Both the position numbers and the translations under genes were made by a program. From Pelagibacteraceae bacterium AG-470-E16 (GTDB taxonomy: Bacteria > Pseudomonadota > Alphaproteobacteria > Pelagibacterales > Pelagibacteraceae), in assembly GCA_003209195.1 (NCBI GenBank), contig QCSF01000001.1:62001-126000 (forward strand): a stretch of 64,000 nucleotides of DNA, given 5' to 3'. Under the pieces are notes generated by a model. The model was given only the letters and a program-made list of their open reading frames with translations, had not been told where the DNA came from and searched no databases. Shown piece after piece: positions 1 to 64,000 of this stretch. The stretch's first letter is position 1, and each line of letters begins with the position of its first letter.

Positions 1-373
1 CAAAATCTGAAGCATCTTTAAACAAAACTCTTGTTACATATTTTTTTCCAGTACTTTTTTTATAAACTTCCCATGTATCCTCTATAGCTTGGGAATAACC
101 TAACGAACTTGATTTTCTTTTCCAAGGAATAACCTTGAATAACTTTGTTCTTTCAGGTCTAGCAAGCCAATCATATCCACTTTCTTTTTTTATAATAGCC
201 ATTTGTAACTCAATTGGCGCTCCCCACTTTCTTTGAGAGGCATTTGCAAACTTGTACCATAAATATTTTTCATTAAATATAGCGCATGCATTAACAGTGT
301 TTTTTGGAATAGAACTGCAGGCAAAAATGAAAAAAAACGACAAAAATAAAAAATTTTTTTTTAACTGATTCAT
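1..373 (-). CDS. Putative lipoprotein with lytic-transglycosylase (SLT)-like domain, 3' part truncated by window edge
   Basis: Manual minus-strand translation from ATG at 371-373: MNQLKKNFLFLSFFFIFACSSIPKNTVNACAIFNEKYLWYKFANASQRKWGAPIELQMAIIKKESGYDW...SSSLGYSQAIEDTWEVYKKSTGKKYVTRVLFKDASDF; lipobox-like FIFAC and SLT-like 'IKKESGYDW..GYSQ'. Confidence 0.7.
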   Translation of the reverse strand, partial: MNQLKKNFLFLSFFFIFACSSIPKNTVNACAIFNEKYLWYKFANASQRKWGAPIELQMAIIKKESGYDWLARPERTKLFKVIPWKRKSSSLGYSQAIEDTWEVYKKSTGKKYVTRVLFKDASDF

Positions 374-413
374 TAAATGATATAATAAAATACAATTTAT
401 ATGAGTAAAGAAA

Positions 414-1868
414 ATGATAGAAAAACTAGGATTTAATTTTGAAAATACTTACGCCAGTTTGCCTGAAATTATGGCAACGAAAATATCTCCTACTACAGTA
501 AAAAAACCAGAATTAGTAATTTTAAATCAGACATTAGCTAATTCTTTAGGACTTGATTTCTCTAAAGTTTCGGATAATCAAAGTGCAGAAATATTATCTG
601 GAAATAAACTTATCAAAGGTTCTATTCCACTAGCACAAGCTTATTGCGGTCATCAATTTGGTAGCTTTGTTATGCTAGGAGATGGGAGAGCCATTTTATT
701 AGGAGAACACTTAGACTCAAAAAAACAAAGATGGGATATACAATTAAAAGGTTCTGGTAAAACACCTTACTCTAGGGGGGGGGATGGTCGAGCTGCATTA
801 AGTCCTATGCTTAGGGAATATATTATTAGTGAAGCAATTCATTTTATGAATATTCCGACAACAAGGAGTTTAGCAGTTGTTAAGACAGGTGAGGATGTGT
901 TGAGAGAAACTTTACAACAAGGAGCAGTTTTAACACGTATTGCTTCCTCTCATTTACGAGTAGGCACATTTCAATATATTGCTTCAAAACAAGATATAAC
1001 TACACTTAAAACTTTAGTTAATTATTCTATTGAGCGTCATTATCCAGAATTATTTCAAGCACAAAATAAAGCAATTGCGTTGTTTAACTCTGTAATGAAA
1101 AGACAAATAAAACTTATAGTAAATTGGATGCGTGTTTCTTTTATTCATGGTGTAATGAATACAGATAATATGTCAATTTCAGGTGAAAGTATTGATTATG
1201 GCCCATGCGCGTTCATGGATCACTATGATGCCAAAACGGTATTCAGTTCTATAGATCACTATGGTCGTTACGCATTTGGTAGTCAACCAATTATTGGACA
1301 ATGGAATTTAGCAAGATTTCTAGAAAGTCTATTTCCTCTTCTCGATCGAAATGAAAAAAAAGCTGAAAAAATCGCCAATGTATTGATCAAAAAATATGAA
1401 AATTTGTTTGCTGAGGAATATCATCAGATGATGAAAAATAAACTAGGTATGATTTCAGATGAAGATCAAGATAAAAATATGATGAGTGATTTATTTAAAA
1501 TGATGCATAAAAATCAAGCCGATTACAATAATACATTTAGGTATTTGATTAATGGAAAATTCCCACAAGGAAAACTTCTAAATGATCCAGACTTTATTAT
1601 TTGGGAAGCGCAGTGGAAAAAACGTCTGTCTAAAAATCAAAATAGTGAGGACGCTTATCAATTAATGATGAAACATAATCCTGTATTTATTCCAAGAAAT
1701 CATAAGGTTGAGCAAGCGCTAGCAGCAGCGGATAAAGGTGATATGTCAAAATTTTTATCTTTGTATGAGGTTATCACAAAGCCTTATGTTGAAAATGCCG
1801 ATCTTGAAGAATACGCAAAACCTGCTCCGGCATCAGATCGTGTATATAAAACATATTGCGGAACTTAG
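414..1868 (+). CDS. selO: Protein adenylyltransferase SelO (YdiU/UPF0061 family)
   Basis: AYCGHQFGSFVMLGDGRAILLGE, WDIQLKGSGKTPYSRGGDGRAALSPMLREYIISEAIHFMNIPTTRSLAVV, HGVMNTDNMSISGESIDYGPCAFMD motifs. Confidence 0.95.
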   Translation: MIEKLGFNFENTYASLPEIMATKISPTTVKKPELVILNQTLANSLGLDFSKVSDNQSAEILSGNKLIKGSIPLAQAYCGHQFGSFVMLGDGRAILLGEHLDSKKQRWDIQLKGSGKTPYSRGGDGRAALSPMLREYIISEAIHFMNIPTTRSLAVVKTGEDVLRETLQQGAVLTRIASSHLRVGTFQYIASKQDITTLKTLVNYSIERHYPELFQAQNKAIALFNSVMKRQIKLIVNWMRVSFIHGVMNTDNMSISGESIDYGPCAFMDHYDAKTVFSSIDHYGRYAFGSQPIIGQWNLARFLESLFPLLDRNEKKAEKIANVLIKKYENLFAEEYHQMMKNKLGMISDEDQDKNMMSDLFKMMHKNQADYNNTFRYLINGKFPQGKLLNDPDFIIWEAQWKKRLSKNQNSEDAYQLMMKHNPVFIPRNHKVEQALAAADKGDMSKFLSLYEVITKPYVENADLEEYAKPAPASDRVYKTYCGT

Positions 1869-1889
1869 TTATTATTTTAAAGTAAAACA

Positions 1890-1988
1890 ATGAATATTAA
1901 AAAAATTAATAAAACAAGAAAAAAACTTACAAAATTTATTAATAAAGTTAATAAATTTAATAAAAAAAAAAAGAAAGGAAAAAAATGA
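1890..1988 (+). CDS. Possible 32-aa Lys-rich mini-ORF overlapping (ATGA) the next gene
   Basis: Manual translation MNIKKINKTRKKLTKFINKVNKFNKKKKKGKK*; stop overlaps ATG of 1985 ORF. Could be an A-rich spacer that is open by chance. Confidence 0.25.
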   Translation: MNIKKINKTRKKLTKFINKVNKFNKKKKKGKK

Positions 1989-2374
1989 GCGAACAGATTA
2001 TTATGAATCTTATATCTTTAGTATTGGGTATTATGTTATTTTTTTCATTTATCTTAGCTCCGATGATTTTTAAAGTTTTGTCACCAGAAAACGCTGGTAT
2101 ATTCGTACGTGCAATTTTTCCTTATTATTATTTAGTAAATTTACTTATACTTGGTGTGATTTCTATTTTTTATATTTTTTATAAAACATTTACCTTAGAC
2201 TTTTATTTAATCTTAACTACAGCATTATTGTTTCTTTTTAACTTAATTTTTTTAATGCCTAAAATTAATCAACACAAAGACCAAAAAAATGAAAGGGCTT
2301 TTAAAATCTCTCATTTTATTTCTGTGATTATAAACTTTTCACAACTTATCGCTCTCGGTATTATATTAATATAA
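1985..2374 (+). CDS. DUF4149/TMEM205-like membrane protein
   Basis: 129 aa, four hydrophobic helices, 'LGIMLFFSFILAPMIFKVL' pattern; RBS AGAAAGGA upstream. Confidence 0.6.
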   Translation: MSEQIIMNLISLVLGIMLFFSFILAPMIFKVLSPENAGIFVRAIFPYYYLVNLLILGVISIFYIFYKTFTLDFYLILTTALLFLFNLIFLMPKINQHKDQKNERAFKISHFISVIINFSQLIALGIILI

Positions 2375-2395
2375 AAGATTTAATACTTAGGCGCT

Positions 2396-2698
2396 TTAAG
2401 CGATTCTGTTCTTAAAATTATTTAAAATACTCTCTACTTTTTTATAGTTCCCAGAAAGTGAATTTTTTGTATCAATATAATACCTGTCAAGCTTGTTCAT
2501 ATCATAATTGATTTCTTCAAAAATTTTTATTGCTTCATCGTGACTTCTCTTAAGTTCAAATGCCAATCCTTTTAGTTTGGCGTCGTTACTTTCTTCAGCA
2601 ATTTTTTTGGAAATTATACTTGCCCTTTTTAACAAAGCGAAAGCTTCTTCCTCTTTCTTTACATCTTTCTTTTTAAAAATATTTAAAAATGAAAACAT
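2396..2698 (-). CDS. Hypothetical protein
   Basis: 100-aa ORF, no family recognised. Confidence 0.5.
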   Translation of the reverse strand: MFSFLNIFKKKDVKKEEEAFALLKRASIISKKIAEESNDAKLKGLAFELKRSHDEAIKIFEEINYDMNKLDRYYIDTKNSLSGNYKKVESILNNFKNRIA

Positions 2699-2729
2699 TA
2701 AGAATATACTATGATGATTTGTTAAAAAT

Positions 2730-2963
2730 TTAAACTGATTTAGATTTAAAGTTTTTAGTCCACATTTTATCTAATATGTAATACCAAAAACCATTTATTG
2801 TTGGCTCTACCATAGCCACTAAGCCGGCTTCAAATAAACTAGCACCTGTTAAAACAGATACAACTGTCATTGCAATAATTACATGACCACAGGTATAAAC
2901 TAATGCTCTACCCAAGCTCGTGCCTGCAATCACATTAAAAATTTCTTTTTTTAATTCTGTCAT
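2730..2963 (-). CDS. DUF2061-like small membrane protein
   Basis: GRALVYTCGHVIIAMTVV...FEAGLVAMVEPTINGFWYYILDKMW pattern. Confidence 0.65.
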   Translation of the reverse strand: MTELKKEIFNVIAGTSLGRALVYTCGHVIIAMTVVSVLTGASLFEAGLVAMVEPTINGFWYYILDKMWTKNFKSKSV

Positions 2964-3029
2964 AAAGTTTAGCCTTGGCTAAACTTATTACTTGTCATTC
3001 AAAAAAGCAAATGCTAATTTAAGATTAAT

Positions 3030-3458
3030 TTGGTAAAAATTATGAAAATATCTAGATCTAGTAGTCCAGAAAACTTTAGCACCACTAAAACCAGAAAAAA
3101 TATCGAACTTTTTGAGGATTATGTTGAAGCTATTAACGAAATTAATTTCAACAAAGGTTTCGTAAAGAATGTAGATCTTTGTAAATACTTTGGTGTTTCA
3201 AACGCTACAGTGTGCAAGAATATAAAAAGATTAATTAAAGAAGAGCTGGTTGAAAGTGAAAAGTATAGAAGTATTTTTTTAACAAAAGCCGGAAAAATAT
3301 TAGCTGAGAAGTCAAATACAAGACATGAAGTACTTTATAAATTTTTAACTAAACTTGGAGTACCAATTAGAATAGCTGAGATTGATTCTGAAGGTATGGA
3401 GCATCATGTCAGTAAGGAAACTCTTAATATTATGAAAAAATTTAATAATTCTAATTAA
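3030..3458 (+). CDS. DtxR/MntR-family metal-dependent transcriptional regulator
   Basis: N-terminal wHTH 'VDLCKYFGVSNATVCKNIKRLIKEELVE', 'HEVLYKFLTKLGVPIRIAEIDSEGMEHHVS' typical of the MntR group. Confidence 0.8.
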   Translation: MVKIMKISRSSSPENFSTTKTRKNIELFEDYVEAINEINFNKGFVKNVDLCKYFGVSNATVCKNIKRLIKEELVESEKYRSIFLTKAGKILAEKSNTRHEVLYKFLTKLGVPIRIAEIDSEGMEHHVSKETLNIMKKFNNSN

Positions 3459-4464
3459 CTACGCTGTACTGATAACCAAACCATTTAATTAATCCACCTG
3501 CTGCTGGCATTGTACAATTAACCCGTCCTCGTCTTTTTTTAAATGGCAAATCAAAAATTAATTCAACTTCACTGTCACTAATAAAGTTTAATTTGGTATT
3601 TTTCCAGCTTCCGCCTGAATTATCAAAACAATTAATACTTTTCACGTTTTCGTTAAATTCTAATTTCATGTTTGTAGGGTTATTTTTTGAATTCAAAAGA
3701 ATTGTTCTTGGTTCATATGACTTTAAATTAAAAGCCCTAGATCTTAGAATACTTTTAAATCGTTTTAACTTTCCATAATTTTCATTTAAGCTAAATCTTG
3801 GCAGATAGTAGATATTTTCATTTAAACTTATGACGCCTGAATGCTGGCCAAAAATAATTTTATATTTAAATGTTTTAATAAGTTCTATTAAATCCGAACT
3901 TGTTTCACCAAATGTATGAGCATATAAATCTGGAATAAATTTTAATTCTTTTAAATAATTTTTATGTGATTTTTCTATATCCTTTTTCACCTCACTAATT
4001 TTCATATCAACAAAATACTCGTGACTCCAAGAATGACCACCGATAGTTACTAAACCAGAGTTTTTTAATTCTCTAATTTGATCCCAAGTCATGTAGTTTG
4101 GATGATTGTTATTTATTTCTCTTGTGTTAACAAAAATAATAAAAGGAATTTTTTTTTCTTTTAATATAGGCCAGGCATTCTCGTAAAAGCTTTTAAAAGA
4201 GTCATCTACGGTAAGAAGAATATATCTTTTTTCAAATTTCTCTCTCTTAAGTATTTTTCTTTTAAATATAGATGGATTGATAAACTCCATACCGCTTTTT
4301 TCAATTTCATTAATATGGTTTTGAAACATTTCTACAGAAACATTGGTGCTCGGATATTTTGCCTCTCCTACGCGATGATACATTAAAGAGATAATACCCA
4401 TTTCATCCGAAACTGATTGAAGCGGAATAAAAGAAAATAAAAAAATAAATATAACTTTTCTCAT
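3451..4464 (-). CDS. Polysaccharide deacetylase (NodB-homology) family protein
   Basis: LMYHRVGE, ILLTVDDSFKSFYENAWPIL, GGHSWSHEYF motifs; signal peptide. Confidence 0.85.
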   Translation of the reverse strand: MRKVIFIFLFSFIPLQSVSDEMGIISLMYHRVGEAKYPSTNVSVEMFQNHINEIEKSGMEFINPSIFKRKILKREKFEKRYILLTVDDSFKSFYENAWPILKEKKIPFIIFVNTREINNNHPNYMTWDQIRELKNSGLVTIGGHSWSHEYFVDMKISEVKKDIEKSHKNYLKELKFIPDLYAHTFGETSSDLIELIKTFKYKIIFGQHSGVISLNENIYYLPRFSLNENYGKLKRFKSILRSRAFNLKSYEPRTILLNSKNNPTNMKLEFNENVKSINCFDNSGGSWKNTKLNFISDSEVELIFDLPFKKRRGRVNCTMPAAGGLIKWFGYQYSVVN

Positions 4465-5144
4465 TTATTTAATTCGTATCCTTTATTTAAATCATACCCT
4501 TTAAGTTTATATTCCCATTTTCCTTTTTTATATAACTCCTGATGCACTATCATATTAGTTTTTTTATCGAACCATATTTGAGTTTTAAGTTCTTTACCTC
4601 TTATATCGAAGACTTTTGTATCAAAAGTTTGATTTAAAACTGTAAGCTTTTCTTCTTTCAAAAATCTTACTTTTTGATCTTGTATTTTGCAAGTAATTCC
4701 AGAAACTTGAATTGGAACAGTAAGAATATCATGATTCCAATAAGATGAAATTAAAAATAGTTTTTCAAAAAATCCATTATATTTTGTTCCATTAATTTTA
4801 TATTTATTTTTTTTTAGCACTATGTCACAAAATTTTGACTTTCCGTTATCGTCGGTTATTGATTTAAAACTGACTAATTTTCCTGATTTATTGTAAATTT
4901 CAGTACCTTTAGACTGATATTTATAAAGTGTGATACCAAATTTTTTAATTCCAAATTCAATAGTATTTTTTACTTCTACATTTCCATTTTTATTCCATTT
5001 AAAATTAATTAAATGTGTGCCTGCATACTTGGCGTTACGATAAATTTCAAATTCTAGATTCTGAATATTAGAGTGATGAAATATATGAGCATTGCAAAAA
5101 CCTATATTTAATGTGATCAATAAAAAGTATATAAATGTCTTCAT
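4461..5144 (-). CDS. DUF6134-like secreted protein
   Basis: 227 aa, signal peptide, 'FEIYRNAKYAGTHLINFKWNKNGNVEVKN'; 4-nt overlap with deacetylase. Confidence 0.5.
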   Translation of the reverse strand: MKTFIYFLLITLNIGFCNAHIFHHSNIQNLEFEIYRNAKYAGTHLINFKWNKNGNVEVKNTIEFGIKKFGITLYKYQSKGTEIYNKSGKLVSFKSITDDNGKSKFCDIVLKKNKYKINGTKYNGFFEKLFLISSYWNHDILTVPIQVSGITCKIQDQKVRFLKEEKLTVLNQTFDTKVFDIRGKELKTQIWFDKKTNMIVHQELYKKGKWEYKLKGYDLNKGYELNK

Positions 5145-5198
5145 TTAATATTCATATCTTGTAATGAAAATTCTTAAAAGTAAAAGAGATCTTATTTT

Positions 5199-6107
5199 AT
5201 GTCATTAGATGTATTTTTAAAATTAATTGAAGTAATTTTTCCAGTATTTTTCATAATTGGAATAGGTTATTTGTTTGGTAAAAAAAACCCTAATTTTAAT
5301 AATGGCATTATTACATCTTTTGCAGGCAAAATTGGGGTACCCTCACTATTATTTTACTCGCTGGCAGCATCTAGTACTTTGAATTTTCATACTTTTATTA
5401 AGTTTGGATTTATAACGTTTCTATTAGTTGGCTGTTTCGCAATAATTGGAATTATAATACTCAAGATTTTAAGAAGAGATATAGTATCAGAATTGAGTCC
5501 AATAATTTTACCTAATACCGCGAATTTAGGATTACCTATCTGCTTATTCGCCTATGGAGAAAAAGGTTTTTCAATAGCAAGTTCAATTGCTGTTATAGTG
5601 ATGTTTTTGCATTTCACATTAGGAATTTTTATTGCTAGTAAAAAATTTAGCTTAAAGCCTCTTTTGGAATCTATACCAATGTATATTTTATTATTATCTA
5701 GCTTGATGCTTTACTATGAGATTGAAGCTCCAATTTTTTTAGTAAATACGACAATGCTGATAGGTTATGCTGCTATTTTTTTAATACTAACCTCACTCGG
5801 CTTTACTTTAAGTGGACTTAAAACTAAAAATTTTAAAAAAAACCTCGTAATATCTTTAACTAGATTAACCATTGGTCCAATAATTGCTATAATCATAATT
5901 AAATATTTTAAATTAACAGGTTATGAAGCTGGTGTCCTGTTGATTTGTGCATCAATGCCATCAGCTATATTAAATTTTCTTTTGGCAAAAATGTATTCTA
6001 CCAAGGAGAATTCGGATAACATTGCTTCTGTTATTGTGATAACTACAACTTTAGGATTTTTTACAATTCCAATTATTGTTTTTTTATCTTTAAAGTTTTT
6101 TAATTAA
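5199..6107 (+). CDS. AEC-family (auxin efflux carrier-like) transporter
   Basis: FFIIGIGYLFGKKNP, NTANLGLPICLFAYGEKG, MPSAILNFLLAKMY. Confidence 0.85.
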   Translation: MSLDVFLKLIEVIFPVFFIIGIGYLFGKKNPNFNNGIITSFAGKIGVPSLLFYSLAASSTLNFHTFIKFGFITFLLVGCFAIIGIIILKILRRDIVSELSPIILPNTANLGLPICLFAYGEKGFSIASSIAVIVMFLHFTLGIFIASKKFSLKPLLESIPMYILLLSSLMLYYEIEAPIFLVNTTMLIGYAAIFLILTSLGFTLSGLKTKNFKKNLVISLTRLTIGPIIAIIIIKYFKLTGYEAGVLLICASMPSAILNFLLAKMYSTKENSDNIASVIVITTTLGFFTIPIIVFLSLKFFN

Positions 6108-6410
6108 TTATTTTTTTGGTTCTTTCTTTGACTCTTTTTCTGTGGGTGATTTTTGTGGAGAACTACTCATATTATTTTGTTGCAAATATTTACCAACATA
6201 TCCTCTGTTATATGTAAACAAATATGGGTCTTGTCTGACTAATCCTGCACAATATGCTGTTGTATCATCAGTTTTAATTCCCTTTGATTGGATATCCTTT
6301 TTACAATTATTTAAATATCTTACATCTCTATATTGCTCTTCGATTTGTAGTCCTAAAAACATTGCGAGCATAATTGCAATAATAAATAATAATATATTTG
6401 TGCCTTTCAT
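6108..6410 (-). CDS. Hypothetical protein with N-terminal TM segment
   Basis: 100-aa ORF abutting upstream stop. Confidence 0.45.
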   Translation of the reverse strand: MKGTNILLFIIAIMLAMFLGLQIEEQYRDVRYLNNCKKDIQSKGIKTDDTTAYCAGLVRQDPYLFTYNRGYVGKYLQQNNMSSSPQKSPTEKESKKEPKK

Positions 6411-6498
6411 AATTCTTGTAGGTATTTTGTATCGACTAAGATGTCAATTTAATTGGGGCGAGTAATATGTCAAAAAAAAACTACATAATTAAATACTC

Positions 6499-6649
6499 TT
6501 TAAGTTCGGGTTTATTATATAGTCTTCAGAGTGTGCACGAATATTGCACTCACGCAATGTTACAAGCATTCGAGGTATAGAGTTCTCTGGCTGTTGCTGG
6601 TTTAAGGCATCAATTGTGAAACTCTATAAAACTTAGATTTCTCCTTAAA
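6499..6649 (+). ncRNA. Candidate structured RNA of unknown class
   Basis: Hairpin AATATTGC(6540-6547)/GCAATGTT(6554-6561) with a U-G pair compatible with + strand RNA; ATAGAGTT(6577-6584)/AACTCTAT(6620-6627); possible closing TTTAAG(6499-6504)/CTTAAA(6644-6649); no long ORF. Confidence 0.35.
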
Positions 6650-6811
6650 CTAATTGTTAAACCTTTTAACTCATGACTGTAAATTATTTTTTTACCATAT
6701 TATATGGTTTTGTTGCACACATTAGTTATGCAAATTATGCATATATTGTTTTGTACCCTTTTTTTCAAGTGTAAAAAGATGTATTCTTAAATTAACATTA
6801 AAGGAGTTATC

Positions 6812-7363
6812 ATGAGTCATTGCGAAAAAATCGAGGGTATTAAAGATCCTGATAATGAGTCGAAAAGTTACATATTTAACCATATGATGCTTAGAATTAA
6901 AGATCCAAAGAAATCATTAGAATTTTATTCAAAAATAATGGGAATGAGAATGGTAAAAAAATTTGATTTTCCCTCAATGAAATTCTCTTTATACTTTTTA
7001 GGTAATCTATCAGATGAGGAAGTAAAAAATGTTCCAGCAGATTCTTATGAAAGATCAGTTTGGACGTTTAAACAAAAGGGCCTTTTAGAATTGACGCATA
7101 ATTGGGGTGCGGAAAACGACGACAGCGTAAAATTTCACGATGGAAATGTTGAGCCAAAAGGGTTTGGTCATATTTGTTTTTCGGTACCTGATGTTTACGC
7201 AGCGTGTAAAAGGTTTGAGCAATATAAAATGGAATTTATCAAAAAGCCTGACGATGGATCGATGAAACCTTTGGCTTTTGTCAAGGATCCTGATGGCTAT
7301 TGGATAGAGATAATAGAAGCAAATGCAACTGCTAATATTGCGAAAAAATTAGGCAAAATTTAA
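6812..7363 (+). CDS. gloA: Lactoylglutathione lyase (glyoxalase I)
   Basis: NHMMLRIKDPKKSLEFYSKIMGMRMVKKFDFPSMKFSLYFLG, LELTHNWG, GFGHICFSVPDVY, KDPDGYWIEII. Confidence 0.95.
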   Translation: MSHCEKIEGIKDPDNESKSYIFNHMMLRIKDPKKSLEFYSKIMGMRMVKKFDFPSMKFSLYFLGNLSDEEVKNVPADSYERSVWTFKQKGLLELTHNWGAENDDSVKFHDGNVEPKGFGHICFSVPDVYAACKRFEQYKMEFIKKPDDGSMKPLAFVKDPDGYWIEIIEANATANIAKKLGKI

Positions 7364-7728
7364 ATTAATTTTTAAAAAACAGCTTTAAAGTTAAACACAA
7401 AGAATACTTTTGCGTGAATTATAAAGTATATTGCAGGGCATTATTTTTGAAAATAATATACTTTAATTTTATTAAAATTTTTGTTAACGTTATAAAAAAT
7501 TAATTCTGTAAAATTTTATATCTTAATCTTTAAGAGAGGCTTAGTTTTAAACTCAATTTATATAAAAAAATTAATAAGACTTTATTATTTATAAGATTTA
7601 ATAAATCTTTGACTAGCAATACTAATTTATGGTAGTTTATTTTTAATAAATAGATTTTAAAAAAAGGGGGAGTTTTTGAAATTTATATTCTCTAGTTTCC
7701 TTTTTTTTAAAAAACAAGAAAGGAAAAA

Positions 7729-8301
7729 ATGACTATTACCAGAAGAAATCTTCTACTAGGTGCGGCATCTGCAATTGCTTATACTCAACTAAGTACTTTG
7801 CAAACAAAAGCAGATATTAAAATTGCATCAAAAGCAGGAGATCAACAAATGGTTGCGTCTATGTGTAGGGCGTTATACCCCCACAAACGTTTTGCAGAAA
7901 ACATCTACATGGATGTAGCTGCAGGTGCCATCAAAAAGGGAAACGCAGATACCGGATCTAAAATAATGTTTAGAGTTGGCTTAGATGGCTTACAGGCGAA
8001 AAAGTTTGATAAGCTCAGTTTTAAAAAGCAGACTAAATATTTGAAATCAATTGAAGGATCTCCGTTTTTTAATTTAGTTAGAGGTCACACGACTGTTGCA
8101 TTATATGATCATAAACAAGTATGGAAAATTCTCGGTTATGAAGGGGATAGTTTTAGCAAAGGTGGTTATAAAAAAGGTCAATACGATGATTTGGATTGGC
8201 TCCCAAATCCTAGGATCGAAGAACATCCTGATCTTGCTGCTTTTTTAAATGATAGTTCTCCAACAAAATATGCTTCAAGTAAAATAATTAAAACTAATTA
8301 A
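7729..8301 (+). CDS. Tat-exported small subunit, gluconate 2-dehydrogenase subunit 3-like
   Basis: Twin-arginine TRRNLLLGAASAIA N-terminus; directly upstream of a GMC oxidoreductase. Confidence 0.65.
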   Translation: MTITRRNLLLGAASAIAYTQLSTLQTKADIKIASKAGDQQMVASMCRALYPHKRFAENIYMDVAAGAIKKGNADTGSKIMFRVGLDGLQAKKFDKLSFKKQTKYLKSIEGSPFFNLVRGHTTVALYDHKQVWKILGYEGDSFSKGGYKKGQYDDLDWLPNPRIEEHPDLAAFLNDSSPTKYASSKIIKTN

Positions 8302-8315
8302 AGGGGAAAAGCATA

Positions 8316-9878
8316 ATGAAAATTGATAAAAAAGAAAAAGCAGTAGTTATAATAGGTACCGGCCCTGGTGGTGCAACGGTTGCTTATGAATTAACAAAAC
8401 GTGGAATACCAGTAGTTTCTTTAGAAGCTGGACCACGAATAATGAAAGAAGAATACAAAAACGACGAGTGGCCAGCATTTAGTCAAATGGCATGGTTAGA
8501 CAAAAGAACAATGAGTGGTAACGCTAGAATTGTAAAAGATTTTAATGGATTACCATCTTGGTTAGTAAAAGCAGTTGGCGGAACAGCAACACATTGGGCA
8601 GGTGCAACTCCTCGATTTTTAGATTACGAGTGGAAAACAAAGTCAACTTATGGAAATGTCAAAGGCGCAAGTCTTCTAGATTGGCCAATTGACGGAAAAA
8701 CTATGAAGCCGTACTACGTCAAAGCTGAAAATGCCATAGGTTCAACGCATAGAGGCGGAAGACCTCCATTACCAGCAAATAATAATTACAAAGTATTTGC
8801 AGAAGGTGCGAAGAGAAATGGCTATAAATTTTATGCAACTGGTCCTTACGGAACAAATGCAGCTCCGTACGATGGTAGACCTGCATCCATTCAAGATGGC
8901 TTTAACTTTCAAGGTGATAAAAGTGGTGCTAAATGGAATCCTAATGTAAGAGAAATTCCAAGAGCATTAAAAACTGGTAAGTTAGATCTCAGACCAAACT
9001 CACAAGCGGTCCAACTTACTCACGACAGCAAGGGTAAAGTTGATGGTGTCTTATATATTGACACTAAAACTAAAGCATTACATAGACAAGAAGCAAAAGT
9101 TGTTTGTGTTGCTGGAAATTCAATTGAAACACCCAGACTATTTTTAATGAGTGCCTCTTCAATGTTCCCAAATGGGCTAGCAAATAGTTCCGATCAAGTC
9201 GGTAGAAACTACATGAGACATTTGACGGGCTCTGTTTACGCAACATTCGATAAACCAGTAAATTTTTATCGCGGTGAAACAATGGCTGGCTTTTTTGCAG
9301 ATGAAGTGAAAAATAATCCTAAAAGAGGTTTTGTTGGAGGGTATTATCTTGAAACTCTAGCATTAGGCCCCTCGTTTATGGGTGCTTTTTTAGAACCTGG
9401 CGGATGGGGAAAAGACTTTGCTGATATGATGGATGCATACCAGAACATGGCTGGCATGTGGATCGTTGGTGAGGATATGCCTCAACCAAATAATAGAATT
9501 ACATTAGGATCTTCAAAAGACCAATTTGGTTTACCAGCTCCTAACGTACATTTTGACGATCATCCTAATGATACTGCTATGAGAGAGCATGCTTATAAGG
9601 TTGGTGAAAAAATTTATAAATCTGTAGGCGCGGTTCAGACATGGAGAACTACTCCTTATCCTCACACTCACAACTTAGGTTCAATGAGAATGAGTTCTAA
9701 AAAGAAGGATGGAGTTGTTAACAAGTGGGGCAGATGTCATGACATAAAAAATCTTTTTGTGTCTGACGGTTCTGTAATGACTACTGGTGCGGCATGTAAC
9801 CCGACTTTAACAATTGTAGCTTTAGCAATCCGTCAAGGAGAATATTTAGCTAGCCAACTAAAAAAAGGTAATATCTAA
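8316..9878 (+). CDS. GMC-family oxidoreductase (gluconate dehydrogenase flavoprotein-like)
   Basis: VVIIGTGPGGATVAYELTKRGIPVVSLEAG FAD motif; C-terminal HNLGSMRMS...NLFVSDGSVMTTGAACNPTLTIVALAIRQGEYLA. Confidence 0.9.
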   Translation: MKIDKKEKAVVIIGTGPGGATVAYELTKRGIPVVSLEAGPRIMKEEYKNDEWPAFSQMAWLDKRTMSGNARIVKDFNGLPSWLVKAVGGTATHWAGATPRFLDYEWKTKSTYGNVKGASLLDWPIDGKTMKPYYVKAENAIGSTHRGGRPPLPANNNYKVFAEGAKRNGYKFYATGPYGTNAAPYDGRPASIQDGFNFQGDKSGAKWNPNVREIPRALKTGKLDLRPNSQAVQLTHDSKGKVDGVLYIDTKTKALHRQEAKVVCVAGNSIETPRLFLMSASSMFPNGLANSSDQVGRNYMRHLTGSVYATFDKPVNFYRGETMAGFFADEVKNNPKRGFVGGYYLETLALGPSFMGAFLEPGGWGKDFADMMDAYQNMAGMWIVGEDMPQPNNRITLGSSKDQFGLPAPNVHFDDHPNDTAMREHAYKVGEKIYKSVGAVQTWRTTPYPHTHNLGSMRMSSKKKDGVVNKWGRCHDIKNLFVSDGSVMTTGAACNPTLTIVALAIRQGEYLASQLKKGNI

Positions 9879-9907
9879 ATATTTATAAACTATATTAATT
9901 AATTTAT

Positions 9908-9940
9908 AAAAAAGGCCTCAAAAAATAGAGGCCTTTTTTA
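9908..9940 (+). terminator. Rho-independent terminator after GMC operon
   Basis: AAAAAAGGCCTC-aaaaaata-GAGGCCTTTTTT inverted repeat ending in T-tract. Confidence 0.9.
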
Positions 9941-9978
9941 TTTCAGTAAAATCAAAAAAGAATAATTAAGGAAAATTT

Positions 9979-10293
9979 ATGAATTATGAAAAAATTAAAT
10001 TAGATATTGAAAAATTTGTAATTAACAGAAATTGGCAAGACTACCACACACCAAAAAACCTTAGTATGGCTTTAGCTAAAGAAGCTGCCGAGTTGTTGGA
10101 ATTATTTCAATGGCAAATGCAAAACGAGAAGGCTTACCCAAAAGCTACTAAGAAAGAATCTGTGCAAGATGAAATAGCAGATATTTTTTTTTATCTTGTT
10201 AGATTTTGCCAAATCACTGATATAGATCTTGAAAGAGCCTTCTATTATAAAATGAAAAAAAATGTTAAAAAATATCCAAACTTTAATAAATAA
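9979..10293 (+). CDS. MazG-like nucleotide pyrophosphohydrolase
   Basis: NWQDYHTPKNLSMALAKEAAELLELFQWQ...DEIADIFFYLVRFC. Confidence 0.9.
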   Translation: MNYEKIKLDIEKFVINRNWQDYHTPKNLSMALAKEAAELLELFQWQMQNEKAYPKATKKESVQDEIADIFFYLVRFCQITDIDLERAFYYKMKKNVKKYPNFNK

Positions 10294-10300
10294 TAAAAAA

Positions 10301-10636
10301 ATGTTTTTTATTCTTAAAGTGCTATTAGCTGCTTTAATAATTTCTGGTGCTAGTTGGATCTCCGGAAAGCATCCAAAACTAGCTGGATTTATTGTAGCTT
10401 TACCGCTCGTAACTTTAATTGTATTAGTGTTTTCATATATTGAACACAAAAATGTAGAGGCTACGATTACTTTTGCAAAAAGCATTTTAATAGGAGTGTT
10501 TGCAAGTTATTTTTTCTTTGTACCCTTTTTCTTTGCAAAAACTTTAAACATGAATTTTTGGGCAATTTATTTTTCAGGTCTTGCGTTATTAATTGTGGCA
10601 TATTTCGTTCATAAATTTATTGTTTCTTTTTTTTAA
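10301..10636 (+). CDS. DUF3147-like membrane protein
   Basis: Hydrophobic 111-aa protein from internal ATG at 10301, after the mazG stop. Confidence 0.5.
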   Translation: MFFILKVLLAALIISGASWISGKHPKLAGFIVALPLVTLIVLVFSYIEHKNVEATITFAKSILIGVFASYFFFVPFFFAKTLNMNFWAIYFSGLALLIVAYFVHKFIVSFF

Positions 10637-10651
10637 ATTTATTTAAAGATA

Positions 10652-11893
10652 TTAGAATTCTTTAGCTGTTTCAAATCTTTTAAGTGGACTTTCATTAATT
10701 GGTAAATGCATTAACGTCGCAAAAAAAGATAGCGCAATTGATAAATACCAAGCGTAATCATAGCTACCAAAATTATCGAAAAAATATCCTCCAAGATAAG
10801 CACCCGAAAATGATCCAAATTGATGACTTAAAAATACTATACCGGACAACATTGCTAAATATTTTGTCCCAAACACTTGGGCGACAATTCCAAAAGTAGC
10901 TGGTATTGTAGCCAGCCATAGGAAGCCGAAGCAAATACCAAAACCTATTGCTACAAAGTTAGAAGCAGGAAGAACCAAAAATAATATTATTGTTATTCCT
11001 CTTAAAAAGTACAAAGCACTTAATAATAATTTTTTAGAATATTTATCTGCTAAGTATCCCATAGATAATGTTCCAAAAATATTAAAAAGTCCTATCAAAG
11101 ACAATATAGCTGCACCTGTCCAACCATCTAAACCTCGCTCAATCACATATTTAGGGACATGTGTAGCAACTAAAGTGATTTGAAACCCACAAACAAAAAA
11201 ACCTGCCATTAAAAATAAGTAACTTTTATAACTTATAGCTTCTATGAAAGCGTGTGATAAAGACTGGTCAACTTTATTATCAATTTTATTATTTTTATTA
11301 ATTTTGGGCTCCTTTAACATCACAGACAACAAAGCTGCAATCAAAAGAATAACTACAAAAATATTAAAAATATCTTGCCATAAATAATAATTAAAAAGGG
11401 TACTCGAAAAAATTGGATAAAGAAACATTCCTACACTTGCAAATGCAGTAACTAAACCAGCTGCTTTGGCTCTATTATAATTTGGAAAATGTTTTGCAAC
11501 AGTGGGTACTATAATTGGAGCCGCGGCTCCACCTAATCCCACTCCAACCAAAATACCTAGGTTAATTTGGAACAAATAACCAGTGCTGTTTAAATTACCT
11601 AGTGAGTAAATTCCAAAACTATAAATTAATAATGCTATTACAGTAACTTTATTAGCACCGTATTTGTCAGCAGCCATACCGAATATTGTTGCAAATATTC
11701 CCCACACAATCGCTTGAATTCCAATAGCCAGTCCAAAATAAGTATTTGAAATATTTAAATCATTTTCAAAAAACTGAAAAAATAATCCATATGTTTGTCG
11801 TATACCCATTGAAACAGAAACTATAAAACACCCAATTATCAAGGTTACAATTGCTGCTTTACTTTCAAAAAACTTATTTACTTTTATATTCAT
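10652..11893 (-). CDS. MFS transporter
   Basis: 12-TM pattern; 'GMAADKYGANKVTVIALLIYSFG' and 'GYLADKYSKKLLLSALYFLRG' loops. Confidence 0.85.
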   Translation of the reverse strand: MNIKVNKFFESKAAIVTLIIGCFIVSVSMGIRQTYGLFFQFFENDLNISNTYFGLAIGIQAIVWGIFATIFGMAADKYGANKVTVIALLIYSFGIYSLGNLNSTGYLFQINLGILVGVGLGGAAAPIIVPTVAKHFPNYNRAKAAGLVTAFASVGMFLYPIFSSTLFNYYLWQDIFNIFVVILLIAALLSVMLKEPKINKNNKIDNKVDQSLSHAFIEAISYKSYLFLMAGFFVCGFQITLVATHVPKYVIERGLDGWTGAAILSLIGLFNIFGTLSMGYLADKYSKKLLLSALYFLRGITIILFLVLPASNFVAIGFGICFGFLWLATIPATFGIVAQVFGTKYLAMLSGIVFLSHQFGSFSGAYLGGYFFDNFGSYDYAWYLSIALSFFATLMHLPINESPLKRFETAKEF

Positions 11894-12666
11894 AATTCAA
11901 ATGACACTGTATCATTAAGGTTTATTTGTCCAGAACTTATTGGCTTTAAATATATTCCAAAATCAATATGCCCATAAATTTCATTTAACTTCTGTGGAAA
12001 ATTTAAATCTTGTTTATCTGATTTATAAGGATAATTTGTTGCTTTACATCTTGGAATGTTAGAAAAAACTTTGAAAACAACTTTTCCTATCATAATATTT
12101 TTATTAATAAATTTTAATTCTTCCATTGGTTTTATAGTATCAATTATAATATTTGCACGAAACCTTTGATGATCAATACTCAGACCGGTTTTAATTTCAA
12201 AATCTTTTAACGTTTCTAGATTAATTAATGAAATAACATTATCGTTGATCATATCATAAAAAGGTACTTTATTATTATATAACAGGTATATCTCTTTATT
12301 TTGAAGAATAATTTCTTTTCTTTTTAAGTAAGATACAGCGTTTTGTAATTCATTAAATTCAATTTTAGAAATTGAAATTAGTTTTTTACCTTTAAAATAT
12401 ATTTCTAATTTACTATTTAAGAATTTTACTTGATAGTTGTTTAAAATAGGTGTGTTTTTAACGCTCAGATAACTCTGATTATTTCGAAGATATTGTTTAT
12501 TTTGAAACTTAATCGCATTTTCCTTAGACATATTTCTTACAAACGCAAAAATTCGATCATTTTCTATTCCAAGGTCTTTGAATATTCTTACTTCATTACT
12601 TTCTACAAAATTAAATGACTTTATTGGTGAATAATATATTTTTTTTATTTGAATTTTTTTATACAT
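11890..12666 (-). CDS. MOSC-domain protein
   Basis: IYYSPIKSF...NDRIFAFV...FRANIIIDTIKPMEEL...RCKATNYPYKSDKQDLNFPQKLNEIYGHIDFGIYLKPI. Confidence 0.8.
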   Translation of the reverse strand: MYKKIQIKKIYYSPIKSFNFVESNEVRIFKDLGIENDRIFAFVRNMSKENAIKFQNKQYLRNNQSYLSVKNTPILNNYQVKFLNSKLEIYFKGKKLISISKIEFNELQNAVSYLKRKEIILQNKEIYLLYNNKVPFYDMINDNVISLINLETLKDFEIKTGLSIDHQRFRANIIIDTIKPMEELKFINKNIMIGKVVFKVFSNIPRCKATNYPYKSDKQDLNFPQKLNEIYGHIDFGIYLKPISSGQINLNDTVSFEL

Positions 12667-12683
12667 TCTGATCTATTTAGATT

Positions 12684-12812
12684 ATGCCAGAACACATGCA
12701 AGAATACAGTGACACTATTTTTTCAAATTTATCTCGCGGAGATTTGATTCAAATTGTAACTATATGTTTAGTAATATGTTATTTAATGTATAATTTTACA
12801 AAAAAAAAATGA
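12684..12812 (+). CDS. Small single-TM protein (42 aa)
   Basis: Manual translation MPEHMQEYSDTIFSNLSRGDLIQIVTICLVICYLMYNFTKKK*; ATGA overlap with 12809 ORF. Confidence 0.5.
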   Translation: MPEHMQEYSDTIFSNLSRGDLIQIVTICLVICYLMYNFTKKK

Positions 12813-13000
12813 TTGATCTTAAAAAAAACCTAGATTTACTAAAAAAGTATAAAAAAGAAATCATTTTTACAATTGCAATAGCTATAATGTGTTTCTCTAT
12901 AGCGTTATGGGCCTTAGCCATGAATCATATTAAGTATCAAAATATCCTTGGCACATTCAAAATCATAAATAGCCATTCTCAAAACGCATATTATAAATGA
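12809..13000 (+). CDS. Small membrane protein
   Basis: 63-aa ORF with one TM helix; coupled to neighbours by ATGA overlaps. Confidence 0.5.
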   Translation: MIDLKKNLDLLKKYKKEIIFTIAIAIMCFSIALWALAMNHIKYQNILGTFKIINSHSQNAYYK

Positions 13001-13242
13001 TTAAAAAAATTATTTTACTCGGAGCTATACTACTTCCATTTTTAATATACTACATATCTGCTTATATAACTAAAAGAGATAGTAATAAAAAATTTCCTAT
13101 TATTATTTTATCTCTTATCAGCTTAATATTATTAGCAAGTGTTCTAATTTTTTTTAGATTTACAGATAAAGATCCGTCGGACGGGATATATATTCCACCA
13201 AAATTTAAAAATGGAAAAATAATATCTCCTAAAACCAAATAA
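12997..13242 (+). CDS. DUF6111-like small membrane protein
   Basis: 81 aa, two TM helices then DPSDGIYIPPKFKNGKIIS tail. Confidence 0.5.
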   Translation: MIKKIILLGAILLPFLIYYISAYITKRDSNKKFPIIILSLISLILLASVLIFFRFTDKDPSDGIYIPPKFKNGKIISPKTK

Positions 13243-13361
13243 TGTTAAAATATCCACATACCAACAATGTTTATAACTTTTAAACACTAATAGTTTTATT
13301 ACCTTTAAAAAAGGACATCAAAAAGAGAACATTAATTATAATAGTAACAATATATAAACAT

Positions 13362-15185
13362 CTATATTGACGCATATTCTCTTTGATGTTTCTTCCGCTC
13401 GTTGGTTAAAAGTAATTTTTTCCTTAGCCTTAAATTTTTTGGTGTAACTTCTAATAACTCATCGTCATTGACATAAGACATCATTTCTTCTAGTGACATT
13501 TTTACGGGGGGGATTAATGATATTAAACCATCACTACCTGCGGCTCTTACATTTGTTAGTTTTTTTCCCTTTAAAACATTTATTTCAAGATCGTTATGTC
13601 GGTTATGTTCACCAACTATCATTCCTTGATAAACTTTAGTTTGTGGTTCAATAAACATTAAACCTCGACTCTGTAAATTAAATATTGCGTATGCAATAGC
13701 CTCTCCACTTTCAGTTGCTATTAAAGCGCCATTTCTTCTTCCTTTAATAACACCTTTAAACTTACCATAAGTGTCAAATACACGATTTAAAACTCCTGTG
13801 CCTCTAGTATCTGTTAAAAATTTACTCTGATACCCAATCAAACCTCTAGAAGGTGCTTTAAAAATAATTCTTTTCTTATTTTGACCAGTATCTCTCATCT
13901 CTATCATCTCGCCTTTTCTCTGGTTAAGTGAATCTATAATTGTGCTAGAATATTCCTCATCAACATCTATTGTCACTTCTTCTATTGGTTCAAATTTTTC
14001 TCCATTTTCTTCTTTAAATAAAACTTTAGGTCTTGAAACAGAAAGTTCAAATCCCTCTCTTCTCATAGTTTCAATCAAAACACCAATTTGCAACTCTCCT
14101 CTTCCACTAATTTCAAATGAATCTTTTTTATCATTTTCTTTAAAGGAAATAGCAACATTAGTTTCAGCCTCTACTAATAATCTATCTCTTATAATAGTTG
14201 ATGTAACTTTTTTTCCCTCTAATCCTGAAATTGGCGAGTCATTAACTGTTATTGTAACTGACATTGTTGGAGGATCAATTGGTGTTGATTTTAAAGCAGT
14301 ATCAACATCTACATGGCATATAGTATCTGAAACTGATGTAGTTTTAAGACCAGCTACACAAACGATATCTCCAGCCATTATGTTATCTGCAGGAACTTTT
14401 TTAGTGCCTGAAAACGTGAATAGTTTAGTTAATCTTCCATCTTCAATTTTTTGATTATTTAAATTTAAAGATTTTACTATATCATTTACTTTTGCAATAC
14501 CGTGAACAACTCTCCCAATCAAACATCTTCCGAAAAATGCATCAGAATGTAACAATGTTGAGAGCATTGCAAAAGGCTTACTTAAATCAACATCTGGCTC
14601 TGCTACATGGTTTAAAATTAAATCTAGTAATGGATGTAAATTTTCTTTTTTATCTTCAAGTTCAAAATTACACCAACCATCCCTTCCAGAGGCATACAAT
14701 ACTGGAAAATCTAGTTGTTGATCACTTGCATCGAGCGCAACAAAAAGATCGAAGATCTCATTTATAACCTCTTTTGCTCTTGAGTCTGATCTGTCAACTT
14801 TATTAATTACCACTATAGGTTTCAATCCTTGAGCAAGAGCTTTTGATAATACGAATTTTGTTTGTGGCATCGGTCCCTCTGCAGCATCGACTAAAAGTAT
14901 TACACCATCTGTCATACACAATATTCTTTCAACCTCACCACCAAAATCAGCATGACCTGGAGTATCAATAATGTTTATCCTTGTATTTTTCCAAACTACT
15001 GATGTAGGTTTTGCCAAAATAGTAATACCTCTTTCTTTTTCAAGATCACCACTATCCATAACTCTTTCTTCTATTTGCTGGTTATCTCTAAACAAACCAC
15101 TTTGCTTTAATAAATTATCAATTAATGTAGTTTTGCCATGGTCAACATGTGCAATGATTGCAATATTCCTTAAACTTTTTGTCAT
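13362..15185 (-). CDS. typA: Translational GTPase TypA/BipA
   Basis: NIAIIAHVDHGKTTLIDNLLKQSG, DTPGHADFGGEVERIL, full-length EF-G-like. Confidence 0.97.
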   Translation of the reverse strand: MTKSLRNIAIIAHVDHGKTTLIDNLLKQSGLFRDNQQIEERVMDSGDLEKERGITILAKPTSVVWKNTRINIIDTPGHADFGGEVERILCMTDGVILLVDAAEGPMPQTKFVLSKALAQGLKPIVVINKVDRSDSRAKEVINEIFDLFVALDASDQQLDFPVLYASGRDGWCNFELEDKKENLHPLLDLILNHVAEPDVDLSKPFAMLSTLLHSDAFFGRCLIGRVVHGIAKVNDIVKSLNLNNQKIEDGRLTKLFTFSGTKKVPADNIMAGDIVCVAGLKTTSVSDTICHVDVDTALKSTPIDPPTMSVTITVNDSPISGLEGKKVTSTIIRDRLLVEAETNVAISFKENDKKDSFEISGRGELQIGVLIETMRREGFELSVSRPKVLFKEENGEKFEPIEEVTIDVDEEYSSTIIDSLNQRKGEMIEMRDTGQNKKRIIFKAPSRGLIGYQSKFLTDTRGTGVLNRVFDTYGKFKGVIKGRRNGALIATESGEAIAYAIFNLQSRGLMFIEPQTKVYQGMIVGEHNRHNDLEINVLKGKKLTNVRAAGSDGLISLIPPVKMSLEEMMSYVNDDELLEVTPKNLRLRKKLLLTNERKKHQREYASI

Positions 15186-15249
15186 AAAAAAGCGCTTAAT
15201 ACACTTTATTAACTGATTTACTAGTTAATAATCTTTTAGCTTAAATATT

Positions 15250-15378
15250 TCAATTAATGGCAATAACACTTACTTTTTTTTTATCATCACCAAATTTGTA
15301 AATGTTTTGTTGACTACTTATAATTGAAGATATTGAAGCTAAAAACATAAAAAATAACATTATGATAATTTTTTTCAT
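15250..15378 (-). CDS. Possible 42-aa secreted/membrane peptide
   Basis: MKKIIIMLFFMFLASISSIISSQQNIYKFGDDKKKVSVIAIN*; signal-peptide-like. Confidence 0.3.
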   Translation of the reverse strand: MKKIIIMLFFMFLASISSIISSQQNIYKFGDDKKKVSVIAIN

Positions 15379-15446
15379 AATTGTGTTTTTAATTATAAAT
15401 AAGTCATTCTTTGTTCCAGAATGTGTCATTTGAATGACAATTATTT

Positions 15447-15797
15447 TTAACGATACTTATTTTTTAAATATAAAGCAAAAGCTATAATTTCATAAAATAT
15501 CGCGAAAAAATGATAAAATATTGGAAGACTAAAAACTTTATATAAAAAATTAAGTTTTGGAATATTAGACCACACAATTAAAAAAGCCTTAGCGCCTTTA
15601 ACTAATTTACCTTCATTCAGAACGTGTAATCTTCTTGATAGTTGATCTTTATTTAAATTTGTTAATAAAGCTTCTTTGTTGTTTATATCAAACCACTCTA
15701 ATTTATTTTTCATTTTTTTGTAAATATCAATTTCTTTTTTACAAATCTCGCAAGATTCATTAAAAAAAACTTTAACTTCTATCTTTTTTTTATTCAT
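15447..15797 (-). CDS. DCC-family thiol-disulfide oxidoreductase-like protein (DUF393)
   Basis: VKVFFNESCEICKKEIDIYKKM...WFDINN...LHVLNEGKLVKGAKAFLIVWSNIP. Confidence 0.8.
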   Translation of the reverse strand: MNKKKIEVKVFFNESCEICKKEIDIYKKMKNKLEWFDINNKEALLTNLNKDQLSRRLHVLNEGKLVKGAKAFLIVWSNIPKLNFLYKVFSLPIFYHFFAIFYEIIAFALYLKNKYR

Positions 15798-15798
15798 T

Positions 15799-15960
15799 TT
15801 ATTTTTTTAATATTTTTTTTTTTACTTTTCTAGATATTTTCTTTTGCTTTTTTTCTATACTATCTTTAAACAAACTTAGAACACCAAAGATAATTAAAGC
15901 TCCTACACCTAAAACAGCGTAAGATAAAATCATTTCAATTGAATATTGTTCAATCATCAT
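15799..15960 (-). CDS. Small membrane protein
   Basis: MMIEQYSIEMILSYAVLGVGALIIFGVLSLFKDSIEKKQKK...; internal start overlapping upstream stop. Confidence 0.4.
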   Translation of the reverse strand: MMIEQYSIEMILSYAVLGVGALIIFGVLSLFKDSIEKKQKKISRKVKKKILKK

Positions 15961-16180
15961 CTTCCAACCAATCATCCATAAATAGTTTATAACATGCGTA
16001 ACATACAATTGGAATTGATCCAAAAAATCCAATCGTTACTCCAGCTTTAATTCCATATTCTACACAAGCAAAATGTGTTAAAGTGATCGTTGGTACAGTA
16101 CATACCACAAGTAAATAAGGCATTCTCCACTTAAAAGGTGGCTTAAAATATTTGATGAAATATATTAATTTTAATATCAT
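15950..16180 (-). CDS. Hypothetical membrane protein
   Basis: 76 aa; PPFKWRMPYLLVVCTVPTITLTHFACVEYGIKAGVTIGFFGSIPIVCYACYKL. Confidence 0.5.
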   Translation of the reverse strand: MILKLIYFIKYFKPPFKWRMPYLLVVCTVPTITLTHFACVEYGIKAGVTIGFFGSIPIVCYACYKLFMDDWLEDDD

Positions 16181-16217
16181 ATAATTAAAATTATATTTAT
16201 CAAACTTTTAAAATAAA

Positions 16218-16895
16218 TTGAATAAAACATTTAAATCTTTCTCTGAAAAAATCTTTAAATGCAATAAATGTGATAGACTAGTAAATTTCAGGAATCAGGT
16301 TTCAAGAAAAAAGAGAAAATCATTCAAAAATCAAACTTATTGGAATAAGCCGGTATCAGGATTTGGTGACTACAAAGCTAAAATTATACTTGTAGGTCTC
16401 GCCCCAGCCGCTCATGGCGCTACCAGGACAGGAAGAGTATTTACAGGCGATAAATCTGCAAATTTTTTATTTAAGTGTCTATTTAAAGCAGGACTATGTA
16501 ATCAATCAAATTCAGATCATATCAACGATGGTTTAAAATTATACAACACTTTTATTACCTTGGCTCTAAGATGTGTTCCTCCTCACGATAAACCTAAATC
16601 AGATGAATTGAAAAACTGTTCTAAATTTTTCAAACAAGAGTTAAATATGATAAATAATAAAAAAGTTATTGTTGCACTTGGAAAAATCGCTTTTGACACA
16701 TGCATTAAGTTTTATAAAAAAAATTTCAATATTACTGGTACTTTTAAATTTGAACATGGAAAAAGTTATGAAATAAACGATATTATTATAATAGGTTGCT
16801 ACCACCCCTCTCCTAGAAATGTAAATACAAAGAAAATCGATATTCCAAAAATGGTTAATGTATTTAAAATAGCGAAAAAAATATCAGCAAATTAA
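16218..16895 (+). CDS. Uracil-DNA glycosylase, family 5 (UdgB-like)
   Basis: CNKCDRLVNFR...FGDYKAKIILVGLAPAAHGATRTGRVFTGDKSANFLF...GCYHPSPRN. Confidence 0.9.
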   Translation: MNKTFKSFSEKIFKCNKCDRLVNFRNQVSRKKRKSFKNQTYWNKPVSGFGDYKAKIILVGLAPAAHGATRTGRVFTGDKSANFLFKCLFKAGLCNQSNSDHINDGLKLYNTFITLALRCVPPHDKPKSDELKNCSKFFKQELNMINNKKVIVALGKIAFDTCIKFYKKNFNITGTFKFEHGKSYEINDIIIIGCYHPSPRNVNTKKIDIPKMVNVFKIAKKISAN

Positions 16896-17485
16896 TCTAA
16901 CAAAGATGAGACATATTCCCAATTTACAAGATGATCGAGAAAGGCTTTGATATAATCTGGTCTACGATTTTTAAAATCTACATAATATGCATGTTCCCAT
17001 ACATCACAACCAAGTATTGGTTTCAAATTATTAACTATAGGATTTGACGCATTTGAAGATTTAGTAACAACTAACTTATTATTATCAAGAGCCAGCCATG
17101 CCCAACCTGAACCAAATTGAGTAACACCAGCTTGAATAAATTCTGTTTTAAATTTTTCAATACTCCCAAAGTCTTCAATAATTTTTTTCTCTAATTTTGT
17201 TGGCATTGTGCCACCACCTTTTGGTTTCATACATTTCCAAAATAAAAGGTGATTCCAATGCTGTCCTGCATTATTAAAAATTCCAGATTTTGTACTATCA
17301 TTGGCAGTCTTTTTTAAAATTTCTTCTAATGAAATATTTGCGTATTCAGTGTCTTTAATAAGATTATTTAAATTTGTGACATAGGTTTGATGGTGTTTAC
17401 CATAATGTAAGTCTAATGTTTCTTCAGACATTACAGGACTTAGTCCGTTTTTTGCATAATCTAGCTTAGGTAATTCAAAATTCAT
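16892..17485 (-). CDS. sodB: Fe/Mn superoxide dismutase
   Basis: FELPKLDYAKNGLSPVMSEETLDLHYGKHHQTYV, DVWEHAYYVDFKNRRPDYIKAF. Confidence 0.97.
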   Translation of the reverse strand: MNFELPKLDYAKNGLSPVMSEETLDLHYGKHHQTYVTNLNNLIKDTEYANISLEEILKKTANDSTKSGIFNNAGQHWNHLLFWKCMKPKGGGTMPTKLEKKIIEDFGSIEKFKTEFIQAGVTQFGSGWAWLALDNNKLVVTKSSNASNPIVNNLKPILGCDVWEHAYYVDFKNRRPDYIKAFLDHLVNWEYVSSLLD

Positions 17486-17500
17486 AATAAGTTTATATGT

Positions 17501-18388
17501 TTAAACCACATTGTTTTCAAGTACTCCTATTGGATCTATTTTAATTTTAATATTATCACCTGCTTTCAAAAATTTTGGTGGTTTAAAGCCAATACCAACG
17601 CCTGATGGTGTCCCAGTTGCAATAATATCACCCTCAACTAGTGTCATAGATTTAGTCAATGTTTCGATTAGAAATGGTATATCGAAAATCATATCTTCGG
17701 CTATTCCTGTTTGCCTGAGCTCGTTGTTAACGAATGTTTCAACCTTCATCATATCAATATTTTTAATTTCATCTTTTGTAACAATAACAGGTCCCATTGG
17801 ACAATACGTATCAGGACTTTTGCCTATAAACCATTGCTTGTGATTATTCTGTAATTTTCTTGATGTCACATCATTAATAATTGTATATCCAAAAATTATA
17901 TCAAGAGCATTCTCTGATTTTATGTTTTTTGATTTTTTTCCAATTACTACACCTAACTCTCCTTCGTAATCTGTTGTATTTGTTTCATCATTTTTTAGTT
18001 CAATATTATCGTTTGGCCCAATAACTGATGTTGTTGCCTTATTAAATATAATTGGTTTATTTGGAATGCTATTTTCACGTTCCAAAAAACCAAAATCTGA
18101 TTTTTGTACTTCTTTTGCGTGATCAGCATAATTTTTCCCCACACATATAATATCACGTACAGGTACTGGTATTGGTGATAATATATTTATATCCAAATTT
18201 GTGTAATGAATATTTTCTATTTTATTCAAACTTTTAATTTTTTTTTCAAATTGGGAATAATTTTTTATTAAAGAATTAAGATTATTTGGAATTTCTTTAT
18301 CTATTTTTTTTAAATCAATTATTCCTTTATCTAATATTTCAAGTCCAACTTTAATTTTTTTATTTTTTTCAAAAGTTACAAATCTCAT
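17501..18388 (-). CDS. Fumarylacetoacetate hydrolase family protein
   Basis: ICVGKNYADHAKEV, DYEGELGVVIGKK, GDIIATGTPSGVGIGFKPP. Confidence 0.93.
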   Translation of the reverse strand: MRFVTFEKNKKIKVGLEILDKGIIDLKKIDKEIPNNLNSLIKNYSQFEKKIKSLNKIENIHYTNLDINILSPIPVPVRDIICVGKNYADHAKEVQKSDFGFLERENSIPNKPIIFNKATTSVIGPNDNIELKNDETNTTDYEGELGVVIGKKSKNIKSENALDIIFGYTIINDVTSRKLQNNHKQWFIGKSPDTYCPMGPVIVTKDEIKNIDMMKVETFVNNELRQTGIAEDMIFDIPFLIETLTKSMTLVEGDIIATGTPSGVGIGFKPPKFLKAGDNIKIKIDPIGVLENNVV

Positions 18389-19119
18389 TATATATTATCT
18401 TTAAAGTATTTTTTTTTTAAATAATTTGCAATAAGTGACATTATTGCTAGACATAATAATGGGAAAAAAATTTCTGGTGTAAATAATAAATTTAAATTAA
18501 AATCTTTCTCGTTTTGAAATGCATTACTGAACCCACTAAAAATACTTACAGAAATTATTATTGGAGCTGCCTCACCAAATAAAGTTGCTAAAAAAAAATT
18601 TTTTAGTTTCATATTAAATAATACTGGTAATAAGTTTTTTATAGGAAATGGAACTCCAGGAATAACCCTTAGACTAAAAAAATAACTAAGCTCGTTTTGA
18701 TTAATATTATTTTTTAGTTTAGAATATTTTTTACCAAGATATTTTTCTACTAAATCCTTAAAATAAAGATTTGCAAAAACGTACAGTAGAGATGCTCCAA
18801 TCGTAAAAGAAATTATGGATAACACTGATCCTAGAACTGAACCAAAAGCGAAACCAGCAAATATCACTAATGGGGTTCCAAACCCCATTAAAAAAACCCA
18901 GATAATTGAAAAAAAAAAATAAATACTACTTATTAGTAATAGATTCTTATCTCTTATTTCAAATATATAATTTTTATTCTCTATCAAGTATGTTGGATTT
19001 AAAAAAGTGCTCGCCCCAAAATAGAAAAACATAATTACTACACTTGAAACAATGGATAAATATGCAATTCCAACACAAATTTTTATTTTTGATAGTCTAT
19101 TCATTAGTAATATTGCCAA
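18388..19119 (-). CDS. TVP38/TMEM64 (VTT/SNARE-associated) membrane protein
   Basis: FGTPLVIFAGFAFGSVLGSVLSIISFTIGASLLYVFANLYF...RVIPGVPFPIKNLLPVLF. Confidence 0.8.
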   Translation of the reverse strand: MAILLMNRLSKIKICVGIAYLSIVSSVVIMFFYFGASTFLNPTYLIENKNYIFEIRDKNLLLISSIYFFFSIIWVFLMGFGTPLVIFAGFAFGSVLGSVLSIISFTIGASLLYVFANLYFKDLVEKYLGKKYSKLKNNINQNELSYFFSLRVIPGVPFPIKNLLPVLFNMKLKNFFLATLFGEAAPIIISVSIFSGFSNAFQNEKDFNLNLLFTPEIFFPLLCLAIMSLIANYLKKKYFKDNI

Positions 19120-19179
19120 TAATTTTTACTGTACATACAAATAAGAATTTCTTATAAGTGCCAAAAATTTATTATAGTA

Positions 19180-19314
19180 ATGAAACGAACTTATCAACCT
19201 AGTAAAAAAGTCAGAGCTAGACGTCATGGATTTAAATCTAGAATGTCTACAAAAAATGGCAGAAAAATATTAGCTAAAAGAAGAGCTAAAGGTAGAAAAA
19301 GAATATCAGCTTAA
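19180..19314 (+). CDS. rpmH: 50S ribosomal protein L34
   Basis: Manual translation [44 protein letters not shown]. Confidence 0.98.
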
Positions 19315-19316
19315 TA

Positions 19317-19670
19317 ATGCAAAACAGATTTTCCTTAGAAAGTCTCAGTGGGAGCAAAGAGTTTAAAGAAGTTCTATCCGGTAAGAGGTTAAATTCAGAT
19401 TTATTCACAATTTTTTACATAGAAAAAAAATTAACAGATAAAAAAAATTCAATTCAATTAAGTTGTATTGCAGCTAAAAAACTAGGTAATGCTGTCCAGA
19501 GAAATAGAATGAGAAGAAGATTGAAAATGGCGACAAAAAAAGCAATTAAAGGAATAATGAAAAAATTTAAAAAAAAATATAAGTATGCAATCTTTGCGAA
19601 GTCTAAAATTTATAACGAAAATTTTGATAATATTGTTAATAAACTAATTGATAAGCTTGAGGCAATTTAA
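19317..19670 (+). CDS. rnpA: Ribonuclease P protein component
   Basis: AAKKLGNAVQRNRMRRRLK motif, directly after rpmH. Confidence 0.95.
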   Translation: MQNRFSLESLSGSKEFKEVLSGKRLNSDLFTIFYIEKKLTDKKNSIQLSCIAAKKLGNAVQRNRMRRRLKMATKKAIKGIMKKFKKKYKYAIFAKSKIYNENFDNIVNKLIDKLEAI

Positions 19671-19927
19671 TGCAAATCATTGAAAAAATTTTATCAAATA
19701 TCTTAATTGTAATTATTAAAACCTATAAATATTTATTTTCACCAATACTTGGGCCAAATTGCAGGTTTTTGCCAACATGTTCAGATTATTTTATAGAGTC
19801 TATTCAAAAAAAAGGTTTTTTAATTGGAAGTTATTCAGGTATGAAAAGAATTTTAAAATGCCATCCAATAAAATTTTTAGGTGGTGATTCTGGGTTTGAC
19901 CCTGTGGAGAATAAAGATGGAAAATAA
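19670..19927 (+). CDS. yidD: Membrane protein insertion efficiency factor YidD
   Basis: IKTYKYLFSPILGPNCRFLPTCSDYFIESIQKKG. Confidence 0.95.
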   Translation: MQIIEKILSNILIVIIKTYKYLFSPILGPNCRFLPTCSDYFIESIQKKGFLIGSYSGMKRILKCHPIKFLGGDSGFDPVENKDGK

Positions 19928-21602
19928 AAATGTTCTTATAGCTATTGTGCTCTCAACATTGGTAATTATTTTTTGGCAAGTAATGTACGGCGATGAGTAT
20001 GTTGAGCTTGAAAATCAGCAGACTAAGACAGAAGAGACAAAAACAAAAAGTACAAAGCCATCTGCTCCATCTATCTCAAAAAAAAATGTAGAAATTAAAG
20101 TCTCCCGGTCAGATGTTATTACACAATCTGGTAGGGTAAAAATTGATAATCAAAATCTCAAAGGATCTATAACGTTAGTAGGAGGATTGATAGATGATAT
20201 CACCTTAAAGAGTTATAATTCAAACCAAAGCAAAGAAAGTAAAAAAGTAGTATTACTTAACCCAAAAGAAGTAGGTCAATCCTATTATCTAGAGACTGGT
20301 TGGGCAACATCTGGGAATGAAATAGTTCCTGATAATCAAACCAAATGGAAGGTTGTAGGAAATAAAATTTTAAGCCCAAATAAACCTGTAAAATTAGAAT
20401 GGAATAATGGGAAAGGATTAACTTTCATTAAAAAATTTTCTATAGATGACAAATATTTAATAACAGTAAATGAACAAATTAAAAATCAATCAACTCAAAC
20501 AATTAATTTGTTTCATTATGCTCAAATTACAAGGAAGCAAAAACCAAAGATACAGGATTTTTACATACTTCATGAAGGTCTTCTTGGTGTGATTGACGAT
20601 AATTTAACTGAGGAAGATTATGATGATATAATAGATAAGAAGCAGAGATATAAAGGATCAAAAGGTTGGGTGGGCATTACAGATAAGTATTGGCTTACAG
20701 CTGTAATACCTGAGAAAGGAAAAAATTTTAATGCTGAGTTTTCATATGATAAAGCATATAAAGTAAACTATATTATTACTGATCCGACAACTGTAAACAT
20801 CAATCAGTCAGGATCAAACATATCTAATATTTTCATAGGTGCTAAGGAAGTGGCTGTTGTCGATGGTTATGCAGAAAATAAAGGATTTCATAAATTTGAT
20901 TTAGCTATAGATTGGGGTTGGTTTCATTTTTTTACCAAGCCTCTGTTTTTTATTATTGATTATCTTTATAAAATTAGTGGTAATTTTGGTATTGCTATTA
21001 TTCTTCTGACTGCAGCTGTTAGATTATTATTTTTTCCATTAGCAAATTATTCCTTTGCGTCTATGGCAAAAATGAAAGCATTACAACCAGAGATGCAAAG
21101 ATTAAAAGATTTGTATAAGGATGATAAGCAAAAAATTCAAATGGAAATGATGAACCTTTACAAAAGAGAAAAGGTAAATCCAGTTTCAGGTTGTCTACCA
21201 GTTTTAATACAAATCCCATTTTTCTTTGCAATATACAAAATGCTTTTTGTGACCATAGAGATGCGTCATGCACCGTTTTATGGATGGATTAAGGATTTAT
21301 CAGCGGCAGACCCGACCACAATATTTAATCTTTTTGGAATAATTCCATGGGATCCGCCAAGCTTTCTAATTATTGGAGCATGGCCAATAATTATGGGAGT
21401 AACGATGTACATACAGCAAAAACTTAATCCTGCTCCTCCAGATCCAGTACAAGCCAAAATCTTCATGTTCTTTCCTTTTATATTGACCATTTTGTTAGCT
21501 TCATTTCCATCTGGTCTTGTTATTTATTGGAGCATTAATAATATTTTAACTATGGCTCAGCAATATGTAATCATAAGAAAAACTAAAGTAAAAACTGTTT
21601 AA
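19917..21602 (+). CDS. yidC: Membrane protein insertase YidC
   Basis: MENKNVLIAIVLSTLVIIFWQ start; C-terminal NPVSGCLPVLIQIPFFFAIYKML...GLVIYWSINNILTMAQQY. Confidence 0.97.
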   Translation: MENKNVLIAIVLSTLVIIFWQVMYGDEYVELENQQTKTEETKTKSTKPSAPSISKKNVEIKVSRSDVITQSGRVKIDNQNLKGSITLVGGLIDDITLKSYNSNQSKESKKVVLLNPKEVGQSYYLETGWATSGNEIVPDNQTKWKVVGNKILSPNKPVKLEWNNGKGLTFIKKFSIDDKYLITVNEQIKNQSTQTINLFHYAQITRKQKPKIQDFYILHEGLLGVIDDNLTEEDYDDIIDKKQRYKGSKGWVGITDKYWLTAVIPEKGKNFNAEFSYDKAYKVNYIITDPTTVNINQSGSNISNIFIGAKEVAVVDGYAENKGFHKFDLAIDWGWFHFFTKPLFFIIDYLYKISGNFGIAIILLTAAVRLLFFPLANYSFASMAKMKALQPEMQRLKDLYKDDKQKIQMEMMNLYKREKVNPVSGCLPVLIQIPFFFAIYKMLFVTIEMRHAPFYGWIKDLSAADPTTIFNLFGIIPWDPPSFLIIGAWPIIMGVTMYIQQKLNPAPPDPVQAKIFMFFPFILTILLASFPSGLVIYWSINNILTMAQQYVIIRKTKVKTV

Positions 21603-22462
21603 TGGATTTTAAATATCTTTGGCCTAAAAAAGATGCCCCTCAAATAGAAACAGCTATTAAATTTATTGAGAAATATAAATCAAAAAAGATTGTTTTGAAA
21701 TATGGAGGACAGGTTATGGTGAATGATCAGCTATCAAAAGCATTTGCTCAGGATGCAGCAATATGTAACCTAATTGGTATAAAAAATTTAGTAATACATG
21801 GTGGTGGTCCCCAAATCCAAAAAAAATTGAAATCACAAAAAATAGAAAGTAAGTTTATTTTAGGTTTAAGAGTGACAGATGAAAAAGTCATAAAGATTGT
21901 TGAAGATGTATTATTGAATGATATCAATCCAGATTTAGTGCAAACAATTAACTCATTTAATGCTATTGCAGAGCCAGTTACTGCAAGAAATAAAAATGGA
22001 ATTTTGAAAGTAAAAAAAGTAAAAAATCGAGATCTTGGATTTGTGGCAGATCCAGAGGAGATAGATATCGATAAGCTAGATGATATCATTAATTCTAATA
22101 AAATTCCTGTAATTGCGCCAATGGGTCTTGGTGCAAAAAATCAAGTCTACAATATTAATGCTGATACAGCGGCTGGAACTATCGCTATAAAAATAAAAGC
22201 TGAAAGATTACTTTTAATGACAGATGTACCCGGTGTTAAAGATAAAAATAATAATCACATTTCAAAATTAACGATTTCAGAAGCGCAAAAATTAATTGAT
22301 AATGAGACTATTACTGGCGGTATGATTCCGAAAATACAAACTTGTATTTCAGCTGTTAATAATGGTGTAGGCGGTGTCGTAATAATTGATGGTACGAGAC
22401 CTCATGCTGTCTTACACGAATTATTTACTGATGAAGGTGCTGGTACACTAATAACACAATGA
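21602..22462 (+). CDS. argB: Acetylglutamate kinase
   Basis: IVLKYGGQVM, VIHGGGPQI, DTAAGTIAIKIKAERLLLMTDVPGV. Confidence 0.96.
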   Translation: MDFKYLWPKKDAPQIETAIKFIEKYKSKKIVLKYGGQVMVNDQLSKAFAQDAAICNLIGIKNLVIHGGGPQIQKKLKSQKIESKFILGLRVTDEKVIKIVEDVLLNDINPDLVQTINSFNAIAEPVTARNKNGILKVKKVKNRDLGFVADPEEIDIDKLDDIINSNKIPVIAPMGLGAKNQVYNINADTAAGTIAIKIKAERLLLMTDVPGVKDKNNNHISKLTISEAQKLIDNETITGGMIPKIQTCISAVNNGVGGVVIIDGTRPHAVLHELFTDEGAGTLITQ

Positions 22463-23127
22463 AGGAATTGAATAAGATTAGGTATTGGATTTTTGATTTA
22501 GATAATACGCTTTATTCAGCGACCACAAATGTATTTGAAAAAATAGATAAGAAAATGTGTGATTTTATAATGGAAAATTTAAATGTATCAAAAAATGAAG
22601 CCTTAAAAATCAAAAAAGAATATTTTCATAATCACGGAACGACATTAAATGGATTAATGAAAAAGCATGAAATTGATGCCCACCATTTTTTGGAATTTGT
22701 TCATGATATTGATTACGATTTTTTAAAAGAAGATCTTGAACTTAATTTACAAATAAAAAGGCTACCCGGAGAAAAAATTATATTCACAAATGGTTCTAAA
22801 AAGCATGCAAAGAGAGTTATTGAGCGACTTGGTATAAAAAACAATTTCGATAAAATATTTGATATTGTAGACTCTGATTTTATTCCCAAACCTGGGGTTG
22901 AGCCTTACCAAAAGCTTGTAAAAAAATATGATATAATATGTCATAAGAGTATTTTTATTGAAGATATTGCTCGAAATTTAAAACCAGCACATAATATGGG
23001 TATGAGAACTGCATGGATAGAAAGTGACGATCCTTATTGTAAAAAAGGATTTGATGGAAATCATATTCATTATACTATAAAAAATCTTACAGAGTTTTTA
23101 AAACAAACAAACGAAAAAATAGGATAA
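22459..23127 (+). CDS. HAD-family hydrolase, pyrimidine 5'-nucleotidase-like
   Basis: [53 protein letters not shown]. Confidence 0.92.
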
Positions 23128-23129
23128 TA

Positions 23130-23939
23130 ATGCAGGAAATTATTAATAATGCTTGGGAAGATAGATCAAATTTAAGCGTTACGTCAGATAAATCAGTACT
23201 AGATGCAATAAACAAAACAATAGATAAAGTTGATAAAGGTGAAATTAGAGTTGCAGAAAAAGAAGGATCACATTGGTTGGTTCATCAGTGGATAAAAAAA
23301 GCAATACTTCTAAGTTTTAAAACGAAAGAGATGGATACTCTTGCTGGACCCTATGCAACTTGGTGGGACAAAGTTAAAGGTAAAACTGCTGGATGGGGTA
23401 AAGAAGAATTTCAAAAAGCAAATTTTAGAATGGTTCCAAATGGAGTTGTGAGACATGGGTCATACATTGGGAAAAATGTTGTACTTATGCCATCATTTGT
23501 CAATATTGGTGCCTATGTAGATGAAGGTTCTATGATTGATACTTGGGCATCCGTAGGATCATGTGCTCAAGTTGGAAAAGACTGTCACATATCTGGTGGC
23601 GCTGGTATTGGGGGTGTATTAGAACCCATGCAAGCCAATCCAACTATAATTGAAGATAATTGTTTTATAGGTGCAAGATCTGAAATTGTTGAGGGCGTAA
23701 TTGTAGGTGAAGGTTCGGTTATCTCGATGGGCGTGTTTATCGGACAATCGACCAAAATAATAAACAGAAAAACTGGTGAAACTATTTATGGAAAAATTCC
23801 TCCCTATTCAGTTGTAGTTCCTGGCTCATTAGCGGATAAAGATGGCAAAGGTCCAAATTTATATTGTGCTGTAATTGTTAAAACAGTTGATGAAAAAACA
23901 AGAAGCAAAACTTCTATTAACGATTTATTAAGAGATTAA
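23130..23939 (+). CDS. dapD: 2,3,4,5-tetrahydropyridine-2,6-dicarboxylate N-succinyltransferase
   Basis: Hexapeptide-repeat protein; [43 protein letters not shown]. Confidence 0.97.
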
Positions 23940-23942
23940 CTG

Positions 23943-25103
23943 ATGAGTAAAGTAATTGATGAAATTAGATTTACAAAAGAACTTATAAGTAAACCAAGTA
24001 TTACTCCTAAAGATTTTGGGGCAATGAATGTTGTATCTAAACATCTTAAAAAGATTGGATTTAAGTGCAACCTAATGTCATTTCAAGATAGAGGAACAGA
24101 AAAAATAATAAATCTTTACGCTAGGTACGGAACTAAATCACCAAATCTTTGTTTTGCAGGACATACAGATGTAGTTCCTGCTGGTGATTTAGCATCATGG
24201 TCAGTTGACCCTTTTAAAGCAAAAATAAAAAAAGGTTATTTATTTGGTAGAGGTGTAAGTGACATGAAAGGAGGGATTGGCTGTTTTATTTCTGCTGTAA
24301 GTCAATTCTTAAAAGAAAATAAAAAATTCGAAGGCTCTATTAGTTTTTTAATTACAGGCGATGAAGAAGGTATTGCAGTCAATGGTACGAAGAAAGTCGT
24401 TGAATATTTAAAGAGAAAAAAAGAAAAAATTGACTTTTGTATTGTTGGGGAACCTTCAAATCCAAGTAAACTAGGTCAAATGATTAAAAATGGAAGACGT
24501 GGTAGTATTACAACTTATTTAACCGTAAAAGGGAAACAAGGTCATATTGCATATCCCAATGTAGCTTTAAATCCAGCGACACCAATAATTAAAATTCTAA
24601 ACGAACTTAAATCAAAGCCTCTCGATAAAGGAAATAAAAATTTTCAACCCTCTAATCTAGAGGTAACAAGAATATATATAGATAACACTGCTGATAATGT
24701 AATTCCAGCAAAAGCAAGTGCAACTTTTAACATAAGGTACAATAATCTACATACTTTTAACTCCTTAAAAAATAAAATATCAAAAATAATTAAAAAAATA
24801 TCAAAAAAGTTTAAATGTAAAACTGAAATTAAATTTGTCGGTACTGGAACGTCCTTTTTAACAATACCAAATCAAACTGTAAAAAAAATTCAAAAAATAA
24901 TTCAAAAAGAAACTGGGGAAAAGACACAATTATCAACATCAGGAGGAACTTCTGATGCTAGGTTTATAAAAGATATAGCTCCTTGTATTGAATTTGGTTT
25001 AGTTGGAAATACTATGCATCAAATAAATGAGAAATCGTCAATTAAAGATATGAAAAAACTAAAATTAATTTATCTTAAAATCATTAAAAGTTTTTTTAAT
25101 TGA
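23943..25103 (+). CDS. dapE: Succinyl-diaminopimelate desuccinylase
   Basis: CFAGHTDVVPAGD, GRGVSDMKGGIG, ITGDEEGIAVNGT. Confidence 0.96.
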   Translation: MSKVIDEIRFTKELISKPSITPKDFGAMNVVSKHLKKIGFKCNLMSFQDRGTEKIINLYARYGTKSPNLCFAGHTDVVPAGDLASWSVDPFKAKIKKGYLFGRGVSDMKGGIGCFISAVSQFLKENKKFEGSISFLITGDEEGIAVNGTKKVVEYLKRKKEKIDFCIVGEPSNPSKLGQMIKNGRRGSITTYLTVKGKQGHIAYPNVALNPATPIIKILNELKSKPLDKGNKNFQPSNLEVTRIYIDNTADNVIPAKASATFNIRYNNLHTFNSLKNKISKIIKKISKKFKCKTEIKFVGTGTSFLTIPNQTVKKIQKIIQKETGEKTQLSTSGGTSDARFIKDIAPCIEFGLVGNTMHQINEKSSIKDMKKLKLIYLKIIKSFFN

Positions 25104-26023
25104 AAACTTCAATAATTACATCATCAACTTATCAAAATCATAATACAGGGCCTAATCATCCTGAAAGTATAAGCCGGATAAAAGTTATCAACGAAGAATT
25201 AAAAAAATTTGATAAAAAAATTAAGTGGTTTGAACCAAAATCATTTGATCATAAAATTATTGAAACAGTACATAAAAAAAACTATTTAGATAATATTAAT
25301 TTTAAATTTCCTAAAAATGGAATTAAATTTTTAGATGGAGATACTGTAGTATCACATGGATCAAAAGAAGCAGCATTAGATGCGGTTGGTTCAATATTAT
25401 TGGGTATTGACCAGATAGTTAATAAACAATTTAAAAATACTTTTTGCTCTATAAGACCACCAGGGCATCATGCTGAAAGTGATAAGGCAATGGGATTTTG
25501 TATATACAATAATGTTGCTATAGGTGCGTCATATTTGCTGAATTATTACAAATATAATAAAGTTGCAATTATCGATTTTGATGTTCATCACGGTAACGGC
25601 ACACAGCAAATTTTTTATAATAATCCGAGTATTTTATATATTTCTACTCATCAATATCCATTCTACCCAGGAACAGGATCATCTAATGAAAAAGGTGTGT
25701 CAAATAATATATTAAATATTCCTTTAAACTCTGGAACGTCAAGTAATATTTACTTTAATAGTTTTGAGAGTGTAATAAAAAAATTAAAAGATTATAAACC
25801 CGAATTTATTTTGCTATCATCTGGTTTTGATGCACATATTAAAGACCCTTTGGCACAAATAAATTTAAAATCTAGAGATTTTTACGAAATTACAAAAAGA
25901 ATCGTAGATATCGCAAATGATATTTGTGATGGTAAAATAGTTTCAATCCTAGAAGGCGGGTATGATCTTGATGCGCTTAGAGAGAGTTCATACCAACACG
26001 TTAAAGCTTTAATAGAAAACTAA
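25100..26023 (+). CDS. Histone deacetylase/acetylpolyamine amidohydrolase family protein (TTG start)
   Basis: RPPGHHAESDKAMGFCIYNNVAIGA, IIDFDVHHGNGTQQIF, LLSSGFDAH. Confidence 0.93.
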   Translation: MKTSIITSSTYQNHNTGPNHPESISRIKVINEELKKFDKKIKWFEPKSFDHKIIETVHKKNYLDNINFKFPKNGIKFLDGDTVVSHGSKEAALDAVGSILLGIDQIVNKQFKNTFCSIRPPGHHAESDKAMGFCIYNNVAIGASYLLNYYKYNKVAIIDFDVHHGNGTQQIFYNNPSILYISTHQYPFYPGTGSSNEKGVSNNILNIPLNSGTSSNIYFNSFESVIKKLKDYKPEFILLSSGFDAHIKDPLAQINLKSRDFYEITKRIVDIANDICDGKIVSILEGGYDLDALRESSYQHVKALIEN

Positions 26024-27954
26024 ATCTTAAGTTTTTTAAAAAATGATAAAGCCTCAGGATTTGCAAGAGCCTCGATGTTGTTAATTTTTTCTTTATTCAA
26101 AATTTTTCTGACTGCAATTTCAACAATTTTTCCACTTTTAGTTCGTGGAATATCTGGACAATCAATAATAATTTTTGGAACATGTCTCGGTGAGCAATTC
26201 TTTTTAATTTTAAATTTAATTTTATGAATTAATTCGTCGCTCAAAATATTTTGTTCTTTAAGTTTTACAAAAAGAACAACTCTTATATCATTATCATGAT
26301 TTTGACCAACAACTAGAGCCTCCATAATTTCATCAAAGCCCTCAACTTGCCGATAGATTTCAGCAGTACCAATTCTGACGCCGCCTGGATTTAATGTTGC
26401 ATCAGATCTACCATAAATTATATAACCATTATTTTTAGTTTGTTGTATATAATCAGCATGATACCAAATATTATTAAATTTTTCAAAATAGGCAGATTTA
26501 AATTTTGTATCATTAATGTCATTCCAAAACTTTACAGGCATTGATGGAAAAGGTTGTTTTACCACCAGTTCTCCTTTTTTAAAATGAGAGATGCTATTTC
26601 CATCGTCATCAAAAATATCAATTTCAATTCCAAGACTAGGACTTTGAATCTCGCCTGCGTAAACAGGTTGAAAAATATTTCCAATTACCAGACATCCAAC
26701 AATATCTGTCCCCCCGCTGATGGACGACAAATGAACATCTTTTTTGATATATTTGTAAACATACTCAAAACTCTCACTACTCAATGGCGACCCAGTTGAT
26801 GTAATAGTCTTAAGATTATTTAAGTCAAATTGTGAAGCATTAAATTTTACATTTTTTAAATGATCTATGTATTTTGCTCCTACTCCAAATAATGTAAATT
26901 TTTTTTTTGAGCAATATTTAATTAAAGTGTCTACTTTAGGATAAAAAGGTGAACCATCATATAAATATATTGATGCCCCACATGATAAAGATGCAATTTG
27001 CCAATTCCACATCATCCACCCAGTAGTCGTAAAATAAAAGACTCTATCATTATCTTTAACATCACAATGAATTGAAAGTTCTTTTTTTTGTTCAATCAAG
27101 GCATTTCCAGCACCATGAACAATACACTTTGGCACTCCGGTAGTTCCACTTGAATACAAAATGTATACAGGATGATTGAATTCATATCTTTCAAAGCTTA
27201 TATCTTGATCAGTTTTATATAAAATATCTTCAAATTTTTCATAATCATAATTTTTTGTTTCAGTTTTATTGTACCTAAATATTATAACTTTTTTTATTGA
27301 GGGTATTTTTTTTAAAATTTCAGGAATACGATCAAGAATATTAATCTTTTTCCCATTGTAAATGTAGTAATCACATGTAAAAAGAACTTTAGGCTCAATC
27401 TGTTCAAAGCGATCTACTACACCTTGAACACCAAAGTCAGGAGAGCAGCTTGACCAAATACATCCATTTTTAACTGTAGCCAAAAAAGATACTACAGTCT
27501 CAATTGTATTTGGAACATATCCTGCAATACGGTCATTTTTGACTAAGCCAGTCTGTTTTAGAAAAGCAGATATTTTAAAAACATTTATACGCAGTTGTTT
27601 CCATGTAATACTTTCATTTAATCCGTTTTCTTTCAAAGAGTGAATTGCAATGTCATCATTATTTTTAATTAATAAATTCTCTGCAAAATTTATTTTTGCA
27701 TCTTTAAAAAATTTATTTCTATAAAAAACTTTATCTCTTGATATTACTTTTTGACCTTTGTTTCCAATAATGTTTGAGTAATCCCAGTATTCACTCCAAA
27801 AATCTTCAGGATTTTCAATTGACCAATTATATATTTTATTAAAATTATCATTAAAATTAATTTTATATTTTTGACAGATTTTTTCAGAAAATTTTTTTAT
27901 ATGAGAATTTTTTTTTCGTCTCTCATCTGCTGTCCATAGAAATTTATTTTCCAT
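26020..27954 (-). CDS. Acetoacetyl-CoA synthetase
   Basis: MENKFLWTADERRKK start; FAENLLIKN, VYILYSSGTTGVPKCIVHGAGNALIEQKKE, TTTGWMMWNWQ, SGGTDIVGC. Confidence 0.93.
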   Translation of the reverse strand: MENKFLWTADERRKKNSHIKKFSEKICQKYKINFNDNFNKIYNWSIENPEDFWSEYWDYSNIIGNKGQKVISRDKVFYRNKFFKDAKINFAENLLIKNNDDIAIHSLKENGLNESITWKQLRINVFKISAFLKQTGLVKNDRIAGYVPNTIETVVSFLATVKNGCIWSSCSPDFGVQGVVDRFEQIEPKVLFTCDYYIYNGKKINILDRIPEILKKIPSIKKVIIFRYNKTETKNYDYEKFEDILYKTDQDISFERYEFNHPVYILYSSGTTGVPKCIVHGAGNALIEQKKELSIHCDVKDNDRVFYFTTTGWMMWNWQIASLSCGASIYLYDGSPFYPKVDTLIKYCSKKKFTLFGVGAKYIDHLKNVKFNASQFDLNNLKTITSTGSPLSSESFEYVYKYIKKDVHLSSISGGTDIVGCLVIGNIFQPVYAGEIQSPSLGIEIDIFDDDGNSISHFKKGELVVKQPFPSMPVKFWNDINDTKFKSAYFEKFNNIWYHADYIQQTKNNGYIIYGRSDATLNPGGVRIGTAEIYRQVEGFDEIMEALVVGQNHDNDIRVVLFVKLKEQNILSDELIHKIKFKIKKNCSPRHVPKIIIDCPDIPRTKSGKIVEIAVRKILNKEKINNIEALANPEALSFFKKLKI

Positions 27955-27955
27955 T

Positions 27956-28693
27956 TTAATATTTAACATGTTCCAAATACAGTCCACAGGCAGGGGCAAG
28001 TGGTGCACAATAAGTTCTATTTTTTATTTTTAACGCTTTTTTAAGTTCTTTCAAAGTCCATCTATCTTCTCCAACTATTTTAATAGCTCCAACAATAAAT
28101 CTGACTTGATGTTGTAAAAATGATTGTGATTTTATTACGTAAATTATTTCATCATTTCTTTTTTTTAATTCTGAATAGATAATATCCCTTATTGGAGAAG
28201 CAGCTTCACAAGATGAAGCTCTAAATGTTGTAAAATCATGTGAACCAAGAAATATGTTGGATGCTTTTTTCATTTTTTCAAAATTTAAATTTTTTGACAC
28301 ATGCCATACTTTTTTTTCTAAGATTGCAGGTGTAGCAATACGATTTAATATTTTATATTTATATGTTCTTAATTTTGCGTCTCTACGTGAGTCAAAATGA
28401 TCATCTACTAAATATAAAGACAATATACTTACATTTTTTTTTTTTAAAAAATGATTTAGTCCAAGTAATATTTTTTTACAATCAATTTTCTTATGATAAT
28501 CAAAGTGAAAAACTTGACCTAAAGCGTGAACACCTGAGTCGGTTCTTCCTGATCCAAAAATATTTGTCTTATTTAAGTTAATTTTTAGAAACGATTTTTC
28601 TATATATTGTTGAATAGTATTACCATTTGGTTGTGATTGCCAGCCGTTAAAATTTGTACCATTATACTCAACTACAGCTTTATAACGAGGCAT
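27956..28693 (-). CDS. truA: tRNA pseudouridine synthase A
   Basis: VVEYNGTNFNGWQSQPNGNTIQ, GSGRTDSGVHALGQVFHFD. Confidence 0.97.
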   Translation of the reverse strand: MPRYKAVVEYNGTNFNGWQSQPNGNTIQQYIEKSFLKINLNKTNIFGSGRTDSGVHALGQVFHFDYHKKIDCKKILLGLNHFLKKKNVSILSLYLVDDHFDSRRDAKLRTYKYKILNRIATPAILEKKVWHVSKNLNFEKMKKASNIFLGSHDFTTFRASSCEAASPIRDIIYSELKKRNDEIIYVIKSQSFLQHQVRFIVGAIKIVGEDRWTLKELKKALKIKNRTYCAPLAPACGLYLEHVKY

Positions 28694-29583
28694 TAATTAA
28701 ATTTATAACCTTTTAAAAATTCTCTTATTTTTTGTCTATTTTTGCCAGGTTTCTGGATCTCTAAAATTTCAATATACTTATCTTTGCAAGCAATGAACAA
28801 ACTACTATTTTCAATATGAATATGACCAGGTGTTTCGGCATTCCTGTCTGATAATTTACACTCAAATATCTTTAATTTATCATTTTCGTGATAAAAATAT
28901 GATCCAGGATTTGGTGAAAGTGCATGAATTTTTGCTACATTGGTTTCAGCTTCCAAATTCCATTTAATTTCCTCATCTTCTTTTGTAATTTTCTTGGCAT
29001 ATGTCTTTAATATATGATTTTGTTTTTTTAATTCATAATCATTTTTATTTATTTTGTTGATTGCCTTTATTATTAATTCAGATCCAATTTCTGATAGTTT
29101 TTTTTCAATATCTCCATGTTTAGAATAAATTGTTACTGGTAAACTTTGAGTTAATAAAATTGGACCGCTATCTAATTCTTTTTCAATTTTCATAATTGAT
29201 ACACCTGTAAATTTATCTTTATTCATTAGTGATCTTTGTATAGGAGCAGCACCACGCCAGCTTGGCAATAATGATGCATGTATATTTATAAATAGACATT
29301 CTTTTAAAAATTCGTCAGGAATAATTTGTCCATACGCTATAACTATAGATAAATTAAATTTTTTTGATTTGAAAAATGTTAAATCATTATTTATATAATT
29401 TGGTGTTCTAACCTCTAAATTTAATTTATTTGATACTTCATGCACTGCACTTTTAAATTCTTTCAATCCTCTTTTCGATTTTTTTGGTGGTTGTGTGTAA
29501 ACTGTATCAATTTTAAAAATATCGTTAATTTTTTTTAATGCAGGTACAGCGAAATTTGGAGTTCCCATAAATACAATTTTCAT
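28693..29583 (-). CDS. fmt: Methionyl-tRNA formyltransferase
   Basis: MKIVFMGTPNFAVPAL; INIHASLLPSWRGAAPIQRS. Confidence 0.96.
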   Translation of the reverse strand: MKIVFMGTPNFAVPALKKINDIFKIDTVYTQPPKKSKRGLKEFKSAVHEVSNKLNLEVRTPNYINNDLTFFKSKKFNLSIVIAYGQIIPDEFLKECLFINIHASLLPSWRGAAPIQRSLMNKDKFTGVSIMKIEKELDSGPILLTQSLPVTIYSKHGDIEKKLSEIGSELIIKAINKINKNDYELKKQNHILKTYAKKITKEDEEIKWNLEAETNVAKIHALSPNPGSYFYHENDKLKIFECKLSDRNAETPGHIHIENSSLFIACKDKYIEILEIQKPGKNRQKIREFLKGYKFN

Positions 29584-29594
29584 AGGTTTTAATA

Positions 29595-30113
29595 TTATAG
29601 AATTTTTTTTTCTTTTTTCGTTTTTAATAATTTCTTTATAATCATATCTTTTTTTAATTTTGACAAATAATCTATAAATAAAACACCATTGCAATGATCT
29701 ACTTCATGTTGAATACAGGTTGCTAGTAAACCGTTTGCATTAAGCTCTTGAGGAGATCCATTATAATCTGTATAATTAACTTTGCATCTAATTGATCTTG
29801 TAACCTCTGCGTAGTATCCAGGAATAGACAAGCATCCTTCTTCTCGAGTCTCAACTTCTTCTGATCGCCACGTAATTTCAGGATTTACAAAAAATAAAGG
29901 TTTTTTAAATTCGTTATCTTTTGAAATATCTATAACAACAACTCTTTGTAGAATACCAACCTGTGGTGCTGCTAATCCAATTCCTGGGGCATTATACATG
30001 GTTTGTAACATGTTATCCATCAATTTTCTTAAATTATTATCAACTTCATGAACTAGTTGAGATTTTTTTCTTAAAATTGGATGTGGTTCTTTTAAGATAT
30101 TTAATATTGTCAT
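29595..30113 (-). CDS. def: Peptide deformylase
   Basis: GIGLAAPQVGI, EEGCLSIPG, QHEVDHCNGVLF. Confidence 0.97.
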   Translation of the reverse strand: MTILNILKEPHPILRKKSQLVHEVDNNLRKLMDNMLQTMYNAPGIGLAAPQVGILQRVVVIDISKDNEFKKPLFFVNPEITWRSEEVETREEGCLSIPGYYAEVTRSIRCKVNYTDYNGSPQELNANGLLATCIQHEVDHCNGVLFIDYLSKLKKDMIIKKLLKTKKEKKIL

Positions 30114-30114
30114 T

Positions 30115-30717
30115 TTATTTTTCCCTTATAGAATTTCTATACTTAAAAGCTGAAAATAATGTACCATCATCTAAATATTCAATTTCACTACCAACTGGCA
30201 AACCGTGAGCCAATTTAGTGATCTTAACGTTTATACTTTTTAAACTGTCGTTAATATAATGAGCTGTAGTTTGTCCCTCTATTGTCGCGGATGTGGCAAT
30301 GATCACCTCTTTTACATTATTTTTTTTTACTCTTTCTATTAAAGAATTAATTAATAAACTTTCTGGATCAGATCCTCTGATTGCAGACAATGTTCCACCT
30401 AAAATATGATAATGACCTTTGTATATATTTGTTGACTCCATTGCCCACATGTCTGCTATGTTTTCGACTACACATATTTGATCAAAGTCCTGACTATCGC
30501 AATTACATTCAAAATTAATAGATTTTAAATTTCCACATATGTTGCAACGAATTACATTTTTATAAACTTGCTCTAATGTATCTGCTAATGGTTTCATTAA
30601 GTTTTCTTTGTTTTTAATTAAATGTAATGCGATTCTTTTTGCTGACTTTGGACCTAAACCAGGCATACGTGAAATTAAATTTATTAAATTATCAAGTGCT
30701 ACTTCTGTAGATTTCAT
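30115..30717 (-). CDS. recR: Recombination protein RecR
   Basis: LISRMPGLGPKSAKRIALHLI, CNICGNL, IATSATIEGQTTAHYI. Confidence 0.96.
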   Translation of the reverse strand: MKSTEVALDNLINLISRMPGLGPKSAKRIALHLIKNKENLMKPLADTLEQVYKNVIRCNICGNLKSINFECNCDSQDFDQICVVENIADMWAMESTNIYKGHYHILGGTLSAIRGSDPESLLINSLIERVKKNNVKEVIIATSATIEGQTTAHYINDSLKSINVKITKLAHGLPVGSEIEYLDDGTLFSAFKYRNSIREK

Positions 30718-30719
30718 TA

Positions 30720-31037
30720 TTACATTGGGAATTTAAAACCTGGCGGCATTTTTAAACCGCCTGTTATTTTTGACATTTCCTCTTGTGTTTTTATTTCAAC
30801 TTCTTTTTTTGCATTATTAGAGGCCGCAGCGATTAAATCTTCTAAAACACCTTTCTCCTCTTTAAGTATTTCATCACTTATCTCAACTTTAACAATATCA
30901 TAGTGTCCATTCATACTAATTTTTACCGCCCCACCGCCAGACATGCCCTCTGAAACAATATTTTTAAGACTATTTTTTGCCTCCATCATTTGCTGTTGCA
31001 TTTCTTGAGCTTGCTTTAACATTTTACTAAAATCCAA
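30720..31037 (-). CDS. YbaB/EbfC nucleoid-associated protein (probable TTG start)
   Basis: LDFSKMLKQAQEMQQQMMEAKNSL; AAGGAGT SD upstream of TTG at 31037. Confidence 0.9.
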   Translation of the reverse strand: MDFSKMLKQAQEMQQQMMEAKNSLKNIVSEGMSGGGAVKISMNGHYDIVKVEISDEILKEEKGVLEDLIAAASNNAKKEVEIKTQEEMSKITGGLKMPPGFKFPM

Positions 31038-31041
31038 AATA

Positions 31042-32700
31042 TTACTCCTTTTTTTCCTTATCACTTGTTTCTTCAATATTAATTAACTCAGCGTTTGGAA
31101 ATAACTCCATAACTTTTTTGTACACATCACTCCCCTTCGCGTCCTCTAGTAATTCTTTTTTCAATTTAGTCTGTTTTTCATATATTGTTTGTTTACCATC
31201 ACTTTTTGATAAAGTTATTATCCATCTTTGGCCTGTCCATTTTAATAATTTTGAAGTTAAGTTTTTAATAAAATCCTTTGATAATTTTTCGTTAAATGCA
31301 ATATCTATTTTACCATTTGTAAAGTTGACCAGCCTTACATTTCTTTCTAAATCAAATTTAAGCTCTATTTCTTTTTTTTTAACGACAAGACTAATGAGCT
31401 CATCATAACTGTTTATATTTGTAGTAATTTTTTTTTCTTTTGGTTTTGAATTTGGTTTCTCTAATTCTTGTGTAATATTTTTTATTTGTGGTTTAGTTTC
31501 TACACTATTTGATCCAAAATCAAAATTAGAACTATCAATGTTTAAAGACAAATTATTGTGTTTCTCAAGAACTAATTTTGGATCAGGCATATCTCTCAAA
31601 TGGCAAATTCTGGTCAATAACATTTGAAATGCAATAGATAAATTTGGATATAAATTTAAATCTTCAAGCCCTTTAATTAAAAAATGCCATAACATTGTTA
31701 AATAAGTCATATCTAAATCTTTAGAAAGCAAATAAACACGTTCACTATCTGTTTCAGAAATATTTAAATCATTAGAAATTTTTCCCAAAATTTTCGTTCT
31801 AGTCATTAAATAACAAACTTCTAACAAACTATTTAAAAGTAATTTGGGATCGGCTCCAATATCAAATATTTCTTCAACACTCTGTATTGATTTCTTGCTA
31901 TTTCCTTCAACTACATATGACATTAAATCGATAATTTTACTATCGTCTGCTAGCCCTAACATATTTCTTACTTTATTTTCTGTAACTTTTTCTCCCAAAA
32001 AATTATATGTAATAATTGCTTGATCTAGAATTGATAAAGCATCTCTTACAGATCCTTCAGAAGATTTTGAAATTAGTGATAGAGAGTTATCATCAACTTC
32101 AGCCCTTTCTTTTTCACAAATTTTTTCTAAAAAACTTTTCATTTCATTAACTTTAATTCTTCGAAGATCAAACCTTTGACATCTTGATAAGATAGTCACA
32201 GGAATCTTTTTTACTTCAGTAGTAGCAAGTATAAACTTTAAATGTGGTGGCGGTTCTTCCAGGGTTTTTAAAAGAGCATTAAATGCTTGCTTAGATAGCA
32301 TGTGTACCTCGTCAATAATAAATACCTTAAATTCAGCTGTTGAAGGATGATATTTTGAAGCTTCCAAGATTTCTCTTATATCATCAATTCCAGTTTTTGA
32401 TGCAGCATCCATTTCTAAAATATCAAGATGATTTGAATTATCTATATATTCACAATGACAAAAATTTTGATCAGAACATTTCTGCTCAGATGAAAAATCT
32501 ACTTTGCAATTTATAGCTTTTGCAATAATCCTCGCAGTAGTTGTTTTTCCTACTCCTCTGATTCCAGTTAGCAAATATGCATTTGGTATTCTTTTCAAAT
32601 TAATCGCGTTTTTAATTGATAAAACCATAGCCTCTTGTCCTATGAGCTCATTAAATTTTTGAGGACGATATTTTAGTGCTAGTGGTTTTCTATTATTCAT
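31042..32700 (-). CDS. dnaX: DNA polymerase III subunit gamma/tau
   Basis: LALKYRPQKFNELIGQEAMV, GIRGVGKTTTARIIAKAINC, FIIDEVHMLSKQAFNALLKTLEEPP. Confidence 0.96.
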   Translation of the reverse strand: MNNRKPLALKYRPQKFNELIGQEAMVLSIKNAINLKRIPNAYLLTGIRGVGKTTTARIIAKAINCKVDFSSEQKCSDQNFCHCEYIDNSNHLDILEMDAASKTGIDDIREILEASKYHPSTAEFKVFIIDEVHMLSKQAFNALLKTLEEPPPHLKFILATTEVKKIPVTILSRCQRFDLRRIKVNEMKSFLEKICEKERAEVDDNSLSLISKSSEGSVRDALSILDQAIITYNFLGEKVTENKVRNMLGLADDSKIIDLMSYVVEGNSKKSIQSVEEIFDIGADPKLLLNSLLEVCYLMTRTKILGKISNDLNISETDSERVYLLSKDLDMTYLTMLWHFLIKGLEDLNLYPNLSIAFQMLLTRICHLRDMPDPKLVLEKHNNLSLNIDSSNFDFGSNSVETKPQIKNITQELEKPNSKPKEKKITTNINSYDELISLVVKKKEIELKFDLERNVRLVNFTNGKIDIAFNEKLSKDFIKNLTSKLLKWTGQRWIITLSKSDGKQTIYEKQTKLKKELLEDAKGSDVYKKVMELFPNAELINIEETSDKEKKE

Positions 32701-32712
32701 AAAGTTTTATCA

Positions 32713-32809
32713 CGAGGAATTGATTAATAACCTGGAATATTAACGTTACGGCTGCTTTCTTTCGAATCTGACCGGATTAGCGCAACATCCACCTATTATC
32801 AATTCCCCA
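32713..32809 (-). ncRNA. ffs: Bacterial small SRP RNA (4.5S)
   Basis: Minus strand CCGGTCAGATTCGAAAGAAAGCAGCC matches the SRP apical-loop signature; terminal GGGGAATTGATAATA / TTATTAATCAATTCCTC stem; position upstream of dnaX. Confidence 0.92.
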
Positions 32810-32857
32810 TGATAATATAACAACTTAAAACAAAATCTACAGACCTGAATCTGTGGA

Positions 32858-33703
32858 CTAATGGTTTTTTCTATAATTTGACGACAAATAAACTCCCAAA
32901 ATATTTAAACTGTCAGTGTTTTTTTTTAACACCTCCAAAGCACTTTTTACGCTAGATTCATGTAAATGACCTTCGATATCTAGATAAAACAAGGCCTGAT
33001 CAAAAGAATTATTCACTGTAAAACTTTCAAGTTTAGTAAGGTTTACATTATTTTGAGCAAACCCACCTAATGAATTGTATAAAGCTGCTGGAATACTCTT
33101 CAACTTAAAAATGCAAGTCGTAATGTAATTTTTTTTTTTTTCAAATCTTATATAATTTGTTTCTTCTGAAGACATAATTAAGAATCTTGTAGTATTGCCT
33201 ACCATATCTTCAAAATTTTTTTTTAAAATATTTAAATCATAAATTTCAGCAGCCAGCTCTGATGCAATTACAGCAACCTCTAAATTTTTTTCTTCACTTA
33301 ATTTTTTAGCTGCTCCAGCAGTGTCAGCTTCAATAATAGGATTTAATTTATATTTATCAATTTTGCTATGACATTGACTGATTGCATGAGAATGACTTTT
33401 GACATATTTAATATCCTCTAAAAGACTCCCTTTAATTGCTAATAAGCAATGATTAACTCTATGAAAAAATTCACCAATGATACGTAATTTATACTTTGGT
33501 AGCAAATAATGTACATCAGCAACCCTACCAGCAATAGAATTTTCAATAGGTATGACGGTTTTTACATCTTGATTTTTTTTAACTAGTTCAAGAGCCTGAT
33601 CAAAAGTTTTACATGTAATAATTTCATTTTCACTGAATATTTCATTAGCTGCCAAATGAGAATATGAGCCTAGTTCACCTTGTATAGCAATTTTTTGTTT
33701 CAC
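32858..33703 (-). CDS. pheA: Prephenate dehydratase
   Basis: IAIQGELGSYSHLAANEIF, VIPIENSIAGRVADVHYLL, MVGNTTRFLIMS. Confidence 0.95.
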   Translation of the reverse strand: MKQKIAIQGELGSYSHLAANEIFSENEIITCKTFDQALELVKKNQDVKTVIPIENSIAGRVADVHYLLPKYKLRIIGEFFHRVNHCLLAIKGSLLEDIKYVKSHSHAISQCHSKIDKYKLNPIIEADTAGAAKKLSEEKNLEVAVIASELAAEIYDLNILKKNFEDMVGNTTRFLIMSSEETNYIRFEKKKNYITTCIFKLKSIPAALYNSLGGFAQNNVNLTKLESFTVNNSFDQALFYLDIEGHLHESSVKSALEVLKKNTDSLNILGVYLSSNYRKNH

Positions 33704-34419
33704 ATTATCTTTCTAATTTTTTCTAAATCATCAATAGTATCTACGCTTAGTGGATTATCATTTGTGTATCCGACAAAAATTTTAATTTTATGATCAAGAA
33801 ATCTCATTTGCTCCAAACTTCTACTTATCTCATTTTTCGTTTTATCCATATTTACAAAATCTTTTAAAATATTTTTTCTATATGCATAAAGTCCAATATG
33901 ATGATAAAAAAATTTCTCATTTGATGTTTTTCTTACAAAATCCAGAGCTTGACAAAAATTATATTTTGCTAAATTTTTTTCAGTTATAACTTTTACTATA
34001 TTACGATCATTAATTTCATTTTTGTAAATTTTACTTGCAACGGTAGAAACTGAAACATTTGTATTTGAAATCATAAAGTTATTTATCAAAACAATTGTCT
34101 CAGGATTTATCATTGGCATATCTCCTTGCACGTTAATAATAATATTATGATTGAGTTGAAGCTCTTCTACAGCCTCATAAATTCTGTCGCTGCCAGTAGT
34201 ATGATTTTTTTTCGTTAAAATAACATCCCCACCATTTTTTTTAATTTCATTTAAAATTTCTTCATCTGCAGTTGCTACAATAACATCATCAACCTGAGAG
34301 GCTACAGCTCTTTCCCATACATGCGTAATCATAGTTTTGTTATTAATTTTAAGTAATGGTTTATTTGGAAGCCTTTTAGCTCCAAGATGACTAGGAATTA
34401 TTATTGCTGTTTTATTCAT
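33700..34419 (-). CDS. kdsB: 3-deoxy-manno-octulosonate cytidylyltransferase
   Basis: IIPSHLGAKRLPNKPLLKINNKTMITHVWERA, INVQGDMPMINPETI. Confidence 0.95.
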   Translation of the reverse strand: MNKTAIIIPSHLGAKRLPNKPLLKINNKTMITHVWERAVASQVDDVIVATADEEILNEIKKNGGDVILTKKNHTTGSDRIYEAVEELQLNHNIIINVQGDMPMINPETIVLINNFMISNTNVSVSTVASKIYKNEINDRNIVKVITEKNLAKYNFCQALDFVRKTSNEKFFYHHIGLYAYRKNILKDFVNMDKTKNEISRSLEQMRFLDHKIKIFVGYTNDNPLSVDTIDDLEKIRKIM

Positions 34420-34501
34420 TATTACTATAGTGCGACAACTGTTACGTTATTTTATACTCTAAATTTTTAATAAAATAATATATGAATTCTTATATTAAGA
34501 A

Positions 34502-35044
34502 ATGGATAGTTTTGAATTTAATAAAATTGCTGCAGCCTTTTTAGTTACAGCCTTAGTATTTATAGGTATTAAAGAACTCGGAAACGCGATTTATAGCGTA
34601 GAAAAACCTGCAAACTCAGCATATAAAATTGAGGGCGTTGTTGAAAAAACAACTGACATGAATTTGAAGATTAAAAAAGAAGAAAAATTAGCATCAATCA
34701 CGCCTTTTCTGGCATCTGCTTCTGTAGAAGCTGGAGCCAAAGTTTTTAAGAAATGTGTAGCTTGTCATAGTATAGATAAAGGTGGAGTAAATAAAATTGG
34801 TCCAGCTCTCTGGGGTGTGGTTAATCGTAAAGTTGGTGGAATAGAAGGATTTAAATATTCAGCTGCACTTAAAGGGTATGGAAAAAATTGGTCTTTTGAA
34901 GAATTAAACGGTTTTCTACATAAACCCATGAGATATATAAAAGGAACAAAAATGGGATTTGTTGGTTTAAAAAAAAATAAGGATAGAGCAAATGTTATAG
35001 CATACATGAACAGTAAAAGTGACACTCCCTTACCTTTAAAATAA
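34502..35044 (+). CDS. Membrane-anchored class I cytochrome c
   Basis: N-terminal TM; GAKVFKKCVACHSIDKGGVNKIGPALWGVVNRKVGG (CXXCH); KGTKMGFVGLKKNKDRANVIAYM. Confidence 0.95.
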   Translation: MDSFEFNKIAAAFLVTALVFIGIKELGNAIYSVEKPANSAYKIEGVVEKTTDMNLKIKKEEKLASITPFLASASVEAGAKVFKKCVACHSIDKGGVNKIGPALWGVVNRKVGGIEGFKYSAALKGYGKNWSFEELNGFLHKPMRYIKGTKMGFVGLKKNKDRANVIAYMNSKSDTPLPLK

Positions 35045-35079
35045 ATTTAATAATTTTACAAATCACACAATAAAATTAA

Positions 35080-36561
35080 ATGACTAAAAATATCTCTATA
35101 TTTTTAAAAAGAGAAAATATAATTATGGGAGGATTAGGTTTTTCTGCTGGTCTTCCGATTATGTTGGTTTTTTCTACTTTGTCAGTTTGGCTTGTTAAGG
35201 CCGGTATTGAAAGAAATCTAGTAACACTTTTTAGCTGGGCTGGATTTGCATACTCTTTTAAATTTTTGTGGAGTCCAATCATTGATAAATTTGAAATCCC
35301 ATTTTCAAAAACAATTGGTCATAGAAAAAGTTGGTTATTAACTTCTCAAGCTTTAATATTTATATCAATAATCTTAGCTTCATATTCTAATCCACAAGAA
35401 AATTTAAAATTTATGGCGATATCTATAGTGCTCATCGCTTTTTTTAGTGCCACACAAGATATAATTATTGATGCTTTCAGAATAGAGTCAGCTCCTGAAA
35501 AAAAACAAGGTGCACTTGCATCAATGTACCTTGCTGGATATAGAGTCGCAATGATAGTATCAGGTGCTGGTAGCCTATGGTTAGTATCGTATATAAGTGG
35601 CGAAGACTATAGATTAAGTACGTGGAGAAATGTTTATCAAATTATATCGCTTTTTATGATTATTGGATTTCTATCAACATATTTTTCAAAAGAGCCTAGT
35701 ATTAAAAGAAAAAAAAATATTAATAAAACAAATCAAATTAAGTTTACAATATCTACTATTATTTCTATTATAGTTTTTTTTATAATATTTTTAAATTTTC
35801 CTAAAATAATAAATATAAATAATATTTATATTTTTTTTTATAATATACTTAAAATTTTAATTAGCTTTGGTTCTTCTATTTTAGTTTTATTTATCTTTGA
35901 AAAAATAAAACTTTTGCCAAAAAATCAATCACAAGAAATTTTTATTACACCAATTATTGAATTTATGAATAGATATAAAAAAATTGCGCTAATTATTTTA
36001 TTACTTATTGGACTTTATCGAATTGCTGATATTGTGATGGGTGTTATAGCTAACATTTTTTATTTAGAAAAAGGTTATGAAATAAAAGATATAGCAACAT
36101 TCTCTAAATTTTTTGGACTTATTTCTACAATAGCTGGAGGTTTGCTCGGGGGTATTTTTGCTATGAGGTTTGGAACTTATAAAAGTTTATTATATGGCGC
36201 CACTGGGGCTGCTTTTACAAATGTATTATTCGCAATACTAGCTATTTTGGATAAAAATTTATTTTATTTAGCTTCGATTATTATTGCAGATAATTTGGCC
36301 GGTGGTTTTGCTGGTGCTGCATTTATTGTTTACTTGTCATCTCTTACTTCTATAAAATTCACTGCTACTCAATATGCCCTTTTTAGCTCTCTTATGTTAT
36401 TTATACCCAAATTATTAGCTGGATATTCTGGATCCATAGTAGATATAATTGATTATCCATTATTTTTTATATTTACTGCTTTTTTAGGAATACCTGTAAT
36501 TTTATTAATTATTTTCCTCAAAAATATGAAATTACAATTTTACTCTAATAAATTGAAATGA
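35080..36561 (+). CDS. AmpG-like MFS transporter
   Basis: GGLGFSAGLPIMLVFSTLSVWLVKAGI, FLWSPIIDKF, SATQDIIIDAFRIE. Confidence 0.85.
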   Translation: MTKNISIFLKRENIIMGGLGFSAGLPIMLVFSTLSVWLVKAGIERNLVTLFSWAGFAYSFKFLWSPIIDKFEIPFSKTIGHRKSWLLTSQALIFISIILASYSNPQENLKFMAISIVLIAFFSATQDIIIDAFRIESAPEKKQGALASMYLAGYRVAMIVSGAGSLWLVSYISGEDYRLSTWRNVYQIISLFMIIGFLSTYFSKEPSIKRKKNINKTNQIKFTISTIISIIVFFIIFLNFPKIININNIYIFFYNILKILISFGSSILVLFIFEKIKLLPKNQSQEIFITPIIEFMNRYKKIALIILLLIGLYRIADIVMGVIANIFYLEKGYEIKDIATFSKFFGLISTIAGGLLGGIFAMRFGTYKSLLYGATGAAFTNVLFAILAILDKNLFYLASIIIADNLAGGFAGAAFIVYLSSLTSIKFTATQYALFSSLMLFIPKLLAGYSGSIVDIIDYPLFFIFTAFLGIPVILLIIFLKNMKLQFYSNKLK

Positions 36562-36908
36562 TATTGAATATGATGAAAATTTTAAAAAATTCTTTTATAA
36601 TTCTAATTCTTTTATCAAGTCAATTAAACGCTGAATTTAAAACTATAACTAAAAAAGAATTTTTAGATAAAAATATAAAAATTTTAGAAAAAAGATTTAA
36701 TCAGATTGACATAAATAAAGATAAAAAGCTTGATCCAAATGAACAAAAAGCTTGGGCAAATAAAGTTATGAAAGCACGGCAAGATCAAGTGAATAAAATA
36801 AGAAAGAAAAGAGCAGAATTAGCAAAAAAAATAGATACTAATAAAGATGGAAAACTTTCTAAAAAAGAAATTGATGAATTTAAAAAGAAGCAGAAATCTA
36901 AAAAATAA
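36558..36908 (+). CDS. Secreted EF-hand protein
   Basis: Signal peptide plus DINKDKKLDPNE and DTNKDGKLSKKE loops. Confidence 0.85.
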   Translation: MILNMMKILKNSFIILILLSSQLNAEFKTITKKEFLDKNIKILEKRFNQIDINKDKKLDPNEQKAWANKVMKARQDQVNKIRKKRAELAKKIDTNKDGKLSKKEIDEFKKKQKSKK

Positions 36909-37656
36909 CTTTTATAATTAATAGACATCCTATTAAAGCAATCATTATATTTAATAAATATTTAAATAAATTTTCGCTTATTTTATTTCTTAAAATATTT
37001 CCAACATATATACCTATAAAAATTGGAATACATGAAATTAAGGAGAAAATTAAAATTTCTGGGTTTATTAACCCATTAAAACTAAAAAGAATAAACTGTA
37101 TAGAACTAAATCCAAAAAAAGTTAATCCCATTAGTTGAATTATTTTCTCCTTTGGGTAGTTCAGAGACTGTATGAGAAAAATAAATGGCATAGTATAAAT
37201 GCTTGTAACACCCGTAATAATTCCTGTCATTGATCCTATAAAAAATTGAAAATATTTAGATTTATAATTTTTGATTTTCAATTCATATTTCATAATTGAT
37301 AAGCTAGAAGTCATTATCAATATAATTGCTAAAAAAAATAATATAATTTTTGAATTTAAAATTATTAAAAAATAAAAACCAGTAACTATAAATATAAAAG
37401 ATGAAAAAAGAAAAACTTTCACATCATTAAAAATTTTTAATAAATATTTTCCGTCAAGCATTTGAATTAAATTTGTAAAAACTACAGGTAGTAGTATAAC
37501 TGATATTGAAAACTTAATATCGTATAGAAAACTTAATAATGTGAGAGTAATAGTAGGTAAGCCAACTCCAATTAAGCCTTTAACAATTCCACCGACAAAA
37601 AATATTATGAGTATTTGAATTAATGTTAAATAGTCTATATTTGATAAAAATAACAT
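36898..37656 (-). CDS. TSUP family (TauE/SafE) permease
   Basis: GGIVKGLIGVGLPTITLTLLS; eight hydrophobic segments. Confidence 0.85.
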   Translation of the reverse strand: MLFLSNIDYLTLIQILIIFFVGGIVKGLIGVGLPTITLTLLSFLYDIKFSISVILLPVVFTNLIQMLDGKYLLKIFNDVKVFLFSSFIFIVTGFYFLIILNSKIILFFLAIILIMTSSLSIMKYELKIKNYKSKYFQFFIGSMTGIITGVTSIYTMPFIFLIQSLNYPKEKIIQLMGLTFFGFSSIQFILFSFNGLINPEILIFSLISCIPIFIGIYVGNILRNKISENLFKYLLNIMIALIGCLLIIKVIF

Positions 37657-37685
37657 TTAGTTTTATTTAAGTTAATACTAATAAT

Positions 37686-38123
37686 ATGATTATAGAATGT
37701 AAAAATTGTAAAACAAAGTTTAAAATCCCAAAACAAGAATTAAGTGCACCAGGCAGAGATGTAATTTGTGAGATTTGTAATCAAGAGTGGTATCAGCACT
37801 TTACATTTTCCTCAGATATAACTTTTAAAGGTAAAGCTAAAAGTTTAGATCTTTTAGATAAGATAAATCCATCAAAAACTAAAGAAAATATAAAACAAAA
37901 AAATAACAAAAATAGAGATCACTCACTACTATTAATAACTTCAATATTCATTATAATAATTATCATCAGTTACATATTAATTTTAAAATATAGAAACCAA
38001 ATTTTGATACTAAATCCAAACTTAATAAATTTTTATGAAAGTTTAGAGATTATGTCTGAAATCATAAAAGCCTATATAATATTTTTAAGTGAGATATTAA
38101 GTGAAAAATTTGTTAATTTATAA
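37686..38123 (+). CDS. Zinc-ribbon (MJ0042-type) protein with TM helix
   Basis: MIIECKNCKTKFKIPKQELSAPGRDVICEICNQEWYQ. Confidence 0.85.
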   Translation: MIIECKNCKTKFKIPKQELSAPGRDVICEICNQEWYQHFTFSSDITFKGKAKSLDLLDKINPSKTKENIKQKNNKNRDHSLLLITSIFIIIIIISYILILKYRNQILILNPNLINFYESLEIMSEIIKAYIIFLSEILSEKFVNL

Positions 38124-39681
38124 ATATTTTTTTGTCCCAGTTTTTATTGATTTAAGAAATCAATTTAAATTTTCATTTCTACCACCATTATTAATATATT
38201 TAGCAGCTGGTGTATCCAGCATCACAGGCATTGTAGGTATTTTTTTTATTAAAGATTATTTAAATTTATCTGCTTCATTTTTAGCCGGCCTTGGCTTTTG
38301 GGCTGGTATTCCTTGGGCACTTAAAATGCCGCTTGGTCATGTTGTTGACTTAATCTGGAAGAAAAAAAATTATTTAATATACCTTGGATCACTACTCATA
38401 GCTGTAAGCTTATTAATTATGTATTTTTTAATATCAAAAACTAACCAAATGGAAAAATATTTATCTGCTGAAATTTGGTTTGTCATTAGTACAATATTAG
38501 CTCCAGTAGGTTACGTTCTTCAAGATGTTGTTGCAGACGCAATGACAGTTGATGCCGTCCCTAAATTTAAGACAAATGGTGAAAAATACTCTGAAAAAGA
38601 AACTAAGGTAATGCACACTACCATGCAAACATTTGGTCGCTTTTCAATCATAGGTGGGACTGTTTTAGTAGCTGGTGCAAACATATATTTTTTCAAAGAC
38701 GCTAATTTGTTATCTGTGACACAAAAAAATATTTTATATTCTAAGATTTATTTGTACGCACTGATTATCCCTTTTATATCCATTTTAGGTGTAGCTTTAT
38801 CAAATTTTATTCAAAAAGGTGCTAAGGTGAAAGTTGAATTAACAAAACCGAATTATTCTATAATTTTTGGAAGTATAATTTTTGTTATATTTGTTTCAAC
38901 AGTTGGACTTTATAACCACCCCTTATCACAAGAAATTGTTTTTTTTGGGTCTTTATCAATTGTCATTTTTTTAATGCAGAACCTAATAAAAAATATTTCT
39001 ACAAACTTTAAAAACACAATTATTGGTACAGCAGTTGCGATTTTTGCTTTTCGCTCTGTCCCAGGTGTTGGAGCGGGCATGGGTTGGTTTGAAATAGATA
39101 TTTTAGGTTTTGACCAAAGTTTTTTTTCAATGCTATCTTTGATAAGTTCATTGTTGACGATGTTCGGTATAATTATTTTTCGAAAGTTTATGTACGATAA
39201 TTCTATAATTAGAATAATTATATATTTATCTATTCTAAATGCTATTCTGTTAACACCTAGTTTAGCAATGTACTATGGCTTTCATCAATGGACATCTGAT
39301 CTTACAGGCGGTATAGTAGATGCAAAATTTATTGCGATAATTAATACCGCTCTTGAATCACCTTTGGGACAAGTGGCGATGATACCTTTATTGGCATGGA
39401 TTGCAAAAAATGCTCCTGCAAATATGAAAGCTACTTTTTTTGCAGTATTTGCATCATTTACTAATCTAGCACTGAGTGCAAGTAATCTTTTAACGAAATA
39501 CTTAAATGAGTTCTTTGTAGTCACTAGAGAAGTAAAAGACAAATCTAGTAATCTTATATTAACTAATGCAAATTACGATAATTTGGGATTATTGTTATTA
39601 GCAGTTATATTAGTAACGTTATTTTTACCTTGTTTGACAGCTCTTATAATTCAAAAAACCAAATATCAAACAAATGAATAA
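38101..39681 (+). CDS. MFS / folate-biopterin-transporter-like membrane protein
   Basis: 12-TM; LAPVGYVLQDVVADAMTVDAVP. Confidence 0.7.
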   Translation: MKNLLIYKYFFVPVFIDLRNQFKFSFLPPLLIYLAAGVSSITGIVGIFFIKDYLNLSASFLAGLGFWAGIPWALKMPLGHVVDLIWKKKNYLIYLGSLLIAVSLLIMYFLISKTNQMEKYLSAEIWFVISTILAPVGYVLQDVVADAMTVDAVPKFKTNGEKYSEKETKVMHTTMQTFGRFSIIGGTVLVAGANIYFFKDANLLSVTQKNILYSKIYLYALIIPFISILGVALSNFIQKGAKVKVELTKPNYSIIFGSIIFVIFVSTVGLYNHPLSQEIVFFGSLSIVIFLMQNLIKNISTNFKNTIIGTAVAIFAFRSVPGVGAGMGWFEIDILGFDQSFFSMLSLISSLLTMFGIIIFRKFMYDNSIIRIIIYLSILNAILLTPSLAMYYGFHQWTSDLTGGIVDAKFIAIINTALESPLGQVAMIPLLAWIAKNAPANMKATFFAVFASFTNLALSASNLLTKYLNEFFVVTREVKDKSSNLILTNANYDNLGLLLLAVILVTLFLPCLTALIIQKTKYQTNE

Positions 39682-40426
39682 AAAATTTCAATGTAAACTC
39701 AAAAAAGCAATAATTTATAAAAAGCCAAATATGAATTCTGATTATTTGAAAGAAATTTTATATGGCGAAAAATTTACAAAGGTTAGAAGCTTTAAGAAAT
39801 TTTATTACGGTTATTGCGATTTTGATAAATACTTTGGCTATATAAAAAAAGAAGATTTAACACCAAACCTTTTTAAATACAATTCTTTAATTAAGTCTGG
39901 AAAAGCTTATTTTTATTTAAATAATAAATCTAGTTCTAAAACTAAACAATTTCTTTATTTAAATTCTAGGGTTTTTGTTTCTGATTATGGAAAAAAATTT
40001 TCAAAAATTAATAATTTATGGATTAAAAATTGTGACCTTAAATTATGTCAAAAGAAAAAGTCATCTGATTTTTTAAATAAGATTAAGTTATTTAATAATA
40101 CTAAATATGTTTGGGGTGGCAATACTGTTGATGGTATAGATTGTTCAGGCTTAGTACAAGAATTAATGAAGAGTATATCTATAAGATGTCCACGTGATAG
40201 TAAAGACCAAGAAATTTTTTTTAAAAAAAAGATTAAGTTATGTGAAATAAAAAAAGGTGATTTGTTATTCTGGAAAGGTCATGTTGCTATTGCACTTAAT
40301 AAAGATTATTGCATTCACGCTTATGGCCCAGCTAAAAAAGTTACAAAAATGAGAATAAATTTTATTATTTCAAAATTATTAAAAAATTCGTTAAAATTAA
40401 GGTCTATAAGGAGACCCTCTTTTTGA
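39674..40426 (+). CDS. NlpC/P60 family peptidase with SH3-like N-terminus
   Basis: YVWGGNTVDGIDCSGLVQELM, CPRDSKDQ, KKGDLLFWKGHVAIALN. Confidence 0.9.
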   Translation: MNKKFQCKLKKAIIYKKPNMNSDYLKEILYGEKFTKVRSFKKFYYGYCDFDKYFGYIKKEDLTPNLFKYNSLIKSGKAYFYLNNKSSSKTKQFLYLNSRVFVSDYGKKFSKINNLWIKNCDLKLCQKKKSSDFLNKIKLFNNTKYVWGGNTVDGIDCSGLVQELMKSISIRCPRDSKDQEIFFKKKIKLCEIKKGDLLFWKGHVAIALNKDYCIHAYGPAKKVTKMRINFIISKLLKNSLKLRSIRRPSF

Positions 40427-40513
40427 AGTGAGAACATTTTTTATGTTGATTCGATCGCTTTTTATCCTTAGTTTGTTCTATATAAAATCAAAATATAGTA
40501 GTTTGTAATTATA

Positions 40514-42985
40514 ATGCCACTAGAAAAATTTTCTAAAATTTTAGCAATACTTGGTCCTACAAATACTGGTAAAACTTTCTTGGCTATAGAAAGAATGCTT
40601 GAATTCGAAAATGGAGCTATCGGTTTCCCTCTTAGACTGTTAGCAAGAGAGGTTTACGATAAAGTAGTAAAAAAAATTGGCGTATCACGTGTTGCTTTAG
40701 TTACCGGGGAAGAAAAAATAATTCCCGCAAAAGCAGATTACTATCTTTGCACTGTAGAGTCGATGCCTCAGGATATCAATTTTGAATTTATCGCAATTGA
40801 TGAAATTCAAATGTGCGCTGATCCAGAGAGAGGACATATCTTTACGGATCGTCTTCTTAATCTCAGGGGTGATAAGTTAACAATGTTTTTGGGTTCAGAT
40901 ACCATAAAAAAATTAATAACAAAATTAGCACCCGAAACAGAATTTGTTTATAGAGAAAGATTATCACAATTAACATATTCAGGTTATAAAAAAATTTCCA
41001 GAATTAAGCCTCGTAGTGCAATAATTTCTTTTTCTGTAGATGATGTATATGCACTTGCAGAATTTGTTAGAAGACAGAAAGGTGGTGCTGCTGTTGTGAT
41101 GGGCTCTCTAAGTCCAAAAACTAGAAATTCACAGGTAGAACTTTATCAATCTGGTGATGTAGATTTTTTAATTGCCACTGATGCAATTGGTATGGGTATA
41201 AATATGGATATAGATAATGTCTATTTTAGTGGCTTGAAAAAATATGATGGAAAAAAAATCCGAAGTTTAAGAGATAGTGAAATTGGACAAATTAGTGGTA
41301 GAGCAGGTCGGTATATGAATGATGGATCATTTGGTACAACAGGAGAGTGTGAAAAACTTACAGATGAACAGATAGATAAAATTGAAAATCATCAATTTGA
41401 TGATGTGCAAAATATTTTTTGGAGAAATTCTAAATTAGATTTTTCCTCATTTTCAAGTCTAATTAATAGTTTAAATTTTAAATCAGAAAATAAAAATCTA
41501 TTAAGAAATAAAGATCTTATTGACGAATGTACATTAAGATATTTAATTTCAGAAAAATCTAAATTAATTTTGAAACACAGTAGTCATTATGTAAGATTAC
41601 TATGGGAATGTTGTCAAATTCCGGATTTTACAAAAAGTTCGTACAATGAACATACAGATATAATTTGTAAAGTATTTACATTTCTTTCTTCTAACAAAGG
41701 TAAAATTACTAATGATTGGATGAAACAACAACTTAGTACTTTAAATAATTTTGAAGGAAACATTGATAGTTTAGCAAATAGAATATCTTATGTAAGAACT
41801 TGGTCTTATGTTTCAAATAAAAGTAACTGGGTTGAAAATGCTGATTATTGGATTGCAAAAACTAAGGATATAGAAGATAGATTATCTGAAAAACTTCATG
41901 AGGAATTATCAAAAAGCTTTGTTGATAAGAGAATTAGTGTGCTATCACGAGGTTTAAAACAAGACATACAATTAGATACAAAAATTATAGATGAAAATAA
42001 AATTTACATAAATGAACACTTTATCGGTAAGATTAATGGACTAAAAATTGAATTAGATTATTCAAAATCCAATTTAAATACTGATATTAAATCATTAAAA
42101 AAAGCAGCAAGATCAGGGGCACAGGAAGAGTTAAAAAAGCGTATAAATTATATCATTAAAAATATTGATAATTTGCAATTAAGAGAAGATTGTAAAATTT
42201 ATTTGGATGATAAAAAAATTGCTGAACTTAAACCTGGAAAAAATTATCTTAATCCAATTATAAAACTTATTATAGATGATACATTAGACGAGAATGAATT
42301 TGATGTTTTAAAAATTAACATAGAAAGCTGGATAGAAACAATCAAACAAAAAAATCTTAGAGATCTTTTATCTATCGAAAAAGTAAGTTTGAAAAACTCT
42401 TTTTCAAGAGGTCTTAGTTACCAACTATTTGAAAACAACGGAGTACTAAAAAGAGATTTTGCAAAAGAAATTATAAAAAATGTCACAAAAGATGAGAGAT
42501 ATGAGCTTAGAAAAAAAGGTATAAAAATTGGAAAATATCATATTTACCAGCCTAGAATGATTAGACCTAATGCTGTAAAGTTAAAAACAATTTTATGGAA
42601 ATGTTTCAACAACGTGACAGATATAAGTTACCCAAAATTTGGCTTAAATTTTATGAGTAATTTTAAAAATAAAAATCAAAAATTTTTGAGGATATGCGGC
42701 TTTGAAACTTTTGGTAAATTTATTATAAGAGTAGATATATTAGAAAGGCTTTTTTTAGAGATCCTATCAAGATCAACAAATTATAAGTTTAAATTAGATG
42801 CTAAAGTAATTAATTTACTAGGATGTAATAAAGATGATTTTATAAAATTTATACAGTTATTAGAATATAAACCAATTAAAATTAATGACAATTATGAATT
42901 TAAATTTGTTCCAAAAAGAGTAAAAGGAATTAAAAAGAAAAAGATTGATAATCCATTTTCAATTTTAGAAAACTTGAAAGTATAA
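40514..42985 (+). CDS. SUV3-like ATP-dependent RNA helicase
   Basis: LGPTNTGKTFLAIERML, FIAIDEIQMCADPERGHIFTDRLL, ATDAIGMGINMDIDNVYF, QISGRAGRY. Confidence 0.93.
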   Translation: MPLEKFSKILAILGPTNTGKTFLAIERMLEFENGAIGFPLRLLAREVYDKVVKKIGVSRVALVTGEEKIIPAKADYYLCTVESMPQDINFEFIAIDEIQMCADPERGHIFTDRLLNLRGDKLTMFLGSDTIKKLITKLAPETEFVYRERLSQLTYSGYKKISRIKPRSAIISFSVDDVYALAEFVRRQKGGAAVVMGSLSPKTRNSQVELYQSGDVDFLIATDAIGMGINMDIDNVYFSGLKKYDGKKIRSLRDSEIGQISGRAGRYMNDGSFGTTGECEKLTDEQIDKIENHQFDDVQNIFWRNSKLDFSSFSSLINSLNFKSENKNLLRNKDLIDECTLRYLISEKSKLILKHSSHYVRLLWECCQIPDFTKSSYNEHTDIICKVFTFLSSNKGKITNDWMKQQLSTLNNFEGNIDSLANRISYVRTWSYVSNKSNWVENADYWIAKTKDIEDRLSEKLHEELSKSFVDKRISVLSRGLKQDIQLDTKIIDENKIYINEHFIGKINGLKIELDYSKSNLNTDIKSLKKAARSGAQEELKKRINYIIKNIDNLQLREDCKIYLDDKKIAELKPGKNYLNPIIKLIIDDTLDENEFDVLKINIESWIETIKQKNLRDLLSIEKVSLKNSFSRGLSYQLFENNGVLKRDFAKEIIKNVTKDERYELRKKGIKIGKYHIYQPRMIRPNAVKLKTILWKCFNNVTDISYPKFGLNFMSNFKNKNQKFLRICGFETFGKFIIRVDILERLFLEILSRSTNYKFKLDAKVINLLGCNKDDFIKFIQLLEYKPIKINDNYEFKFVPKRVKGIKKKKIDNPFSILENLKV

Positions 42986-42988
42986 TTT

Positions 42989-43414
42989 ATGTTTTGGGGA
43001 AGCAAAAAAAAAGAAAATATTGAATTTAGTAATATTGAAATCGCTGTCTGCACACTTTTAATACATGCGGCTAGAACAGACGATTCTTATAGTCTAAAGG
43101 AAAAAGAATTAATTAAAACAAGTCTTAATAAATTAGGAATAGAAAATTTAGATTATATAAATAGACTTATTAAGTATTGTGAGATTAAGGAAACCGATTC
43201 AGTTGAGATTTATAATTTTACAAAGGAAATTAAAAAATTTAAATATGAATATCGATTAGAAATTGTTGAAATGATGTTGAAAATAATATATTCCGACAAA
43301 AAACTTTGTTACTTAGAAGATCGCTTAATAAGAAAGATTGCGGGATTAATTTATATTGAAAATAAAGATTTAGGAAATTTAAAAAGATCAGTTAAAAATG
43401 ACATATATAGTTAA
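42989..43414 (+). CDS. TerB-like protein
   Basis: [29 protein letters not shown]... helical; second acidic metal-like motif '[20 protein letters not shown]'. Confidence 0.75.
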
Positions 43415-43721
43415 TGAGAAATGTATCAAATGTAAATTGACAGATTGTGTTGATGTTTGTCCTGTTGATTGTTTTTATGAGGGAGAGAACATGCTAGTAA
43501 TTAATCCTGATGAGTGCATAGATTGTGGCGTATGTGAGCCTGAATGCCCCATAGATGCTATTGAACCAGATACAAATCCCGATGTAGAAGAGATGCTACT
43601 TGTCAATAAAGAATACTCTTCAAAATGGCCAAATATTTCAAGCAAGAAAGAACCTTTAGCGGATTGGGAGAAATATAAGGATGAAAAGGATAAATTTAAC
43701 AAGTATTTTCAAAATAAATAA
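43398..43721 (+). CDS. fdxA: Ferredoxin (3Fe-4S/4Fe-4S, FdxA type)
   Basis: [55 protein letters not shown]. Confidence 0.97.
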
Positions 43722-43783
43722 TTTTTTAATACTTATTGATTAGCATTGAAAAGAGCTTATTAATAATATAATCCACTGCTCCT

Positions 43784-44542
43784 ATGCCAAAGAAGACAAA
43801 GTCAAAAAATAAAATAAAAGATAAAAAAAAAGCTTCGAAAAAAGCTTCGAAAAAAACCTTTAAGAAAATAGTAAAAAAATCTTCAAAAAGTAAAATTAGG
43901 AAAGTAAAACCTAAAGAAAAAAATGTAAAAAAAAAAATCAAAGACAAGACTTCGTCTCAACAAAATTACATTAAGCAACAACAAAATGATGTTATTGAGA
44001 TAAAAAAAATTAAAAAGCAAGAAAGTGAAAAACGAGTATATAAAGTAAAAGATTATGTAATCTACCCGAAACATGGTATAGGACAGATAATTTCTATAGA
44101 TAAATTAACAATCGCAGGTATCGAAGCAAGTGTTTACAAAATTGAAATAACTAAGGATAAACTTAATTTAACTATACCAACAAATCAGCAGCAGCATTTG
44201 AGGCCTTTGTCTAGCTTAAACCAAGTAAACAAATCACTATCGATATTAAAAGGTAAAGCTAAAATAAAAAGAACCATGTGGAGTAGAAGGGCTGCTGAAT
44301 ATGAACAAAAAATTAATTCTGGAGATATATATCAAATATCTGAAGTAGTTAGAGATTTAAACAAAAACACTGATATGCCAATCGATCAATCATACAGTGA
44401 GAGACAATTGTTCGAAAAAGCTTACGATAGATTATTAGGTGAAGTATCGATAGTACTTAATATTTCAGAGGATGAAGGTAAGATTAGAATGAATAAATCT
44501 TTAGGAAAAAAAGTAGAAGAAAACACGCAAAATATTTCATAA
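43784..44542 (+). CDS. CarD-family transcriptional regulator with Lys-rich N-terminal extension
   Basis: KVKDYVIYPKHGIGQIISIDKLTIAG...TIPTNQQQHLRPLSS...MWSRRAAEYEQKINSGDIYQISEVVRDL. Confidence 0.93.
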   Translation: MPKKTKSKNKIKDKKKASKKASKKTFKKIVKKSSKSKIRKVKPKEKNVKKKIKDKTSSQQNYIKQQQNDVIEIKKIKKQESEKRVYKVKDYVIYPKHGIGQIISIDKLTIAGIEASVYKIEITKDKLNLTIPTNQQQHLRPLSSLNQVNKSLSILKGKAKIKRTMWSRRAAEYEQKINSGDIYQISEVVRDLNKNTDMPIDQSYSERQLFEKAYDRLLGEVSIVLNISEDEGKIRMNKSLGKKVEENTQNIS

Positions 44543-44543
44543 A

Positions 44544-44579
44544 AAAAAACGCCCTTCTAAACTAGAAGAGCGTTTTTTT
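44544..44579. terminator. Rho-independent terminator (possibly bidirectional) between CarD gene and convergent mini-ORF
   Basis: AAAAAAACGCCCTTCTAaactaGAAGAGCGTTTTTTT inverted repeat with A- and T-tracts. Confidence 0.85.
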
Positions 44580-44602
44580 CTGAAAAAAAAATTGAAAATT
44601 AT

Positions 44603-44692
44603 TTATCTTTTCTTTTTCTTTTTCTTAGCTTTCTTTTTAGTCTTTTTTTTAGCTTTTTTAGCTTTTTTAGCTTTTTTTCTTCTTTTAGCCAT
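44603..44692 (-). CDS. 29-aa Lys/Ala-rich histone H1-like mini-protein
   Basis: Manual translation MAKRRKKAKKAKKAKKKTKKKAKKKKKKR-type ORF starting ATG GCT AAA AGA AGA; upstream AGGGAGG SD-like sequence (minus strand). Confidence 0.6.
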   Translation of the reverse strand: MAKRRKKAKKAKKAKKKTKKKAKKKKKKR

Positions 44693-44888
44693 CTCCGTTC
44701 CTCCCTTTAAAGTTTGGAGCATCACATAAAAAATTACGTGATTCGTTCTTAAATTACTTAGAAACTAATTCGTTATTAATGTCAAACGTTTAAAATTTAC
44801 AAAATTTTTTTTAAAAAAATTTCAATTTAAAGTTTAAATATTTATAAAAATTTTTCATAAAAAAAGATAACATTTTCAATGTTTTTTA

Positions 44889-46580
44889 TTAATTTCTATA
44901 AAATTTTTCTATTATATTTTTATATTTTATTTTAATCTTATGTCTTCTAATTTTCATTGTAGGTGTTAATAATTCATTTTCTATTGTAAAGTCTTCTTTT
45001 ATAACTTGATATTTTTTAATTTTTTCAACTATTGTTAAATCATTGTTTGTTTGGTCAATTAATTTCTTTATTTTTTGGTTATCTAACTCAATATTTTTTT
45101 TGGTTACTATCAAACAAGATAAATATTTTTCATTATCTCCATGAACATAAGCTTGTTCAATTTCATCATGTAAACAGAGCATGTTTTCTATTTTTGAGGG
45201 AGAAACATTGTCACCTCCAATTGTAACAATAATATCTTTTTTTCTATCTGTTATTTTTAAATAACCGTCTTGATCTATTTCTCCAATATCACCTGTATAT
45301 AACCAATCATTTATTAATACTTTTTCAGTAGCCTCAGCATTTTTCCAATAACCCAGCATGACATTTTCACCTTTTACCAGAATTTCACCATCCTCTGATA
45401 TTTTTACGTCATTACTTGGAAAGATTTTTCCAACAGTCTCTATTTTAATATTTTTTACAGGATTACAAGAAACTACAGGTGACGTTTCTGTTAATCCGTA
45501 TCCCTGCAAGGTTTTTAAGCCCAATGCATTTAGAAATAAACCAACATTTTTATCAAGTGGTCCACCGCCAGATACGAAAGCTTTTAGGTTGCCTCCAAAA
45601 TTATTTACTACTTTTTTTCTCACTAATAAATCTAGTAACTTGTTAATTATTTTTTCTTTATAATTAAGTTCCTTTCCGAGAAAATTTTTTTCTCCTAATT
45701 CTAATGTTTTATAAAATAAGGTTTTTTTAAATTTTGATGATTTTTTTACGGATACTAACATCTTATTATATAAATTGTTATAAAATCTTGGTACTGCTGT
45801 CATGACATGGGGTTTGATAATTTTTATATTCTCAAGCAATTTTTCAATAATAGGTGAATAAAACACTTTAGCTCCAAGAGAAATCTGAACAAACTGCACT
45901 GTATGCTCATACGAGTGAGATAATGGTAGCCATGTTATAAACCTTGGATTTTTGACCTTTAACTCTTTTACTAAATTTTTTGCATCCTCACAATTAGCTA
46001 GAATACCTCCATGACTTAAAACCACTCCTTTAGGATGTCCTTGTGTACCCGAAGTATAGATTATACATGCAGGATCCTTTCTTGTGACAATGCATGCATC
46101 TTCATCTGTACTATTGCATTCAATTTTTTCAAAATTCTGTATATTTTGAATTTCATCAAAGCTGATAATAAAACTAAATTTATAATTTATCTTACGTGAC
46201 GCGTTTAAAATTATTTTTAAAAGTTTATCATTTGAGACAATTAATCCAATAGGCTCACAATCTTGCAATATGAATTCAAAATCCTTCTCAGTATAAGTAG
46301 TGTAATTTGGTACTGTTATCGCGCCATTTGCTAAAATAGCCAAATCACTGATCATCCACTCTGGCCTTCCTTCTGAAACAAGCATAACACGATCTCCTTG
46401 TTTTACTTTGTTTTTTCGAAGATATTTTGAAAAATTTTTTATTTTTTTATTGACTTCCAACCATGTTAAAGTGTCAATGCTTTTATCGCTATTGACTGAA
46501 TGTAAAAAATCATTTTTAAGATTTTTAGCACTTTGCTCTTGAAATAGTTCAAATAAATTATTTAATTTTTTAATTTTCAT
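44889..46580 (-). CDS. AMP-dependent synthetase/long-chain acyl-CoA ligase
   Basis: ACIIYTSGTQGHPKGVVLSHGG, GYGLTETSPVVSCNP, YTGDIGEIDQDGYLKITDRKKDIIV. Confidence 0.92.
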   Translation of the reverse strand: MKIKKLNNLFELFQEQSAKNLKNDFLHSVNSDKSIDTLTWLEVNKKIKNFSKYLRKNKVKQGDRVMLVSEGRPEWMISDLAILANGAITVPNYTTYTEKDFEFILQDCEPIGLIVSNDKLLKIILNASRKINYKFSFIISFDEIQNIQNFEKIECNSTDEDACIVTRKDPACIIYTSGTQGHPKGVVLSHGGILANCEDAKNLVKELKVKNPRFITWLPLSHSYEHTVQFVQISLGAKVFYSPIIEKLLENIKIIKPHVMTAVPRFYNNLYNKMLVSVKKSSKFKKTLFYKTLELGEKNFLGKELNYKEKIINKLLDLLVRKKVVNNFGGNLKAFVSGGGPLDKNVGLFLNALGLKTLQGYGLTETSPVVSCNPVKNIKIETVGKIFPSNDVKISEDGEILVKGENVMLGYWKNAEATEKVLINDWLYTGDIGEIDQDGYLKITDRKKDIIVTIGGDNVSPSKIENMLCLHDEIEQAYVHGDNEKYLSCLIVTKKNIELDNQKIKKLIDQTNNDLTIVEKIKKYQVIKEDFTIENELLTPTMKIRRHKIKIKYKNIIEKFYRN

Positions 46581-46582
46581 AT

Positions 46583-46665
46583 TGGTGGGCGAAAAGGGAG
46601 TCGAACCCTTATGGTTTCCCGGCGGATTTTGAGTCCGCTGCGTCTACCAATTCCGCCATTCGCCC
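46583..46665 (-). tRNA. tRNA-Leu (anticodon CAA), CCA encoded
   Basis: Minus strand GGGCGAATGGCGGAATTGGTAGACGCAGCGGACTCAAAATCCGCCGGGAAACCATAAGGGTTCGACTCCCTTTTCGCCCACCA; anticodon loop CTCAAAA. Confidence 0.96.
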
Positions 46666-46731
46666 CCCCTTTTAATAAGTATTTTATTGTTTATACAATT
46701 TAACAAATATCTATTATATTTTAAAATTAAT

Positions 46732-47349
46732 ATGTTTAAAGATTTGTTTAAAAAAACTGTTAGTTTAGCAGCCCATAAAAGTGCTCGGTTTTTCCTATCT
46801 TTTGTCTGTATTATAGAGAGTATTTTTTTTCCTATTCCACCAGACGTTATGATAATACCAATGACTTTAGCCCAAAAAAAGCAGTGGCTTCAGATAGCTA
46901 CAATCGCGACAACATCATCAGTAATAGGTGGTATTATAGGATATGCAATTGGTTATTTTTTTTATAAAGAAATAGGAATCCATATATTTGAATTTTATGG
47001 TTTTGAGGGTTTTAAAAGTTTTAAGGACCAAATACAAATTGGAAAAGGATTTTGGGCCTGGATTCTATTATTAGCGATCGCTGGCTTTACACCAGTCCCC
47101 TTTAAGTTATTAACTATTTCAAGTGGTCTAATTCAATTTAATTTTTTTGTTTTTATAATAGTTGCTACTTTGACACGTGGTTTAAGGTTTTTTATTCTAG
47201 CTGGTTTATTGAGTTTTTTTGGTCATAAAATCTTACCATATATAGAAAAATTTTCCGGTAAAATAATCATAATCATTTCTGGATTATTGATTTTAGGTTT
47301 TTATATTGCTTATTTAATATACAATAATTATGAAGTATTTATAAATTGA
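46732..47349 (+). CDS. DedA-family membrane protein
   Basis: SIFFPIPPDVMIIPMTLAQKKQWLQIATIATTSSVIGGIIGYAIGYFF; internal ATG chosen. Confidence 0.85.
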   Translation: MFKDLFKKTVSLAAHKSARFFLSFVCIIESIFFPIPPDVMIIPMTLAQKKQWLQIATIATTSSVIGGIIGYAIGYFFYKEIGIHIFEFYGFEGFKSFKDQIQIGKGFWAWILLLAIAGFTPVPFKLLTISSGLIQFNFFVFIIVATLTRGLRFFILAGLLSFFGHKILPYIEKFSGKIIIIISGLLILGFYIAYLIYNNYEVFIN

Positions 47350-47819
47350 TGTTAAAAACAGATCATTTAATTAAACTATTACTTTTGTCTAATGGTATAA
47401 TACTTTTAACAGTTTATTATATCGAATATATTATGGGTATTTATGCATGTAATCTTTGTAAATTTCAAAGAATACCATTTTTTGTAAATATAGTAATTTT
47501 AACAGTTTTAACTTTTAATAAAACTAAGTTCATTAAACTAATTTATGTTTTAATTTTATCTATAATTGTAAATATTTGTATTTCATTTTATCACGTCGGC
47601 ATTGAGCAAAGCTTTTTTACTAGTACCAAAACTTGTAAAGAAAGTCAGACGCCAAGTAACAAAGAAGATTTGTTGAAACAACTCAAAAAAAAGGGTGTTT
47701 CTGATTGCTCTAAAGTAGAATTTACTTTATTTGGTCTATCGTTATCTACACTTAATTTTGTTACAAATATTGTATTTTTGGGAATTTGTGTTCAAATACT
47801 TAGATATGAAAAAAAATAA
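47346..47819 (+). CDS. Disulfide bond formation protein DsbB-like
   Basis: YIMGIYACNLCKFQRIPFFVNI; FYHVGIEQSFF...TC; four TMs. Confidence 0.85.
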   Translation: MMLKTDHLIKLLLLSNGIILLTVYYIEYIMGIYACNLCKFQRIPFFVNIVILTVLTFNKTKFIKLIYVLILSIIVNICISFYHVGIEQSFFTSTKTCKESQTPSNKEDLLKQLKKKGVSDCSKVEFTLFGLSLSTLNFVTNIVFLGICVQILRYEKK

Positions 47820-48342
47820 AAAAATTGCTGAAATTATTAGAGTAGATCATGCTGGTGAGCGTGGCGCAGTAAATATTTATGATGGGCAACTATTAGCTCT
47901 ACAATTTCTAAAATCTGATCCAGATATGGAGAAAAAAATTGCTGAAATGAAAGAGCATGAAAAAGAACACTTAAAATATTTTGAACAACAACTAGCTGAA
48001 AGAAAAGTAAGACCAACGCTTCTGCTACCGCTCTGGGATTTGCTTGGTGTTAGTTTAGGTTTTGTAACAGGCCTGATGGGGAAAAAAGCTACAATGCTTT
48101 GTACTGCTTCAGTTGAAGAACTGATTGACCAACATTATAAATCGCAAATCGATTATCTTGAAAAAGAAGAAGTTGAAGAAAGTGAATTATTAACTAAAAT
48201 TAAAAAATTTAGACAAGACGAATTAGATCACAGAGATTTGGCATATGAAGAAGGTGCATCAAAGGAAGGGCCATTTGCTTTTTTAGACATCGCTATTAAA
48301 ACTGGATCAAGAATTGCTATTGAGGTTGCAAAAAAAATATAA
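47806..48342 (+). CDS. coq7: Demethoxyubiquinone hydroxylase (Coq7)
   Basis: IIRVDHAGERGAVNIYDGQLLAL...KEHLKYFEQQL...ASVEELIDQHYKSQI...RQDELDHRDLA. Confidence 0.95.
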   Translation: MKKNKKIAEIIRVDHAGERGAVNIYDGQLLALQFLKSDPDMEKKIAEMKEHEKEHLKYFEQQLAERKVRPTLLLPLWDLLGVSLGFVTGLMGKKATMLCTASVEELIDQHYKSQIDYLEKEEVEESELLTKIKKFRQDELDHRDLAYEEGASKEGPFAFLDIAIKTGSRIAIEVAKKI

Positions 48343-48912
48343 TTATGGATCAAGTTTAACGTCCCAATAAAGATAATCTAACCAGCTTTGATGAAGGAAA
48401 TTTGGTGGGAAGTTTCTTCCATTGCGATGTAATTGTTCCTCAGTTGGCCTGTAAGGCTTTATCGAAGGAATCATACCGCACAATTTTGGCATTTTACCAC
48501 CTTTCTTAACATTACATGGCGAACATGCTGTGGCAACGTTTTCCCACGTCGTTTGGCCTCCTTGTGACTTTGGTATCACATGATCAAAGGTTAAATTTTT
48601 CTTTTTACCACAATATAAACACGTAAATTTATCCCTCAAAAAAACATTGAATCTTGTAAAGTTTGGATATTGAGATGGTTTTATAAAATTTTTTAAAGAA
48701 ATGACACTAGGTAATTTCATTGAAAAAGATGGGCTTCGAATTTCCCTGTCGTATTCAGAAACAATATTTACCCTGTCTAAAAAAACATCCCTTACAGCAT
48801 CTTGCCAACTCCAAAGTGACAAAGGATAATAGCTTAATGGTCTGTAATCTGCGTTTAAAACAAGTGCTGGACACTTTTCCAGTGGCAAATTATTTGTGTC
48901 TGAGGCAATCAT
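48343..48912 (-). CDS. HNH endonuclease
   Basis: PALVLNADYRPLSYYPLSLWSWQDAVRDVFLDRV, FTCLYCGKKKNLTFDHVIPKSQGGQTTWENVATACSPCNVKK. Confidence 0.93.
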   Translation of the reverse strand: MIASDTNNLPLEKCPALVLNADYRPLSYYPLSLWSWQDAVRDVFLDRVNIVSEYDREIRSPSFSMKLPSVISLKNFIKPSQYPNFTRFNVFLRDKFTCLYCGKKKNLTFDHVIPKSQGGQTTWENVATACSPCNVKKGGKMPKLCGMIPSIKPYRPTEEQLHRNGRNFPPNFLHQSWLDYLYWDVKLDP

Positions 48913-48956
48913 GATTAAAAATTATATAAATTTATTAATATGCGCAAGATAAACTT

Positions 48957-49601
48957 TCAGGATGATATACTTTTTATAAATTTTAAACCCTCGCTTAAAC
49001 CATCGGGTGATATTGTGTGGCCTAAGTTTTCATAAACACAGCAATCAACATTAAATTTTTTATTTTTAAGAAAATCTAATGACTCATACATTTGCTCTAC
49101 TGGGACAATTTCATCCATATTGCCATGCAAAAACTTCATTTTTGGTTTAGATATCATTTCTTTTTCTAAGAACTTATAATCAAAAATTTTACCAGAGTAG
49201 CCAAGTACGCCTGCGATTTTATTTTTTTGTCTGACAGCGTATTGAATACTCATCATAGTTCCTTGCGAGAAACCGACTAAAATTAAATTTTTATGTTGTA
49301 AATTCAAATGTTTAAGTTTTTGTTCAATTGTATCTTCTAATTTTTTAAGAGATTCTAATTTTTCATTTAATATTTTATTATTATCTGTTTGCATTAAATC
49401 AAACCATTCAAATCCTGTTTGACTTACTTGGCAAACGTTAGGGGCGTTTGGTAAACAAAATAGAGTATTTGGTAAAAATCTTTTCCAATAGGTGGCAATT
49501 GATAATAAGTCATCAGCATTTGCTCCATAACCATGTAAAATAAAAATTATATTTCTATATCCATTTGTGGAGCTTTCTATTTCTAGATATTTTAGTGACA
49601 T
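48957..49601 (-). CDS. Phospholipase/carboxylesterase (alpha/beta hydrolase)
   Basis: IFILHGYGANADDLL, LVGFSQGTMMSIQYA, FLHGNMDEIVPVEQM. Confidence 0.9.
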   Translation of the reverse strand: MSLKYLEIESSTNGYRNIIFILHGYGANADDLLSIATYWKRFLPNTLFCLPNAPNVCQVSQTGFEWFDLMQTDNNKILNEKLESLKKLEDTIEQKLKHLNLQHKNLILVGFSQGTMMSIQYAVRQKNKIAGVLGYSGKIFDYKFLEKEMISKPKMKFLHGNMDEIVPVEQMYESLDFLKNKKFNVDCCVYENLGHTISPDGLSEGLKFIKSISS

Positions 49602-49642
49602 TTTTATTATCTTTATTACCTTTTTATGTTACAGACAATCAC

Positions 49643-49846
49643 ATGACAGAAAATACTTTAAAATTTTTTGCAATTGTTGCAATGATAGCTGTTTTAGTTG
49701 TACTTATAAGAGGTTTAAAGACTTTTTTTACTGGAGGGAACTTAGATAGCAAAAAAAAAAGTAATAAACTAATGCAGATGAGAATTATGTTACAATTTTG
49801 CGCTATAGTAGTGCTTATGTCTCTAGCGTACATAATGGGTAAATAA
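49643..49846 (+). CDS. HIG1-domain (hypoxia-induced) small membrane protein
   Basis: MTENTLKFFAIVAMIAVLVVLIRGLKTFFTGGNLDSKKKSNKLMQMRIMLQFCAIVVLMSLAYIMGK. Confidence 0.8.
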   Translation: MTENTLKFFAIVAMIAVLVVLIRGLKTFFTGGNLDSKKKSNKLMQMRIMLQFCAIVVLMSLAYIMGK

Positions 49847-50377
49847 TTAAAAAGAATTAATCCATAAAGCAAAACGCTTATCTGTAAAATTAAGATCACC
49901 GATAATTCTAGCGACCTCTTTTCCTTTAGAATTAACTATTAAAGTTATGGGTATCCCTCTTAACGATAATTGTTTTGTTAATTTAAGATTCTCATCAAAG
50001 AAATTTTCAAAATTTGTTACCCTAATTTCTTTGAAAAAAGCATCTATATCCTCATTGTTTTTATTTTCTATATTTACTAGTATTATGTTTAGTTGATCTG
50101 AAGGTACTTGACTCGATAAAATTTTTAGTTTTGGTAATTCTACTCTGCATGGAGCACACCAAGTTGCCCAGAAATTTATCAAAGTTACTTTTGAGCTAAA
50201 ATCACTAAAAATTATCATTTTCTTGTTTCTATTTTTTAGTTTTAAAACAGGTAAGTCTTTTGGTTTTTTATGTATTACTATATTTGTGAAAGTTTTATTG
50301 ATAATAGGTTGTGAATAAGAACTATTAGTATTAAATATAAAAAAAATAGAAATTAATAATAAGATATTACTTTTCAT
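49847..50377 (-). CDS. TlpA-like thioredoxin-fold protein
   Basis: VTLINFWATWCAPCRVELPKLKIL (CXXC), LRGIPITLIVNSKGKEVARI; start MKSNILLLISIFF. Confidence 0.9.
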   Translation of the reverse strand: MKSNILLLISIFFIFNTNSSYSQPIINKTFTNIVIHKKPKDLPVLKLKNRNKKMIIFSDFSSKVTLINFWATWCAPCRVELPKLKILSSQVPSDQLNIILVNIENKNNEDIDAFFKEIRVTNFENFFDENLKLTKQLSLRGIPITLIVNSKGKEVARIIGDLNFTDKRFALWINSF

Positions 50378-50390
50378 GGCTGCATAATAA

Positions 50391-51785
50391 ATGAATAACA
50401 AAAAAACTAAAACAAATTTCGTATGGGGTTCAAGAATGGACTCAAGCCCCTCAGCCCTAGTGACTAAAGTCAATTCATCCATAAAAATTGATTATGAGCT
50501 GTATAAGCAAGATATAATGTGCTCAATTGTACACAGCAAAATGCTAGCAAAGCAAAATATCATTAAAGTTGATGTATCTAATAAAATTATTAAAGGTTTA
50601 AGACAAATACAAAAGGAAATACAAAAAAATAAATTTAAATTTTCTGAGATTAACGAAGATATACATCAAAATATTGAAAAAAGACTTTTTGAAATTATAG
50701 GATATGAAGCTGGTTTTTTACATATAGCAAGATCAAGAAATGATCAAGTCACCACAGATTTTAAATTATGGGTAATTGATGCTTCTAAAAATTTAATTGT
50801 AGAAATTAAAAACCTTATTAAATCCATTTTAAAATTAGCGGAAAAAAATAAAAATGTAATTATGCCTGGATTTACACATTTAAAAAATGCTCAACCTGTT
50901 TTATTTTCACATCATTTACTAGCATATATAGAAATGTTTAAAAGAGATTATTATAAATTTATAAATGTAATTGATAATTCTTCCGAAAATCCACTTGGGT
51001 CAGCGGCGCTAGCGGGTACTAGTTTTAATATTGATAGAAATTTTACATCCAAATATTTAGGTTTCAAAAAAGCTACAAGTAATTCAATTGATGCTGTATC
51101 GGATAGAGATTATGCTTTGGAATTTTTATTTGTATCAAGCTTATGTTCAATGCATTTGTCAAGATTAGCCGAAGAAATTATTATTTGGAACTCTGATATT
51201 GTAAATATGATAAAAATAAATGATAACATGCTTACTGGGTCTTCTATAATGCCACAAAAAAAAAATCCTGACAGTGCAGAACTATTAAGAGGTAAAACTG
51301 GTTCAATTTTTGGAAATCTTAATACTCTTTTAGTCACTATGAAAGGTTTGCCATTATCTTATTTTAAAGACATGCAAGAAGATAAAAAACCAGTTTTTGA
51401 ATCTTATCATACTTTAATTTTAAATTTAAAAATCGCTAAAGAGTTAATTGAAAACATTTCACCAAATAAAAAAATAATGGAAGAATTAGCTAATGATGGA
51501 TATACCACTGCTACAGATTTTGCAGACTATCTTGTTAAAAAAGGTTTAAGTTTTAGAGATGCACATGTTAAATCAGCAAAATTAGTTAATATTGCTGAAA
51601 AGAAAAATATTTCACTTGATAAATTAAATTTTAGTGAAATAAAAAAAATTCACCCTTTAGCAAAAGAGGACGCATTAAATATACTTAAAATTAAAAATTC
51701 AGTTGCTTCAAAAAAATCTTATGGTGGAACTTCATATAAAAATGTAGTTAAAATGTTAAAAAAGCTAAAAAAGGAATTTAAATGA
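50391..51785 (+). CDS. argH: Argininosuccinate lyase
   Basis: HIARSRNDQVTTDFKLW, GSSIMPQKKNPDSAELLRGKTGSIFGNL. Confidence 0.97.
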   Translation: MNNKKTKTNFVWGSRMDSSPSALVTKVNSSIKIDYELYKQDIMCSIVHSKMLAKQNIIKVDVSNKIIKGLRQIQKEIQKNKFKFSEINEDIHQNIEKRLFEIIGYEAGFLHIARSRNDQVTTDFKLWVIDASKNLIVEIKNLIKSILKLAEKNKNVIMPGFTHLKNAQPVLFSHHLLAYIEMFKRDYYKFINVIDNSSENPLGSAALAGTSFNIDRNFTSKYLGFKKATSNSIDAVSDRDYALEFLFVSSLCSMHLSRLAEEIIIWNSDIVNMIKINDNMLTGSSIMPQKKNPDSAELLRGKTGSIFGNLNTLLVTMKGLPLSYFKDMQEDKKPVFESYHTLILNLKIAKELIENISPNKKIMEELANDGYTTATDFADYLVKKGLSFRDAHVKSAKLVNIAEKKNISLDKLNFSEIKKIHPLAKEDALNILKIKNSVASKKSYGGTSYKNVVKMLKKLKKEFK

Positions 51786-51895
51786 AAAAAACTATATTTT
51801 TAATTATAATAACAATTTTATTCTTTGCCAGTTGTGGAAAAAAAGGGCCACCAGTGTATGAAGAAAAATCAAATATTATTATTCAACAATCCTAA
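51782..51895 (+). CDS. lptM: LptM/YifL-like small lipoprotein
   Basis: Manual translation MKKTIFLIIITILFFASCGKKGPPVYEEKSNIIIQQS*; lipobox FASC and CGKKGPP signature between argH and lysA. Confidence 0.85.
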   Translation: MKKTIFLIIITILFFASCGKKGPPVYEEKSNIIIQQS

Positions 51896-51904
51896 ATTAT
51901 TCAA

Positions 51905-53137
51905 ATGGATACCTTAAATATTAGAAACAAAAATCTTTATTTAAATGATGTTAAACTTGAAAAAATTTTAAAAGGTAAACAAACACCAATATACATTTAT
52001 TCAGTAGATCAAATCAAAAAAAATATTAAAGAGATACAAACATCATTTAAAAAAGCCCAACCTTTGATTTGTTTTGCCATTAAAGCGAACTCTAATATCA
52101 ATATATTAAAGGTGTTAAAAAAAAAGAATATTGGCGCTGATGTAGTTTCAATGGGAGAATTAAAATTAGCATTAAAGGCTGGCATAAAACCAAATAAAAT
52201 TGTTTTTTCAGGTGTAGGTAAAACTGAACAAGAAATTAAGTTTGCTATTCAAAAAGAAATTTTATCAATTAATGCAGAGTCAAGTAACGAGATAGAATTA
52301 ATAAATAAAATTTCTGGAAAATTAAAAAAACAAACAAATATCGGTATAAGATTAAATCCTAATATTGTTGCCAAAACCAATAAAAAAATAACAACTGGTA
52401 ATAAAACGAATAAATTTGGAGTTACTATAGAAAATTTTTATAATATAATTACAAACAAAGAAAAATTCGAAAATTTAAACATACATTTACTAAGCGTACA
52501 TATAGGTAGTCAAATAAAAGATATTTTAGCTTATAAAAAAGTTATAAAACTAATTGACAATATTTTAATTAAATTGAAAGAAAAAAAACATAGTATTAGT
52601 TATATAGATCTCGGTGGCGGTATGAGTATTCCATATTTTAAGAAAGACAGTAAGTTTAATTTTAAAAAATTTGGCATTGAAGTTGACAAATTTTTTAAAA
52701 AACACCAAAAAAAAATTATTTTTGAAATTGGAAGGTATCTTACCGGCAATTGTGGTATTATTATATCGAAAATTATATATATCAAAAAAATTAATGATAG
52801 GTTTTTTGTAATTTTAGATGCTGGCATGAATGACATGGCCAGGTCTGCTATATACGAGTCATTTCATGAAATAATACCATTAAAAAAAAATAGAAAAAAA
52901 TTTGTTAAAAAAATTGAGTTTGTTGGCCCTATTTGTGAAAGCAGTGATACTTTTGGAATATATAACAATTACTTTTTACTCAATGAAGGTGAGTATGTTT
53001 GTATAACAAACTGCGGTGCTTATGGACGGACATTAAGTTCAAACTATAATATGAGACCTTTGATAGAAGAGATAATTATTGATAAAAACAAGTATAGAAC
53101 TGTCAGGCAAAGGCAAAAAATTGAAGATTTAATTTAA
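51905..53137 (+). CDS. lysA: Diaminopimelate decarboxylase
   Basis: CFAIKANSNINILKVLKKKNIGADVVSMGEL, FSGVGKT, HIGSQI, GPICESSDTFG. Confidence 0.95.
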   Translation: MDTLNIRNKNLYLNDVKLEKILKGKQTPIYIYSVDQIKKNIKEIQTSFKKAQPLICFAIKANSNINILKVLKKKNIGADVVSMGELKLALKAGIKPNKIVFSGVGKTEQEIKFAIQKEILSINAESSNEIELINKISGKLKKQTNIGIRLNPNIVAKTNKKITTGNKTNKFGVTIENFYNIITNKEKFENLNIHLLSVHIGSQIKDILAYKKVIKLIDNILIKLKEKKHSISYIDLGGGMSIPYFKKDSKFNFKKFGIEVDKFFKKHQKKIIFEIGRYLTGNCGIIISKIIYIKKINDRFFVILDAGMNDMARSAIYESFHEIIPLKKNRKKFVKKIEFVGPICESSDTFGIYNNYFLLNEGEYVCITNCGAYGRTLSSNYNMRPLIEEIIIDKNKYRTVRQRQKIEDLI

Positions 53138-53138
53138 A

Positions 53139-53825
53139 GTGATTTTTGTAAAGTCATTAGTCTATAATATTTTAATATATCTTGGAATAATTATATGTTG
53201 TTTGATTGGTATACCTCTACTAATTTTACCTTCATTTTTTTTAAGACGGCTAAGTGCTTTACTGGGATGGTATTTTATATTCATAACTAAAAATGTTTTA
53301 AATACAACCGTAAATATTTCTGGTTTAGAAAATCTAAATAAAGCTGATAAATTTTTTATAGCCTCTGCTCATCAATCTATGTTCGAAACATTTGTTTATA
53401 ATTACATAGTGCCTAATGGATTTTTCATTTTAAAAAAAGAGCTTATGAGTATACCAATTTTTAATTTATTTCTAAAAAAACTAAACTGTGTTCCAATTAA
53501 TCGTGGTAAAATAACAAAAAAAAATCTAAATTTTTCAGATCATATATTTAAAAATATATCTGAAGGAAAAATCTTAATTATTTTTCCACAAGGTACTCGT
53601 GTTCCTTGTAATGAGAAATATCCATTAAAAAAAGGCGTTACCAGAATTTATAAAAATTTGAAAATTGGATGTTTGCCTGTGAAACTTAATACAGGTAATT
53701 TCTGGCCAAAAAACAGTTTTATCAAATATCCTGGGGAAATAAATTTTGTATTTAGAGAATTTATTGAACCAAATTTGTCTAAAGAGAAATTTTTAGAAAA
53801 ACTAGAAAATTCAATATATAATTAA
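53139..53825 (+). CDS. 1-acyl-sn-glycerol-3-phosphate acyltransferase
   Basis: IASAHQSMFETFVYN, FPQGTRVPC (NHX4D-like and EGTR-like motifs). Confidence 0.9.
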   Translation: MIFVKSLVYNILIYLGIIICCLIGIPLLILPSFFLRRLSALLGWYFIFITKNVLNTTVNISGLENLNKADKFFIASAHQSMFETFVYNYIVPNGFFILKKELMSIPIFNLFLKKLNCVPINRGKITKKNLNFSDHIFKNISEGKILIIFPQGTRVPCNEKYPLKKGVTRIYKNLKIGCLPVKLNTGNFWPKNSFIKYPGEINFVFREFIEPNLSKEKFLEKLENSIYN

Positions 53826-54697
53826 AATTTATCTAATCCAGCCTCTATAATTTTTTCTCTTATTTCTTTAGTTTTTTTAAATTTTTCAAATAAAAACTTT
53901 CCGTTATCACTTTTTATCGCATCTAATGTTTCTTTTATATCTCTATTAAATTTTTCTATTAAAGCAATTATTTCTTCTTTATTACTTAACATAATATCTC
54001 GCCACATGGTTGGGTCAGATGATGCGATTCTTGTAAAATCTCTAAACCCACTAGCACTAAATTTAATAACTTCGGACTTTATATTTTCTTCTAATCCACT
54101 TGCTGTTCCTACAATATTATATGCTATTAAATGTGGTATATGACTTGTTATAGCCATAATCGAGTCATGGTCTTTTGATTTCATTGTGACAGTTTTTGAA
54201 CCAAATGATGCCCAAACAGAATTAACAAAATTAATATTTTCGTCATCACATAATTTGCAATATGTAGAGATAAACCATCTATCTTTAAATAGATCTTTGA
54301 ATCCATTTTCCGGTCCACTTTTCTCAGTTCCAGCAATCGGATGTCCTGGTACAAATACTTTATTTACTAAAATTTTTTCTGCTAAATCTATAACTTTACA
54401 TTTCGATGATCCAACGTCAGTAATTATACTATTTGACAATATTAAAGTATTAAGTTTTTTAAATATATTTTCATATGCACTTATAGGTGTGCAAATAAAA
54501 ACTAAATCTGAACCCTCAATTTTACTATCTACTTTTTCGCTAAAACTATTTCCCAGTTTATTTAATTTGCCTTTTTCAAGGTTCGAAATTGATTTATCAA
54601 TAATATTTATTTCAATGTTTGATTCAAGGGCTCTATAAGCTCTTGCAATAGAAGAACCTATCAAACCAATGCCTATTATGGATATCTTTTTTGTCAA
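53822..54697 (-). CDS. Prephenate/arogenate dehydrogenase
   Basis: ISIIGIGLIGSSIARAYR, VFICTPISAY, VFVPGHPIAGTEKSGPENG. Confidence 0.94.
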   Translation of the reverse strand: MTKKISIIGIGLIGSSIARAYRALESNIEINIIDKSISNLEKGKLNKLGNSFSEKVDSKIEGSDLVFICTPISAYENIFKKLNTLILSNSIITDVGSSKCKVIDLAEKILVNKVFVPGHPIAGTEKSGPENGFKDLFKDRWFISTYCKLCDDENINFVNSVWASFGSKTVTMKSKDHDSIMAITSHIPHLIAYNIVGTASGLEENIKSEVIKFSASGFRDFTRIASSDPTMWRDIMLSNKEEIIALIEKFNRDIKETLDAIKSDNGKFLFEKFKKTKEIREKIIEAGLDKF

Positions 54698-55767
54698 AAA
54701 AATTCCTCCAAGACATCTAAGAATTTTTTATTTTCTTCCTCATTTCCTATTGTTAATCTAAGTGAGTTTTTAATATTATATGAGTGCATATTTCTCAATA
54801 ATATTTTTCTTTCCATAAATATTTTAAATGCTTCTTCAGAATTATACTTAGCAAAATCAAAATTTAATAAAAAAAAATTAGCTACTGGTTTATTAGTAAA
54901 AATATTTTTTTCTTTTATTTTTTTAAATAAAATTTCTTTCCATTTTTCGTTATGCTCAATATTTCTTTTTATCCAAAAGTCATCTTCTAAAGCTGCACAA
55001 CCTGCTTTTTCTGCAATACCAGAAATATTGAAAGGCGGTCTAAATAAATTTATAACTTCTATTATTTCCTTGGGACCAAATCCCCATCCAATTCTTAGAT
55101 TTGCTAATCCAAATATTTTTGAAAAAGTACGGCAAATAATTGTGTTATTGGTGTTGGGAAAAATTTCTAATCCACTTTTATAATCATTGTTTGTAACATA
55201 TTCAGAATATGCGTCATCGACCATTAGTAAAATATGTTCTGGTAAATTATTTCTTAATCTTATTAATTGTTCTGAATCTATATACGTTCCTGTAGGATTG
55301 TTTGGATTAGCTATAAATACAATTTTTGTTTTAGTAGAAACTAATTTTATAGTCTCATCAACCGAGAATTTATCATCTACATTTTTAGAAAATTTTACAA
55401 CAGCCCCATTCAGCTGTGAATAAATTCTGTACATTAGAAAAGATTGTTCGGCAACTATTACTTCATCATTTTTTGACAAAAAACTTTGACATGCTAAGCT
55501 AATAATTTCATCCGATCCTGCGCCAATAATAATTTGATCAATGTTGAGATTGAACTTTTTTGAAATTACTTTTTTTAATGTTTCATTACTACCGTCAGGA
55601 TACTTTTTTAAGTCAACATTTGACTTAAAAATATCCAATACCTTAGGAGATGGGCCCAGAGCAGATTCATTAGCGGATAATTTTATAGGATCTTTTACTT
55701 TTCGGATTTTAGACAATCCTGCAGTATATAAATCAATATTTGGTAATTTAGGCTTTGGTGCACTCAT
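54694..55767 (-). CDS. hisC: Histidinol-phosphate aminotransferase
   Basis: KLSANESALGPSPKVLD, IFIANPNNPTGTY, FSKIFGLANLRIGWGFGP. Confidence 0.94.
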   Translation of the reverse strand: MSAPKPKLPNIDLYTAGLSKIRKVKDPIKLSANESALGPSPKVLDIFKSNVDLKKYPDGSNETLKKVISKKFNLNIDQIIIGAGSDEIISLACQSFLSKNDEVIVAEQSFLMYRIYSQLNGAVVKFSKNVDDKFSVDETIKLVSTKTKIVFIANPNNPTGTYIDSEQLIRLRNNLPEHILLMVDDAYSEYVTNNDYKSGLEIFPNTNNTIICRTFSKIFGLANLRIGWGFGPKEIIEVINLFRPPFNISGIAEKAGCAALEDDFWIKRNIEHNEKWKEILFKKIKEKNIFTNKPVANFFLLNFDFAKYNSEEAFKIFMERKILLRNMHSYNIKNSLRLTIGNEEENKKFLDVLEEFF

Positions 55768-55852
55768 TTTGGGAATTCATACAATACTTCTTAAATACAA
55801 TCAAAAAAAGTTCATAGTTTGACAAAGAAATGCGCTTTTAGTACAAAATCAC

Positions 55853-55896
55853 ACCGCCGATTTGCCGAATTGCGGGCGATAACAGCTAAAGAGGAA
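55853..55896 (+). promoter_or_regulatory. SAM-II (SAM-alpha)-like riboswitch in metX leader
   Basis: CGCC-GATTTGCCGAATTGC-GGGCG-ATAACAGCTAAAGAGG resembles the SAM-II consensus (P1 stem, GATTT..CCG..TTGC loop, downstream GCTAAA..GG pseudoknot strand overlapping SD); directly upstream of metX. Confidence 0.8.
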
Positions 55897-55917
55897 ATCG
55901 CATAGCGATTTGAAGAT

Positions 55918-57057
55918 ATGAATATAGATTATAGTAAAGTAAACAAAATTACGATCAATAAATCTCTTAAATTGGATTGTGGTAGCGTTCTTGAGAAATT
56001 TGATGTTGCTTATGAAACATATGGACAATTAGATGACTCTAAATCTAATGCAATTTTAGTTTTTCACGCTTTGTCCGGAGATCAATTTGTAACCGGCACA
56101 AATAAAGTTACTGGGAAAAATGGATGGTGGAATAGTGTTGTTGGTCCAAATTTATCGATTGATACAAATAAATATTATGTTATCTGCGCAAATGTACTTG
56201 GTGGATGTATGGGTAGTACTGGACCTAAAGAAATAAATCCTAAAACTAATGAACCTTATGGCTTAACATTTCCCGTCATCACTATCAGAGATATGGTTAG
56301 TGCTCAGGTTCACCTTTTAGATTTTTTGGGTATTAAAAAAACACTTTCTGTACTTGGTGGATCTATGGGTGGCATGCAGGCTCTACAATTTTGTTCACTT
56401 TTTCCTAATCGAACTTTCTCTGCTGTTCCAATAGCATGTGCAGCAAGTCATTCTGCTCAAAATATAGCTTTTAATGAACTGGCAAGACAAGCCATCATGG
56501 CTGATCCTAACTGGGACTCGGGAAATTATTTTTTGAATGGAAAGACACCGAGAAACGGTCTTGCTGTAGCTAGGATGGCTGGTCACATAAGTTATTTATC
56601 TGAACAGGGTTTACAAAATAAATTTGGGAGGAGATTACAAGAAGGAGAAGGTCTTAATTTTTCTTTTGATGCTGATTTTCAAGTTGAAAGTTATTTAAAG
56701 TACCAAGGTTATGCATTTGTCGATCGTTTTGATGCTAACTCATACTTATACATTACAAGAGCGATGGACTATTTTGATTTATATAAACTAAATAATGGTG
56801 ATTTGTCAAAGGCATTCAAAGATACAAAAGTAAAATTTTGTATTATTTCTTTTTCAACCGATTGGCTGTACCCTACAGAAGAAAGTAAGAAAATAGTTAT
56901 TGCTCTTAACTCAATTGGTGCACAGGTAAGTTTTGTCAATATCATTACAAATAATGGTCATGATTCATTTCTTGTTGAGGAACCAGAGTTTTTTCAGACC
57001 CTAAAAGGTTTTTTAGATTCAACCTATGAGGATTTTAAAAATGAAAATTCAAGATGA
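55918..57057 (+). CDS. metX: Homoserine O-acetyltransferase
   Basis: NAILVFHALSGDQFVTGTN, VLGGCMGSTGP, VLGGSMGGMQALQ, NGHDSFL. Confidence 0.96.
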   Translation: MNIDYSKVNKITINKSLKLDCGSVLEKFDVAYETYGQLDDSKSNAILVFHALSGDQFVTGTNKVTGKNGWWNSVVGPNLSIDTNKYYVICANVLGGCMGSTGPKEINPKTNEPYGLTFPVITIRDMVSAQVHLLDFLGIKKTLSVLGGSMGGMQALQFCSLFPNRTFSAVPIACAASHSAQNIAFNELARQAIMADPNWDSGNYFLNGKTPRNGLAVARMAGHISYLSEQGLQNKFGRRLQEGEGLNFSFDADFQVESYLKYQGYAFVDRFDANSYLYITRAMDYFDLYKLNNGDLSKAFKDTKVKFCIISFSTDWLYPTEESKKIVIALNSIGAQVSFVNIITNNGHDSFLVEEPEFFQTLKGFLDSTYEDFKNENSR

Positions 57058-57637
57058 TGTATTAGCTGGTTTAATTGATATAAATTCAAGAATACTTGAC
57101 GTTGGTTGTGGTGACGGAAATTTATTGCTTTACCTAAAAAAAAGTAAAAGGATAGATGGTCGTGGACTAGAAATAAATCAGAAGTATGTGCAAGAATGTT
57201 TAGGAAAAGGTTTGGCTGTAATTGAAGGAGATGCAGAAAAAGATCTGATTAACTATCCTAACAGATCTTTTGATGTAGCAATCCTCAATCAAGCTATTCA
57301 ACAATTTTACGAACCTCGAAAAGTGTTAAACGAACTACTAAGGATAGCTCAAAAAGCAATTATAACCATACCTAACTTTGGATATTGGAAAGTACGTCTA
57401 AATTTACTCTTCAAAGGCACAATGCCAGTAACAAAGACTTTGCCACATTCTTGGTATAACACACCTAATTTACATATGAGTTCAATCAAAGATTTTTATC
57501 ATTTATGTAACCTAGATAACATTAAAGTTATTAAATCAATTTCAATTTCATCAAATAAAATGAGTGATATTACATCAAATAATTTAGAAATTAAAAATCT
57601 TGTTTCTGAATTAGGTGTTTTTGTTTTAAGTAAGTAA
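57041..57637 (+). CDS. metW: Methionine biosynthesis protein MetW
   Basis: RILDVGCGDGNLLLYLKKSK; FDVAILNQAIQQFYEPRKVL; overlaps metX by 17 nt. Confidence 0.94.
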   Translation: MKIQDDVLAGLIDINSRILDVGCGDGNLLLYLKKSKRIDGRGLEINQKYVQECLGKGLAVIEGDAEKDLINYPNRSFDVAILNQAIQQFYEPRKVLNELLRIAQKAIITIPNFGYWKVRLNLLFKGTMPVTKTLPHSWYNTPNLHMSSIKDFYHLCNLDNIKVIKSISISSNKMSDITSNNLEIKNLVSELGVFVLSK

Positions 57638-57638
57638 A

Positions 57639-58352
57639 TTAATTTTTTTTGATTACGCCTGTTACTGAATATTTTTTTAATTCTATTTGACTAGTTATTT
57701 TTTGATATATTTTTTTCTTAGCAATACATAAATAAACACCATTAAAATATTTAAAAAAAAAGGATCCAAATTTATCTATTAAATCTTTATATTTTTTTAT
57801 AAAAAATAAATCTTTATTAGGAAAATATACTAAACGTTCGATTAATTGTACCTCAAAAAAACTGTTATTTAATAAATCAATAATCTGTCTGTTTGAAAAA
57901 CCATTTCCTGATGAAAATGGACTTTTATCAGATAAATACCAAGATGATTTTTTATTTGGAAGAATTAGATATATTTTACCTTCTGGTGCTAGTGTTCTCC
58001 AAATTTCTCTTAAACATAACTTTATATTACAAGCGTTTTCAAGATAATGAATCTGAAAAATATGATCAAAATACGAATCTTGGAATGGAATTCTATCTTC
58101 ATCAATAAGTAATTTATTAATTTTAAAATTATTCTCACCTGAAATACCCATCTTTTTAGAATAACAAAATGATAATGAGCAATTATATTTTTTTAGAAAA
58201 TTTAAATAAGGTAAAGAGTAACCAAAACACCCTAAATTTTGATTATTATATAAATGGCAATAATTTTTTAATTTCAACTCAATATGATATGTTAATAAAT
58301 TTCCAATAGAACTATTATAAAAATTCTGATAGTTTAAAAAATCCAAATACAT
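57639..58352 (-). CDS. Class I SAM-dependent methyltransferase
   Basis: GCFGYSLPYLNFL; IPFQDSYFDHIFQIHYLENACNIKLCLREIWRTLAPEGKIYLILPNK; start MYLDFLNYQNFYNSSIG. Confidence 0.85.
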   Translation of the reverse strand: MYLDFLNYQNFYNSSIGNLLTYHIELKLKNYCHLYNNQNLGCFGYSLPYLNFLKKYNCSLSFCYSKKMGISGENNFKINKLLIDEDRIPFQDSYFDHIFQIHYLENACNIKLCLREIWRTLAPEGKIYLILPNKKSSWYLSDKSPFSSGNGFSNRQIIDLLNNSFFEVQLIERLVYFPNKDLFFIKKYKDLIDKFGSFFFKYFNGVYLCIAKKKIYQKITSQIELKKYSVTGVIKKN

Positions 58353-58353
58353 T

Positions 58354-59124
58354 ATGAGCTTATTAAATGTTAAATTAATTAAATGCCTTTCAGACAATTA
58401 TTCATACATTATTTTTAATCCTATTACAAAAAAGGCAATAATTGTGGATCCTGCAGAAGCACAACCATTGATGGATGCAATTTTTAAATTAAATTTAGAT
58501 CTGGAATATATATTAATTACACATCATCATAATGATCATGTTGGAGGAAATATAGAACTAAAAAATAAATTTAATTGCAAAATTGTAGGATTTGCCGATG
58601 ATTCTAATAGAATACCTGGTATAGACATAAGGCTTCAAGATAAAGAAATATTTAATTTTGAAAAAGAAAATATTCAATTAAATTTCGCTCCTGGTCATAC
58701 AAGTGGACATATTTTTTATTATTTTAAGAAAAATAAATACGCATTTGTAGGTGATGTAGTTTTCACATTAGGATGTGGCCGTATCTTTGAAGGAACCACT
58801 AATGAGATGTATAAATCTATTATGAAAATTAAGTCACTGCCCGATGACGTAGAAATTTTTTGCGGTCATGAATATACAGCAAATAATTTAAAATTTTGTC
58901 TAGAATATGATAAAAGCAATGATCGCCTAATGAAGAGGGCTAAACAAATTGAAGCCTTACTTAATAAAAACTTACCAACCGTTCCAACAACCGTTTTAAA
59001 TGAGAAACAAACTAATATTTTTTTTAGATGTAATGATAAAACTATTTCCCACAAACTTGATTTAGTAGGACAATCACCAGAAAAAGTATTTGAGAAATTA
59101 AGGCAATTAAAGGATAATTTCTAA
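58354..59124 (+). CDS. gloB: Hydroxyacylglutathione hydrolase (glyoxalase II)
   Basis: SDNYSYIIF, ILITHHHNDHVGGN, APGHTSGHI, FCGHEYTANNLKF. Confidence 0.96.
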   Translation: MSLLNVKLIKCLSDNYSYIIFNPITKKAIIVDPAEAQPLMDAIFKLNLDLEYILITHHHNDHVGGNIELKNKFNCKIVGFADDSNRIPGIDIRLQDKEIFNFEKENIQLNFAPGHTSGHIFYYFKKNKYAFVGDVVFTLGCGRIFEGTTNEMYKSIMKIKSLPDDVEIFCGHEYTANNLKFCLEYDKSNDRLMKRAKQIEALLNKNLPTVPTTVLNEKQTNIFFRCNDKTISHKLDLVGQSPEKVFEKLRQLKDNF

Positions 59125-59144
59125 CTTAATATTTACTCTCTTTC

Positions 59145-59172
59145 TTGACATAGTTAGATCGCTAGTTATATT
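59145..59172 (+). promoter_or_regulatory. Putative sigma70-type promoter for rplU
   Basis: TTGACA (59145-59150), 16-nt spacer, TATATT (59167-59172). Confidence 0.55.
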
Positions 59173-59188
59173 GCGCGAGAATAAAATT

Positions 59189-59578
59189 ATGACTTTCGCA
59201 GTAATCAACACAGGTGGTAAGCAATACAAAGTAAGCACTAATGATAAATTGAGAATCGAGAAACTTTCTGATCAAGTAGGTAAAGCTGTAGAGTTTAATC
59301 AAGTACTTTTGATTAATGACAACCAAAATATGGAGTTAGGATCTCCTTTAATAGATGGAGCTAAAGTAGAAGCAAAAATTGTCAAACAAACAAAAAATAA
59401 GACAATTTTAATTTTTAAAAAAAGAAGAAGGCATAATTCAAGAAGAAAAAATGGTCATAGACAAAAAGTAAGCGTTGTTCAAATAACTAAGATTTTTGGT
59501 AAAGGTGGAAAACTTTTGTCTGAGGTGAACAAAACAGAGAATAAAAAGGTAAAAACTACTATTAAAAAGAAAACGTAG
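59189..59578 (+). CDS. rplU: 50S ribosomal protein L21
   Basis: MTFAVINTGGKQYKVSTNDKLRIEKL; FKKRRRHNSRRKNGHRQ. Confidence 0.97.
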   Translation: MTFAVINTGGKQYKVSTNDKLRIEKLSDQVGKAVEFNQVLLINDNQNMELGSPLIDGAKVEAKIVKQTKNKTILIFKKRRRHNSRRKNGHRQKVSVVQITKIFGKGGKLLSEVNKTENKKVKTTIKKKT

Positions 59579-59592
59579 TGATATAATTAAGT

Positions 59593-59847
59593 ATGGCAAC
59601 TAAGAAAGCTGGTGGATCGTCAAAAAATGGAAGAGATAGCGAAGGCCGTAGATTAGGTGTAAAAAAATTTGGTGGTCAAAAGGTAATTCCTGGCAATATT
59701 ATATGCAGACAGAGAGGCACAAAAATGTACCCTGGTCAAAACGTGGGTATGGGAAGAGACCATACTATCTTTTCTAAAATCGAAGGTAAAGTTAAGTTTC
59801 AAAAGAAAAAGTTTGGTAAAACTTTCATATCTGTAGTTCCTCACTAA
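59593..59847 (+). CDS. rpmA: 50S ribosomal protein L27
   Basis: [44 protein letters not shown]. Confidence 0.98.
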
Positions 59848-59887
59848 TTTTAATTAAAACTTAGTCTTAAACTAATCTATAATTTAA

Positions 59888-61961
<2,074 letters not shown>

Positions 61962-61965
<4 letters not shown>

Positions 61966-63221
61966 GTAAATTAAACTATGTCTGTAATTTAGGAGCTAGG
62001 GCAAAAAAAGCATCCCAAGATTTATCTCTTTTAAACGAAAAAAAGAAAAATATGGTTTTAAAATCTTTTTATTTAAACATAAAAAAAAATACTAACAAAA
62101 TTCTTAAAGCTAATAAAATAGATATAATTTCAAGTAAAAAAGATAAACTTAAAGAAAATTTAATTGATCGAAGTATGCTTAATGAAGAAAGAATAAAATT
62201 AATTCTTAACTCAATTGAAGAGGTAATCTCTTTCAAGGATCCAACACACAAAATTATTGCTAAGTGGAAACGTCCGAATAACTTAATTATAAATCGTGTA
62301 ACAATTCCAATTGGTGTTTTGGGTGTTATATACGAAGCACGACCAAATGTTACTTCCGATGTATCAATATTGAGCTTCAAGTCTGGGAATTCAGCAATTC
62401 TTCGTGGAGGGAGAGAAGCTTTGCAATCTAACATTGCTATATCAAATCTATTTAGATCAAGTCTAAAAAAAAATAATGTGAACCAAGATTGTATACAACT
62501 AGTTAATGATACCGATCGAAAAATCGTTGATCTGATGTTATCGAAAATGACAAATTATATTGATATTATCATACCCAGAGGAGGTAAAGGTCTTGTTAAA
62601 AAAGTATTAGACTTATCTAAAGTTCCTACAATTGGTCATCTTGAGGGGTTGTGCCATGTTTATCTAGATAATCAGTATAATTATAGTTCAGCAGAAAGAT
62701 TAATTGTTAACTCTAAACTCAGAAGAACAAGTATCTGTGGCGCAGCTGAAACATTGTTAATTCATAAATCTGTCAAAAAAAATGATATATATAAAATTTT
62801 AAAAAAACTAAGTACTAAAGGTTGCAGAATTATAGCAGATAAAAAGACAAAAAAAATATTCGCAAAATCAACATTAGCTAAAGAAAATGATTGGACAACA
62901 GAATATTTAGACTCTAAGATTTCGGTTAAGATGGTCAATAATTTAAATGAAGCTATAAACCATATTAAAAAATATGGCACCAATCATACCGAATGTATTA
63001 TTTCAAAAAATAAAAAAAATATAAAAATATTTGAAAAAAATATTGGAAGTTCAATTGTAATGACTAACGCGTCAACCCAGTTTGCAGACGGTTATGAATT
63101 TGGTTTAGGATCCGAGGTTGGAATATCTACAAACAAAATGCACCCACGGGGACCTGTAGGGTTAGAACAATTAGTAACATACAAATATATTGTTAACGGT
63201 AATGGTCAAGTACGTCCTTGA
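61962..63221 (+). CDS. proA: Gamma-glutamyl phosphate reductase
   Basis: IPIGVLGVIYEARPNVTSDVSILSFKSGNSAILRGGREA; HPRGPVGLEQLVTYKYIVNGNGQVRP. Confidence 0.97.
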
Positions 63222-63789
63222 AACAATCACAAAAAATAGAATAGGTATATTCAGCGGGTCATTTGACCCACCGCACTTAGGTCACATACATATTTCAAAA
63301 TTAATTATAAATAAATTAAAATTAGAAAAATTAATATGGTCAGTTACAAAAAAAAATCCTTTGTTCAAAAAAAAATATCTCAATTCATACAAACAGAGAA
63401 TAGATTTTTCTATAAAGATAACACAAAACATCAAAAAAATATTTGTCAGTAAAATTGATAAAAAATATTCTTTCCAGTTAATTAGTTTTTTTAAAAAAAA
63501 ATATAAAAATAAAAGATTATTTTTTTTAATTGGAGGTGATAATGTAAAAAATTTTCATAAATGGAAGAATTTTAATACTATAATTAATACTAGCACATTA
63601 GTTATTGTGAGCAGACCTGGTTATGAGAAAGAGTTTAAAAATTCTTTTTTTTACAAAAAATACTCAAAATTTTTGTTAAAAAACTGCAACATGTTAAGTA
63701 TAATACCTGCAAAAAAATGGATTTATATAAATGATAAAGGTATAAATATATCTTCATCAATGATTAAAAATGTATCAAAAGAAAAATAG
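63202..63789 (+). CDS. nadD: Nicotinate-nucleotide adenylyltransferase
   Basis: RIGIFSGSFDPPHLGHIHISKLI; FLIGGDNVKNFHKWKNF; start codon uncertain. Confidence 0.93.
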   Translation: MVKYVLETITKNRIGIFSGSFDPPHLGHIHISKLIINKLKLEKLIWSVTKKNPLFKKKYLNSYKQRIDFSIKITQNIKKIFVSKIDKKYSFQLISFFKKKYKNKRLFFLIGGDNVKNFHKWKNFNTIINTSTLVIVSRPGYEKEFKNSFFYKKYSKFLLKNCNMLSIIPAKKWIYINDKGINISSSMIKNVSKEK

Positions 63790-63798
63790 AAATTAATT

Positions 63799-64000
63799 TT
63801 GAATAAAAATATTGTAAACAAGGTTCATAAGATACTCGATGACAACAAAGCTCAAAATATAGTAATCATTGATCTTAAAAATAAAAGCTCAATTGCTGAC
63901 TATATGATCATAGCAAGTGGAACATCCTCACGACATATACAGGCTATATCAGAAATTACAGCACAAGAATTAAAATCTTATGGTTTAGATAATTGTAGAA
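63799..64000 (+). CDS. rsfS: Ribosomal silencing factor RsfS (TTG start, truncated by window edge)
   Basis: Manual translation (L)NKNIVNKVHKILDDNKAQNIVIIDLKNKSSIADYMIIASGTSSRHIQAISEITAQELKSYGLDNCR. Confidence 0.92.
   Translation, partial: MNKNIVNKVHKILDDNKAQNIVIIDLKNKSSIADYMIIASGTSSRHIQAISEITAQELKSYGLDNCR

Follow-up and report, generated by a model that had tools for sequence, protein, structure and literature searches.

Does the 29-codon, lysine- and alanine-rich open reading frame (ORF) beside carD encode a protein, and, if it does, what might so basic a peptide with so structured a leader do? The locus was examined in the window, meaning the whole 64,000-nucleotide stretch of DNA analysed, and compared with its counterparts across SAR11.

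The gene and its setting in the window

The original prediction placed a 29-amino acid mini-protein on the minus strand behind the Shine–Dalgarno (SD) sequence AGGGAGG, and both elements were confirmed. The ORF (44603..44692, minus strand) begins with ATG at 44692-44690, runs for 29 codons and ends with TAA at 44605-44603, giving the peptide MAKRRKKAKKAKKAKKKTKKKAKKKKKKR. The SD lies at 44700..44706 (minus strand), and its GGGAG is conserved in nearly all relatives. An ORF-finding tool lists the locus as a 40-amino acid extension with a GTG start at 44725. That start and the ATG at 44722 were rejected because the extension upstream of 44692 is unconserved; the conserved start is the ATG at 44692. 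ATG-started ORFs of at least 19 amino acids with at least 60% Lys+Arg number one in the window and zero in 80 simulated windows (40 order-1 and 40 order-2 Markov).

The convergent neighbour is carD (43784..44542, plus strand), recognised by a domain search (CarD_TRCF_RID and CarD_C). The proposed tail-to-tail arrangement with a Lys-rich carD across a terminator is indeed present, the lysines of CarD being found mainly in the N-terminal tail. The two genes have in common a predicted bidirectional intrinsic terminator at about 44541..44579, which folds on either strand (z = -5.8 and -6.7). Upstream on the same strand, a gene for an AMP-binding acyl-CoA ligase (44889..46580, minus strand; ORF list and domain search) ends before the microprotein promoter. 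Elsewhere in the window are a bacterial small SRP RNA (32711-32808, minus strand) and a tRNA gene (46586-46665, minus strand).

CarD itself deserves a remark. The N-terminal tails of the SAR11 CarD proteins compared are long (44-150 amino acids; 43784-43990, plus strand, in the window) and Lys-rich; among the other alphaproteobacterial CarD proteins, the Micavibrio type has a milder version. A separate protein of 352-357 amino acids with a very Lys-rich N-terminal third occurs at an unrelated locus in two genomes of the same genus (G006 and G001; L017, L028).

The predicted promoter comprises a -35 element, TTGACA (44780..44785, minus strand), conserved across SAR11 by leader comparison, and a weak -10 element, TCTAAG (44757..44762, minus strand), set at a 17-bp spacing and without a T at -7. 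Transcription of the microprotein gene would start at about 44750. Between this point and the SD lies a stem-loop, ATCACGTAA-TTTT-TTATGTGAT (44721..44742, minus strand), seen in the predicted fold and covarying in subclade III. Its arms, at 44742-44734 and 44729-44721, form nine pairs, of which one is G-U on the minus-strand RNA, exactly as had been proposed.

Distribution and coding character across SAR11

All eight genomes of the window's genus carry the microprotein ORF convergent with carD, and the locus DNA of the seven relatives is 76-84% identical to that of the window. With carD as anchor, two families were covered. In every SAR11 carD locus whose downstream flank is readable over more than about 80 nt, a Lys/Arg-rich ORF lies opposite carD, 34-70 bp from its stop codon. 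Automatic detection yielded 132 loci, some genomes being represented twice, with 102 distinct leader-plus-protein sequences. Two further loci were recognised by eye: one with a GTG start (L071), the other with an apparent one-base frameshift near the C-terminus (L100). SAR11 genomes without a carD match are also without the microprotein leader, an observation that does not bear on whether either depends on the other. A feature limited to one genus was considered and rejected: the exact SD-start string had matched only genera g1 and g8 in a family-wide scan, and carD synteny revealed an order-wide family.

Outside SAR11, no such ORF was seen at the carD loci of the other Alphaproteobacteria examined, most of which lead into a same-strand phosphatase-like gene. 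The hairpin-plus-SD pattern, a weak one that misses many SAR11 forms, was found outside SAR11 in one of 380 alphaproteobacterial genomes, where the match is due to chance and no Lys-rich ORF accompanies it. On comparative grounds, the microprotein gene is real, overlooked and SAR11-wide, since every checkable SAR11 genome has the same arrangement. The idea of a genuine mini-protein with a structured leader is thus strongly supported: the short-ORF search in relatives proposed as a check finds ORF and leader hairpin both conserved across SAR11, as are promoter spacing and synteny.

Two assemblies carry the locus twice. One metagenome-assembled genome (G003) has carD–microprotein loci on contig C29 (L056/L104) and contig C3 (L040/L106). 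The C29 copy, near a contig end, has a genus-type carD and terminator, but its leader and peptide (CGAATCACTTTGATTCG, MATRRKAKK...) are of the type found in g4; the cause may be a chimeric contig, mixed strains or recombination within the repeats. In G035 (contig C6, 5048-8497), carD and the microprotein gene occur twice in an identical inverted repeat, probably an assembly artefact.

The encoded proteins vary in length far more than in composition. They measure 19-58 amino acids in the Pelagibacteraceae (family 1) and 40-99 in the sister family, f2. Within family 1, forms of 19-25 amino acids such as MAKRRKKAKKKKAKKRRRRRR characterise genera g2, g3, g5, g7 and part of g4 (probably Pelagibacter), the remainder of g4 having 25-35; the window's genus has 29-38, and g12 has 34-58 with AAKKKAPAKK. 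Lys+Arg averages 73% in family 1, and 20 of the 22 residues of one peptide (L079) are Lys or Arg. Composition is dominated by K (51-52%) and A (17-24%), then P and T, and repeat number differs between relatives. Beyond M-A/P-K-K/R and a basic end, almost no residues are fixed. The f2 proteins consist of Ala/Lys/Pro repeats of the AAPKKKKKAAKRKPAKK type (MEELKVIFAKAKKKAKKKAAPKKKKKAAKRKPAKK...) and resemble histone H1 tails.

Codon usage bears on whether these ORFs are translated. Under neutrality, 41% of single-base changes are expected to lead out of the K, R, A, T, P, S, G, V alphabet and about 20% to be synonymous; among 64 distinct family-1 proteins, no residue outside that alphabet occurs. 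Codon differences between near relatives, in counts uncorrected for shared ancestry, comprise 144 synonymous and 116 nonsynonymous changes, with K/R the commonest amino-acid exchange. Conserved Arg codons switch among AGA, CGT and CGA, and Lys is written AAA or AAG. Viewed across relatives, this pattern of codons shows that the peptide is under selection. The sequence is A-rich, and the conserved hairpin and terminator could bracket a small RNA, so that a spurious ORF over a structured non-coding RNA has to be weighed. It is very improbable in view of the synonymous codon exchange, the absence of disallowed residues, the conserved SD-ATG and stop, and the lack of any such ORF in simulation; a purely non-coding RNA was rejected on the codon evidence.

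A conserved stem-loop near the predicted mRNA 5′ end

The leader keeps one order across SAR11: TTGACA, 31-36 nt, CGAATCA opening the stem-loop, then the SD. The near-invariant motif CGAATCA (44739..44745, minus strand, in the window) belongs to the 5′ arm, and CGAATC is present in every leader analysed. In 130 of 131 loci it lies 31-36 nt downstream of TTGAC(A/T), the sole exception being a second TTGAC match. The -10 element is weak and stands 15-19 bp, mostly 17 bp, from the -35. From this spacing and the predicted -10, we infer that the hairpin lies within a few bases of the mRNA 5′ end. In most genera the predicted -10 (44757-44785, minus strand, in the window, with its -35) has no T at -7, a kind of element that, according to a proposal for Alphaproteobacteria (PMC8407463), requires CarD; the microprotein gene may itself be CarD-dependent.

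In most of the genomes searched, the pattern TTGAC-N28-38-CGAATCA has a single occurrence, at the microprotein locus. A general regulon was rejected on this single-locus pattern, the extra f2 matches belonging to a different recurring TTGACTATATATAGTAG sequence. This second sequence, TTGACTATATATAGTAG...ACGAATCA, lies away from carD in many f2 genomes (for example G405:C16:1028, G402:C8:21876, L243-L246, L250 and L251).

Comparison establishes the leader as a conserved RNA stem-loop. The 5′ arm is near-invariant and the 3′ arm follows changes. In subclade III, which includes the window, the stem is extended inward, with U-A/A-U and A-U/G-C exchanges; in f2 the stem shows an A-U/C-G exchange, and a second hairpin before the SD shows C-G/G-C. 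In both groups the covariation score is matched by none of 500 shuffles and also exceeds all slid controls. Group A, the largest lineage group, has G-C/G-U and A-U/G-U/G-C exchanges, and its covariation does not rise above shuffles because the hairpin is so conserved there. On the CarD tree, two separate lineages (L078, L157) have changed A-U to G-C, and at least two have replaced G-C by G-U at one pair. Core pairs 8/25 and 6/27 hold 35 G-U cells in the sense RNA and no A-C. The covariation check proposed at the outset yields compensatory double changes in subclade III and f2, and the G-U pairs of the stem fit only the minus-strand RNA.

The same evidence bears on an alternative in which CGAATCA-N3-5-TGATTCG is a DNA operator, bound by a dimeric regulator where transcription begins. 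The sequence is a near-perfect DNA palindrome in many genomes, and the half-site CGAATCA is near-invariant and stands at a fixed distance from the -35. Nevertheless, RNA is favoured over a DNA palindrome because, where half-sites diverge, the core pairs of the sense RNA turn into G-U rather than A-C. A simple operator is further disfavoured because the spacing from ATCA to TGA(T) widens to about 14-18 nt in subclade III, where inward extension with double changes keeps the RNA paired. An operator in place of an RNA hairpin is thus quite unlikely; the conserved 5′ arm could also serve as a DNA site.

A role for the RNA leader in hiding the SD had also been proposed, through pairing of CTCC with GGAG. 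The CTCC arm (44716..44719, minus strand) is invariant in the subclade III genera g1, g8 and g12, where occlusion stands as a conserved option. It is missing from most other genera, including g2-g5 and g7, and for this reason SD occlusion is not a general mechanism. The predicted fold of the window leader RNA (-15.3 kcal/mol, z = -3.1) pairs CTCC with a second GGAG adjoining the ATG (44693..44696, minus strand; kept in g1 and g8) and not with the SD itself. Where both are present, modelled pairing of CTCC with GGAG could mask the SD. Family f2 has an analogous anti-SD arrangement of CUC/GAG plus CCC/GGG; this fold, which shows one double change, would likewise mask the SD in the model. Besides the CGAATCA hairpin, f2 leaders (L117-L133, L178-L193) carry a nearly invariant AACCTCTAACTAAACCC...GGGGGGAG element before the start codon.

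Rfam covariance models assign no family above the gathering threshold to the leader, and it is not among the candidates of a 2009 survey that covered structured RNAs of SAR11 (PMC2704228). Like the rpsB, rpsL and ffh motifs and SAM-V of that survey (Meyer et al. 2009), it is a structured, cis-acting 5′ leader conserved in SAR11; it differs in being a simple stem-loop, placed at what is predicted to be the 5′ end, and in preceding a microprotein.

What the polycation may do

Searches of Pfam, NCBIfam and PHROGs gave the microprotein no match at E <= 1, with the proviso that low-complexity bias correction may hide one, and phmmer found no PDB chain at E <= 10, solved ribosomal chains included. 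A full-text literature search, with most subscription journals outside its scope, found no paper describing the SAR11 microprotein. Because no profile or PDB chain matches, likeness to histone H1 or protamines rests on composition. A sequence this basic and of such low complexity would not fold into a globular domain. Polyanion binding is the natural reading, as hydrophobic residues are almost absent, repeat number drifts and a specific fold is unlikely. Of the nucleoid or ribosome-binding role first proposed, composition and the H1-tail-like long forms of the sister family together make the nucleic-acid-binding part, whether of DNA or of RNA, the best reading. The gene thus probably encodes a minimal H1-tail- or protamine-like protein that, by its composition, would bind polyanions, made from a short stem-loop-capped mRNA.

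Bacterial histone H1-like proteins, such as chlamydial Hc2 and Pseudomonas AlgP with its C-terminal KPAA repeats, are similar in their low-complexity Lys/Ala(/Pro) repeats and in length variation through repeat number. Hc2 varies by lysine-rich pentamers (PMC2848022), and AlgP KPAA tail peptides bind DNA (PMC9239181); by analogy, polyanion binding would be expected of the microprotein too. It differs in size (19-99 versus 165-350 amino acids), in its extreme Lys+Arg content, in lacking a structured domain or Pfam match, in its conserved hairpin leader and in its confinement to SAR11 in our survey. The f2 proteins appear to bridge the gap between the 20-mers and the H1-like proteins. Protamines are very short, mostly Arg/Lys and without a hydrophobic core, and in these respects the SAR11 microprotein is like them; it is unlike them in being a bacterial, Lys-dominated protein of growing cells, with shortest forms higher in K+R, and the likeness is one of composition.

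Other functions can be weighed against this one. A small basic ribosomal or ribosome-binding protein comparable to bTHX, bS22/mS38 or eL41, embedded in rRNA and with the leader as an autoregulatory element, would fit the universal presence, the 19-32 amino acids and extreme Lys/Arg content found in most SAR11 genera, and a structured 5′ leader in kind like ribosomal-protein autoregulation; leaders of this kind have been described in SAR11 for rpsB, rpsL and ffh (PMC2704228). It is nonetheless unlikely, given a length that ranges from 19 to 99 amino acids by repeat gain and loss, few fixed residues, and no match among PDB chains or Pfam families. Ribosomal proteins of such size are known to retain specific residues. 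A polybasic translation-arrest leader, also raised in the original prediction, would need a downstream gene to control and is scarcely credible. Lysine runs can slow ribosomes, but no same-strand gene follows the ORF ahead of the terminator, carD is convergent, no arrest motif is conserved, and free drift in repeat number and length (19-99 amino acids) is unlike an arrest motif.

The constant neighbour suggests a further role, in which the peptide would serve as a disordered basic tail provided in trans and would act with CarD and RNA polymerase at promoters. The convergent pairing with carD is invariant across SAR11, and the SAR11 CarD tails compared are Lys-rich (32-45% K+R), a feature missing from five of eight other alphaproteobacterial CarD proteins. 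There is a precedent in Myxococcus, where a histone H1 C-terminal region can substitute for the basic tail of CarD (PMC8156234). The HMGA/H1-like tail of M. xanthus CarD is likewise a basic disordered element tied to a CarD-family protein (PMC8156234), but the SAR11 peptide has a convergent gene of its own, no AT-hook motif was seen in it, and its link to CarD is one of neighbourhood. Neighbourhood is a weak argument in streamlined genomes, the two genes have separate promoters and convergent transcription, and SAR11 CarD already has a basic tail of its own. We accordingly give a CarD partnership little credence.

For the polyanion-binding protein, the following course may be envisaged. A SAR11-wide single-gene transcription unit would encode a minimal polycation, its own promoter (TTGACA and a weak -10) giving an mRNA of about 200 nt. 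This mRNA would carry the conserved CGAATCA stem-loop at its predicted 5′ end and finish at the bidirectional terminator common with carD. The peptide would most likely bind polyanions by charge, chromosomal DNA first and possibly RNA, ribosomes or polyphosphate, and the stem-loop would most likely protect the mRNA 5′ end or receive a regulator. In some lineages the anti-SD arm may add translational control. A bolder version is rather unlikely as a whole: an unreported, possibly essential SAR11 polycation, from 19-22 residues upward and up to about 90% Lys+Arg, would compact the AT-rich chromosome or tune CarD/RNA polymerase, with the CGAATCA arm of its stem-loop-capped mRNA acting as a homeostatic sensor, for example by binding the peptide.

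SAR11 cells are among the most abundant cell groups in the ocean, and their genomes are streamlined. That every readable genome keeps the microprotein gene, with its promoter spacing, hairpin and neighbour, means that it is probably important. It is also easily missed, falling under the usual length for gene calling, being masked by BLAST low-complexity filters and yielding tryptic fragments too small for proteomics. As a candidate for a chromosomal or RNA-binding protein in bacteria, the microprotein would be unusual in being so small and so basic, and it offers a concrete locus at which to study DNA packing and the working of CarD in SAR11.
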